In this document: positions 1 to 64,000 of the stretch, in pieces
Numbering within the stretch: the first letter of the stretch is position 1
How the letters are laid out: each line of letters opens with the position of its first letter
Origin: Heterotrichella gracilis
Lineage: Eukaryota; Sar; Xanthophyceae; Tribonematales; Xanthonemataceae
Assembly (NCBI GenBank): GCA_032358255.1
Contig: JAULBX010015863.1
Coordinates: 27,658-91,657 of the forward strand
DNA length: 64,000 nucleotides
Direction of reading: 5' to 3'
The notes under the pieces: model-generated
Told to the model about the DNA's origin: nothing
Seen by the model: only the letters and a program-made list of their open reading frames with translations
Database searches by the model: none
Program-made: the position numbers and the translations under genes

Positions 1-972
1 GGTGCACACACATCCCTTGAGAAATACTTGGCTCGATCTAGCATGCAGCGCATGTGCAAGGCTGGTCATAGTGCCTTGAAACCAGTTTGTACGAGTTGTT
101 ACAAGGAGAGGCTGGAGAGGCAAATAAACAGCTCAGCTCAGTCAAGTCATAAACCTCGAATGCATGCATGGACGCCCTCCCCTTGGTGCCTGCCCTCTGC
201 CCCCCTTGGCATGCCCACTTCTATCCCTCGTATTTTGCAGTAAGACCTCAGCACCTTTTATCCGTCGCCGTCCACAGGAAAGCGCTGTTACACTGGTTTG
301 CCGCTGCGCAACGCTTGTATCCGCCCCCTGCCCCCGGCCCCCATATGCATGCACATGCCCTGAGCACACTCTTGGAACACACAAGCTCCCACAATCGAAC
401 CGGTGGAAAGGGTGTTGACTTGCGCTCTTGGTGGCAGTAACAGGTGGAAGCTTGGTTATCAGCGAGCCACTGCAGCACGCACCACGCCCCGAACACAAGT
501 GTGTTCAAAAACACTCATACCAATGCCAATGCAATTGCATGGAACAATGGTTGTCAGCATGTCCTGCATAAACCAATGTCCACGAGGCTTACTGGTGCAA
601 TTGAATGGACGCATGTGGTCGGCGGTGCTTGAAAGTGCATCCATATGATCTGACTGGCACTTGCTGCTGCACCCCACACGCAATGACAACTTCAGGGTAA
701 TGCACCACTGCGCCGGCAGGCATTGGCATCCACCTGTTGCTGGGAGCAATGGTTTCCCACGGGAGGTGCACCGCAATGTATTACAGTGGCAAAGGAGTGC
801 TCCCACTCCACCTCCCCTGGTGCACAGACAGACGCATAGTGCCACGCAAGTGACACCCCCTCGGAGGTCCTCCATAAATGTTTCCCCTTGCTGCAGGTCT
901 CCCTTCCACTGCTGCCTTGGACCACAACGCGCAGCCCCCAATTCACGCACCCCCACGCGCCAACCCCGCACC
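1..972. other. No gene recognised upstream of the first gene
   Basis: I see no open frame with a recognisable protein family and no RNA gene here. The right-hand part presumably holds the promoter and 5' leader of the small membrane-protein gene that starts at 973. The left part may be the tail of a gene outside the window. Confidence 0.4.
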
Positions 973-1853
973 ATGGCGGACCTTGGTGCCAGGTGCGACC
1001 CCCACCCCACCCCACCCCGACCTCCGTACCCATTCCACACACCTTACCATACTTGCATTGCCTCTCGCGCCCACCCTTCCACCTCCCACCGCCACCACCC
1101 ACCACCCACCACCCCCTCCCTGCAGCATATCCGCCTTCCTGGCCGCCCGCCGCTCCGACCTGTCCTCCGCCGCCGCCCTGGCCCTGTCCTCCTACCAGTC
1201 GCGCGCGCTTCCCCCCCCTGGCGCCCTCACCACCCCCCTGGTGCTCACCACTGTGCTTGCCCTGCTGGTGGCCAACCTGGTGCTGCTGGGGCTGAGCAGC
1301 AGGGGGCGGCGGTGGGTGGTGGACGCGGTGGAGACGGTGGTGGCGCTGGCGCTGGTGGTCATGCTGCTGGGGATTGTGCTGGGGCTGCCGCTAGGTAAGG
1401 AGCGGGTGGGGTAGGGGGGGAGGGTGTACTGGTGGGGGACGCGATGGTTATGGAGGGGGGATGTTTTACCAGAAAGAGGGGCATTTTGTGGGGTAGTGTA
1501 ATGAAGGGTAAAGTTGAGGGCTCGGATTTAAGGGCGGCATCCCTCACCCGCAAGCAAATGCTGGTTAGGGTAGACATGCATGTGGCAGGTACATGCCCCC
1601 TTGCTCTTGCCTGCCTGTGCTGTGAACATCCCAAGCTTCATTCATGATGTATCTGCTCTTAGCACCGTGCACCAGTGCTGTCCTCCGCCATCTCCCTTTC
1701 CCTCCCTCCCACCCCCTACCCTACCCTTCACCCCCTGCAGGTGCCGTGTACCTCGGCATGAAGGCGCTGTCCTACCTGGTGGCGCTGCTCAGGCACATGC
1801 CATGGCTGGACGGGCTGCTGCGCTCGGCAGCGACGAGGCTGGGCATCACATGA
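973..1853 (+). CDS. Small predicted three-helix membrane protein, 133 aa
   Basis: Three exons, 973-992, 1126-1394 and 1741-1853, join in frame through GT-AG introns to give 133 codons plus stop. The start is the ATG in the context caccATGGCGG, which is the only one that joins exon 2 in phase. The protein begins MADLGASISAFLAARRSDLS. It has two strongly hydrophobic stretches, at about residues 46-66 and 77-98, and a weaker one at about 100-118 before a short tail ending in GIT. I do not recognise the family. It is probably an integral membrane protein of an organelle or the ER, but that is inferred from hydrophobicity alone. No catalytic motif is visible. Phase agreement across both introns makes the model fairly safe. 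Confidence 0.65.
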
Positions 1854-3484
1854 CTATTGGTCAGGGGACATGGACATCAGGTGGACGAGGAAATCTAACA
1901 TTCATTGGGTGCTGGGTAGCATGGCCTGATGGGGGGTTGGCACGGCGCGTGTGCGGCACACAGGGGCAGCAGGCCTAAGAGGGGAGGGCAGGTCAACCAC
2001 GCACTCATTCGTCGTTTGTGGCGCATGCATGGGTGCAACATCCACTGAATGGCAGCAGAGGAGCGCAGGTTGCATATGCAGTATATCCACACTGACATGG
2101 TCTGTCTGGGCATCAGGTGAATTATGGATGATTGCTTGCTTAGATTCCATTGTAGACTATGGTTGTGCCCTCTGACGGGCATCGCATCTAATATGCACCA
2201 TCATCATGCTGCGCTTTGTTTCTTTATGTCAGCAAGTTGGACAGTGTACGTTGTTGAAAGCCATATAGCAAGAGTAGGTACTGCGTTGTCACAGCCTGTC
2301 ATTTTCAATGTCATTGAGTGACTTCCATTGTTTCAGCTACCTCTGTGACGTCGCGCAATGTAATATGCACGTGGACCGTAGGCTACGACAACACTGTACA
2401 AACATGCGGGACCAGACCTGCTTCACGTCTGGGCATCCGATCCCCAGAGACAAGTCATGCTAAACTAGGGAGCAAATGGGCACGAATGTGCAGATTGCCG
2501 CCTAAATATACAATACATGCGATGGCGACATTGTAAAAAATTGAATCTATTCAAAAGATTCAATTTTAGTACATCTGATGTAATACAATGATTCATTAAA
2601 TTTACGCTGCTGGCCATCAAAGCGCATGCCCATGTTGGACAGCGCTGGGCGTCGTTCCGCAGTGCCAAACTAGCATTATGATATTAGGCCACACTTCATT
2701 TATTGTACGCCGAGCGACTCGCAGTAGATGACCAGTTCTTACAAGAATTCACCAATGGAATTGATTTGAATATTCAATACATGAGTCATATTCAGTGACG
2801 AGTTTGACGGCCTATATATACGGCATTGCCACATCAACAATTTGTCTCACTAAATGGCTTCACTGAAGTGATGATCACTGATACTGGCAAATCTTAAATT
2901 GTTGTCGAATTGGCGCCAGCGCATATCAGAAGTTTGAATTATCCTGGCAGCTGAGCTGAACGAGGCCTGTGCCTAGTAGATTATTGACAAAAGCTGCTGC
3001 AGTGGCCGGCACAGTGATGGAAAGTTTCAGTACTGGATGATAACTTCCAAAAACAATAATTTATCTGATAAGATCTCCCAGGCCCGTTCTGCTGCACCAG
3101 TGGCCTACAGGTGTATCCCTGAGCCAGCCTGCTGAGCATGCGGAGCCTCCAAATTCAGCATGTTGTTTCATATGTGTACGCGTACGCCGCGGCCCTGCCT
3201 GAAATTGGGGTACAAAATACTCAAGTTACCGTGTCTCCTTGTATTTCAGAGCTTCAGCTTCCTTCCAGCCACTGCATGCACACAGTTGGATGTTACCGCA
3301 ACTGGCGCCCGAGGAATTATAAATTATGAGAGTTTAAACAAATCTGATAAACGTTCACATTCCAAATCTGATTCATCAAAGGCGGTGCTGCAGCAGGTAA
3401 CCACCACTTTGGGTGTAAAAACTTTAGGTCAATTTCCAAACATGGTGCGTGGTTGATTTTGTATTGGCCCACCACGAGTCATTC
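1854..3484. other. Convergent spacer, AT-rich in its second half
   Basis: This lies between the 3' ends of two convergent genes. Nothing with coding character is seen. From about 2500 to 3100 the base composition turns AT-rich compared with the genes. This part contains one strong inverted repeat, listed separately. It may be a decayed mobile element, but no terminal repeats or transposase frame were found. Confidence 0.4.
2537..2567. repeat. 12-bp perfect inverted repeat with 7-base loop
   Basis: The arms AAAATTGAATCT (2537-2548) and AGATTCAATTTT (2556-2567) are exact reverse complements around a 7-base loop. It sits in AT-rich spacer DNA beyond both convergent 3' ends, so a role in transcript ending is possible but unproven. 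Confidence 0.7.
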
Positions 3485-5478
3485 TTATTCACAATGAGGT
3501 AACCTCCAGAGTGCATACTTTGCATGCATAATGCAGCAGCATCCTTTTGCCACCCTTTCCCCACCTTGGTTGAGCGAGACCAGGTTGCCCGACGTGGTTT
3601 GCACGGTGGTATTCCAGCCCTGCCCAAACTGCACAACATTGGACTGCACATTTGTCTGGTTGACCTTGTACAGGTTGGCGTTGGATGCGCCATGCAGCGC
3701 CTGCTGGTTGGAGGAGTCGGTGTTGCCTGCACACAGGCACACATGAAGGTCAGGGCCGATGGTTCTCGTGTGTATTGAATGTGTCGGGGTTGGGGAATCA
3801 GCTTCTTCGTCATTAGTCAGGTCATCAGGCCTTGAAGTGATGACCTGGGTCTGTGAGATGAACATCAATGCTCACCTACGGAGTTCTTTATGACTGCTCC
3901 GCGGGTGGGGTTTGCCTTTGCCTGTATGACCCCTGTGTTGGTGTTCATCTGCCATGTGTTGAGGATGTTGGTGCTGTTGCCCTTCATGCCCTTCTTGCCG
4001 GCCAGCAGGTTGTTGCTGTGCGTGGAGCCGCTGGCCTGCTCCACAGGGTCCCCCGGGCAGTTGGGCGCCCACCATGGTCCTGTGCATGGCCCGGGTATTC
4101 CCTGCTGATTGCCGCTGACTGTGAGGTGGTTCACGTTGAAGCTGTTGCCGTTCACGATGTTCAGGTTGGTGGACTTGGTGGTGGCTGCGGGTGGTGGGGC
4201 GTGATGTGCGTGGTGGGGGCTTGGCAGTATGCGGGGTATCACTTGTGCAAATGCTTGAGATGTCGCTGCAGATTAGTGTTCAATTATTTTTAATTTTGAT
4301 GTTATGGGCCACTAGGACCTGGACAGAGCAGACCCCACGCATGCGTGTACATTGTGTACAACCCTAGCCTTGGGTAATTCGCTCCAATCAACAGCGCCCC
4401 CGCATTTCCTGACAGATATGCTGCTCCTAAGGGCACACGGTTGCAGCATTGGCCTGCATTTAGCTCCTGACCCCCAACACAATGCACCACATGTCCTTCA
4501 CCCAGCGCTCGCCCCACCTGTGTCCTCGCTGTTTGACTGTGTGTTGCCCAGAGTGGCTGCGTAGTTGAGGGGCTTGCCGTGGGTGATGGCCTTCACCAGG
4601 GTGTTGCTGCTGTTCCACTCAAGGACCTGCAGGCATGGGGTGAAGGAAACGTGGTTTAGGGTTTAGGGTTGCCACTCAGAGCCTACAGGCACGAGGCGCA
4701 GACAATGGCGGTGGGGGGTGCGAATTGATTCTACAGCTCAAAGCATAGATGAGTGCTACCAAAACACAGCAGCACCCTCGTCCCTTGCTCAGCAAAATGA
4801 TGTGCGCAGTCGTGCATTTTTTTCTTGTGTTCCCACGCAAGCACAGGGATTACATGCATGTCCATGCTAACTGGCAGAGTCTATGCAGGCATCCACTATG
4901 CCAACTGGGCCTCACCAGCAATTCTACCCATGGCTAGATGTAGGTGCGCCCTCACCTTCACTGGCTGCGTTTGATCCACCTGTGAATTCACCGCCAGGTT
5001 GCCCGTGTTCACACCCCCGTCATCGGCCACCACTTTTGCCTTGCTGGTGCGCTGCTTGCGGGTGAGGTCGCCGGTGGTGGTGGGGACGGAGGAGGTCCCA
5101 GGCCCAACTGCACAGGGTGGGTGAATTCATGGAGTTCATGGCAGGAGGCAGGCACTTTGGCGGCAATGAGCAGCATGCCGATGCTGTGCATCAGGATTGC
5201 CTTGCTACTTCAGCGTTCAGTTGGCACGAGCGCTGTGCCAACCTACCGTATTTGAACACAGGTCGACTGCTGCTCTTGGGTGGGGCTGCTTTGGTGCTGT
5301 TCCCCTTGCCACCTTTACTCTTGATAGGGGTAGCCTTGCTGCTTGGCTTGGTGCTTGGCTTGGTGCTGTCGGTGCTTGTCACGGGTCGCGCGTGGCACCC
5401 GGGCCCTGCCAGTGCCAGCACCAGCACCAGCAGGCACAGCCACGTGCGGGCTGCTGGGGTGGCCATGGTCATGCGCAT
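3485..5478 (-). CDS. Secreted Asn/Thr/Ser-rich protein, about 374 aa, curlin-like character
   Basis: Five exons on the minus strand, 5478-5247, 5107-4956, 4626-4518, 4265-3876 and 3726-3485, join in phase to 374 codons plus stop. The N-terminus has basic and Thr residues, then the hydrophobic run WLCLLVLVLALAGPGCHA, a clear signal peptide with a likely cleavage after CHA. A Lys/Ser/Pro-rich linker follows. The rest is strikingly rich in Asn, with Thr, Ser, Gln and Val, for example NLNIVNGNSFNVNHLTVSGN and SNVVQFGQGWNTTVQ. The spacing of Gln, Gly and Asn resembles curlin or other amyloid-forming beta repeats, but I cannot show homology. It is likely extracellular or in the cell wall. The last exon may instead splice at the donor in CTCAACCAAGgtgggg, so the extreme C-terminus (Cys-rich, ending PHCE) is uncertain. 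Many NxS/T sites could be glycosylated. Confidence 0.6.
4655..4670 (-). repeat. CCCTAAA telomere-type motif upstream of a 3' splice site
   Basis: The genomic strand reads TTTAGGGTTTAGGGTT, so the pre-mRNA of the Asn-rich gene carries two CCCTAAA units about 30 bases before the acceptor of exon 3 (4627/4626). Confidence 0.7.
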
Positions 5479-7326
5479 GATGGGGATTAGGGAGCAGGTG
5501 CGGTGACCGTCCTACAGCTCAGAGACCGCCACCAGGCCTTGGAAGTGGTGTGCTGCGCGTTGGTTTTGGGGGGAGGTGGTGGGCTGGGTGGCGGTGCTGG
5601 GTGGGGAAAAAATGTGCTGGCTGGTGTTACACTGTGTATTTGGTGCTGCACGCAAGAGGTCTCCTGCTTGTAGGTTGCACTGGCGGTGGCTGTGGTTTCT
5701 TTGCCATACAGGCCATATTCTGCAAGCAAGGGGGAGGTTGAGCATTCCACTGAGGATGGTGGGGAATTTAGTGTCACTTGACCAGGCACGGCCACTCTTG
5801 CCGCCTTAGGTGGGTGAAATATCTAATAGAAATACATGCGTACGTGCTTTGGTACAAGTGGCGGTCCTTTATGGAAGGATTTGCTCGACAGGACATTGTT
5901 CTTGAACTAGGCATTGCGCACACACAGGGACCTCTGACCACTAACCCACGAACGCATCAGACGTCCTGTCGAAGCTAGCATGTCACCACTCCTACAACCA
6001 AAAGTTGAAGTTACTCCACGTGGTCACTGTCGAGTTCATGTACCAAGCGCTGTCAGCGTGCACGAGTACTAATTCCGGCATGCGGTGGGTCCCAGGGGAA
6101 AGACCATTTGGGTGCAATGCGCTCACAAACAGCAAGGATTGCGTTGACAAGACCTAACATGTGTAAATTTGGCATTATTCGGTTGGGCACTTAAACTTCG
6201 TGTCAGCCGCGACCGGTGTGACATTCTATCCCCCATTTCTGTAGGCATGCATGCACATGCCCGTCGGGCGACAAATGCAAGCCAACACAGGTCGTGTCAG
6301 TATCCACAAGGAAAAGTGCCTTGCGTAATCTTGATGAAAATTAAGCGCACCAAGGACTGTACTCCTGACGCAACGCAACCCGAGTCGCCTGGCTCATTCC
6401 TTCAGGGGGAAGAGTGGCCACAATGCATGCGCCTTGAATGCGATGGTTTCCGTACCTGGTACCCAGAGTCAACGTTGATTGGGATATACTTGCGGGATAC
6501 AAGTTGCTTTGGTCTCAAGTGTGTTTGCCGTGCAAGTGATACTGTGTCAGGAAAGAGGCGTGCAAAGTACTTTTACAGTACTGGGCACTTGGGGCTTTCA
6601 CCCTGCAAACGTGGGGATTTGCGAAAGGTAAAAAGCTGCACAATTTTGTATCACAGGTTTTGGGTTTGCAAATCCTACACCCTACACCTTGCATCCTTGG
6701 GTCTTTCGGCACCATCCTGAACCGCGTACCTGACTGTTGAAACACTTTCTCTGAAACCATCGCCACGTTTATGCACACTGTACACATCACACGCTGAGGC
6801 ATGTACTGTAGAAACGGCCATCAAGTGCAATACTAATTTGCAGGTGGGTAGTCCGTCTAAGCGTACTAGTTGGCTTCTCCATTCGCACTGGAACCGCAAG
6901 AAAAGCAGAAACCTACACTGCACACACCGCACACTTTCACACCACACATGTTCACGCGCCAAGGTGCCAGAACACCTAGCCTTGCTGCAAGCACACAGCA
7001 GCTTCAGCAGGTTGTCCTTGGGTCCTGGTTGGTCCTGGTTTTGGATGCACAGCAACAGTGCATGCATCTCCTGCAATCCATCTAACGTCTACCACAGATT
7101 TTCTACTAATTTTAATACTCGTATGGCTGTAACCTTCGTCCTGGAAACATTAGTAGCTGAACTTTATGCCAAAAACAAGTCTACACCTAATAAACACTGC
7201 ACAAACACATTGAAAACCTGAAAGGAATACAAGGAACGGTAGCTCACACATAACTGACATATCTAGCTAAACCTATTTGCTGGCGTACGCCGCCTCACAT
7301 GGGCCCTGTCACACCACCACTCGTGT
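5479..7326. other. Long spacer between the secreted-protein and Dicer-like genes
   Basis: This holds the 5' flank of the Asn-rich gene and the 3' flank of the Dicer-like gene. One open frame of 183 codons (6169-6720, plus strand) exists, but its composition looks random and no motif is seen. I therefore do not call it a gene. No RNA gene was recognised. Confidence 0.4.
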
Positions 7327-10300
7327 TCACGCCACAGAAACCACCTCTGCAGGGATTCCCTCCCCCGTCTCCACCATCACCACATCCCCCGCCTCGTCCC
7401 CACCCCCATCCTCCCCCTTGCCCCCCACCACCCCCACCCCCGCCACGGTCACCACATTGATCCCCGGCATGGGCCCCCCCGCCACCCCCGTCACATCCTC
7501 AAAGTCCTCCAGGTCGTCATCCGCCCACGAGCGGATGTCCACAAACTGCTCCCCGCCGGGCTGCAAGTAATCCACCTCCCCTGACGCCACCTTGTCCGCC
7601 AGGGTGTCATCCAGCTCGGGGTGGTCGTCCCAGTGCTTGAGGGCAGCTGCGGATGCCAGCTTGGCCGCCAGGCGCTGGCTGCGCACCCCCCTGCAGGCCC
7701 CCATGGGCATGCCCGCCACCACCGCCACCACGCCCCATGCCTTGTCTTCTTGCTTCTTCATCCTCTCCTCGACGTCCACCACCATGAAGCGCACCAGGGC
7801 ACCAACCTTGGAGGCACGCTCCTGGGTAACACGGGGGGGTTTGCTGATCATCCGTCGTATCTAGTTGGAACTGGGTACATAACCACAGGGCCACCCTTGT
7901 TGAACACCATCTAGCAAGGAACCTTGGGCACCAAACCCTCAAGGCGCTGTATTACCTTATGTACCAAAGTTGCGACTTTTGTCAATCCGTAACTAGAAGG
8001 ATGAAATCTCATGCAAACAAATGCTAGATCTTGAAAAACGTAACAAAAAGGGTGAACTCAACTTTCACCAGCTATCGTCAACAGAGGGCGCATTTCTGTC
8101 GCTTTCCCCATGACACAACAGTGCAAAAAATGCTGAATTACCCATCTCAACCCATTGAACGCCCTCTCAAAACCCTTCTTGGCACAGGCAATTTATTTGC
8201 ATCTGTCTTCTTACCATGATGGCCCGCACGGGGTGGACCGGCACCATCTCCGGCGTGAGCAGCGGCGACATGAGCGGCGCCACCACCCGCCAGGTGGCAT
8301 CCAGGTCGCCCCCCGTGTCGCAGTACACCGCCCCGATCACCGACTCCACCAGGTCAGCCATGGACTTGGGGGCGGACACGCGGCTGCGGCCAAAGGTGGC
8401 GCTGGCCAGTTTTGCAAGCAGCGCCATGGATTCAGGGGAGGCGGGGTCAAACACCTGGAAGGGGAGGGAGGATGGGGGGTGGGGTGGGGTCAGACTTGTG
8501 GGGGATGGAGAGGAAGCGGGCAGCAGGGGCATGGAGTCAAACATCTAGAGGATGAGGTGGGGATAGGGAATGTGCCCTCCAGTGACAAGTGGCCCAGATT
8601 CTGCCTAGCAGGTGCACCGCACAGGGCCCCGCTGCTGTTGCCAGGTGCGCCGCCGCATGACTTTTGTGTGCGCACACACACGCCCCACCCCCACCTGCCA
8701 CTAATACGGTACATGACACAGGACTGTGAAGCAAGTACAAGTTGGGGTGCAGTGTTCCCGCCGCCATGCCCGGCCACTCCCTTCCAGTCCTCCAAAGTTA
8801 TACAAGGATCGTGCAGGGATTGAAACTGCATGCTCTAGGGTTCCTGCGTTCCATTGTAGGGTTTCCCGTGCCACTCACGTGCCCCTCCAGCTTATACCCC
8901 TCCTGCTTGCAGCTGTCCTCCAGCACCCCACAGAACCTGCAGATATCGGTGAGCAGCGCAGGCGACACGTGGCGCATGTAGCGGTGCAGGCCGCGCACGG
9001 CGCAAATGCGCGCCAGGCGCTCGTCGTTCACACTGGCAGACAGCAGGTCGTGCAGGCGGCCAGGGGACAGGTTGCTGCGAGGGGGGAGGGTTTGGAGTAG
9101 GGTGAGGTGGGGGTGATGAATGGGCAAGGAGGGTTTGTAGCCTCTTAGGGGGGGCTGCGAGAGGGGGTATGGGGTGAGGTATGCGCACAAGAAAGGTTTG
9201 CAACCTAATTGTGAGGGGCTGTGCACCACTCAGGGTAGGGGTTTGCACAGGCCACATGGCGTTCACACTGGCTGACAGCAGGTCGTGCAGGCGGCCCGGG
9301 GGCAGGTTGCTGCGCACAGGGGGGTATACGGGGTGAAGGGGCAAGGAGGGGTTGCGGGCGAGGTGTGAGAGACTGGGCGGCAAGCGGGGTAAGTGCTTGC
9401 ACAGGCCAAACGTTGCATGCATGGTCCTACAAGCTGACGGGTGCCAGAGGGGCCGGACAACGAAGGGAGGCGATCTGGCGACAGCTGGGTGTTTTTGGTG
9501 TATTTTGAATTTCTGTCGAAAAGCCCGAAATGCCATTTCTAGTTTAACCCACACGTCAACGATAAGTAACAACAGCAATGCCACTGGGCTGGCACCAAAT
9601 GGCTGGGAAGAAAACTGGATCATCCATGTATCAGTCTCTCATTCCCACCCTGCGCCCCCCCTGCTGCCCCTACTACCCACTGGCGGGACATGGGATACTA
9701 TGCCCACCAGTGGGTAGTAGGGGCAGCAGGGGGGGCGCAGGGTGGGAATCAGTGGCTCGAGGTGAAGGAGCACGCCTCCTCCCCCCACCTGTACATATTC
9801 AACAGGTTGTGGGTGACCCGCAAGCCCATGATCCTGCAATCCATCACCATGTACTAGACCCCCTTCAGGGCGTTCACATCAGACCTCCTCCCAGCCCCCC
9901 CCACCCACCTGTATCCGTTGAACAGGTTGTGCGTGACCAGCAGCCCCATCACGGCATCCCCCAGGAACTCCAGGCGCTGGTAGCAGGGGGGGCGGGGCCA
10001 TGAGGAGTGCGTGAGCGCCTCGCTGAGCAGCGGCACGCGCACAAAGGTGTGGTCCAGGCGGGACTCGAGGAGCTCAAGGTCCTGCAAAAGGAATGTGATT
10101 CGATAGGTGACACTTTATAAAAAAGCAGTATTTATTTACATTATATTTGATTATGCATCATTATGCGATGTACACGATAAACAAAATTAAAAAAACGACG
10201 GATTAAAAAAAAAGTAAAGTTTACGGGGGTGGGGTGGGTGTGGGTGTGGGGTGTATGTGAAAAATCCCAGGAAATACCAGGAAATTCCTTGAAGGGAGGC

Positions 10301-13300
10301 AGGAAGTGCATTCAAGGGCACACAAGGCAATAAGCCCATGCCATCTGGGAATGCCTTTCTGTTTCTTTGTTTGTGAGGGGAGGCAGGTCTCGACCAGGAG
10401 CTGGTCCTGGGATGCGCAGAATGGCATGGGAGGCCAGGTGTGAATAGTTCCGTCCCAGGCAGGCAAGCAGCGCCGCCTTACCTGCGTTGAAAGCCCCGTC
10501 GCTGTGTTATGCCCCGGCACCACTGCAACCACCACCTCCCCGTCCTCTCCGCTTCCCTCATCAGGGGCGTCGATCATGCGGCACGGCAGCGGTGTGGGCA
10601 TGTCCCCCATCCTCCAGGGCAGCACACCCAGGTAAGTCATGAGGTCGGCTGCTGCGCGGTAGCCCAGGTGGTTGAAGTAGAGGCCTATGAGCGCCTCCAT
10701 GATGTCGGCAATCAGCTTGGCGCGCACCTGGGGAGGGAGCGCGGGCAGATCAGCCATGTGCAAATACAATCAAATAATAAATAATAGAAAATGTAAAGCA
10801 TGATGAAACAGATGGGGCGCTTCAATGGAAGGGCGGAAGCCTGAGCGATTGGTGTACACAAATACAATACAAGCTGGCCTCATGTGGAGCACCGACAGCA
10901 GTCGCACACCATACTCTCATGTCTTTTCAAAGCTGCCATGTGATGAAGCAGCGCCACCACCCAAGCAGCACAGCTACCCAACAGCAGCTAGGCATCGCTA
11001 TTTCACCCAAGGTGATAGGTTGGCCAAAATTCCGGATTCAGAGTAGTAATCCCTTCCAGTATTCCACCAAACAAATTGCCGCGCCCCCCTCCTCTCCCTC
11101 CCCAACACCCCCCACTCCTCACCCTTGTGACCCTTGTCTTGTACTGCGAGTACCCCCCATTGAACCTGCCTGGCAGGAACAGCTCGTGCTCGGGTGTGGT
11201 GCGCAGGTAGGTGTAGGCGCCGCACTTGAGGGCGCAGCGCTGCAGGTGGGTGTTGGACACAAGGCTGCAGGGAGGGGGAGTATGAAAATAAGTATTTCCA
11301 CAACTGAAAAGCATTTTTCACACTTCATGCACAGAACAATCTACAGATACCACACATTTCCCATGCACAATGTTCTTTAAGACCATTGTCATGGAATGGC
11401 TTTGTCGTTCCAACTACAGACCCTTAAGGGAGGGTGCAGGGTCGGTGTGGAAATTACAACAAGCACCGCCAAACATGGCAGTGGTGGTACCCTACAGTGA
11501 TTACAAACGCATTCAGCCCGCTCCCCCACCTGCTCTTTGCACTTGATAGGTCCCCTTCGGTTGCCTTTAGGTGCCTGAGGAACAGTCCCTGGGATGCAGC
11601 TGCCTTGAGCACGTGGTCCCCAAGCACCTCGTAGCGCTCAAAGTTCATGGGCTCAAGCACGCCCAGGGGGGTGCAGGCCTCCAGGAACGAGACCAGCGGG
11701 GGCAGGCTGTGGGAAGGGAGGGGGGGGGTTGAGCAATGGCGGGGTAGTGGTGGCTGATGCGGGGACAAATTGCTGGGCTCACTCCTATGCACCAGGTGGT
11801 GGTATGAGGTTGAGAATTATATGAAGGGTATGGCTGGGACACAAAATGTCTAGACATGCAAGGGCCCTTGGTGGGGGTAACAGCAGTGCATGGTTAAGAC
11901 GCATAAACCGCTGCGTGGCTGCTGCGTACACTGCTCTCAAAGCCGGTGGCTGTTTAAGAATGCAGCAGAGTACGAATGCAGGATACATTTGCCCATCCGC
12001 CTGATTTGGTCAAATGCCCAAGTTCCTACTTGCAATGTCCCTCGAGCGTGAAAGCTCATGGCTGTGCGCACCTGTCTGGGTGCACCGATGGTGGGCGCGA
12101 GAGCTCCCTGAGCTGCTGCGCACGCATGAGCGCCACCTGGCGCCCCACGACACCTGGCAGGAAGCGCAGCGCGCACCACAGTTGCACGGGCAGGGGGGAC
12201 ACAACCAGGCTCTCCGGGATCAGGATTGGCTCTGGGGAGGGGGGGAGGGAGGGGCCGTCAGGTTGGGGGCAGGAATGGAGTGCTTGTCGTGGGCACGTGT
12301 GTCATATGGACAATTGAAAGGAAGGAGCAAGGAATTCATGCCAATGACAACGGTCCAACAGCCTTTAAAGGGGCACACCAGGGGTCAACAGGCAACCAAC
12401 CCAGCAAGGCAAGTGCACGATGCCCAACTAGGGTAATTGGCACCACCCACTTTCAGGTAAGTGACCAGGGGCAAAAGCAATGCAGATGCGTAGAGCAGTG
12501 CTCTTATATACCCAACCTCCCGTCACCACCGACGCACAAAGCACCATTTAGCACCTCAACCCCAGAGGAGGAGGGGGTACGCAACGGGCACACACTGGTC
12601 AAAACCAAGAATGCATCCCCATCCCCCTGTAACCCTCATTCGCGTACCCATTGAGCGCTTATCCAACGCTCCCCCCGATGGCTGCCTCATGCGCGTGGCG
12701 CTCACCGGACGCAGCCTGCGCATGAAACCGCAACGCAGCAGGGGCTGGGGGCGGAAGGTGCCACACCCGTACTTTTGGCTGCACAGGATGGGGGGAGGGG
12801 TGTCAGTGAGAATCCAGAATGCGTGTGCCCCTTAGCTTGGGTGAGGCAGGTGAGGTGTATACTACGGTGTGTGGTGGTCAAGCACTTGGGCTGCATGGCA
12901 TTTTCCAGTAAGGTGTGGTGGACAGGCATGGCACTCGAGTGCAGACCCCGCAAGCCATGCAATTTCCACACCACGGTGACTGCTACTATGCGCAGTTTCT
13001 TTGACTAGGGTGTTTCTATGGTGCTCGCCAATGACATTTAGCGTCCACAGGCCTCACACTCCAGCCACATGTTCCTGCTCCGAAATGTCCCACACAATGG
13101 CATCGTGAACTTCACATGAGAGCGTGCAATGCGGAGTGTCAGAGGGTTTACTAGGGATCAGCCCCTCACGTGACGTAGTCCTGGTAGGTGGAATAGGGTG
13201 GCGGCCCCTCCCTCTCCCTTCCCTTTAGATCGGTGTTGGGGAAGGGGGACTCGGGCACCAGGTCAGGCAGCAGCTGGTGCACTCGGTATGGTGTGATGCC

Positions 13301-16300
13301 GTAGGTGGGGGTCACCACGGCGTCACGCAGGAGGGACAGCAGGTGGGCGCACATGGCCTCCATGGCTGCGGAAAAAGTGGGCAGAAAGGGGGTCAGGGCT
13401 GCGGTACAGTGGGCCATGCACTTCTATACATATGCCATTTATTTTCCTTGTTGATGACTATTAGGATGTACTCAGTAGACCATACAAGACACTCTAATAC
13501 GTTGATGATGGTACGTGATTGAAGCGCCCGCAGCATTTTGTGTCACATGAGTATATGCGAGATGGGTGAGTGAACAACCCTGGTCTTGAATTGGAGATGC
13601 AATGTAAGGAGCGACAAGCATGGTGTACATGCAGTGCAAAGAACTGTGCACCAGCAAAAGCACACTTACTGTCAAAGCCTGACAGGTCGATCTTCTCAGG
13701 CTTGCGCTGCACCTGCACCACCATACCCCAGTCAGCTCAAACTGCTGCTCCCCCTCATCAACATCCATGGCAGCAGCGCCCTGCTTGGTGCCGCCCTCCC
13801 CTTTGCCTCCTTCACTCTCCACCCCTGGCACCGCACTGGCGTTCTCCCTTGCACCACCGCCACCCACTGCCTCCTTCCCTCCCTCGTGTCCAGTTGGCAT
13901 GGCAGTACCCCCCTTTGGCAGCACAGGGGCGATGATGAAGTAGGCGCCTGCCCCTGGCGCGGCCCACTGTGCGTCTGGAACAAATGCGCCAACTTCCGGG
14001 GCTGGGAACAGTGGCCGGGACTCATCCGGGCCTTTTTCGGAAAGCGGACGAGGGCCAATCTGCAGGATGGCGAGCAGGCAGGGAGATGCCAACGTTAGCT
14101 TCCAGCGTGACCAGCATGTACCCATTTCCTATGTGCAACAATCACTACGTGCTGCTTGTGCAGGCCTTGCCAAGACTGGGAACCACACCGACTGCTTTGT
14201 AATGGAGCTAAGTGATGAGACAATAGGGTGGTATGACCGTGCAGAACCCTAAGCTAGGGTTTCCCCTCACCCCTCACCTGCACCCCCTCCACCTTCTCCA
14301 GCAGGTCCTGCATGGCGGCACCCACAGCCTCCTCCCCCTCAACCACAGCCTCACCACCACCAGTCGCTGCCTGGTCAATTGCCAGGGGGGTGCGGTGGTC
14401 AGCATCAGGGGAGGTCGCCACTGCCAGGCGCTTGGTGGGGGGGGCACCCTTGACGGCCATGGAACCAGCACCAGCACCACCACCGCCATTGCCTCCAGCA
14501 GCAGCAGCAGCAGCAGCAGCCACTTCCCCGTCACCATTTGCCGCAGCCAAGGTGGTAGACGGCAGATCAACGTCAGGGGAGGCCTCCACAGGGAGCCCGT
14601 TGGCAGGGGGTGCACAGGCAATGGCCAGGGAGTCACCACCGCCACCACCACCAATGCCGCATACATCCCCACCCCCAATAGCACCCACAACATCTGCCAA
14701 GGTGGTAGAGGCGGTAGTGCCACCAGCCACCATCACCCCATCAGACGCAGCGGTGCCCTCCCCTCCCTCAACAAGCCCCCCACCAAGGGTGCGGTTGCGT
14801 GTGAGGGTGGAGGCCACACCACCCAGTGCCGCAGCCATTGTGCCCTTTTGCTGCCCCGCAACCCCAGCAGGGGGTGCATCAGACGCGGGGTCAGCGGGTG
14901 CTGCTGTGTCCAAGTTGCCAGAGGCTGTGGCCTGGCCAGGCCTTGCCTTGAGGGTCTTCTTCTTGCGGGGCTTCTTCCTCTTGTTCTCCCCGGCTGGGGA
15001 GGGGAACTGCACATGGGCGTAGAGGGTGTCAATGTGGCTACGAAGATCCCTACAAATACCCTGTTGCCTACCTGTGCATCCAGCACTGCAGTGGTGTGCA
15101 CAGGGGAAGAGAGATGCCACCATGCCACTGTCAGGGGATGTTAACCATACTTCAGGGTCAAGGGCTCCACGCAGTGGGGCTGAATTGATCTACCAAAATT
15201 AGCCACAAAAACCTCATACCGATCTGGAAACCTTATACCGCCCTGCAAACTACTCGTGTGGTGCCCGGTCCATGGCTACCCACTCAACAAACCCGCCCAC
15301 AAGCCCGTTTGCCCCATGCCACCAGCCCAACCTCCCTGCGCCACGCTTGCCCTAAATCCTACACCCCAAACCCTAACCACCCCCTTACCTCCATCATGCC
15401 CATCACTGTTGAGTGGAAGCCCTGCAGCCGCCCCACCTCCTCCTTGCTCAGGCGCATCTGACCAGAGGGAACCATGCGCAGCTCGGCAGGCCCGCACTTT
15501 GGCACCTGCACAGACACACGAAACCGCCCCAAAGGAATGCCTCCGGTGATGTGCAAGGGGTGCAAGGGGTATGTAGAGTTGAAGAGGGAGCATCGGTAAC
15601 ATGGTTTAAACCTGTCATTGTATAACCCTGCATGATTTAATTTGCATTCAAATTAAGGTTGATAAACTGTAAACTGTAAACTGTAAACTTGTCATTGTGT
15701 AACCCTGCATGATCTTATTTGCATTTAAACTTGTCATTGTAATACCCTGCATGATCTAATTTGCATTCATTGATCAACTGTAAAGTGTACACTTTTTAAC
15801 AGCACTTATTTTCAACTTAAATAAACTTTTTAATAGCACTTATTTTGAACTTGAATCAAATCAGGGTGTGACTACAGAGCAAGCAGCGGGGGGGGGGGGG
15901 GGATCACACCCGCAGCAAAGGGGACCCACAGTGGTTGCGCACCTGCAGCCTGGTCCACGGCAGGTCTGGCAGTGGCTGCAGCACCAACAGCCCAAGCGCC
16001 TGCAGGCAGCGCAGCTGGGCCACGCTGCTGCCCAAGGGGGGGAAGTGGTTCATGTCAACAGCGGGGGAACCCTGCGCTCCTTCAGTGGGTTCCGGGCTCG
16101 ATGCTTCAGCCGGTCTCGGGGATGCTGCCTCGGCGGATTCCTGGTTTGGTAGTTCGCCTGCTCCAGAGCCGGGCTGTGCACCCCCATCTGCCTCGGTCCT
16201 TCCCTCCCCTCCTGACTCGCTCATGTCCTGGTCCCCTTGGAGCGTGGGGGAGGGGGCAGCGGCTGCCAATGGCGGTGTCTGGTATGGGGTCTGGGGCGGG

Positions 16301-19300
16301 AGTTGGCCAGCGCTGTGCCAGCCATTCTCCTCCATAGCATGACCCTGCACCTGCGTCACACCAAACCATTGGTATCACACAAGTGCGTGTGTACCACGCA
16401 AGCCTTCAGCATTGCAGCAGATGCGACTGCCAGCACCTGCCAGGATATGCATTGCCATGATCCATGACCACGTGTCGCTCTTTCCCTAGCAGGACATACA
16501 GCTGCATCGGCACAGAAATATCCCCTACCCCCCGTCACTGCAGGCTAGCAGCCTATTGATCAACATGCAGACTCTGGGTCGCATGCAGGTGCATGAGATG
16601 CACACAGGGTTGGCCATTCAGTTCATCCCTACCTCTGGTACGGGATCAGCGCCCTGCCCTGAATCCTGTCTTACAACCCCTTGCATTAGGTTTCTCAACC
16701 ACTGCCGCCAGCCAGATTCGTCGCTTGGCGGGCTGCCCAAACCACCTCCACCACCACCACCACCATCACCACCATCCACCACAAGAGGGGGTGCAGTGGT
16801 GGCGGAGGTGGGTGTGAGTACAGTGTCCATGGTAGTGGGAGTGGGTGGTGATGGAGGGGGTTGTTCGGGCAATTCCCGTAGCTCAAATGTGTAGAGGTGG
16901 AAGGTGCGGGCGCCCGTCCTGTGCACCAAAAAATGGACGCCTTAAGATGGGGCTTTATCCATTGCAGCCAGGGATTCCCTTACCCTAGAAGAAGCGCCCA
17001 GCCCTATGCGCATGCACTCACCCAATGGCGCAAGCAAACAGCAAGTTTTTAATATCCTGATTTGTTTTGTTAAAGTAACCCAGTGTATCTCTGTATGCAA
17101 CAGACAGCACCCTTGTTTCAAATCACATTGATGCGCTAAGCAAAGGCAGGTATCAAAACACATGCTACCAGCACTGACCAAGCGCCACCTGCGCCATGAA
17201 ACATGGTCAGAGTGTGTGGTGTACCCAGCACTGCTAGGTCCTGCTGCAAAAGGGGCGGCACATGCACCAACGCACTCCTCTGGGTGGCACATCTGGCTTT
17301 TTTATTAAGGGTTTAGGGTGTACACCAACTCACTCCTCTGGATTCTCCACGTCTTCCGGGACCTTGAGTGCGTGAGGGAGCGTGGTCTCAACCTCCACAC
17401 CCCCAATGAACCTGGCATCCTCCTCAGTCTGTGGACCCTTGCCCGCCCCAAATGGGTTGATGACCACGCTGGTCCTGGGCATGGGTGCCGGCACCGGGCA
17501 CGAGGGTTGCTTCTTCTTGCGGGGGCGGTGGGGCAACAGGTGGTCGGACAGCTGGCCCAACTGCATGGAATGGGAAGGGCGTGTGTGTGGGGGGGTGGCA
17601 GCGTGGTGTTAGAAGCGGTTTGCCACACTGCAACCTTAGAGTTGACTTGAATATGCTACCTCCAGACTCTGCTCAGTCATTGTTCTTTCAGCCAGCCAGG
17701 AAGGGAGCCATCAGCAGAGCAATTGGGAAATCAGTGGTTTTAGATTCAGCCCCCAATCTGCAATTCTTGCTTATGCTATTGGTCGGGGTGTAGTGTGCAT
17801 CACTCGCCATATAAAAGCACATGCCTGATCCTGTCACGCCCCTACCTTGGGCCACCTTCTGTGTGATCGCCCTAAACCCTACACCATTGAGCCCTAGGTG
17901 ATCACAGACCAGTATCCTAAGCATGGTTTAAGGGTAGAATGCCCAGGTAAGTTGAATTTACTCGGCCATTTCCACATGTAACCCCCAATTTGCACCTGGT
18001 GCAGCTTCTGCACGGCCTGCAGGCATCCCGCAGCCATTGCGCGCGACTTGCTATGCGCAGGTGGGCCGGTGACTATGGGCAGCGGGCAGGGCCTGGGCAG
18101 GTACAGGGACGCAACGAAGCCACTTGGAGTGAGGCTGGTGTGGAAGTGGGGGGCTTTGTCGGAGCTGCGGTGAAGGTGGGGGTGGGGAGGTGAGCAAAAC
18201 AGTGCGAGGTGCAGAAGGCATGGCCATGGTTTACATCTACACAATAGTGTCTGTCCCATTTCATGATGCCGGTGTTGGGAAACGGCCCCACACATTCAGT
18301 TCACAAACCCGTACATCCAAACCCTTGACCCCACCCATTTATGTATTTATTCATTCATTTTGCCCCCCAACCCCTTGGCTCACCCCTGCAGCCATTCGCA
18401 GTACTGGTGCAGCAGCGCCTTGGCATTGGCGCTACCCACACGCGCACCAGTCTTTTCCACACGGTACCAATCGTCGGGGCTGAGATCCTGCGCAGAGCAT
18501 GGGCAGGCGGGGTTGGTCATGACAGATATGAACAGAGAGCGGCGGGAACCCTGGAGGGCCCTGTCCTTTGGCACCTGCAGAATCACCTGCATCCCTCCCT
18601 TGTCCCACAGCACCAGTGGAAAGGGTGAGTGTGAGGGTGAGCGGGCGGCACTGGCAAACTACCTGGCACCCTAGGGACGTCCGCACACATACAGGGGTAC
18701 ATAACACACAGGGAGACGACGTGTGCAGGTGAGACGTAAGCACCATGGCACCTGGTATACCCCCGGGGCCGACAAGTTGTCAAGCTAACAGTGGGTAGCA
18801 TGAGACCAACTTGGTGCAAAGCAGCAATGCCAGGCAAGCAGGTGGCAGCCCAGGTGAAGCCCTACTGTCATTTAAGGTTTAGGTTTAGGCTGTGTGCAGG
18901 CTAGCTAGGGGGCAAATGGCTGCACATGTGCACCTGCACCTGCAGCTGCAGCTGCAGGGGCTAGCCAAGCGTGGCGCACTCACCATGTCGTCATCTTCCA
19001 CAATCTCCCCCTCCTCCAGCTCATCCCCCTGCTGGAGCACAGCCTCCATGCGCTGGGCAGCCTCGCCGCGCATGACCGCCTCGTACCTGGGTGTGGTGAA
19101 AGGGTTTGGAGAAGGTACGGGTAGGGTTTTTGTGCGGGGTTGCAGGGTGTTTGTAGATAAACACCGGTGGAAGACAGGTGGGCTGACTGGGTCAGGTAGC
19201 TGATGCAGCAAGGGACTCAAAAGGGCTATTTATGAGTTCGAAGGCTGGCACAGGGCATTTCCGACTGTGGGGCAAAGAATCACTCACCGGGCCTCCCTCT

Positions 19301-22300
19301 CTCCATGCACACTAGGAACTGCGTCGTACTAGTTTTGATTAGAAGCAGTGCTGCAGGTGTCATCCTGATGCGAAGTTAGGTGCAAGCCTTGCAATGGATT
19401 CACACCGAGTAGAGCCTTTTGGGACGAGTGTGCACCTTGACCTCTGTATATCATAAAGTACTCACTCGTATGGCAGTGCCATGGTGCCCGGTGGGGGCTG
19501 CGCATTGAACGCTGCCCATCACTAAATCACTCATCTTACAAGATATCGGATGTTGCACATCGTCACCATGGCCGCCCTTACCACGGGGCTTGTGCAGCGC
19601 ATGCAGTGAGGCACCCATGTGCACAAGATGCATGCGGTATGTACGCCCCTGGATGTGTCTGTGTGTGGCATGGTGCCATTCCACGTCACAGACACGGCAA
19701 CAGGCATACACACCACAGGCATCTGCAGCACATGGGATGACAGTCTACTTCACCGGGCCCAACAACCGCTCACCGCTGGTTCCAGGCAAGGGCGCAGACC
19801 CTTGCATCAAGACAATCCCCTTCCCCATATACTTCTCTCGCGGTAGATCCTGGTGCCATAGGCCCCGCCCAGAGCACCCCTTCTGCCTGCCCTGTTGACT
19901 TGGTCCCCTTCCCCATATATTCCTCTCGCTGCAAGCTCAGCACACGGCACCTACCACCACCTCCACCCACCCACCCCACTGGCACCTAATGTAACAACCC
20001 GGGGAACACATGCACCCCACCAACACTCACAACATGCACAACTGCACCACACCGCGCCTCGTACCTCACCCCGACTCACCTCTGCAGTACTGCTTGGAAA
20101 AAACACCCCCTTTCACCTGCCAGACCCCACCTCGCAGCTGCCCCACCCCCACACCCACACATACTGCACCACAATTGCTAAGAAAGCACCTCCTCCATTC
20201 CACCCCGACCCCACTTACTGCTGCACCATCGCCTGGTACCCCTCCTCATCATCGTCCCCCCTGCGCAGCATGAGCACCAGGCAGCTGGCCAACTCACGTG
20301 CCCGCCCCCTGCTCTGGATGAATGCCAGGGGGGTGGAGGGCAGGTCGAAGCGGATCACCTGGGGGAGGCAGAGGGGTGGAGCAGGGGGGGGAAATGATGC
20401 ATAGAGGACATGCATCAAGGAAATGGATGTGTATTTCTCAAGACACATACAAAGTAATATAGTACAATTGAAGATCATGGAGTGCATTTATCACAGTATG
20501 CAGCATGCCCAACAGTACTCCACCAATATAACTACATGAGAAACAAGATTTGGCAACAGCATAGTTTGCAACAGGAAACTCGAAACCTTGGACCATGACC
20601 ACCACATCCACACACGTCCCCCCTCCACTCCATACACCACACATGCCGATCCCCCACCTGTCTGCACGCCGGCAGGTCCAGCCCCTCCTCCCCCACACTG
20701 GTGCTGAGCAGCAGGTTGAGGGTGCCGGTGCGGAACTGGGACAGCAGGGAGCCCTGGGCCTGGAGGTAAGGGGGGGAGGGGGGTTGTCACATATGCAGGG
20801 GAGTGGGTGGGCTGGTGCGTGGGCAGGGCATCTGGATGCAGCTCACGGTGAGCGGCAGAGGCAGTGGGCACACAGGGATGGATGGGATGGGGTGGGGGTG
20901 ACAGCATGCGGTCCGCTTGCCGGGCAGCAGATAGCAGCAAATTCGCCCTCGCTGCCGCCGTTCCAATACACCACACATACCAACACCAACACCCACCTTG
21001 ACAGTTCCCATCCCCCCTGCCACCCCTCCCGTCCCCATGAATGCCGCCGCCCGCACATGCCCCGTGGCCGCCAGTGTCCCCAGTAGTCGGGCTAGCGCCA
21101 GCGCCGCCGCCTTGCGTGTCACAAACACAATGCAGCTCCAGGCGCGGGTGGGGCCTGTGGGCGAGAACAGGGTCCGATGCATGTTAAATTGGAGGGCGTC
21201 ACCATGCAACATACACATTGGAGTCAGATTTTTAAGGTGTCTTTTGTTGTGAAGCAGCCATTACGCGCCATGCCAGAGAGCACTATCATTGTTCTTTTGT
21301 CTAAGGATAATGGATGTCGCAATCCCCCGTTGCCGGTTGCGGCTGGTGCTGGTGCTGGTCATGCGCCAACCCCACACATTGCCATGTGTACAAAAAAATC
21401 AAACCATGCGATAACATCCCCCAGCAGCAGCACCACCAACCCAGCCACATCACCCACCATCTTCCCCGCCCACGCTCTCCTCCACCTCCGCCTTGCTAGC
21501 CGCCAGGTGCGCCACCAGGCCCGCCACCTTGGGAGTGACCACAGGCACACCACGCATGCGACGCAGCAGGGCGCCGCCGCTGGAGCTGGGGGCCTGGGGG
21601 GGAGGGTCTGGGGAGACGGTGTGGTGGCACTGCTGGGCAAGGTCCATGACCTGGGGGGGCAGGGGGGGCACTAGCTAGGGAGGTGGAAACTGAGACATTT
21701 TTAATCAGGGGGGCGGCAAACATCAGACTGCATAGGGTGTCGCTACCAACTATGGCATGACACACCACAACCACATCTACCATCACTATGCATTACACAC
21801 GTGCATTGACCCATGCAAGATCACTGTCCCCCCTAAACATTCACAAACACAACCCCATGGTCCGACACCCACCCCCCCGCTCCCTCACCTGTCCCTCCAC
21901 CGCCCCTGGCTCCACCCCCTCCAGCGCCTCCGCCACCACCTTCCCCAGCTGCCCCCACATCCCCTTGCCCTCATCCCCCGCCACCACGCGCCCCACCTCC
22001 TCCCCCCTTAGCAGCCCCACCACCAGCCCCACCGCCTCCCCCAACGACAGCGCCACCGCCCTCCCCTTTGCGCTGACCTCGTTGGCCATATCAAACCCCC
22101 CCTGGTAGGCATCGTCCTCAAGCTGCCACAGCTCGCGGTACAGCCTGCGGATGGTTTTGGGTTTAGGGTTTAGGCATGAGGCTAAAGTGTGTGGCAGTTG
22201 GGGGTGTGGGTGTGTGCGGGGACTCGTGCGAGGTGGGATGAGTGGGGAGGCATTGCAGAAAGTGTGAATATGTAACAAAAAGTTGCCCCATCAGCCACGA

Positions 22301-25300
22301 CCCCAGAGCCATGTTTGTGTCACATGCATGTGCGTCAGGTGGAATCACTAAAGCATTGCTGCCGGGGCTGGGGGACGCACTTCAGCCCCTGGTGCCCCTC
22401 TCCTACCCACACCCCAACCCCATACACCCCCCACACACACCACAAACATATATTTGGCTGTGGGTGCATTGCCATGTGCACCCACGGGCATGGATCCAGG
22501 TCGCACCTGCATCTTGTTGTGATTGTGAGTGCCTCCAGTGCCAGCTCTAGCGGTGGCGCCTCCCCCTCATCCGCCTCATTTGCCTCAATCTCCTGCAACG
22601 GCTCAACAAGCACCTCGGCCAGCCAGGCTGCGGCGCACCAGGGACCAAAGTCCTGCAAGAGGTGCGGGGAGAAAGGTTTAGATGGAGGAGCAAATGCAAG
22701 AGGTGGGTGGGAACGACGGGGGGGTGGGCCAAGGCAGCGGTTCCCATAACTACTATAAAAAGCTATATTTTCACTAAAAGAAATGGACATGTAAGATATA
22801 TATGAAGTTAAATCCCAATAAATGAGGTGTAACCTTTGTTGTTTTATTCCAACTCTACAGTCATAGTGTCGTCCGTGGCCGCATTCACTGCCCCATCCTC
22901 TTGCAGTGGTTCCACCTGCACCTCCACCAGCCAGGCAGCAACACCCAATGGAAGCAGGGACGGGCAGCACACATTTGCCCCTCAAACAGCAAGTACAAGA
23001 ACGCCTGCCCTCACCTGCAGCAGCATCTCCAGCGTGGCCAGCATGCGCGCCAGCCTTGCGTGCAGGTTGGCCTTGCTGCCGGGGGGGGCATCCAGCTCGT
23101 GGGGGGCGTCTTCGCCATGGGACTGCTCAACGCCGCTCACGGCAATGGCCTGGGCGTACAGCCTGGGCAGGAGGGAATGGGCTGAGGTACAGATGGATTG
23201 ATTTGGGCACAAGCCAGTGCACGCCTTGGCAACCGTTTTGTAGACTGTTACATGCCTTTCTTGTCATCTGGCTTTGCCAAACCCCTGAGGGTGCATGCAC
23301 CTCGTGGATGCGCCTCACCCAACGGCCTGTGTGGCATGGTGTGGCCTGGGCAGCATGATGCCCCAGGGTCAACTTGTGACATGGAAACATGACAGTGACA
23401 AGCACTGGTACGATTGGGGGTTCTTTAAGTCCGATATGATCAACATGGTATCGGGACTGCCAAGGCAGTGATGGTCCGCGCACACATGAGAGACTGAGAG
23501 AGGGTGACTGTGAAATTAGCAATTGAGACCTGAACACCTCAACCCATTTTCCAACACACAAAAACGACCCCCACCAGCACCCCACCCAACACACCCCCAC
23601 CTTGTGTGCCTTGACGCCAGCTGCAGCCTGTCCTGTGCCCTTGTGAGGGTGCGCAGGGCCGCCGCCAGTGGAGGGTATCCCAGGTGGGGTGTGGGATATG
23701 TGACTGCCTCCAGGCGGGGAGGGGGCACCGCCTCGTCCAGCTCAGCGCGGCTGGTGATGGTCACAACCTGGGTGGTGGTGGGGTGGGTGGTGGGTGTGGG
23801 TGGGTGGTGGGCGGGTGTGGGTGGGTAGGTGGGTGGCGAGGAGTAAAGTCGGCCTTCATGTGAATGCACAGGCTGTGTGCACACCCCTACCTATGCCGTG
23901 GGGATAGGCAGCGGCAATGATATTTATCTTGGCGTATGCCTGCCATGCAAGGGCCAGACAATGCCCCAAACAACAATCATCCCAATCAGCCAGCAAACCC
24001 TGTGCATTTGCCTGCCTCCAACCCCCTCACCTGCGCATCCATGTTCTTCTCCAGCTGCTGTATGCTTGCCGCAATCCTCTCAGGGTGCGGATCCCCTTTG
24101 GCATTCACAGGGGAGGCGGTCATGCCGAAGATGTGTGGGCGCGGGCCTGGCGATGTGTGGTAGAACTCCCCCATGATGCAGTTGTATGGGTCGCGCTTGG
24201 TGCAGTGGTGGCACTCGTCAAACACAATCAGGCCAATCTCTCGCAGCTGCGGGCAAGGGGGTGAGGGGGTTAGCAGGGGATACTGGTGTGTGGTGCCTTC
24301 AGACATTTAAACACCCTTCAACACCACCGCCACCACCCCGCACCACTCACCGAGATGAAGCCATGCCTCAGGCAGTTGAGCAGTATCTGCGGCGTGAGCA
24401 CAATGACGTCTGCGCGTGAAAATATGTCTCGCCAGGTGGCAGCCTTCCAGCTGTCCACGTTCATGGAGCCAACAAAGTACAGCACCCTCAGGGAAGAGTG
24501 CACGCGCAGGAAGTCGGCTTGCTGCAAGGGCGGGGTGAAGGGGAGAGAGGTCAGGCTGGAAGTGTAAAATTGGGGGGCACGTGCAGCAGGCTCCTACTCC
24601 ATCAAATTGGTGAGGATATCTTCCATGCAATGCGAGCCAGCAAAGTCAACTGCATCCCCATTACATTCGTGTGTGAATTTTCAGCGCACAGGCATGGGGC
24701 TAGTTCCCTTGTGCATGCACATGTAAGACAGTGCTCAAGACAATGCCAGTGACAGTGTCATTTATATGTGCCCACAACAATTGCCCGGAACCTCACAGAC
24801 CTTTCCAGCACAGTATCCTACAGGGCCCCATGTGCGTTCGAGTGTAGTGCTGGTGACAGTGACACGGGCCAGTGAACAGGTGCCCAGTGCCTACCATTGT
24901 GACACTCGCCACACCCCACAGCACCAGAAGGGTATCCTGCCCACCTGTATGACCAGCGGCACTTTTGGCGCCAGGAACACAGACAGGCGCCTGGGTGCAC
25001 CCATGGCCTGCGCTGCAGCCTCCACCTCGCCCTGGTGCCGGATGAGCATCAAGGAGATGAGGGTCTTGCCAGAACCTGCACTGGGGTGTGATGTGTGGTT
25101 GCTTCAGCATATGACTCTCCTGAATTTTTGCTCCCCGGCAGCGATTTAGACAGATAGTAAGAATTCCATCCTGTTTTTTCCGGCAAAAATAGGATGGAAC
25201 AGGATGTATTTGCAAACATGGACAAAATACGCAAGCAACTCAAGCGCACGAACAATAGCATTTCATGGCCATGCATGGAGCAAAATAGGTGGAGCAAAAC

Positions 25301-26205
25301 AGCGTGCCAAGTAGTGTTGGGCAGAGGGATGGCTGACGGCGACTAATAGTCGACTATGTTCCCGTTCCTAGGGACAACAGCCACTGGGAGAATAGAATCC
25401 GCCCTGGCCAACCCAACAGGGATTTCAAACCCTAAATGGCCGGGCAGCGACACGCACCTGTGTCCAAGAAGGCGATGACCTGCGAAGGCAAGAGCACAGT
25501 TGTCAGACAGGCGATTGCGTGCTAGCCTAAAATGTCTAATGATTCCAGGTGTGGGATGGCTGAACAGGCATTCAGTGTCAACTACAACCCCAGCAACGGC
25601 CATGCCGTGAGGTTGCTGGTAGCCTACTGTGTGAAAGGGCAGCACCTTTGTCTACCCCGACTCAGCAGTGGCCCAGCCGTCGCTGGCCAATGGAAGTGCT
25701 GGCACATATGCATGCACACGGCCATCCACATAACCACAACCTTGCAACCCACCCGCCTCTAGTCCCACAAAGTGCCCCAACCACACATACAAACACAAAG
25801 GTTATAACTTCCTGTGTTACTACAACACTTGAACACCAGTACCCAGGTGGGCAATACCAGTCGATCAGGGCGTGCTTTGCATGCTGAGGAAGCAATACCC
25901 CAGCCAGACAACCCACCAAGCGATATATTGGCCAGACATGGCGGGCAATGACCTTTTGAGTGGCCTTTCCACGCCTGCAGTGGCCTCGCGCGTGCATGTC
26001 CCCGTCCCATGCTTTTGTCATCGCATTATGTGTAATGCCTGCGTGACCCATCATCGCCCATCACCACTCAACTTACGTTCCGTTTCTTGGCCGCCGCCAG
26101 TAGGTCCAGCTGGTATTGTCGCGGCACCAGGGAAGGCTCCGCCTCCACCTCCTTCCGTCCTCCCTCAGGTTCGCCACTGCCATTGGCCCCCATGGTGGCG
26201 GTCAT
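7327..26205 (-). CDS. DCL: Dicer-like ribonuclease III (helicase, DUF283, PAZ, two RNase III domains), about 2,197 aa
   Basis: Dicer cuts long double-stranded RNA or hairpins into small RNAs for Argonaute. About 32 exons run from the ATG at 26205 to the stop at 7327. The start exon (26205-26077) ends in a Q-motif-like PRQYQLDLLAAAKKRN. A 22-nt exon (25479-25458) plus 25075-24945 makes the Walker A DTGSGKT. Exon 24246-24031 has FDECHH and MTASP. Exons 21154-20997, 20759-20658 and 20358-20219 give helicase motifs IV, V (STSVGEEGLDLPAC) and VI (QSRGRAR). DUF283 is in 18487-17334 (YRVEKTGARV, FHTSLTP, GPPAHSKSRAMA). PAZ is in 13365-12706. RNase IIIa (ERYEVLGDHVLK; AKLIADIMEALIG) is in 11706-10482. 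RNase IIIb (YQRLEFLGDAVMG; PKSMADLVESVIGAVY) is in 10081-8215. The last exon (7821-7327) resembles the second half of a dsRBD, then has an acidic tail. Exon 15006-14278 is a 243-residue Gly/Ala-rich insertion. Near 13,720 the frame breaks by one base. All other junctions agree in phase. Confidence 0.93.
9260..9314 (-). repeat. Degenerate intronic copy of the start of an RNase IIIb exon
   Basis: About 55 bases match the 5' end of the real exon at 9025-9079 with roughly three differences. The match includes the acceptor side (gcgcag before CAACCTG) and coding bases for NLxPGRLHDLLSASVN. After that the copy diverges (AMWPVQT). It lies upstream of the real exon in the same intron and could act as a cryptic acceptor. 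Confidence 0.8.
9641..9749 (-). repeat. Long fold-back hairpin in a Dicer-like intron, possible small-RNA precursor
   Basis: The segment 9641-9683 is the exact reverse complement of 9707-9749, giving 43 perfect base pairs. With one mismatch the stem extends inward by three more pairs (9685-9687 with 9703-9705), leaving a loop of about 15 bases (9688-9702). The arms are C-rich and G-rich, with a run of seven C or G. It lies in the intron between the two RNase IIIb exons (donor at 9908, acceptor ending at 9075), so it would be transcribed with the pre-mRNA. A short inverted-repeat element is the main alternative to a small-RNA precursor. Confidence 0.85.
9787..9842 (-). repeat. Degenerate intronic copy of an RNase IIIb exon end with its donor
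   Basis: This resembles the 3' end of the real exon plus the first intron bases at 9907-9962. Read on the minus strand, the copy encodes a run like VTHNLLNMY and is followed by CAGgtgggg. It lies between the real exon and the hairpin. Confidence 0.7.
15611..15853. repeat. AT-rich diverged tandem repeats inside a Dicer-like intron
   Basis: Three copies of a unit of about 40 bases (around 15611-15652, 15689-15729 and 15731-15769) share TTGTCATTG, ACCCTGCATGAT and TTTGCATT. Two copies of another unit (15792-15820 and 15826-15853) share CTTTTTAA and AGCACTTATTTT. A run of ACTGTAA units lies between. Composition is very unlike the flanking exons, which suggests an inserted, decayed repeat. Confidence 0.75.
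22157..22174 (-). repeat. CCCTAAA motif upstream of a Dicer-like 3' splice site
   Basis: In pre-mRNA sense this reads CCTAAACCCTAAACCC. It lies about a dozen bases before the acceptor of the exon that starts at 22144, where a branch point and pyrimidine tract are expected. Confidence 0.7.
22899..22946 (-). repeat. Degenerate intronic copy of a Dicer-like exon segment
   Basis: The real exon encodes AAWLAEVLVEPLQE (bases 22590-22636). This intronic stretch, about 300 bases upstream in gene sense, would encode AAWLVEVQVEPLQE and matches at roughly three quarters of bases. It is outside the in-phase exon chain. Confidence 0.65.
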
Positions 26206-27287
26206 TGTCAGCCCACGGGCTGCCTTACGAGTGGCAGCCCCTACACCAGTGCTGCAGTGATCAAGTCACTCCGTTCGATCTATCATCTAGTCGCGCACAC
26301 AGCGTTAAAAGCCGCACTGTGGTTTGCGCGGTTCAAATATGTGCCCACACACGCAGTCTACATGTTCCAGACTTCTAGACCAGCCTCTACACACGCCGCA
26401 GTTTGCAAAACGTGCTCTGCTATAGCATTCATGCAAATATACGTGTCTAGCAGTGGGAAATGGGCGTTGCCAATTACCGGTAGTCCTTATAACATTGTTC
26501 ACACGAACGTCGCACAACTGGCTTATTTTAAATACGTTCAATTTCCAAAAGAGTTATGGTAAATTAATAAATTAAATCTGGAAAACAAAATGAAAATAGT
26601 GTGTGGGCTAAGCTTACAACATTTGGTGTGCACACTAATCAGCCTCTACGTAAATGCAAAACGGTTTCAAATGTGATGTGTATGAGCTTAGAGCATTGCA
26701 GGATGCGTTCATGACCATCACTGATCATCACTGCTGAGCACGCCTTGCGTTTGCACGGGATGTGCAGCCAGCTCATTCACACCACTAGATCTAGGACAAT
26801 TGTGGCCCTGCGCAGTGTCCATCTCCGCATGCCGCCAAGGTTTGGAGAGTGGCAAGGGGTTGAAATTACAAAGATTTTCCATCAACGTGGCAACCAGTGC
26901 CACATGCCACTGACATTTCCACTTGGCATCTCAGCAAGATGCGAACATGTGCTTCGCAGTGTGAAAACACATGTGTGAGCAAGCTGTCGCAGGCTTGAAA
27001 TAAAGGCTGGAAAAAACGCGAGCTGTACAGTGTGTCACTAGCGCTGCGGAAAATACAAACGTATGTAAAACTTCCATGGCTAGAGGGATAAAACCCCACA
27101 AGCCCCTGGGAACGCTGTTGAAATGATGGTGTTTACAAAAATCGTTGCGCTGGGAAATGCACATTCCACGCGCGTGGTGAATAATATTACCATGGATGTG
27201 TACAAGCTGAACCAAGCTTGCATTCCTGTAATTCAAAATTGCTGGGCCAGAAGAAATGTTTCAGGCATACCACGGCAGAAAACGTGG
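26206..27287. other. Spacer and probable promoter of the Dicer-like gene
   Basis: No coding frame with family character is seen. The part near 26206 should hold the Dicer-like promoter and leader. The part near 27287 is the 3' flank of the methyltransferase gene. From about 26,530 the sequence is notably AT-richer than the genes. Confidence 0.4.
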
Positions 27288-28318
27288 TCATTTGCGAGCC
27301 ACTGCCCAAACAGAAATAGGAAACTCCCCAAATTGCACATCACCCTCTGCATTTGCCTGGTCAATCATCTCGATCCTCCCTCTATGCTGCACTACGTGGT
27401 TGTGAAAGGTGTCCCATGGACCTCGGTGGTTCTTTTTGGACGTGCGCACATATGTCTCTATATATTTTGTGTTGCGGTGAACACCATACAGTTCCAATTT
27501 AGAAAACTGGCCTAGAAGGTACTTCACTCCATCGCCTGTGAATCGCCAGTAGTCTCGCGGGCCCCAGTGGTGTGGGTTGAAGGAAGGGACAATCAGCAAC
27601 AGTCTACCACCCGGTTTCAACACATTGTAAACTTCTGCAAGTGCTAGGAAAATGTTATCGACATGCTCAAGGACGTTGTCCAAAATTATCCAGTCAAACT
27701 CCTCTGCAGGCACCGCGTTGCACAAAGACCTAACATCTCCCTCCGGCATTCCTAACGTGGTGAAGTCAGTGCGCGAGGCGTCAAAATACTTGCGCAGCTC
27801 TGATTCCCCTGATAGCTCCAACACCTTGCCTTTGGCTTTTGCTGGATGTGACAGGAGCCAGTCGGCCACATTGAGGTAAAAGTAGTACCTACACACATTT
27901 TGGGGGGTTAGGGTGCAGCTTTATGGTGCAGGTACACATTAAAGTGGTCCTTTGTTGGTTTGGCAGGGAAACCCCTACAAACGTTGTGGGGTGTGGCTCT
28001 GAAATGCAACATGCCTGCACCACCTCAATGTATGTAGTGGCAGGGATAGGGTAGTAGACTTTAGTACCTTGTGTACCGCACCCTTAACGTGCGATTTTCC
28101 ACATGCCAGAAGTCTTCTACTGGGACAACGACTTTGGACCCTGCAACCAGGAAATGGTGTCTAATTTGCAGAATAACATGTGGTTCAGTGATGGCGGCAG
28201 TGCACTGATAACCTACCTGCTTCAAAAGGTGTCTTGAAAGTTGCCTTGACACGGACATGCTTGTTGCTCCAGGTCCTCAAGTCAACAGGGAGACCAGAAC
28301 AGTTCAAAGCCGTGACCC
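27288..28318 (-). CDS. SAM-dependent methyltransferase (class I fold), 5' end unresolved
   Basis: Three exons join in phase: 28318-28217, 28140-28068 and 27888-27288. The last exon carries a class I methyltransferase core. There is a motif-I-like GKVLELSGES followed by an aspartate-rich strand. Next come the acidic loop EEFDWIILDNVLEHVDN with the typical LEH, and LKPGGRLLLIVPSFNPHHW, the Methyltransf_11 motif after strand 4. The C-terminus ends FPISVWAVARK. The glycine loop is weaker than usual, so the substrate and even activity are unknown. The upstream exons encode VTALNCSGLPVDLRTW and RVKATFKTPFEAGSKVVVPV. The first of these enters in phase 1, so at least one earlier exon with the start codon is missing. 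A candidate around 28800-28845 has a stop upstream and was not accepted. Confidence 0.65.
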
Positions 28319-29877
28319 CTGCAGTCAAAGCCAATAACAGCTTTCAGTAGGTGGTGTTTGAACCCCAAGAAACCTGTCAACAGGCTGAAAGAAAAAACGT
28401 ACCATGACATGCAACCAGTATGAAACCAATCCAGAAGAAGACAAGCGGCAGTTGACTGTTCATTTTAGGCAGAAGAGACTGGTTGATACCAGTTGTGCGC
28501 AAAAGAACCTGAGAACACGGACAGCACCCAACATGCGGTTACAGGGTGTAGGCGATAGGCGAACATGCGGTGACATGATGTCGGCTGCCATATATGCTGC
28601 TATATAGCTATCTACAAGATGCAGGCGAACAAAGACTCCCAGAAACGATGCACCATATTTATAACAGCACAACTCTGGCATGAGTTGCGTGCTCGTCGTG
28701 AGTGTGAGCGGGCTGGAAACCAATGCATGCATGCATCTGGCTGACGGTTGAGTTTGAAGGCTTCATGTTGCAGATGAAGACAAAAGGGTCGCAGTATATT
28801 ACCTTGTATACGATGCACCACAAAGGGGGGTTCATCAACGTTCAACGCGATAAATCACCTTCAGTAGGCTAGTACCACTAAAGCAACCGGTTGCAACCTA
28901 CCACAACAAAGGGCAGCCAAAGCAGTGGACCAAGATGTCCGGACATGTCCTCTAAAGTTCATATCTAGCCTCGTAAGGTGTAAGGTTGTGGTTTAAAACT
29001 TGTGCAGACGTGATGCAGCTCACTTCAGCCACCTTTGCAACGTATTTATAATATGTTTGCAGGCAGACAACCTGTGCAATTAATTGTGTAATGAATGACT
29101 TCAGTTTTTAGCGGCAGTGCCTTACGCTTGCCTGTGTTGCACAGGATTGACTCTCCAACCTCTATACCGCGCTATTTTTTATTATAACGGGTTTGACTAG
29201 TTCGCTTTCCAAGTCACATGGACGGTCCTCAAAGGTTGTCGATGCCATGCGCATGAAGCCACGGAGCAGTGCCATTGGGGGCCGTAACATCCTTTGGTGA
29301 CCCGGCACTGATACTGTTAGCAAATCTCAAAGGGATTGCCAATGCCAGAGTTGATATGCCAGTGCCACACACCGCAGCGGAGGGCGTTTGTGACGGCTAC
29401 AGCAAGTCACTGCACAAACTGTGTGGCGCCATGGCTGTACAGGGATTGCATCCAGGTGTGGTGCTGAATTACTTGTAACATCTATTTACTATGGCTCCCT
29501 GGTGGTTAGTTGCAATACGTAGTGTTCCTGACAGGACATTGCCCAAAAAACTGGGCTTGCCTTTGGGCTTAGCCCCGCAAAATGGTTCACAGCGCCAGAT
29601 GCACCCCCCTAACGCCAGGCACAGCCCTGCAGCACAGCACCGCCCCCCAGACCACTCCTCGCTGACTGCGAGCTCCTCTGGGTTCTCCCCCGCCCCCTTC
29701 CTGCCCAGCTACCCCCCTCATTGTCCCACTGCTGAATAGTCAAAACGGTCTGCATTCACCCACGATTCCTGCCTCGTCCGTGTGCCCCGCCACACAGCGC
29801 CCGGCATATCCGCCACTCGGCAAGGGACAAACAACGGCGCAGACCCTGCACAGCGGTGGCCGAGGCCCTGGGTCCAC
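28319..29877. other. Spacer; missing 5' exon of the methyltransferase may lie here
   Basis: I could not identify the first methyltransferase exon. Small open frames on both strands (for example 29269-29478) have no recognisable features. The right end is the 3' flank of the next minus-strand gene. Confidence 0.35.
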
Positions 29878-31149
29878 TCACTCTTCGCTGGGCGCCGGCT
29901 CGTCTGGCTTCTCCTTCTCCTTCTCCTTGTCAGGGTCGTCCTTCTCCTTGTCCTCCTCCTCTTCGTCCTCGGGCTGCTCAGGGTCCCCAGGCATGGGCTT
30001 GGGCAGGGGCGCGTCCAGCTTCTCGAACTCGGGGAAGATGTCGGGGCGCTTGGAGGGCTGCGGGGTGATCCACTCCTGGCGAGGGGGCACAAGTGGGGCG
30101 GGAGTGAGTGGGCGAACGCCAGGGGAGGCATGGCGTTGGCTGGATATGCCATTTTACTGGTAGTGCCGGGGTGTGACGCATGGGGTGCAAAATATTAATA
30201 TACAAAACTATGACCCTGTTGGTTTGCAAGTGGTCCATCAGTCTGCCAAGGCAGGTGGCTTTTGCTTTCACAGCCCGCCAGGCATGAACCATGGTTGCGC
30301 CATTGCAGCCGTGCCGTTGCCTCAATGCTTCACCCCAGCCATGTCCCAACGCCCACGCGAGTGTATGCGCACCTGAGGGAAGTCTATGGGCGACCGCTCC
30401 TTCTCAGTCTCTGGCTCTGGGTAGGTGGCGGTGGTGGGGGGAGGGGAGGTGCGCCGGCTGTGCCACCGGCTGTGGGTGATGGGGGTGGGGGTGCGTGCCA
30501 GGGGGGATACCTGGGGGGGGGGGAGTGGGGTCTGGGATGAGACAGGTGTGCTATGCGCGACTGGTCGGTACGCAGCCAGGACTGTGAGGCATGTGCCAAT
30601 AGCCATGACAAAGTGGCAGGGAGAAATCCGATGCAGACAGCGCCACGCCACCGCCTTGGGCTTTACATAAATTGGAGTGCATGTGGTAGTTTTTGGCACC
30701 TGCAGGTTATGGATGACCAAGTAGTGCATTGGACTGCAGTGCGCCATCAGGCATGCTGCTGCAATATGATGTTAGCCCAACCACTGCATGCATGGCCAAG
30801 TGAAAGTAACACAAGTTTTGGGTGCATGCTCACCTTACGGTAGGTGGCCACCAAGGCCCTGGTCACTGTGCCACGCGGGTGTGCACACCTGTAGGGGGAG
30901 TGGGTGATGGGGTGGGTACTTGGGGCATGCATGCAGCCAAACATTTGGCCCATGCCTGACAGAGGACATTGCAACGCAAAACTTGGTTCTTCTTTGGATT
31001 TTGCACATACAAATCGTTAGGTGTTAACAAATGCTGCTGTCTGTGGTGTGCAGTTGGGGCAGGCACGCCGCGTGGTTCACAACTCACCTGGTGTGCTGCT
31101 GGTGTTGATGGGCGCACCCCACCTGCGGGCAAGTGCCCAAAGCTGCCAT
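29878..31149 (-). CDS. Small protein with acidic Lys/Glu tail, possible plant-type mitochondrial complex I subunit (P1-like)
   Basis: Four exons, 31149-31088, 30888-30834, 30510-30373 and 30075-29878, join in phase to 150 codons. The central block ETEKERSPIDFPQEWITPQP, then SKRPDIFPEFEKLDAPLPKP, precedes an acidic tail of Asp, Glu and Lys ending APSEE. A similar arrangement (ERSPIDFP, EW, RRPDIFP, then a highly acidic end) is what I recall for a small plant-specific subunit of mitochondrial NADH dehydrogenase. That is memory of the family, not a search result. The N-terminal half is basic and poor in acidic residues, which fits an organelle-targeting sequence. The start of exon 3 is the least certain point, because another acceptor further in would shorten the middle. 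The divergent neighbour is SKA1. Confidence 0.45.
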
Positions 31150-32218
31150 CCCGACCTGATAAAAACGCCCGAGGTAGGTTAGTTTTGATGAGTACAGGCG
31201 GCAGGGCCAATGCGGTGAGGCCAGTGTTTAGTTTGCCACTCAGTGACGGCTGGGGCTAGACGGGTCTCGACACCGGACAAGGTGGGTGGTGAGTATAGGT
31301 ATGCAGCAGTACGTCAATGTGCCTTGTGAAGCATGTCGTTGGAGCGGCATTGAGCTTGATTGTGCGTCAAAACGTTGCTAAGAACAGAAAACATGCGGGA
31401 TAAGGTTGAGGTGCGGGCGGTGGATCCATGGCCGCTTACCGCCGTTTCCGTTCAAAAGTTTAAAAATGGTTTTTGCAGAATTCTTCACTCCCGTGTTACA
31501 ACGTTTCTCACCAGCAACAGTTGTTACAACCCCCGCTCTCGCTGCTCATTCGCCACAGTAGGTTCCAGTCATTTCTACGTTGCCATCAGTGCACTATCAC
31601 TTTGTTCTGTCCTACACACCATATGCATGCATTGTCCCAATACACCGCTCTGACACAGCGCTTCTCCTCGAACCCATAATAAACCTTGACTCTGTTGTTA
31701 CATACTTGCTGGCAAGCTTTTGACAAGCACTGCTTCCCTCCTAACCTGGACTCCCTGCGTCTGTCCCTGTATCTGTCTCTTGTTCCCTACTGCCGTGGTA
31801 CCTGTCTTCTGTGCTTGTCCACCTGAGGAGGTGCACCCAACGGCAGTGCAAGTAATACTGCCTTGCAAGAACACCGTAGCCCAGCAGCACCACCAGGACA
31901 CTGGGCACCTTTCTCAGCAGCTGTATCTGGCAGTACTTGGTTGGCTCACCCAGCAGTGGGTATCACACCACTGGTGGCGTCAGACAACACTCTACAGTAC
32001 CACAAGTACCATCTCGGAGGAGTTCGTCTTGCATTGCTCGCCTCTGTCCCACCCGTGTGCGGCACCATCCCCACCACCGCACCATCACCTGTAGGCTACA
32101 CTCACAGGCAACCCAAACCAGGTGGTGTCATCAGCACAGCCACAGCCACAGCCACCCCACAGCCACAGCCACAGCCACAGCCACAGCCACAGCCACAGCC
32201 GCACCGCCAGCCACAGCC
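31150..32218. other. Divergent intergenic region between the acidic-tail gene and SKA1
   Basis: Both promoters should lie in this region of about 1.07 kb. I see no gene in it. The right end contains a hexanucleotide repeat listed separately. Confidence 0.45.
32135..32200 (+). repeat. CAGCCA hexanucleotide repeat just before the SKA1 start
   Basis: About eleven imperfect copies of CAGCCA occupy the 5' leader, ending about 20 bases before the ATG. The frame through the repeat is open, so a longer N-terminus cannot be excluded, but no upstream ATG with good context was preferred. Confidence 0.8.
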
Positions 32219-34868
32219 ATGGAGAGTGACAGCCTGGCAGCGGTTGAGGCCGCCTTTGCAGCGCGGCTGAGGGGCCTGCAGCAGCTGGTGCTCATGCGCC
32301 TGGACGGTGGGTGATGGGTGGGGGTTGGGGGTGGAGGGCGGTGGTGACTGAGGGTGTGCGCCTGTTATGAAATGCCGGCATGGGAACATCCCTGGCCGAT
32401 TTACAGCCATGCCATGAGCGGTGGGTTAGTGCATCGTGCACCATAATCCAGGTCCACCCGCTTGCAAACAGCACGCCCCACCCATAGTGTGCCATGCTTC
32501 GCACACACCCACTGGCACCAGGTAGCAACTTTTCCCTTCCTTGCCTCCCACCAGGCCCGTCCGCCAAGCTGCACCATGAGGACCTGCTGGCACTGGAGGT
32601 AGGGGTGGGTGGGGAACCCTGGCAAGGGATGTGTCAACCCTAGCAGGGTTGCCCTTATGACGATCTTCTGAGGAACTCACGCCATGGTTGCTGCTAATTC
32701 TACACAAGGGTTTGGCTAGGTTCCTGCGACTCCCACCAGCACATCATTATGCGGCGGGGGAAATGCTGCCCATGGCCACCCACTCCCCCTTGTGATGCTG
32801 CTCCTCACCCCCAACCCCCAACCCTGCACACCCACAGCCACACCTTCCTGGCCCCTGACCCCCTGCCACACCTGCCATCCGTCCGCTTGCAGGCCAGCCT
32901 GTCTGCCCTTGAGTCCAAGCTGCGCCAGGTGCGCGCATGCATTGCCAGGGAAAAACAGGCCATGCCACAGGTAAGCTGACTACTGATATAGTGGTGGAGT
33001 GACGCTCACTCACTATCCACAGCAAACGCTCGACTGAATTTGAACGCCTGGACGATGTATCTTGATCGTGCTCTAGAAGTACCTGCATATATAGCAGTCG
33101 GCCTTGCACAGTTTAAACCTACAAACATGTTGGCCTGCTATCCTCCTAGATAGAAGCCAATTTGAGCATCATATCCCTTCCCATAGAACCCTCCCACCAG
33201 CCCACCAAGCCCTGTGCCCCCAGGTGCAAGAGGTGATCGATGCCAGCACCTCGCAGCGGGAGGAGATCCTGTTCCTTGCCGGCAACCTGCCCGCATACCT
33301 CCCCTCGCTGGACCCCGCTGACACGCCCCACTATGCGCCCCCTGCCAAGGAGAACCAAGGGGTGAATGTGATGGAGGCAGCTGCAGGGGAGGGAGGCGGG
33401 AAGCGCAAGGCGTTGGCTGTGCCCAAGCGGTTTGTCACGCAGGCTGAGTTTGACTCCCTGTCCCAGTACATGCGCGGCAGGCTGACACTGGACAAGGTGA
33501 GGCGGGGCAGGGTGGGTGGAGCAGGATGGTGGCCGCAGTAATGGTCCAGGGATGGGGTGTGCCGGGCGTGGTACATCATGCACTGATATGACCACAACCA
33601 CCATCACAACCAACACTAAAATGAACATATCACGTACCAGTCCACCACCACCACTACGGTAACAGTCCACCAAAACCACCAAAAATGTCACTGCACCCTG
33701 TCTGGCATGGCCCCTCCCACCCGCCCAACCCTTATCCACAGGTGAACGCATGTGTGGAGGACACTGCTGCTCTGGCTGAGGCGTGTGCGCGGCGCCTGGC
33801 ATGCGCTCGCCAGGGTGGGAGGGGCATGGGGCCGCATGACAAGCGGCGGGCGGCAGCACTGGCGCACACAGCAGCGGTGAGACCATTTGTGTTGCGATGG
33901 TGGTGATGATGCTGGTGGTGGTGGTGGTGGTGGTGGCGGTCACCTGCTGCTGCGCTGTGTTGCATGCGGCATGCGGCCTCAGGGGCGCAGTGTGGGTGTG
34001 GTGTGACTCGCCATGTTGCATGCTGGGGTGGGAAACTGGCATACTGGAAAATAATTGTTGGGGACATGACCGGCAATTCGACATTGGTCATGGTCCACCC
34101 TCACCCCATGCGCTGCCGCTCCCTGGCTGACCAGTCCAACCCCTTGCGCTCCATGTGCCCCACTGCCTGACTTGCCCATGTGACTCCACCCAGCACCTCA
34201 TGCATGCCGCCGCTCTCCCCTCCATTCCCCTAGCGACTCCCTTCTCCACCCCCATACGGCGCCGCACTTCCCTCCATTCCCTACTCACCCCCTGACCCCC
34301 CATTCACTTCCCCACCTCCAGCGTGCGGAGGGTGTGCGCGGGCGCGCCTGGTTTGCTGAGGGCGACCTGCGCACCTCAGGGGGTGGTACACTCAAGGGGG
34401 ACAAGACGGGCAAGGCGGTGCTCGCGCTGCTCAGGCACCTGGGAAGGCTGGCTGAGGTGCGCGCAGGAAAGACCCTTCATTGGGGTTTTGCATTGGCAGT
34501 GCAGAGGGGCCCGGTGGGGACCCTCCGCTGTGAGGACCCTATCTTACGGTTTTATGCTGGCAGTGAAAGGAGGGTGCCCCTTTCATAGTGTTCTCTGTTG
34601 TACACTGTGCGTAGGCATGCCTCTGGTGGGCCATGGGCATGGGCCAATTTCAAAGTGTGCAGTTCACGCACTTGGTCCGTGTCCATGCATCATGAGCACA
34701 GTGTGTGGGAGGCACTCCCTGGCCAGGTTACCACTCCCTGCATGAATAAAACACTGGCGCCCTGGCCCTGGTGGGTTGGTCGCCTGCTGCGGTGCTGAAT
34801 GCGGTGTTGGTGTGCAGGTGCGTGTGAACGTTGAGGGCGTGGTGGAGGTCATATACGTGCTGCAGTGA
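32219..34868 (+). CDS. SKA1: SKA1, spindle and kinetochore-associated protein 1
   Basis: SKA1 is the microtubule-binding subunit of the Ska complex, which holds kinetochores to depolymerising microtubule ends. Seven exons, 32219-32306, 32555-32598, 32893-32970, 33224-33496, 33742-33876, 34322-34456 and 34818-34868, agree in phase and give 267 codons, close to the roughly 255 residues of animal SKA1. The N-terminal 70 residues are helical and heptad-like (SLAAVEAAFAARLRGLQQLV, then ASLSALESKLRQVRACIARE), as expected for the trimerisation coiled coil. The C-terminal winged-helix microtubule-binding domain begins at the conserved TQAEFDSLSQYMRGRLTLDK and continues through GRAWFAEGDL and LKGDKTGKAVLALLRHLGRL, all typical of the family. 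The start is the ATG that opens the coiled coil. Confidence 0.88.
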
Positions 34869-35703
34869 GGGGGGGCAGGGGCAGGGGCAGGGGCAGGGGG
34901 GGGGCTCAGGCGCAGGGGGTGGAATGCACAAAGGCGCCAGGGGAGCGCTGAGAGGAGGAAGATGTGCAGCTGTTGAGTCTTTTACAATGAGGACGGGCCG
35001 GTACAAATGCAGTACCTCCCCCCGTCAAAGTGCAGTATAGCCCAGTGGCAGCAAGGGGAAGAGCAGGGGGAGGGTGGTGCTAAGGAGACCCCCCAGCAGA
35101 TCGTGGGGCTAGGCGCAGAGCCTGGGGTTAGCCGCAAGCCAGGAGAATACCAGACCACCTGGAATGTTGCACGCGGTATATATTATGGTGGTCCCTGACA
35201 GGACAGTGTCCTATATCTCTGAATCGGCTGGTGAGGGAACACTGGACGCAATTGCACATCATCTGTAAATAGATGATCTTATGTGATGATGGATTCGGAC
35301 TGACAGTGTGGCAGACTGCGAGTCTGATGAATCATCATATTTCAGATATATGATGCCATTTAATGGCAATTTACCGGCTTATTCCACAACTTGTGTATTG
35401 TAGCATGCTTAGCAAGCACATTCTGCGGTCCAGGGCGAGCACGGTGCCATCTGTGACATTAGCCTAGTGGGACACTGCCGCGGTGCTAGTATATTAGTAA
35501 TATAACAACAATAGCATTATACAGGCACTGCCAACCGGCCTGGTAATCATCTAGACTAGATGATACTGCCTTTAAATGTGTTTAGCTACTGTACTGTATG
35601 CATACTGTAAGCATATGTACATCAAACTTTGGCTTTGAAAGTCAAAATCAAAACCAAACGGAGGTTCGGCTGGACCCGATGTAGCATCCGGGATTAACTT
35701 AAC

Positions 35704-35792
35704 ATGGACCATCAAGTATTGCTTTTACAATATTTGGCTTCAAGCTAACTTGACACCATGATGGACCATAAAGTATTGTCTTTAAAAATATT
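35704..35792. repeat. Diverged direct repeat, two copies of about 32 bases, 57 bases apart
   Basis: Copies at 35704-35735 and 35761-35792 share ATGGACCAT, AAGTATTG and an AT-rich end. Confidence 0.75.
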
Positions 35793-36205
35793 GATAGGTC
35801 CTCGTGAAATGATTTTCAGCGCCGCAACTATAGAATAAATTGCAATTTTGCAATTTGTTAACATTCCAGTGGTCAGCCAGGCTTAAGCCAATTTAATTAA
35901 AGCCACTTGAGCCTGGAGGGCTATTCACGTTATCACTTAATGATCATTCGAACGTTTGTCTAGCACGGGGTAAATTTAACTTTGCCGTCAATGACATGCA
36001 TGCCGGCATCATCCTTTGATTGAATCAGTCAAGACCAGATCTTAGATGCCTGGCCCACGCAGGTACTGTTTAGAATAGTAGGAGATCTCCTATCACTACT
36101 TTGGCATTTTGTATGATATCCAGTTGCCGACATACTCATTAAAAAGTATACATCCCTGTAGCACGGCACCACTAAAAAGAAACGCCGTCGGGAGCAGCAC
36201 TGAAT

Positions 36206-36268
36206 TTCAAAAGCAAATGCCTGCCATCATGGCTGAACTTCAAAAGGAAATGCCTGCCATGATGGCTG
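36206..36268. repeat. 33-base tandem duplication
   Basis: Copies at 36206-36235 and 36239-36268 differ at only two or so positions and share TTCAAAAG and AAATGCCTGCCAT. The period is divisible by three and the plus frame is open, but no gene is supported. Confidence 0.8.
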
Positions 36269-36490
36269 GTGCACACCCTAAGCTGTTCAAATATCCGGGC
36301 CGAAGGTGGAGAACAAGAGCAGGGCACGGGAGTTTGTCTGAGCTGCAAACTTTCAGCCTGCCAATGGCATGGCATGCAACCCAGATACATCATGCAAATT
36401 TGGGTTGCATGGCAGGCATCTAGGGCCTGGGGCCCCTAGTGTAGAAGCTTGCTTTCAAAACTTGCATCATGCTCCTTGTGCCACTTCCGC

Positions 36491-39400
36491 TCAGGTCAGA
36501 GACTGCAGCTTAGAGAACATAACCCTACATAACTCAGCAAACAAATCTGTGAGGCTCGCATGAAGCGCCTCCCCTGCCGGACCAATGTCAGCCAAATCCT
36601 TGCGGATGTCACGCATGATTTGGGCAATCGGCTCAACCGTCTCTTTCACATCCTTCACTTCCTCGGACACCTGCTTGGCATTGTCGGCCATCTCCAGATT
36701 GCACGTCGCCAAAATCGCGCCTTGCACCGCAATCTGCGTGGTCAACGCCGAGTCGTGCACATGGGCCACAAAGAGGCGACCCAACAGCGCCACAATCAGC
36801 AGCCCCGGCAGGCTGGGCAAGGTGTCAGGCAGGGCGTGGCACACAGCGCTCACTGCATTGATTCCCTTCATCTGCACTTGCACCAGGAGGCCCACTGCCG
36901 GGCCCTGGGTGTGGTGGTGCAGGAGGGAGAAGGGGTCGGTGCGGCCCAGGTGCAGGAGGTGCGCTGCCAGCTGGTGCGCCTGCGGTGGGGGAGGGCTGTT
37001 TAGGGCTTAGGGTTTAAGGTTTAGGGTTGTGCTGGCCAGATGCAGGAGGTCCCCTGCCCGGGCCGCTGGTGCGCCTGCTGTGGGGGCTCTGTTTCAGGGT
37101 TTGGGATTTAGAGTTTAGGTTCAGGGTTGGGTCTGTGTGTATATGGATGTGGACATCCGACCATCCACATGTGCTACATTAGGCGGCTTCGAACACCTGT
37201 GCCAAGGGTTTAGGGTTTAGGGTTTGGGCTACAGTGAGCTTTGAAGTAATGTGCGCAGGGTTTGGGGTGTAGGGTTTGCGCTTGAAAAACACTTGTTGAC
37301 TCTCCACCACAATGGAGAGCTGACAGCAATGGCCACGGGCAAAGAGCAGCAGCCATTTCAAGCGGCAAGAGTCCAGGTAAGGTCCTTCCAATCCAGCTGA
37401 TTTGCATAAGTATACAGAAGCTATGACCCAGGTGCACAAGTCTGCAGCATGGAACCAACCATCCCCAGTGGAGCCATCCCATGAGTTGCTGCATGCACAA
37501 CGTGTCCCTTGAGGAGGGGTGCAAACTGTACCTTGGTCAATACGGCACCCTCGTCACAGGTGTTTGTGACCTCAGCAATGCCGAAACTCCTTGCCTGCTC
37601 CTCCTTTGGCATCTCACCATACACCCGCACCCGCAGCCTCACCCCATCCACACGTGCAGCGCCGGGTGAGCGGGGACAGGCTCCATGTGAGCAGTAAAGG
37701 TCCCACACTCCTGCGGCACCCACTCATCATCCTCACTGTGACTGGATCCAGCCACTAGCCGGGTGCACTCATCCCCCACCCTGCATCTAGCCATCAGCAG
37801 GCTGGCCACGTCCCCCTGAGCATGCTGGCAGATGGCACTTACTGCAGCGCCACTGGTGCCAGGGGCATCCTGGAAGGCTGTTGCCTGGTCACTGCGCTTC
37901 ACATCCCCTTTCTGTGGCGGGCCCCAATGCTGGCCAGTCAGAAGCTCCAGCCATGCAGCGGCTGCCTGCGCACACACCTCCCCGCTGTTCTTGATGATTA
38001 AAGCCAGGGCTAGCGCGTTGGACTCAGCCTCGCTCAGCCTGTCAGCCCTAGCGGCCATGCCAGAGCTACTGCTGTGCTCTGATTGGCTGTGAGACGTGCT
38101 GTGATCTGATTGGCCACTCTTGGCTGAGGCTCCATCCCCTGTGGGGGCGTCGATGGCGTCCGGGGCTAACTTGTCATCAGCAGACAGTCCACGCGGCGGC
38201 TCACTGGCGCAAGCCAGAACCACCTGCAAGTTAATTGTTAGGAAAGCAAGTTCAGCGTATACATTCCAGGAGGGATTCTTACGAAGTGATGTAGTGCAGA
38301 TTCTTTAGTGATTGCAGTAGCTATACATCTCAGTGGCCTGTTGCATAGAGCATGGAAGTGTGAACACATGTACATTAATGCAATATGGCACAGCAATACT
38401 TGTCACTACGGTAGTGTCCAAACGCCCTGCTGGCATCCACCACTTAGTTTACTATGGTCTGTGACAGGTGCATGTACAAATGCCTATGCCGCTTGCGGAC
38501 AGTGGGAGTGAGGATGCCATGCTTGTTGGGACCTAGTTGAACATACTGGGAAAGGTCATACGAAAGTGCCTTCCTTTATCTTAAATAAGTTATCTAACAA
38601 CCTCCAGCTCCAAACCTTGCACCCACCTCTCGAAAGCGCGTTGGAAGCTCCGAGGCTTCAGCACTTCGCAAATCCTGCAGAGCAGACACCGCAGCATCCC
38701 ACCTCCTCTGGTCCCAATACCCTGTACGCTTTGTGGCAACATCAGGAACACTACCCTGCTCTGGCAGCTGCAGCCCCTTTACCTTCAACCCCTCCACCTC
38801 CACCACTGGCGTGCCACCCATGAAATAGACCACCTTGGCCATCAGCAGGACGCTGTCAAGCCCACCACTGCCCAGCCTGACAGCACCTCGTCCGAGGAAC
38901 CCAGCTCGAGCTCTGACAAGGTCCCTAGGAACGCTGGTGAGGTCCAGGGCAGGCAGTGCAGATTGTGGAGCACGCAGTTTGCCAGCGCCTCGTAGTCATC
39001 GGCTTGGGTGGGCACATAGCCCAGGAGCTGCCTGAGGGACGCATACCGCACTGCACACACAAGGTGAAACAATAAACAAACCATGCGTATATACGTAAAC
39101 ACTGCTTATTTCATAGAAATTATTGACGGCCCAACGAGGGCTCACAAGATTCAGGAGTGCAGGTAGAGCGCTCAGGAGTGCAGGTCGACCCCAGGGACGC
39201 AATAGGTTGGTTCACGCTGAGAGGAGCATTGTTGGCACCAACCCATGTATACAGCTTACGCAGGCAGGCACAATATGAGGACAGGTTCCTGGCCTACCTG
39301 TCCCAAAGAAGCGTCCAGTGAAGTATTGGTTTGGCACTTTTGTCTCATATGGCCCCAAGGTCTCAGCTTTCACTGCCAGATGAGGGGGCAGGAGCTCCAG

Positions 39401-40151
39401 GTCTGCAGACAGGCTGAGGTCCAGGTCAATGAAGACCACCCTTGAAAAAAACAAGTCATTCAACCTGTCAGCTTGTGGATATGTGGAAAACCAACTCTGA
39501 GCTTGATTATAACCCCACCTCCCCAGCTTTTCTTGGCACAGAATACATATACACACCCATGGTGGCAGCACCCAGCACCCAGTGCTCATCTGAGACCCAG
39601 CTCAGTCATGTAGTCACTGCCCAAAACCCTGCTATGCTTCAGCTTATCGCAGCCGATTGAAAGAGGGAATACCATACCTCCCATTTTTGATGCGCACATG
39701 GGCGGGCTTGATGTCCGCCAGCAGAAGCCCAGCCGAATGGACGCTCGCCAGCGCCTCCACCACCAACCCCACCTTGGCCATGTTGCCCCACTCTGCAGCA
39801 ACCCACCAACCGTCATGGGCACCACAGCACGCATACCCATATCTCAAACCGCAGAACGGACAAAACAGAAGCAAGGCGCCCACCTGTGAATCTGAGACCT
39901 GCAACTTTGAGCACTAAGAAGAAGCTGTCGTCTTCTCTGCATGCATGGGCTCCATAAAAGGCGGGCAACGCCTTCCCTTGCAGGGCAGTGAACCTGGCGT
40001 ACAGCTCCTGCTCATGCGTCCAGTATGCTTCGTCCCGTGACCTCTTGAAGAAGTAGCTCTGCCCCTCATAGCTGACTTCGCCGCCTGCTGCCGGCTGCTT
40101 AGGTTGCAACCCCTTGAGGAACGCATGGACAAGCTCCTCAGCTTCGACCAT
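36491..40151 (-). CDS. Divergent protein kinase-like gene with two frame breaks
   Basis: Exons are 40151-39884, 39792-39678, 39440-39298, 39050-38627, 38223-37532 and 36979-36491, about 710 codons in all. The start MVEAEELVHAFLKG is the first ATG of the open frame. The first half looks like a remote protein kinase fold. There is a two-lysine strand FFKRSRDEAYW, then ALPAFYGAHA and FFLVLKVAGL. Next come LASVHSAGLLLADIKPAHV, where the usual HRD loop reads LAD, and VVFIDLDLSLSADL, where DFG reads DLD. The C-terminal half has a hydrophobic stretch (LPGLLIVALLGRLFVAHV) and a coiled coil around KQVSEEVKDVKETVEP. The frame breaks by one base near 38,945, between NLHCLP and DLTSVPRDLV, and again in a CCCC run near 37,675. 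No introns explain these, so assembly indels or a decaying gene are the options. Function is unknown. Confidence 0.5.
36999..37028 (-). repeat. CCCTAAA motifs upstream of the last exon of the kinase-like gene
   Basis: In sense orientation three to four CCCTAAA-like units lie about 20-50 bases before the acceptor at 36980. Further units occur at 37091-37130 and 37206-37228 in the same intron. Confidence 0.7.
37055..37100 (-). repeat. Degenerate copy of the start of the kinase-like last exon
   Basis: The bases CTGGTGCGCCTGC and the following G-run repeat the exon-intron boundary at about 36971-36995, with the same kind of TTTAGGG-like sequence after it. Confidence 0.6.
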
Positions 40152-41217
40152 GGTTGGGGTTGGGCTACCGACAAGTGGGTGTCGCGAGTTGCAGCGAGTG
40201 AACACAGATTTAAAACGATTGAGCTTTAAAGCCTTCTTCAGCCTAAGAGCTTGCCGTGCATGCAGCGGCCCTGGCAGTTGCACAGACAGGGGCAGAGAAG
40301 CTCCTGGGTGGGTGGGTCCCCTGATAGCATTGCTAGCGGGGTATTACTGAGAGTGCAGAAGAAAGCACTATGGGTAAAAGTTTGCACTTTAACTTCTTTC
40401 AAACGAGTTGTCTCTCATCTCTTTGTCCTTGGCTGCGGCGACGGCCAATATCGGGGGTATGTGACAAGAGTGAGCGACGTATGGGCTAGCGGCATGCATG
40501 CATATTTGCCTAACTGCCAGCTGAGGCCCCAGGTTACAGGCTTTAGAAAGGGGTTGACATCGCAAAAATAATACCCATATACATCAGGCTCTAGTAGGTA
40601 CGAGTATAACTAAAGGTGCCCACACCGTCGAAGCAATGCATGCATACACTACACACATGCATGCATGCATAAAATCAAGGACGACCAAGACTTTTAAAGC
40701 ACATATTGTAACGTATAGTTGAAAGTTACAAGAGTGGTTTTTGGGGAGCAGGTGCAGCTTTTGCCATACTCGGGGTGTTTGCAACCTGTTGTAAGCGACA
40801 GCAAGCGCAATGGTACAGCGACTGACGAGTATTTAGCTGCAGCTGCTGCCCAACACATTTAGAAACAGCGAGAACACACTGGGTAAAGTGTGCTACACAT
40901 GACCTGCACGGAGGTGCATGTCTGCACCCCAATGCACATGCACTTCGCTTGCATGCACTTATGTGCAGCCTACACTGTCAGTTTCCCCCAAAAATGTCTT
41001 GACGTCGCCCAAAACCTGACGAGCAAGCCAATCACCCTCAAAGCATTGCTGCCAGGCCATTGCCCTAGTGCGCAGCCAGCGCAAGCCCTGCTGGTGTTGT
41101 GTGGATATGTCAGCGACAACCCCGCGACGTGACTACGCTGCCACTAGTCTGATCTGGTACGGCCCGATGATGTGCTGCTGACTTGACCTGATCTGACATG
41201 ATTCGATGTGATCCGCC
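40152..41217. other. Spacer 5' of the kinase-like gene and 3' of the transporter gene
   Basis: No gene is seen. An in-frame extension of the kinase-like exon upstream of 40151 is open to about 40283 and basic (KKALKLNRFK), but it lacks an ATG. It could be part of an earlier exon. GCATGCAT runs occur near 40490-40505 and 40636-40670. Confidence 0.4.
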
Positions 41218-44200
41218 TCAGCCCAGCAGCGGCCGCTGTGCCTCCCCTGTAGCCCCCTGCTCTTCCCCCCGCTGGCGCCCCTCCTGCCACCTCCACACCA
41301 GCTGCAACCCCTCCGGCATGCCCATCACCACCCCTCCCACCAGTCCCGTCACCAGCCACACCCACAGCCAGTGCCGGTGCAGCAGCAGGACCACCAGGGA
41401 CACAACAAGCATCCATATCTGCACACAGGGGAGTGGAGCGCGTTACTTGCAAAACCACAGGGCGTGGAACATGTCTGAGATGACTTGTTTCTACGGTGTG
41501 GCAAATGCAATGGAGTGGAGGCGAATGGCCGCCACAGCGCTGTGCAATGCAGCGTGCTGTGTGCTGTCATAGTCAGAACACATGAATGCCAATTGGTGAG
41601 TAGCATTATGATCATCATTGTAATGATTGTTCTGATTAGCATTGTGAAACATGCAATTGGTGGATCATCATTGTCAGACCACCACTCGATTGACCACAAG
41701 CGCCCTGCCATGTACCACTTGCGCCCACCAATGGTCGCCACCCCAATCTTGCCACATGACTCAATCTCAGTGAGCTCTGCACCCTCTTAACCTCAAACGC
41801 CCTGGGCTACCCACCCACCCGCACAGGGCTGCAAATAGCATCCCTTTCCAAAATTGCCAGCCTTCCATCTCTCCCCCCAACCCACCTGCATCGGCCCCCC
41901 GAACCGCACAAAGTCCGCCGGCCTGTGCCCCCCTGCTGCCGCCACCATGAGGTTGGTCTGGTAGGCAAAGGATGATGCGTACACCGCACTGGCGCCCAGC
42001 ATGACTGCAAAGCTCACCAGGCGGATGTCGGTGCCCTCCTGCAGCAGCCAAGATTGGAAGCTGTAAGCAACAACCAATTGTACTAAAACAATGTTGTACA
42101 TATTGCCTCGAAATTCCTGTATATTTCTGGATTAACACGAAAAAGTTACAAAGGTGCAATAAAAAAGCTTTCAAAATCCAAATGGACATCTACATATGAA
42201 TCACTACCTTCAACTTGAGAGCAAACAAAAATCCTGTCTTTAAGAAATAACAAACATGCACACCCACCCACCTTGATGGCCGTCCCCGCCGCGATGGGGA
42301 ACATGAGCGCCGCAGCCGCGTTGGGAGAAATCATCTGACTCAGCACCATGGTACCGCCATAGGCCACCGCCAGCACAAACCCGCCATCGCCCCCAATCCC
42401 CGCACGCGCCGTAAGCGCCCCCAGGTCCACCAGTGCGTTGGCCATGGCGGCAGCTGCCCCGCAGCTCTCCAGCGCCCCGCTCACCCCCAGCGCACAGGCC
42501 ACCATGAGGTACACGTTCCAGCGGATGGAGCGCCGCGCCTGCTCAACAGACATGCAGCCTGCGGGCAATGGGAGAATTTGTGAGGCGCGGTCAAGAGTGG
42601 TGGCGTAGGCGATGGTGCAGGTGATTGTGGGGGTCTTTTAGGGACATTGGACATTTCTACTGCCAAGCAATTCTGATGAGGTCGAGCGCAGACGCCATGA
42701 GGTACACATTCCAGCGAATGGAGCGCCGCGCCTGCTCAACAGACGTGCAGCCTGCGGCATTTGAGAATGAGTGCGCATGTGAATCTGCATGGATACCCTT
42801 TGGCAGGTTTACGGTGTGTGGAGGGGCAGGCGTGGGCGCGCCACCGTCCCCTATTCCCTCTCAAAGGAGGCAATACGCCCAAATACCCCTATATCCACCA
42901 TAGCAACCTCACCCCCCAACACCCACCCACCTGTGAGCAGCATGACCCCCACCGCCAGTGGCGCCCCCGCCACCAGCTCCACCCACCCCCCACCATACAG
43001 CCCCAGCGCCCCCAGCGCCGCAGCTACCGCCACCCAGGTGTGGCCCAGGCGGGGTGGTGTGCTGTTCTCAATTTCAGACACCAGCGCAAAGTAGGGAGAG
43101 TCTCGGAAGCGCAGCAGGAAGGTGGGGCCGGAGTCGAGGAGGAGCATGTCACCTGCCTACAAAGGGGAGGGATTTACTGTAATGGTCAAGATCATCGTTC
43201 GCAGTGCGGGCAAACACGGGTTTGTCCAGGGTACATGTTACAGAATTGAGCGCATAGTGAGCTTGGGTCCAGAGTCAAGGAGGCGCATGCCACCGTCTCA
43301 ATGTACCGCGCCAATATGTTCCAATACAACAATGTAGTGCCAACCCATGCCATTATTAGCCCCAAATCGCCCAAAAACATCCCCATACATTCTCTTTTAC
43401 AGCCCCCACACCCCGGCACTAATTAACCTGGCTGTACAACTACCCTCCCTCCTAAAAAGATTTCTACCTTTCAACTTGCATCCTCCCCCTCCTCAGCCAC
43501 ACACACACCCTCCCACCCCGCACCTTGAGCACCACGTCCCCTGGCTTGGACTTGACCCTCTCCCCTTGCCGGCTCACCGCTATCACCGCCGCACCAAACA
43601 CCTCCCGGAAGCGTGAGGCCCTGATGCAGGTGCCAACCAGGGGGGAGTGCTGGGCGAGGATGGCAAGGGAGAGTCGCCTGTCCAGTGAGGGGGCAGCCAG
43701 TCGGTCCACGTGCTTCTGCTCAAAGGGGACCAGACCTGTAGGGCGGGGGGTAAAGTGGTGGTGGTGGTGTGTGGGCAATATAATGGGGGGGGTCTTTGGG
43801 TAGGCTGAGGTGCAAACCTGTGATTATGATCTGTGTCTGGAGGTGGACCAGGTGAATATGTTCATAGGGGACCAGACATGTGAAGAGGGGTGGGGGGGTG
43901 CAGTGGAGGTGGAAATGAGCGTGGAGGTGGCCAGGATCGAGGTGGTGTGAGGGTGCGGCTTGGTGCAGGTTTTGCGAAAGTAGCGGCGCACGTATCAGTC
44001 TGCTACTAGGGGACCAGGCCTGGGGAGAGGATGCACATACACATCACCCATGTGGGAACATCCCAGATGCACATCCAGAAAGACAGGGATTGTGAGAAGT
44101 CACACATGAGAACAGGGTTGTGGCGAACGCACGCACACAGGCACATGCACTCAGGCCTGTAATCCCAGTGGCCGCAGTAGGCAGCCAGCCCCGCACCTGG

Positions 44201-47200
44201 AGTGTTCCTGAGGAACGTCATGCTCTCAGGGGTCCCCGCAAACCACAGCACATCCCCTGCCTGCAGGATCAGCTCCCCACCTCCCTCCACCCCCGCCTGC
44301 CCCTCCCTGTCCACCGACACCAGTGTGGTGTTGGGCAGGGTCATGAGGCCGGATGCATGCAGTGAGATGCCGTTCAACATGTAGCCCTGCAAAGGAAATG
44401 AACGGGGACAATGAACAAGGATGAGATGAATCATGTAAATATTGTCCAATAATGTGAATATGGTAGATTGAGGTTACCTTCAAGAGTCGCAATTTAAATG
44501 CGAATCCTGTGGTGCGAATGAGCAGCAGAGCTTTCATAAATATGACCATTTGATGTCACTCGGTGGAACTGAGGCTGGGCCAATTCAATCCCCTCCATGC
44601 TTCACTTCATGACACAGTTAACAGTATATACACACACACTGAGGACTCCCAACCCTCTTACACAGCAGAGACCCAACCCCACCAACCCTCACCTGGACTT
44701 GCATAGCTATCAGGAACTCGGATCCTCCCTTGGCGCCACCCACACGCGTGGTCCCCGTAAAGCTCCGCGCCACCTCATCACTCAGCCAGAATCCCGGGGA
44801 TGCATCCATGAGCAGCGCATCCCCAGCCTGCAGCACCAGGTCCCTCAGCGGTCCCCGCAGCGCCTGCCCCCCCCTGCGCACCGCCACCACCTGTGCGTGC
44901 AGTCTGCTGCGGAAGGAGGCGGAGCGCAGGGACTGGCCAATCACAGGTGCACCTGCATAACAATGAAGTGCACAATGGTAAGTTATTAGGAATAAAGGGG
45001 AGGAAAAACTCCATAAGAATAATTTGAGAAGTCAACAGTCTGGAAGATCCATGGCACATACAGGTGCCTTGGTAGAATTGGCCAGCTGACAATGTATACA
45101 TGCTGTTAGGCAAACATTTAGAAATGGGCATTCCCTAGGGTTACAAGTTTGCAGCTGCGTACCCTGTGCCACCACCACGTTCACCAGCTCAGGCGGGTGG
45201 TCCACCGATGCCCGCCTGGCTGCTGCTCCACCCGCCTCCACACCCCCTCCATTGGCCACCGGTACTTTGCCAGCCTCACACCCTCTAGCATCGCCACCTG
45301 GCACCGACCAGGTCACATGGGTGGGGGGGGATGTGTCGCATGGTGAGCTGCTGAGGGGTCGCCACGTGGCATCCAGGGGCGGGCTGCTGGTAGACTGCCA
45401 GGCGGCTGCGTCTGACATGGCGTGGGGCAGGGGGCGGGGGGTGGGTAGCGAGAAGGTGCGCGAAGGGGAAACAAGGGGAGCGCTGTGGGCCGTGGCTGCA
45501 AGGGGAGCAAGCATCAAAATTTGGCCAGGCCATACCATGAGCAGTCACGTGCACGGCGCGTTTGGCAGGCAGTGGCATATACCCCCATTGGCAGTGCAAT
45601 TTGCATATGCGAGGGTGACCACAGCAAGCCACCGAAGTCACCGGATTTTGCCACAGCACATGCAAGTCCTTAGTGATACCCAGCATGGGTGCAGTGAACC
45701 ACCTTTAAATAACTGGCCTGAAAAGTGACACTGCGTGTGGGGATACCCCTATTTGTCGACCTCCCCTTCCCACCCCTACCTAGCTCCCCGCCCCCCGAGG
45801 GGCAGCGCTTGGGCAATCTCAGGCAGCTGTTGGCAAATGCCGCCCCCAGCGCCATCCCCTCAACCTCCTCTAGCGCGTCCCCCTGGGGCTGCAGCTGGTG
45901 CCGGGACACCAGGTCTGCCACCCCATCAACCAGGCCAGCAAAATATAACATGTCACCCTGGGCAAGGATGAACTCGGGGCCGACCGCATGGAACATCTGG
46001 CCCTGGCGTCTGCGGAAAGGGGGTGGCGGGGAGAGGTGATGCTAAGATGATGACACGTGCCTGTGCCTGACTTTATGCCCTCGTTTCGTACAACTGATCT
46101 AGATATTGTGAGATGTGTGGCAGAAGGTACCTCGTCACGAGGTGTGCATGCGGATTGTTTGAGGCTGCGCACTGCATGCAATCCCTCATCCATCAAACAA
46201 TTGCCACACCCGATTTACCCAGTACTCCACACCCACGACTGTAAGAGTACATTACCCCTCCCGCATTCCCTCCACATACCCACTCCACCACCCACCCAAT
46301 GCTAGCCCCAACCACCTTCCCACCACCCGCCCCACCCCCACCACTCACCCTATGCTCGACAGGAAGAGCTGCGGCAGGTGCCTGAGGCCCGCCTGCGCTA
46401 TTGTCTTGCCCACCACGTGGCTGTGCGGGGGCACGCGCAGGCACACAAAGAAGTCGTCGCGGCCTGCATGGAGGGGGCGGGGGTAGGGATAAGGGTGCAG
46501 GGGGGTTGTGGATGATAGGGTTCAGGAAGTACCAGATTAAGGTGCAGGAACTTACACACATATGTAGCTGGCAGCAAACAGACATCGATTTCCTGGCTTG
46601 AGTGTAGATATGTGTCAAACATGTGGTAATACATCAACAAACATCTTTTACTTTTCTCCCTAACACCCCTCGTCATTTTCCTTCTTTCACATGCGTCAAT
46701 TGCCACAGGTGATTCCCCTTCTCAGCAGCAAGGCTTGAAATGGAAATTTGAGGATGCATAATTTGTTTTGTTTGTTTTGGTTAGAAGTCTGCATGCCAGT
46801 ACCCCCACCCACCTCGAGCCAAGTTGGGACTGGACATGGATTTCAGCCCCCGCAAACCCCCTCCCTTAGGCAGCAGGAATGGCGCCGCCAGCAGCATGTA
46901 CACCAGTCCCCACATGGTGATGGGGATCCCAATGGGGGTGAGTGAGAACAGCGTGAGGGGGGGCGCGTCAGGCACGTAGTAGGGGGAGTCGGGGTCCTGG
47001 ATGCGGCACTGGTAGTAGCCTGTGGGGGTTGAGAGTGGGGGTTTGAGGGGAGGGATGGAGGTGGACAATGCCAGGAGGGATCTGTATGCGCACAACCCGA
47101 CAGCGCAGCAAATGCCGATGGCAGTAGGAGCTCCTTGGGCTCAAAACACCACCACCACCACCACCACACCAAGCCATCTGCCACTACCATATCAATGCAT

Positions 47201-48580
47201 TGTGTGCGCTTTTCCCAACAGCACAGTAAATGACAGCGACAGCAGCAGTTCATCAAGTTCTTGCCTCCACCACCACCTCCGCCACACCCACACACCTCAC
47301 CTGCCACTATCAGATTAGTGCTGGTCCCAGCGGTGGTGTGCGTGCCCCCCAGCAGTGCAGCAAACGACAGCGGCAGCAGCAGCTGCTTGAGCTCCAGCCT
47401 GCACCTGCCCGCCCAGCCCATGGCCACGGGTAGCAGTATTGCCACCACTGGTGTGTCGTTGACAAATGTTGACAGCGCAGCGGTGAGCAGCATGAGACGC
47501 ACCTGGGCAACTGCAAGGGGGGGGTAGGGTTTAGGGTTTTACATCTCCCTCCTTGGAAAGGGAACAGAGCTCTACTTAAGAGGCGCATGGGTTGAGGGAG
47601 TCATGCAAGCAGTGTGTGCACATGTGGCGCCCCATGTTCCACATCCACTTCCACATCCACATCCACATCCACATCCACATCCACATCCACATCCACATCC
47701 ACATCCACATCCACATCCACATCCACATCCACNNNNNNNNNNNNNNNNNNNNNNNNNNNNNNNNNNNNNNNNNNNNNNNNNNNNNNNNNNNNNNNNNNNN
47801 NNNNNNNNNNNNNNNNNNNNNNNNNNNNNNNNATCCAGTGCATCCATCCAGGAACCACCTCCAGTGCAAACATCAACCCACGCCCCCACCCCACCCACCC
47901 GCAATGCTTGTGGGTGCCCCCAGCAGCCGCGTGACCATCCAGTCCAGTCCACCGGTGGCGCTGATGCCGGCAGCCACAGCAAACAGGCCTGCAATACGGG
48001 GGTGGGTCACGGAAGCAAATCCACCAAGAGGGTACCTTCCAGGCAATGCGCCTAGCGTGGGTTGCTTGTTGGTGTGCAGGGACAGATTGGGTGTGCATGC
48101 CATGGATGCAAATGCAACCCCGCATGGGGACTGCCCCCACTGCATGCATGGCCTCATCATGATGGACTACCCCCACTGCATGCGGCGCCAGGCAAGCCTC
48201 TCCTGACACTGCTTGCGCCATTTCTGATAAATAAACAGGTTTTGCGCAGTGGTTGGTCCCAAAAAACTAGGTCAGCCCACGTGGGTTGGAACTTGTATGG
48301 GTTTACTGATGTGTCTTGCATGATTTAGGGTTTCCAGGCACTCACCCACCACCGCCAGAAGCCCCTCATTTGCAAACCCCTGCAGACCCTCGTGAGGATC
48401 AACAAACCCCAGCGCTATCAGCAGCGCCAGCAGCGCAGCCATCACAAAGTCTGGGGGCGCCACATCCAGGAGCATGACCACAAACGCGCACATCACCATC
48501 CCCAGCGTGGCCCATCCCTGGGATGACAGGTCAGCAAAGGTGGTGTCCAGGCTGGCGGTGATGCGCGGGCAGCGGACCAT
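41218..48580 (-). CDS. SLT: SLC13/SLT-type Na+/sulfate (anion) transporter with TrkA_C domains, 982 aa
   Basis: Fourteen exons agree in phase at every junction: 48580-48346, 47988-47899, 47510-47301, 47019-46813, 46463-46349, 46009-45780, 45495-45163, 44952-44693, 44386-44197, 43735-43524, 43156-42931, 42558-42272, 42038-41886 and 41418-41218. The N-terminal 240 residues form a CitT-type transporter half, with STFVNDTPVVAILLPVA and GGTHTTAGTSTNLIVAG, the substrate and Na+ site signatures of the family. Residues of about 247-700 hold four TrkA_C-like regulatory modules, each ending in a version of LQAGDxLxxxA or LAQGDMLYFAG. The C-terminal 290 residues are the second transporter half (YGGTMVLSQMISPNAAAALM, SSFAYQTNLMVAAAGGH). 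In green algae this architecture belongs to the SLT and SAC1 group, which imports sulfate across the plasma membrane during sulfur limitation. Transport of another anion cannot be excluded. Exon 7 is a Ser/Pro-rich linker. Intron 2 contains an assembly gap. Confidence 0.9.
42696..42757 (-). repeat. Near-identical intronic copy of the start of transporter exon 12
   Basis: Sixty-two bases match the real exon start and acceptor at 42503-42564 with about three differences. The copy keeps the acceptor-side CCGCAG-like sequence and the bases for CTSVEQARRSIRWNVYL. It lies upstream in gene sense, in the intron after exon 11. Confidence 0.85.
43268..43300 (-). repeat. Degenerate intronic copy of the start of transporter exon 11
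   Basis: The bases around CAGAGTCAAGGAGGCGCATG echo the real exon at 43130-43152 (GGAGTCGAGGAGGAGCATG). It is short, so support is moderate. Confidence 0.5.
47100..47258 (-). repeat. Two degenerate copies of part of transporter exon 3 in the next intron
   Basis: The real exon encodes LKQLLLPLSFAALLGGTHT (about 47338-47395). A copy near 47215-47258 and another near 47100-47152 repeat this coding stretch with many changes; the latter reads PKELLLPSAFAALSGCAHT. Both lie downstream of the exon donor, within the intron after exon 3. Confidence 0.8.
47526..47540 (-). repeat. CCCTAAA motif upstream of transporter exon 3
   Basis: In sense orientation AACCCTAAACCCTA lies some 15-30 bases before the acceptor at 47511, followed by a C-run. 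Confidence 0.7.
47648..47832. repeat. CACATC hexanucleotide array running into a 100-base assembly gap
   Basis: About 14 CACATC units (to 47732) precede exactly 100 N (47733-47832), the usual placeholder for a gap of unknown size. The array is in transporter intron 2 and probably caused the assembly break. Confidence 0.95.
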
Positions 48581-50522
48581 GGCGGCGGGAACCCTCGGTA
48601 GGGTAACCCTCAGGAAACCCTAGATCAGAAGCGTCTGGGACTGGTTGTGTCAGCTGGGAGAGGGGGCTGGAGAACCCTTGGAGACCCTTGCCATGATTGG
48701 CCTGGGCACTGCTGGTGTTGGTTGGCTGGTTGGCAAGCCGGGAGGTTGGCGTGGTTGTGCGTCCCTAGCCTAGGGTTTCCCTTGGAAGGGAGGGAACCCT
48801 AGGTTGGCCCGTTGGCCCCTCCACCAAACGCCGGCAGGCCCTGTCCGGAATTACCTTTCAGGTTCTCTCCCTTGCTACTACACAAGGGGCTGTCGCCGGA
48901 TGCATTCTACCCTTGCAGGGTGGAGTTGCCAATCCTAGGGGCAGCTATCTGCACGCCAGGGCCTCCGTCATGCCCGCGAAAATAGTGCACACGCAAGGAA
49001 ATTTTGAAGCCATACACTGGTATGCAAGGTCATATATCGGCTGGGTTGACCGAAGTTTAAGTGTGTGGGTGGCTAGGGCGTGGGTCCCTGGCGATACTTG
49101 CATGCATGCATATGTGGTGGGACCAGGGACAATAAAATTTCAAGTGGGCACCTCGCACAGGGGCACAGGATATACCTATCAGCTCAAACTCCGTGCATAC
49201 TGCCCTCCTGGCTGGCCCACGTGCAGCTGTCTTCCCCTACTGTCCTGCTCCACTGGCACCACCAATGCGGCACAGCGCTGAGTACCATGCACCGGTTTAA
49301 ACTGCTGCGAGAACGGCTGCAGGGCACAGGGGCTAGGCAGTGATGGCGCAACGCCTCTGGGCCGTGTACAACGTCAGGCGCAGCTTTTTGCTGTAGGCGT
49401 GAGGGCTTGTCTACAGCCCTGGCACAACAGCGCAATGCGTGACCTGCCCGCCTAGGGACGTTTCCCCTCACCCCTCAACATGCATGCATATATGCCAAAC
49501 GACTCCTGGTCAAGCCAGTGTGGTGTCGCCTTTTTCTGCTGTAGACAACCTAAACGTTTTTCGCGACGCAACGTTGCAGGAGTCTGGTAGCACCTCCGCA
49601 TACGAAGCGGAGGGTGCACAGGGGAGCACCTGGCCACGTCGTGTTTGAACCGAGAAGCACGTACAAGGTACGGCAACCGTGGACCGTTTGTCCAGTGATG
49701 TATGTGGACTGGCAAGATGTAGTATTATGTATTTTTGGGGTAGAGACGTGCTTGCTGTTTGTTTTGCAATCAGAGGGTTGAGAGGGGCCGTGCTCCACTG
49801 ACTGCCCAAGTGGCTTTGCTGTGAATGACAACGTGTACGCTCACCCCAGTTTTTGCTCGTTGCAAATTCATATCAACGTGTGATACCTGTCAACAACCAC
49901 CTGTTGTACCCAACCCGTAGACGAAGATGGACACAGGGTACCAGGACACACATTCCTTTCTCCTAGTATTACTCCTCTGCAGCTGGAAAGTGGCCACGGC
50001 ATACTGCCGAGGTCCACCTAAGTGTATGCAGGTGCAACGCAACCCAAGTGCATGGGCGTCAGCCAACAATGAGACGCCAAAGTCAGTGAGCAATCTGGGA
50101 ACCCTTGTGTAGGGTTTTCCAGCAATTACTGCCACACGCTTTGCCCCCACCACCCACTCCTCAGCCACTGGGATACCACACCACACCGGCGGTGGGTTTG
50201 TGCTGCTGCCAAGGGGGTGGGGTGTTGGTGTAGCAGCGCACCTGGCAAACCCTAACAAGTGTTACGCCAGGCAGCAACAGTGACCTGGTAGCAGCTGAAC
50301 AAAGGGCACCCAGCTGGCAGTCGAAGCACCAGCATAGCCAACCATAGTGCGGATTAACACCTAACTCCGCACCAAGCTCTGGCCACCAGCCTGCCTGGAC
50401 CCGCACCACTCACAATGGGAAACCCTGTCAAGAGGTTGCGCCACCATCGCCGCGGTCGTGTGCCAGCTCCCATTCCCATTTCTTGATCCCCGAGGGCCCT
50501 GGCTGGGGTCCCCGCCAGCGCC
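48581..50522. other. Divergent intergenic region between the transporter and the SANT gene
   Basis: Both start codons point away from this 1.9-kb spacer, so it should hold two promoters. I see no supported gene. Several short open frames have no family character. Confidence 0.45.
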
Positions 50523-53500
50523 ATGAAATTGGATGACGGTGTGGGTGTAGGGCTTGGGGGGGTGCAGCAGGAAATTGTGGAGGGGACTGCTGCACCAAGG
50601 GAGGCTGGTGGGGTGGGGGGACATGAGGCATGTGGTGCACCAGAACCAGCACCAGCTGCTACCACAGACACAGCCACTGTCTCACCCCCTGCACCAGCCG
50701 CACCCACCCACCCGCCAGCCACAGCCACAGCCACACCCGCAGCCCTGGCCGCAGCCATCCCCCCCACCTCCCAAGGGGTGTCAATGGAAACCGAGGAGGA
50801 AGAGGATGAGGATTTTGTGGCCTCTGATGTGGAAGGAGGGGATGATGATGATGATGGGGACTCGGACGGGGAGGGGAGTGAAGCGGAGGGGGGGCGAGGG
50901 GAGGAAAGCCAGGTGTCACTGCCTGAGCAACGCACCTTCTCAAGTGAGTGTGGTGATGGACGGGGCAGCGGGGGTGGTGATTGGTATGGTGTCATGTGTA
51001 CAACTGGCATTGGGATTCAGAGGAGAGCGCACTGGGTGTTTGCATGGGGTGGCACTTTGGTGGAAATTGAGGCACATGATTGGCGGCAACCCATTCATGT
51101 GGAGTATATCTGGCTGTGCCATATACGGACTACCATGCGCCAATACCTACTGATTGTGCGTGTATTCCCCCTGCATGGCCCGCCTTCTTCTGCATCGATG
51201 GTGGGAGGGAGCCAACAACCATCTTGCATCCCCACCCTGCTTCCATTCCATGCATGTGACCTGGCAATCACCCACGTTTCTCCCATGCCATCCCCGTCAC
51301 ATTCCCCTGTTTTACTCTCCCCTTGCCCCCCACCCCTGCAGTGGCTGACCTTGCTGCGCTGCTGGCTGACTCCTCGGCCCTGCCGCTGTTTGAGGAGGAG
51401 ATGCTGTCAGACACGGTGGACTCAGACCAGGTGAGGGGGAGCTCAATGCATTATTGTTGTATGCAGTACGTTCCATTCCGAAAATAGTCAAACTCTGAAG
51501 TGTTCAGGCGTGTTATTTCCAGGAAACTGCCGTTGCAAGCCAAGTGTTTGGCAGAGCAGTGCTCACATTTAGTGCAATGGATGCAGCCCACCCCTGTCCC
51601 TCCCACTGCTGTGATGCATTTTCTTCCCTTGCCATCTGGTGTATTCCTCTCCCCCACTTGAAACCCCACCCCCACCCCCACACTTCCTGCAGTCCTCCTC
51701 CTCAGAGAGTGACGCAGACGAAGCAGCCTCAGCCACACCCCAACCACCCGTCGCCACCACACCCACCCACCCACTCGCCACCCCCGCCCCCGGCCCCCAC
51801 CTCGCCACCCCCCCTGCCTCCCCCACCCCTGAAGCCATCGCTCGCCGCACCCGCGCCCATGTGTCTCTGCTTGATGTCACCATGGATGAGCTGGAGCAGC
51901 TGCTGGGGAGTGATGACGATGATGAGGCGTGGGGGGCGGGCGGGGTGCAGGGGGATGACTACACGCAGTTCCTACGGGTAGGTGGCGGGGGTGTGTGGGG
52001 ATGTGGGGACCATGGGGAAGAGAGTCGCGGATGGCAAACGCTTGTAAGGAAGCTTAACATACCATATTGAAGAGGTGCATTTGATGCAGAACTGGCATGG
52101 CAGGGAATGCATCCCTGGAACCCTTGCAGGGGTATTGCCATTGTATGCCCTCGGGTGAGCCGTGATGTCACATGCATGCAAGGACACCGCTCCCCATGAA
52201 CTTGCACCTCCCCCTGATGACCCCAATCCCCCCTGGTTCACCCGGTGACCCCATTCCACCCCTCTCTTGTTCCCAGGCCCTGTGGGAGTCCCCCACTGTT
52301 GGCGGCCGAAGCGATCCCGAGGATTGCGAGGACGATGACGAGGAGTGGGTGATGGACATGCAGGAGCTGCTGGGGGAGGAGTCGGAGAGCGACGCGGTGA
52401 GGACCGCAAACCCTACACCCTAAACACCATGCTACCGGCCAGACCCTAAATCTGAAACCTTAAACCCTAAACACCTCTTCCCAGGAGCCCGCCCCCCTGC
52501 TCACCCGCCAAACCCGCGCCCGCACCTACACCTACCGCCCCAAGGCCCAGCGCAGGGGCTACGGCTATCGGCCCCTCGAGTCAACCACGCGCCTAGCGAC
52601 CCGCCAGCTCAAACCCATTGCACCTGTGGGACCCAACACCGCAGTCCCCACCGCGCCACCACGCCTGCCGCCACTCCCCCACCAACCCAGGGGTGGGGCT
52701 GGTGTTGCGCCCCCTCTGGGGGTGCTGCAGGCTGCTGGGCTGGGTGTGGGGGGTGGGCGCAGTGTGGTTGCTCCTCTGCTGCCTGGCCAGTTGGCGCGCA
52801 TGCACGAACAAGTGGCCCAGCATGTGCAGCTGCTGGTGCAGGTGAGGGGGGCATGCAGTGGCACAAATGGACATGACGTTGATTTGGCTCTCTTTGTAGA
52901 TCTATTTCTGTATGCTGGGTGCTGGCTTATGGAAACTATATGCTCTTCTTACCAAACCCAGTTGGTACACATCGCGCAGCGAGAGCGGGTGGCGCATGCC
53001 CCTAAACCCTGGACCCTGGACCCTATTCGCTGAACCCTACTCCCCAGGTGTACGCGGTGTCCTCCTGCATGCAACGGGACGCCGCCAGCGGCCAGCGGTG
53101 CGTGTCCTTGCTGCAGCAGATGACAGAGTTTTGTGCGCAGCAGGGGAGGGAGAGGGCTGGGAAGGTGAGGCCGGGGGCGGGAAAGTGGACGCTCTCAGGC
53201 CTTGTGTTAGGATATCCAGCATTGCACCTCAGCAGGCTATGCAACCAGGCAGCATTGCCCATCACCAGCATTACCGCTATATTTTTACAGTTTGTTGCGT
53301 TGGTGCTTTCATTTGCATCATTGGATTTTGCCCAAGTTTTGGTCCCCCAGAAGTCACCCTGCCCTTCCAAAATCCCATCCCATCCCACTCGCACCCGCAG
53401 GGCCTGCCCCCCTTGCTCCTTGCCATCAATGGCCAGCCCCCCCAAACCGCCAGCTGTGTGGCGGATGTGCCTGCGCTGCGCTTGGTGCCCATTTTCATCA

Positions 53501-56500
53501 AGGAGGTGGCTGCTGTGGCTGCGGCTGGTGGTGGTGGTGGTGCTGGCGCTGGTGGTGATGGTGGCGCAGCGGATGTGGGTTGGGGTGCAGGGGAGGGAGT
53601 TGACGCTGCTGCTGGCCCTGCTGCGTCCGCTGTACCCACCGCTGGTGGTCATGGTGGGCATGCCACTGGTGCGGGTGATGGTGACAGACAAAGGGGAGAG
53701 GCCGCTGCAGGGCCTGGAGAGGAAATGTGTGGTGACGAGCAGCCAGGGGTGCACAGGGGGACGGGTGCATTCATGCAGCTATTGCAAGGGGAGGATGTCG
53801 GTGAGGGTGTGGAGGGTCAGGGGAGGGATCAGCAGGGGGTTGCAACATACTCGGGTGGAGAGGGGGGGATGGAGGAGAGCGACAGTGGGGATGAGGGGGC
53901 GACGCAGGGCAGGGGGCGGTGCGAGATCCTTTCTAAGGTCAAAGATGTTCCTGGGGAGGTGGCGGCGGCAGTGGCAAGGTTCGATGGCATGTTTGACTGG
54001 CGCCTCTACCCCAAGGTAGGGTTTGGCTGGCAGGATCTGGTTGGTAGGATTCACTATGCGCAGGCACTGGCACCTGTGACTGCATAAGGCATTCAGATCC
54101 ATGGCTTCAGATCCGCATGCGTTGCATTGCGTTGCAAGGATGGGCTGCTACACCCTTATCCTCAACTGTACTCAATGGCAGTCTCCTTAGAAAACCTCCC
54201 CTTCCCCCCCACCCCCAGGTCCGTCGCCCCAAGGCCACCAAGGGCGTGACGTGGTCCCCCTGTGAGGATGAGCTGCTGGCCATGGGCATACTCAGGCTGG
54301 GGTGCAACTGGGAGGGGATCGCAAGGTGAGGGGTGGGGATTTTTCACTGCAATATTTTTTTATCTTTGTAAAATTGAATCGAAATGGAAAGTTCTGTTAT
54401 TTAGTGGGATGTGTATGGAGAGTATGTGGGGATGATGATGCTGACTGGGGATTCTAATTGGTGTGCCAGGGACTAGCTTGCGTAGATGGCAGTTGCAAGG
54501 CACCATGCCAGCCCTTTGCACAGGCAAGTGCTTGGCATCACCCACATACCTCGCGCTGTACTGAACCCTGCCCTCTCCCATATTCACCCCCCCCCGCCCC
54601 CCCCGCAGCTCTGCTTCCCACCAAGACCGCCCACCAGGTGTTCCACCGCCAGAAGAACAGGTCGCAGGGCAAGGCGGGGGACAACCCAATCAAGGTGGGG
54701 GAGAAGGAAATGGTGTTTCTATGCTTGCCATCCCCTGATGTCATCATGCAGTGCACACCGCTGAAGTTATCGGTATAGCACAGCACTTCATGCAATATTC
54801 TTGCTGTGTTTACCCGCGCCCCCCTCTGGTACCTGCTCGCAAATTTACACCATTCCACCCCGCAGGCCGCCAAGGCGCAGGTTGCCGGCCCCCTGTCTGT
54901 GTCAGAGGTCCAGATCTGCGACACCGGCCTGGCGTGGTATGGCAAGCAGCGCGGCAAGTGGGAGCTCATCCAGCAGCACATGCTGCCGCACAGGTGGGTG
55001 GGGGGACAGTGGCAGGGGTGGTGGAGGTGGTGGAGGTGGTGGAGGTGGTGGAAACAAGTGAGGGGGAAGCTCAAAGCTTGTGTGGCAACTGGGAGCTTAT
55101 TCAGCAGCACATGCTGCCGCACAGGTGGGTGGGGGTACGGGGCTTTTGGATAAGGTGGGAGGGTTTGAGCTCACAATTGCATGCTGTCGTGGGAGCTAGT
55201 TCTGGGGGGCTTTCTAATATGCTTTGTGTGGGTGGAATTGAGCTGTGTGCATGTGTCCATTAATGATATAATTGTTTTATTAGATATTTTGGTCTCAAAG
55301 TCAAAAAATGAGAAAAATCTCCCGTGATCCTTCCTGCAGGACCTCCGTTGCGCTCCCCCGCCTGTATGCAGAAGCCAAGAAGGGCATCCTCAGACCACCA
55401 ACCGCACCCACCCAGCCGCCACCGCAGCTGATGCAACAACCAGCCCCTCCTGCGCACCATTACCCGCCGCGTCCGCACCCGGGCCCCTACCCACAGCACC
55501 CCTACCATTACCCCTACCATTACCCCTACCCCTATCCCTACCCACATCCCCATCCGTACCCGTACCCGGCCCCGCCACCGGCACCACATCCCGGCATGCC
55601 GCCGCAGCCACATGTCAGCATGCCGCTGGCGCCACAATGGCCGCATCCCGGCATGCCGCCGCCGCCGCCGCATCCCGGGCACATGGCGTATGCACCGCAG
55701 CACCCTGCGCCGCCGCAACATGTCGCGCGCCCGCCGATGCCCGCACCGCCTCCTCCCGCCACCGTCATGTTGCCGCCAGTGGCCGCGGCCGCCCCCCATC
55801 CATGGCCCTACCCCTACCCCTGGGTGCAGCCTACCCCTCAGCAGGGAGCATCCCTGGGGCAACCCCCGGTTTCGCCAGACAAGAACACCACCTCAAAGAG
55901 GTAGGTTCATGCGGTGAGCTCTGACCTTTTTGCAATTGTGGTGTTTGCTTTGCTTGAAACCAATGCCTGATGAGCATTGGCACTTGACCTCAGGTGTCGC
56001 GTGAAAGCAAGAGAGCAGCAGACACCTGATCAGCATTAAACACCTTTTGCGGGTTCTAAATCCTGCATGTGAAGTACATATCCTCCAAGCAAAACCCTTG
56101 TGTTATTGTGCACAGGGCAGCCAAGAGCTCCAAACCCTCCTCCCGCGGGCGGGCTGCTGCTGCCAGTGGCGCTGGTGGTGGTTGCGGAGGGGGTGCAGTC
56201 AGCGCCACTGGTGGTGGGGCGCCAGGTGGCACCACATCAGCACACAGGGGTGCCACATCAGCGCAGGTGACAGAGGATGGGGGCGCACAGTGGCAGGGGG
56301 ATGGCGGGTGGGAGGAGCATGGCGGGGCTGATGGCGATGACGTGGCAGGTGGGATCAGTTACACTGTGTGATTGAACCCATGGCCATCCTCTGGCTTACC
56401 CTTTGCATCGTGCGCCAATGCTGGCCATCCACGCTGCAAGTGACCACTATCATGCTAGGGCACAATGCGATCCCCTTCTACCATGTCAATTCCATATGGC

Positions 56501-57402
56501 TGTGCATGACCCGTACCTGTTTGACCAATGCAGGTGTGCAGGACCCAACACCTGCCAGCCAGCCAGCCGCACGCTCGCCACCTGCCAGCCGTCGGGGGCG
56601 CTGCAAGGCGCCTGCTGCAGCCGGAAGCGGCAAGCGTCAGCCCCGATCCGCTGTTGCCCCTGACCCTGCCAACCCGCAGCGCCCCTCCAACACCAGGCAC
56701 CGGACACACACCCCAGCCTTTGACCAGGATGACCTACCAGACTCTGATGAAGAGACGCTTGGCGGCGATGTGGGCCAGCACGGCGGGGTGCAGTTTGATC
56801 GGGAGGAGTTGAGCGAGTCTGATGGGGATGCTGGCGGTGTCCCCGGTATGTCATCGAGGCCGGGACCCCGATCGGGATTCCGGAGCCCGGGCGCCACACC
56901 CACATCAGCTGCGCGCAGGCGGGGCGGCGGCAGAACCTCGAGTCAACCCACGGGGTTGGACCTGCTGAGTATTGTGGCTGGGTCTGAGGACGGTGGTGCG
57001 GGTGGCCGGCATGTGGGCGGGAGGAGGGGCGCGGGGGATGCCGGCGCCACGCCATCCTCAAGGGCCCGGCCCGCGGCGCAGCGCGCGGGCATGGCGCGGG
57101 ATGCGGCGGCGCCCCGCCAGGTGCTGTTTGATCAGGAGGAGCTGACTGACTCAGATGGCGATGTGGGTGGTGATGGTGCCACGCAGAGTGGGCCAGGGGC
57201 GCCGGGGCGCACACCCGACCACCGGCGGCGCCGGCTGAGTGTGGCGGACAGCACGCCAGGCAAGGGAGGGGTGCTTGGGACGGGGAAGAGGCGCGATGCC
57301 GTGGGGGATGTGGGCAGCCCTGACCCATCGCGTGGGAGTGATTCAGTGGTGGGCACAAGGGGCTCCAAGCGCAAGCGACAGCTTTCAGCCCGTCAGATAT
57401 AG
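50523..57402 (+). CDS. GON4L-like SANT/Myb nuclear protein, about 1,328 aa
   Basis: Thirteen exons: 50523-50943, 51342-51430, 51693-51977, 52277-52396, 52485-52841, 53048-53164, 53401-54015, 54219-54325, 54609-54694, 54866-54993, 55340-55900, 56116-56348 and 56534-57402. The N-terminal 300 residues are acidic and low complexity (DDDDDGDSDGEGSEAE; LEQLLGSDDDDE). Conserved blocks follow (RTRARTYTYRP, LARMHEQVAQHVQLLVQ, PALRLVPIFIKEVA). Residues from 54219 form a SANT/Myb-like domain: TWSPCEDELLAMGILRLGCNWEGI, read with the tail LLPTKTAHQVFHRQKNR and NPIK, which fits plant GON4-like transcription-repression proteins. Exon 11 is a Pro/Tyr/His-rich tract. The last exon has three copies of FD-[QR]-[DE]-[DE]-L-x-[DE]-SD and ends in basic SKRKRQLSARQI. 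The phase at the junction of exons 8 and 9 is off by one, so one base or one splice site there is wrong. Confidence 0.75.
52405..52478 (+). repeat. CCCTAAA cluster upstream of SANT-gene exon 5
   Basis: Four or five CCCTA(A)A-like units fill this short intron. The last, AAACCCTAAACACC, is about 10 bases before the acceptor at 52484. Confidence 0.75.
53001..53036 (+). repeat. CCCTAAA-derived repeat upstream of SANT-gene exon 6
   Basis: CCCCTAAACCCTGGACCCTG and related units run to within about 10 bases of the acceptor at 53047. Confidence 0.65.
55087..55134 (+). repeat. Copy of the end of SANT-gene exon 10 with its donor
   Basis: The stretch coding WELIQQHMLPHR plus the donor CAGgtgggtgggg (54956-55003) recurs here with only a few differences. 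The copy has its own intact donor site. Confidence 0.85.
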
Positions 57403-57957
57403 TAGCACTGGCAATGCAAGTTCTTGTTCGTAGTGCTAGGCTGAGCCTTATGGAGCAGCATCCTTGCGCTGTCTGTCAACGCCGTAGCACACTGATCAAA
57501 CGTGGCTTTGCAAGGATAGAAAGCCCTTGGCATCTTTGTAGTTTAATGTCTGGCAGGTTGAACCCGTTTCCAACAGAAATATACTACTTCTACACGTCTG
57601 TGTTGCTAATCAGCTGTTTTTGCTTTGAATCGAAGGCTGCTGGGCAGTCGACAGTCTGCATGTTACTGATAGTACTGTATCAGCGTATCACTTGTGGCAT
57701 GCGCCCAACAGACACACCCTAGGACACTGCACCAATTGACAGTCTTGGTTTGCGTTAACATGCTACCTGTACCAGCTGTTATGTCATGTTGCACCAGGCC
57801 TGTCAAGGCAATAGTGTATGTTCACAGACCGCCCAAGGTAGTACTGTAAAGTTGGGGTGCCCTGAAAGGGTAGTGGGTTGTCACACATGTGTAGTGGACT
57901 TGACTACCAAGAATAAGTTGTGGGCAATGAGCCCTGGACAGTTTTCCAATAATGGGT
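57403..57957. other. Spacer between the SANT gene and the histone cluster
   Basis: It is the 3' flank of both neighbouring convergent genes. No gene or RNA was recognised. Confidence 0.45.
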
Positions 57958-57974
57958 GGTGTTGAATAAACACC
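57958..57974 (-). terminator. H2B histone mRNA 3' stem-loop
   Basis: In mRNA sense this reads GGTGTT-TATTC-AACACC, a 6-bp stem. The loop has five bases, whereas the other three histone genes in the cluster have four. It starts 34 bases after the H2B stop. This element replaces a poly(A) tail in replication-dependent histone mRNAs. Confidence 0.85.
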
Positions 57975-58007
57975 AGTTTTGTTTTTTTTGGAGAGAATGG
58001 GAAGCGC

Positions 58008-58615
<608 letters not shown>

Positions 58616-58966
58616 GGTTGCTAGTTGGAGGCTCTTGAGCAGACAAAGTGGGAATTGAGGAGATTGGTGGCTGGAAACGAGACGACGCCTGTTTATAAAG
58701 AGGCTGTGGCAGGGTTTCAAATCGAGGAGGGCAGTGTGGATTTGCGGGCCAATCAGAATGCAGCATTCATCAAGCCAAGGTTTGAGAGGTGGTCCCGTGA
58801 ATCCGGCGCCAAACGCATCCTGCATTCTGATTGGCCCGCAGCGACGGTGCAGAGTGGGCAGCAAAACGCCCAAAACGCGTGCGCCTACATAAGCAGCACT
58901 TAGCACCGCAGACTCACCAAACCCCCTATTCGTCTTCTCCTCTGTCTACCAAGCAAACCACTCACC
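58616..58966. promoter_or_regulatory. Divergent H2B/H2A promoter with a 21-base inverted repeat
   Basis: The elements at 58743-58763 and 58820-58840 are exact reverse complements (21 bases) and each contains a CCAAT box (GGGCCAATCAGAATGCAG). Thus each gene sees one copy in the same orientation. A TATAAA-like box for H2B is near 58692-58700. H2A has only a weak CTACATAAG near 58884. Confidence 0.8.
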
Positions 58967-59636
58967 ATGTCTGGCAAAGGCAAGCGCGCTCCGGCGAAGA
59001 AGTCGATCTCAAAGTACGTACAGCCATCGTGCTCTGTGTGCAACCTGCCTGGTTGAAACTGTCCTTGCACGAAGCATGTCAAAGCTGGGCAACTATATGG
59101 GCGATTAAACGCTAACCCAATTCCCTCCTGCCCTTTCAGGTCCGCCAAGGCCGGGCTCCAGTTCCCAGTGGGGCGTGTGGCCCGCTACCTGAAGAAGGGC
59201 AAGTATGCCACCCGCATCGGCGCTGGCGCCCCAGTGTACCTGGCTGCCGTCCTGGAGTACCTCGCAGCTGAGGTGCTGGAGCTGGCAGGCAACGCTGCCC
59301 GCGACAACAAGAAGACACGCATCATTCCAAGGCACATCCAGGTACTGCCCCAGTCTCAGCTTTACCCACCTGTGTGCTGAGTTGAAACCCTGCTGAAAAC
59401 CCTTGCTGTGTTGTGTGTGCTGTGTTCTGCCTCTTGCACACACCCAGCCTGTTGGTTGCACCTTGTTGGTTGTTTTTAGTTTTCCAACATATGCTTCCCT
59501 GCTGCAGCTGGCTGTGAGGAACGATGAGGAGCTGAGCAAGCTGCTGGGTGAGGTGACCATCGCCGCCGGTGGTGTGCTGCCCAACATCCACTCTGTGCTG
59601 CTGCCCAAGAGCTCCAAGAAGGACAAGGAGGCTTAA
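58967..59636 (+). CDS. H2A: Histone H2A
   Basis: Three exons, 58967-59013, 59140-59341 and 59508-59636, give 125 residues. The tail [20 protein letters not shown] leads to the fold ([20 protein letters not shown]) and the acidic patch segment [14 protein letters not shown], with the end [12 protein letters not shown]. There is no SQEF motif, so it is canonical H2A, not H2A.X, and the docking region shows no H2A.Z features. The introns fall after SIS(K) and after RHIQ. The 3' stem-loop lies 43 bases beyond the stop. Confidence 0.97.
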
Positions 59637-59678
59637 AGTCCCAGTGCTGCCCGTACCCACCAACACAAAAGAAAAAAT

Positions 59679-59694
59679 GGTGTTTTTTAACACC
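59679..59694 (+). terminator. H2A histone mRNA 3' stem-loop
   Basis: GGTGTT-TTTT-AACACC forms a perfect 6-bp stem with a 4-base loop, followed by ACC as in the H4 copy. Confidence 0.93.
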
Positions 59695-60412
59695 ACCGGT
59701 CGTGGAAAACCCCCTTGTCGTCGGGACATGCCCCACGCCCTGCATTGCAAACTACCATCCTAAAAAATAGCTTGCACTTGCTGACACCCAAGTTGCACAA
59801 GGCTCGTGCAAGACGGGTGCTGGCCGAGGAGGCACATCTGAAGGATGTATGTGCACTGTTCTGTCCCAGGAAGGGCATGGATAGCTTGATTGGATAGTAA
59901 AGCCAGCTGTCTGGGGCCCCCAGTGGGGGTGCTCTTCCACCTTCGACACCCTCTGACTTGCACCGCCAGTGCCACTGGCAGTGGGCAGCCTGCTGTTGAT
60001 ATGGCGCAACCCTGTTGCATGCTGAGCCAAGTCTGGCATGAACCTGCACCACTATGCATCGATACTGACCAGCACCAGGTACTATGGCTTGTTGCCTTGG
60101 GTAATAGGGTTTGGACCCAGCCTTGCAAAATTGCAACCAAGTAAACTCTGGCATATGGTAGAGCAGCATCCGGACCTTGTTGCAAGTGCATGCCTGATTT
60201 GCAACGCAGACAGCAGTGCAGGCAGTGAACAACATGGCTTTCCTTGGACTCTGAAAACATAAGTGAAGTATCCTGAAAGACAGCACTGCGCACTTATAGA
60301 ACTTTGGCAAAGCTGTGGTCACATAAAGCCCTTCCAACAGGACTCCATCACTGAGGCCTGAGGTGCAGAGCGGTGTGTCAAGAGACACAGGAGGTGGTTC
60401 CCAAACGAAGGT
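59695..60412. other. Convergent spacer between H2A and H3
   Basis: It is flanked by the two histone 3' stem-loops. No further gene is seen. Confidence 0.5.
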
Positions 60413-60428
60413 GGTGTTAAAAAACACC
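60413..60428 (-). terminator. H3 histone mRNA 3' stem-loop
   Basis: In mRNA sense GGTGTT-TTTT-AACACC, identical in stem and loop to the H2A element, 36 bases after the H3 stop. Confidence 0.93.
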
Positions 60429-60463
60429 AGTTTTGTTTTTGTTTGCCAGAGGCAGCTGGGCGC

Positions 60464-61973
<1,510 letters not shown>

Positions 61974-62007
61974 ACTTCTGTTTGACCACTGTGCCCACAA
62001 AAAAACT

Positions 62008-62023
62008 GGTGTTTTTAAACACC
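62008..62023 (+). terminator. H4 histone mRNA 3' stem-loop
   Basis: GGTGTT-TTTA-AACACC, a 6-bp stem and 4-base loop, 34 bases after the stop codon. Confidence 0.92.
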
Positions 62024-62512
62024 ACCTCTCATGGAAATCAACTAGCTGACACTAACCTGCCTTTGGCTGGAAACCACAGCTGCCTTCAAGGCACTGCATC
62101 TCACTTTCACAAGCACCACATGTTGTATGGGTGGGATACAATGCTAGAAATAGTGGCCATTGTTGAGCCACCCAACCAGACTGCACCAGTTCCAGCAATA
62201 AACCAATGGTTTGCAAAGTCAGTGGACCATGGCATGACACCTTGCCAGTCAGCAGCTTCATCTGCAATTGGTGCAGCCACATCTTCAAGCCACTCGCGTC
62301 ACACAATACAACAGAAACATTGGCCCAGTGCTTTTGTTGCGGCAACTGGAAGTTTGGGCATATCACCCAAATAACAGCCCCCAAACTTGGAGCGATGTGG
62401 TGCACACAGATCTGGGTGATCAGCTACTAAGTGCCATCAACTGTGGCGCACATCAAAAAAAATAACGTTTATTTAGGCATGATAGTTTATTACTGTCAAC
62501 ATAGCAAAGTGG
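62024..62512. other. Convergent spacer between H4 and the MYND gene
   Basis: Nothing coding was recognised. It should contain the 3' end of the MYND transcript. Confidence 0.45.
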
Positions 62513-63737
62513 TCATCCCGTTCCCTGCCCCTGTGCCGCGCGCATCTGCTTACACGCCAGCTTGTGCTGAGGCCACTGTTGATGCTGGCATTCCACCCCG
62601 CAGTACCACACCAGCCCACACGGGCACTTGCACAGGGCAATGTCACCGCCAGCCACCGCCGCACAGCTGCTGCAGCACCTCCTCTTCTTCTTTTTCTTCT
62701 TCTTCTCCTTTTTGCTCTCCTCTTTCTCATCCTTGAGCTCCCTTGGCGACTGCTGGGTCAGGCCAGATGCACCGGCCCCTGTGCCATCACCAGACCCTTC
62801 TGCAACCTTTTGCAATGGCGTGGCGACGGTGGCAACACGCACGCTCAGGACTGGGGAGTGGCCATTGGCCGTGGATGCTGACGTGGACACCTGCTGTCTC
62901 CCTGGTGGATGCTCCTGTGGTGGGCGCTGGGGTGGTGGGGGGAGGGTTTGGCTGGCTGCTGGTGGTGGCTGCCCCACTTGACCTGGAGACAGGCGTTTGG
63001 TTGCCTTGCTCCACAACCCCTAGCTGTGCTATGTGCTGCCTCGGTGGGTCCGCCTGCAAATAATTGAAAATGACATGTAAACACGCCAACTGGCGTCACC
63101 AAGCATTGGTATTGACCCCAATGGGTGCAAGTGCAGCCATGGACAACCACCATATGTGATACACTGGGACAGCACAGCACAGAACCTACGCATTCTTATC
63201 AAACCCCTGCCAAGGCGTCCCTCCAGCGCGTCGCTGCAGCATACCAGTCACTGCAGCCTGTCATAACAGGAAACCCTCAACCCTGTACCCTAAACCCTAG
63301 ACAGGCAGGTCACCAGTCTGCACATAGCCTCGACTGAACCTGGCCAAACATGCTTCCATGAAAGTAAATCCACACCAGGAGAGGCAACCTCACTCACTCA
63401 CCACTGCATCAGACCCTATAGGGTATATGTCAGTACGCCGGGGCGGCAGAACATCCCTGTCCTTGCCAAGCATGACCCCTGGTATTTGTGCCTGAGTATC
63501 CAGGGTGAGCTCAGAGGATGTAGATTGGGAGTTACTTGAAGTGTTTACGGCACCATTAAAGGCGCGTTGGTCATCACCCGATTGCCCTCCCAGGGCACGT
63601 TGCATGCTTGTGTGCACAGCTCGAGCCTGAGAACCAGGAGGGGTGAAAGAATGGAGAATGGTAGGGGTGCGATTGGCTATGTAGTTGCAAATTCTAGTAT
63701 TGCCGGCCACAGCATGCGCATCGAGCAAATGGGACAC
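62513..63737 (-). CDS. MYND zinc-finger protein, partial model
   Basis: The clear part is the last exon, ending at 62513. A Lys/Glu stretch (KDEKEESKKEKKKKKKKRR) runs into a C-terminal MYND finger. It reads CCSSC, then CKCPCGLVWYCGVECQ and QWPQHKLAC, so all Cys/His ligands of the C-x2-C ... C-x3-CQ-x3-W-x2-H-x3-C pattern are present. MYND fingers bind short proline-containing peptides and often act in transcription complexes. Upstream, a Pro/Ser/Thr-rich region reads back to about 62970. A further exon (about 63390-63737) encoding TSSELTLDTQAQIPGVMLGK is in a matching orientation, with a good donor GTGgtgagt. The middle junctions and the start codon are not settled. One frame would use ADPPRQHIAQLGVVEQGN near 63056 as another exon. 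Confidence 0.6.
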
Positions 63738-64000
63738 AGAGACACGGAGAGGAGGAGGTGGGTCAGCTCCCTGGGGGTGTGGTTTCTAGTGGCGCATGTG
63801 CAGGCAAGGAGATGGCAGCAGGAGGAGGGTAAGTGAAGTAGTATTTGAGCATATTACAAGATTACAAGATTTATTTGACAGTCACATTCAGGGAGCCAAC
63901 CCGGGCTCGCGAGACTGTTGGGAGTGCTTGAAAAAGTCACCCCGCTTACTAAATAAACTGTGAATTAATGGAGCCACATTGGCCCCACATTTACTACCAA
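63738..64000. other. Window edge, probable 5' flank or further exons of the MYND gene
   Basis: No separate gene is recognised. The last 150 bases are AT-richer than the genes. Confidence 0.35.

Follow-up and report, generated by a model that had tools for sequence, protein, structure and literature searches.

A perfect 43-bp hairpin in a probable intron of an algal Dicer-like gene, most likely left by a DNA-copying accident

Hairpins located in introns of Dicer genes have been described in land plants, where miR838 (Arabidopsis DCL1, intron 14) and miR1047 (moss DCL1, intron 7) are reported to have arisen independently (excerpt of PMC4429486). A later miR1047 deletion mutant was stress-sensitive, with a stress phenotype (excerpt of PMC10721683), and in the green alga Chlamydomonas DCL3-dependent miRNAs derive from intronic hairpins of coding genes, without effect on host mRNA (excerpt of PMC4817775). 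We analysed a stretch of algal DNA of 64,000 nucleotides (hereafter the window) that carries a perfect 43-bp hairpin within a Dicer-like gene. Like MIR838, this hairpin lies inside what appears to be a Dicer-gene intron and would allow the enzyme to cut its own pre-mRNA (excerpt of PMC4429486); like MIR1047 of Physcomitrium, it is a Dicer-intron hairpin of presumably independent origin, and it shares with the Chlamydomonas loci its probable position in an intron of a coding gene. In contrast with the miRNA reported in Arabidopsis, the function reported in the moss and the intron-derived miRNAs of Chlamydomonas, the algal hairpin, with its perfect stem, is known from DNA sequence alone. The initial annotation had proposed that such an equivalent in an alga would be new; it is not new in kind, since miR838 and miR1047 precede it, but an algal case would be the first outside land plants, and none of the matches listed in a full-text literature search bore a title about an algal Dicer-intron hairpin. 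If functional, it would be the third independent Dicer-intron hairpin after these two. Our data indicate that the hairpin is real, probably intronic and young, and most likely a DNA-copying accident, with self-regulation of Dicer as a possibility.

The hairpin had been placed between the RNase IIIb exons of a Dicer-like gene, and this placement was borne out, the probable host intron being delimited through homology and splice-site sequences. The recognised parts of the gene, all on the minus strand and in transcript order, are as follows.

24306-23986, minus strand: ResIII (Pfam, below cut-off)
20786-20532, minus strand: Helicase_C (Pfam, above cut-off)
11816-11454, 10114-9854, 9229-8798 and 8544-8167, minus strand: RNase III pieces (Pfam; the curated cut-off was reached by 10114-9854 only)
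9909-10081, minus strand: exon A of the Dicer gene, initial portion of RNase IIIb (LEFLGDAV) (Pfam, splicing in silico, PDB match)
9075-9908, minus strand: probable intron with the hairpin, GT...AG, 834 nt (boundaries predicted)
8879-9074, minus strand: exon B of the Dicer gene, central portion of RNase IIIb (Pfam, splicing in silico, PDB match)
8215-8454, minus strand: exon C of the Dicer gene, final portion of RNase IIIb (DLVESVIGAVYCD) (Pfam, splicing in silico, PDB match)

Dicer-type parts were found, in order, in six of the ten stop-free minus-strand stretches run against Pfam, the other four giving no match at all. The Ribonuclease_3 profile was split at the hairpin's intron, with positions 1-23 before it, 24-65 after it and 76-102 on the next exon; as single exons the RNase IIIb parts stayed below the Pfam cut-off for Ribonuclease_3, while Ribonucleas_3_3 on the first was just above its own. 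Spliced in silico, the three exons (10081-9909, 9074-8879 and 8454-8215) formed a single open frame whose top PDB match was 'Endoribonuclease Dicer homolog 1' (7eld_A, the Arabidopsis protein; E 1.5e-47), followed by other Dicers. The same entry was matched over residues 745-780 by the stretch 20487-20215 (E 7e-5), which carries helicase motif VI. We took the gene as 16.1 kb, from 24306 to 8215, as delimited by these recognised parts, and its true ends may differ. In the assembly we found four Piwi-domain matches (exons on two contigs), and the chlorophyll a/b-binding family was matched 43 times, in agreement with a photosynthetic eukaryote having an Argonaute; the corresponding RNase III family search missed even the window's own exons and is thus uninformative on a second Dicer gene.

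The hairpin itself consists of the following parts.

9707-9749, minus strand: 5' arm once transcribed, perfect over all 43 nt (repeat finding and simulation)
9684-9706, minus strand: inter-arm segment, 23 nt (RNA folding of both strands)
9641-9683, minus strand: 3' arm once transcribed, perfect over all 43 nt (repeat finding and simulation)

The two arms are exact reverse complements 23 nt apart, as the initial annotation had stated, and ungapped extension showed 93% complementarity across 55 nt (9633-9687 with 9703-9757). On the plus strand, eight extra pairs inside the inter-arm segment (GGG/CCC and CATGG/CTATG, one of the eight being G-U) reduce the loop to 4 nt. The hairpin is far above chance expectation for random letters: in 50 simulations of the window under an order-3 Markov model, perfect inverted repeats reached 14 nt at most, against 43 in the hairpin, and the runner-up in the real window (loops of at most 200 nt) was 21 nt. 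The region 9630-9760 had a predicted fold of -126.5 kcal/mol on the plus strand (z -15.4) and -122.2 kcal/mol on the minus, or gene, strand (z -14.2), and none of 200 shuffles was equally stable on either strand. The claim that the stem offers a Dicer-type substrate is upheld to the extent that, by the predicted fold, it could form one, a shape that is not specific to such substrates.

To account for the hairpin, a short inverted-repeat transposon had been named as the main alternative. A remnant of such an element (MITE) would have the terminal-inverted-repeat shape seen here, and inverted repeats of the Volvox transposon Jordan yield miRNAs (excerpt of PMC5093975). A 6-nt direct repeat also lies at the flanks.

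9630-9635, plus strand: ATCAGT, left copy of the direct repeat (flank comparison)
9748-9753, plus strand: ATCAGT, right copy, sharing two bases with the arm's end (flank comparison)

This repeat is, however, asymmetric about the hairpin and runs into one arm; beyond the arms proper, CAGT alone is common to both flanks, and a repeat of at least 6 nt was present at 3% of random places (P about 0.03). Transposons are moreover expected in several copies, whereas searches of the 68.5-Mb assembly with the 200-bp hairpin stretch and with the 836-bp intron stretch, exon-end copies included, matched only this locus, very common words being skipped in both. A 22-mer from the stem had no other match with up to two mismatches in the assembly and one with three; a 23-mer from the other end likewise had none elsewhere with up to two and two with three. 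Because of that word filter, single-copy status is strongly, though not absolutely, established. With no second copy and no convincing target-site duplication, a transposon origin is quite improbable, and the pattern that the initial annotation had named as its refutation, numerous near-identical copies with such duplications, was not observed. The 200-bp and 836-bp queries also gave no genome match outside the locus that would indicate an extended similarity of an arm to a coding gene, the feature expected of a MIRNA gene that arose by inverted duplication of its target.

We then considered the hairpin against the foldbacks of the genome at large, sampled as 25 pieces of 10 kb, of which 22 (220 kb) were used. 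The three pieces L006, L016 and L023 (GC under 0.40, open frames of up to 839 aa), probably bacterial, were left out of the rates, the counts of co-occurring local repeats and the null pools; perfect arms in them never exceeded 16 nt, and their inclusion would make the rate slightly lower. Two loci in the 220 kb, L007:9557-9687 (43 bp perfect) and L017:2940-3008 (32 bp perfect), carried perfect stems of 30 bp or longer. The L017 foldback matched its own place only, and that of L007 had one weak 46-bp partial match elsewhere. At these rates, the chance that a 16.1-kb gene contains perfect arms of 30 bp is 0.14 (95% interval 0.02-0.41), and of 43 bp 0.07 (95% interval 0.002-0.34), both from a small sample. 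Since comparable foldbacks exist elsewhere in the sampled genome, the hairpin is not a class of its own, but the strongest seen within a class also present elsewhere. As an observation on the L007 locus, its perfect arms belong to a longer inverted repeat (L007:9483-9761, 86% over 284 nt, 43 bp perfect), the weak 46-bp match being on contig C381.

The best explanation, which we consider fairly probable, is an inverted duplication of recent date, made by foldback or template switching, that incidentally created a Dicer-type substrate. A nascent strand or broken end would have folded back and copied itself, yielding in one step an inverted duplication of about 43-55 bp, and the young duplication would have become fixed within an intron, where harm is small. 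Such a single event would account for the perfection of the stem, the close spacing of its arms and the absence of relatives. Of this reading, the perfect stem, the lack of any other copy found, the location in the Dicer gene and the foldbacks present elsewhere in the genome were observed; the intron, the origin at the DNA level, the fold of the RNA in the cell and any cutting are inferred. At 7% arm divergence, a perfect 43-bp stem has a probability of 0.04, and its perfection agrees with a recent origin, although selection or arm-to-arm correction may also have kept the arms identical. In yeast, foldback synthesis at microhomologies after breaks generates short templated inverted duplications, mostly of 5-34 bp (excerpt of PMC11724301), and template switching has been argued to make perfect stems in one event (excerpt of PMC8794818). 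The hairpin resembles such duplications in that its arms are perfect and close together and no further copy was found; in contrast, its 43 bp exceed the usual yeast range, and the largest template-switch-like pattern of the latter study, 59 bp, failed that study's own quality control, according to the same excerpt. Transcription of the Dicer pre-mRNA would be predicted to give a rod of at least 43 bp, which Dicer-type enzymes could cut before or after splicing into siRNA-like products, any such cutting being incidental and not selected. Products of siRNA-like rather than miRNA-like type are our guess, because plant DCL1 is said to act only to a limited degree on perfectly paired dsRNA (excerpt of PMC1790633). 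Should the hairpin not be processed, it would be a clean case of a perfect Dicer-type substrate made by one copying accident, and raw material for new microRNA genes.

Local duplication of another kind is also found in the host intron, which contains copies of the adjoining exon ends.

9789-9829, minus strand: A', duplicate of the exon A tail with the donor site copied behind it, 32/41 identical
9260-9309, minus strand: B', duplicate of the exon B head with the acceptor site copied in front of it, 47/50 identical

We cite these two copies in favour of the accidental origin. They do not extend to a hot-spot claim, because direct copies of this type are not special in the genome: among 164 pieces 1,400 nt long, 30 contain one. 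A rearrangement hot spot in the intron was accordingly dismissed as unsupported: inverted copies occurred in 14 of the 164 pieces, and both repeat kinds together in three, including the Dicer piece, against about 2.6 expected. A' could also be interpreted as an in-frame cassette exon of 45 nt. The position of the hairpin between A' and B' raises a different role, in which the stem would aid splicing by folding away the intron between these decoys, leaving splicing to the true donor (9908) and acceptor (9075). In favour of this role, the stem is retained in the predicted centroid fold of the whole intron, but it pairs there with itself and with neither decoy; the argument is purely positional, and we hold a splicing function to be very unlikely.

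That same predicted retention of the stem, at a distance of some 160 nt from the donor, also bears on a regulatory reading modelled on miR838 and miR1047, in which Dicer would cut the stem in its own intron in competition with splicing and thereby lower Dicer mRNA, with or without a small RNA as product. The hairpin is in the right gene, its stem folds on the gene strand, and after correction of the energy for GC no foldback in the 11,258 folding windows covering 284 kb was more stable. The Piwi-domain exons of the assembly are in keeping with this reading, and so is the intron or UTR origin of 61.1% of the high-confidence miRNAs of Chlamydomonas (excerpt of PMC4817775). Against it, the intron-derived miRNAs of that alga leave host mRNA levels unchanged, the limited action of plant DCL1 on perfect dsRNA would disfavour such a substrate, foldbacks of similar grade exist outside the Dicer gene, and even the physiological role of miR838 and miR1047 was called largely uncertain in 2015 (excerpt of PMC4429486). 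On balance we regard self-regulation as possible but doubtful. Processing of the hairpin, if it occurs, would mean that autoregulation of Dicer through hairpins in its introns also arose beyond the land plants, and would suggest that this feedback evolves easily and is favoured time and again.

The regulatory reading is kept alive by a further foldback in the same gene.

19614-19736, minus strand: second foldback, imperfect, in a probable intron (about 19087-20218) of the Dicer gene

This probable intron is flanked by the motif VI exon and by a small probable exon (19086-18984) that has splice-site sequences and is without homology support. The second foldback folded at -83.3 kcal/mol (z -7.0) and ranked fourth among the loci of the 284-kb scan; no other copy was found when it was sought in the assembly. 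Four loci of the 284 kb folded beyond z -4.2, and two of them lay inside the 16.1-kb Dicer gene (binomial P 0.018), and a Poisson estimate from the 220-kb sample gave P 0.0097 for two strong loci in that gene. Taken alone, with the first one given (it was the first that prompted the look), the second foldback had P 0.14. A comparable loose palindrome outside the gene, L010:1457-1632 (74% over 176 nt), had a weaker fold (z -2.6). Windows with a nesting depth of at least 45 were so frequent that this measure did not separate loci, and it was disregarded. We consider the pair suggestive only as a hint of regulation; under a copying-accident origin of the hairpin, the second strong foldback is a coincidence. 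The second foldback is miRNA-like in shape, and gave one sub-threshold match in Rfam (E 0.01).

In Rfam, the whole window contained no family at gathering score. The hairpin gave 24 sub-threshold matches (listed to E 1), to 18 miRNA families and on both strands, with a best E of 3.3e-12, and the two control hairpins behaved alike (listed to E 0.01), with best E values of 2.1e-10 for L007 and 9e-9 for L017. Assignment to a miRNA family was rejected, since all 24 matches were below gathering scores, fell on both strands and spread over 18 families, and two controls did the same. The missing family is a weak argument against a miRNA gene, because new miRNAs need not match one. Comparison of the hairpin with exons A-C (609 nt) showed that an arm matches Dicer exon A at 15 of 16 nt. 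Random genomic stretches did as well in one of 1,500 cases at 16 nt, and in 209 of 1,500 at 21 nt; among stretches with GC of at least 0.60, P was 0.005 at 13 nt and 0.002 at 16 nt, and rose to 0.20, 0.16 and 0.33 at 18, 20 and 21 nt, respectively. We discounted self-targeting of exon A as evidence, because the 16-nt length was chosen after the near match was already visible. A more elaborate form of self-regulation would have both foldbacks (9641-9749 and 19614-19736) cut by their own Dicer, making this a third independent self-limitation and the first outside land plants, with a small RNA from the 3' arm that could additionally pair with exon A (15/16 nt); in this complete form we judge it unlikely.

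The hairpin might finally have been introduced during assembly or library preparation. The assembly does look mixed, in that three of the 25 sampled pieces combine low GC and long open frames, and in three cases a full-profile RNase III match lay in a single open frame. The hairpin, in contrast, lies inside a contig with flanks continuous with the Dicer exons, and its intron matched this place only, making an artefact extremely unlikely. As to the assembly as a whole, the low-GC pieces L006, L016 and L023, together with the single-frame RNase III matches on contigs C111, C442 and C137, suggest that bacterial contigs are probably present. A further short inverted repeat in the background sample, at L025:471-507, had 17-nt perfect arms, inverted around 3 nt, in which lies TTTAGGGTTTAGGGT, a sequence resembling plant-type telomere repeats.
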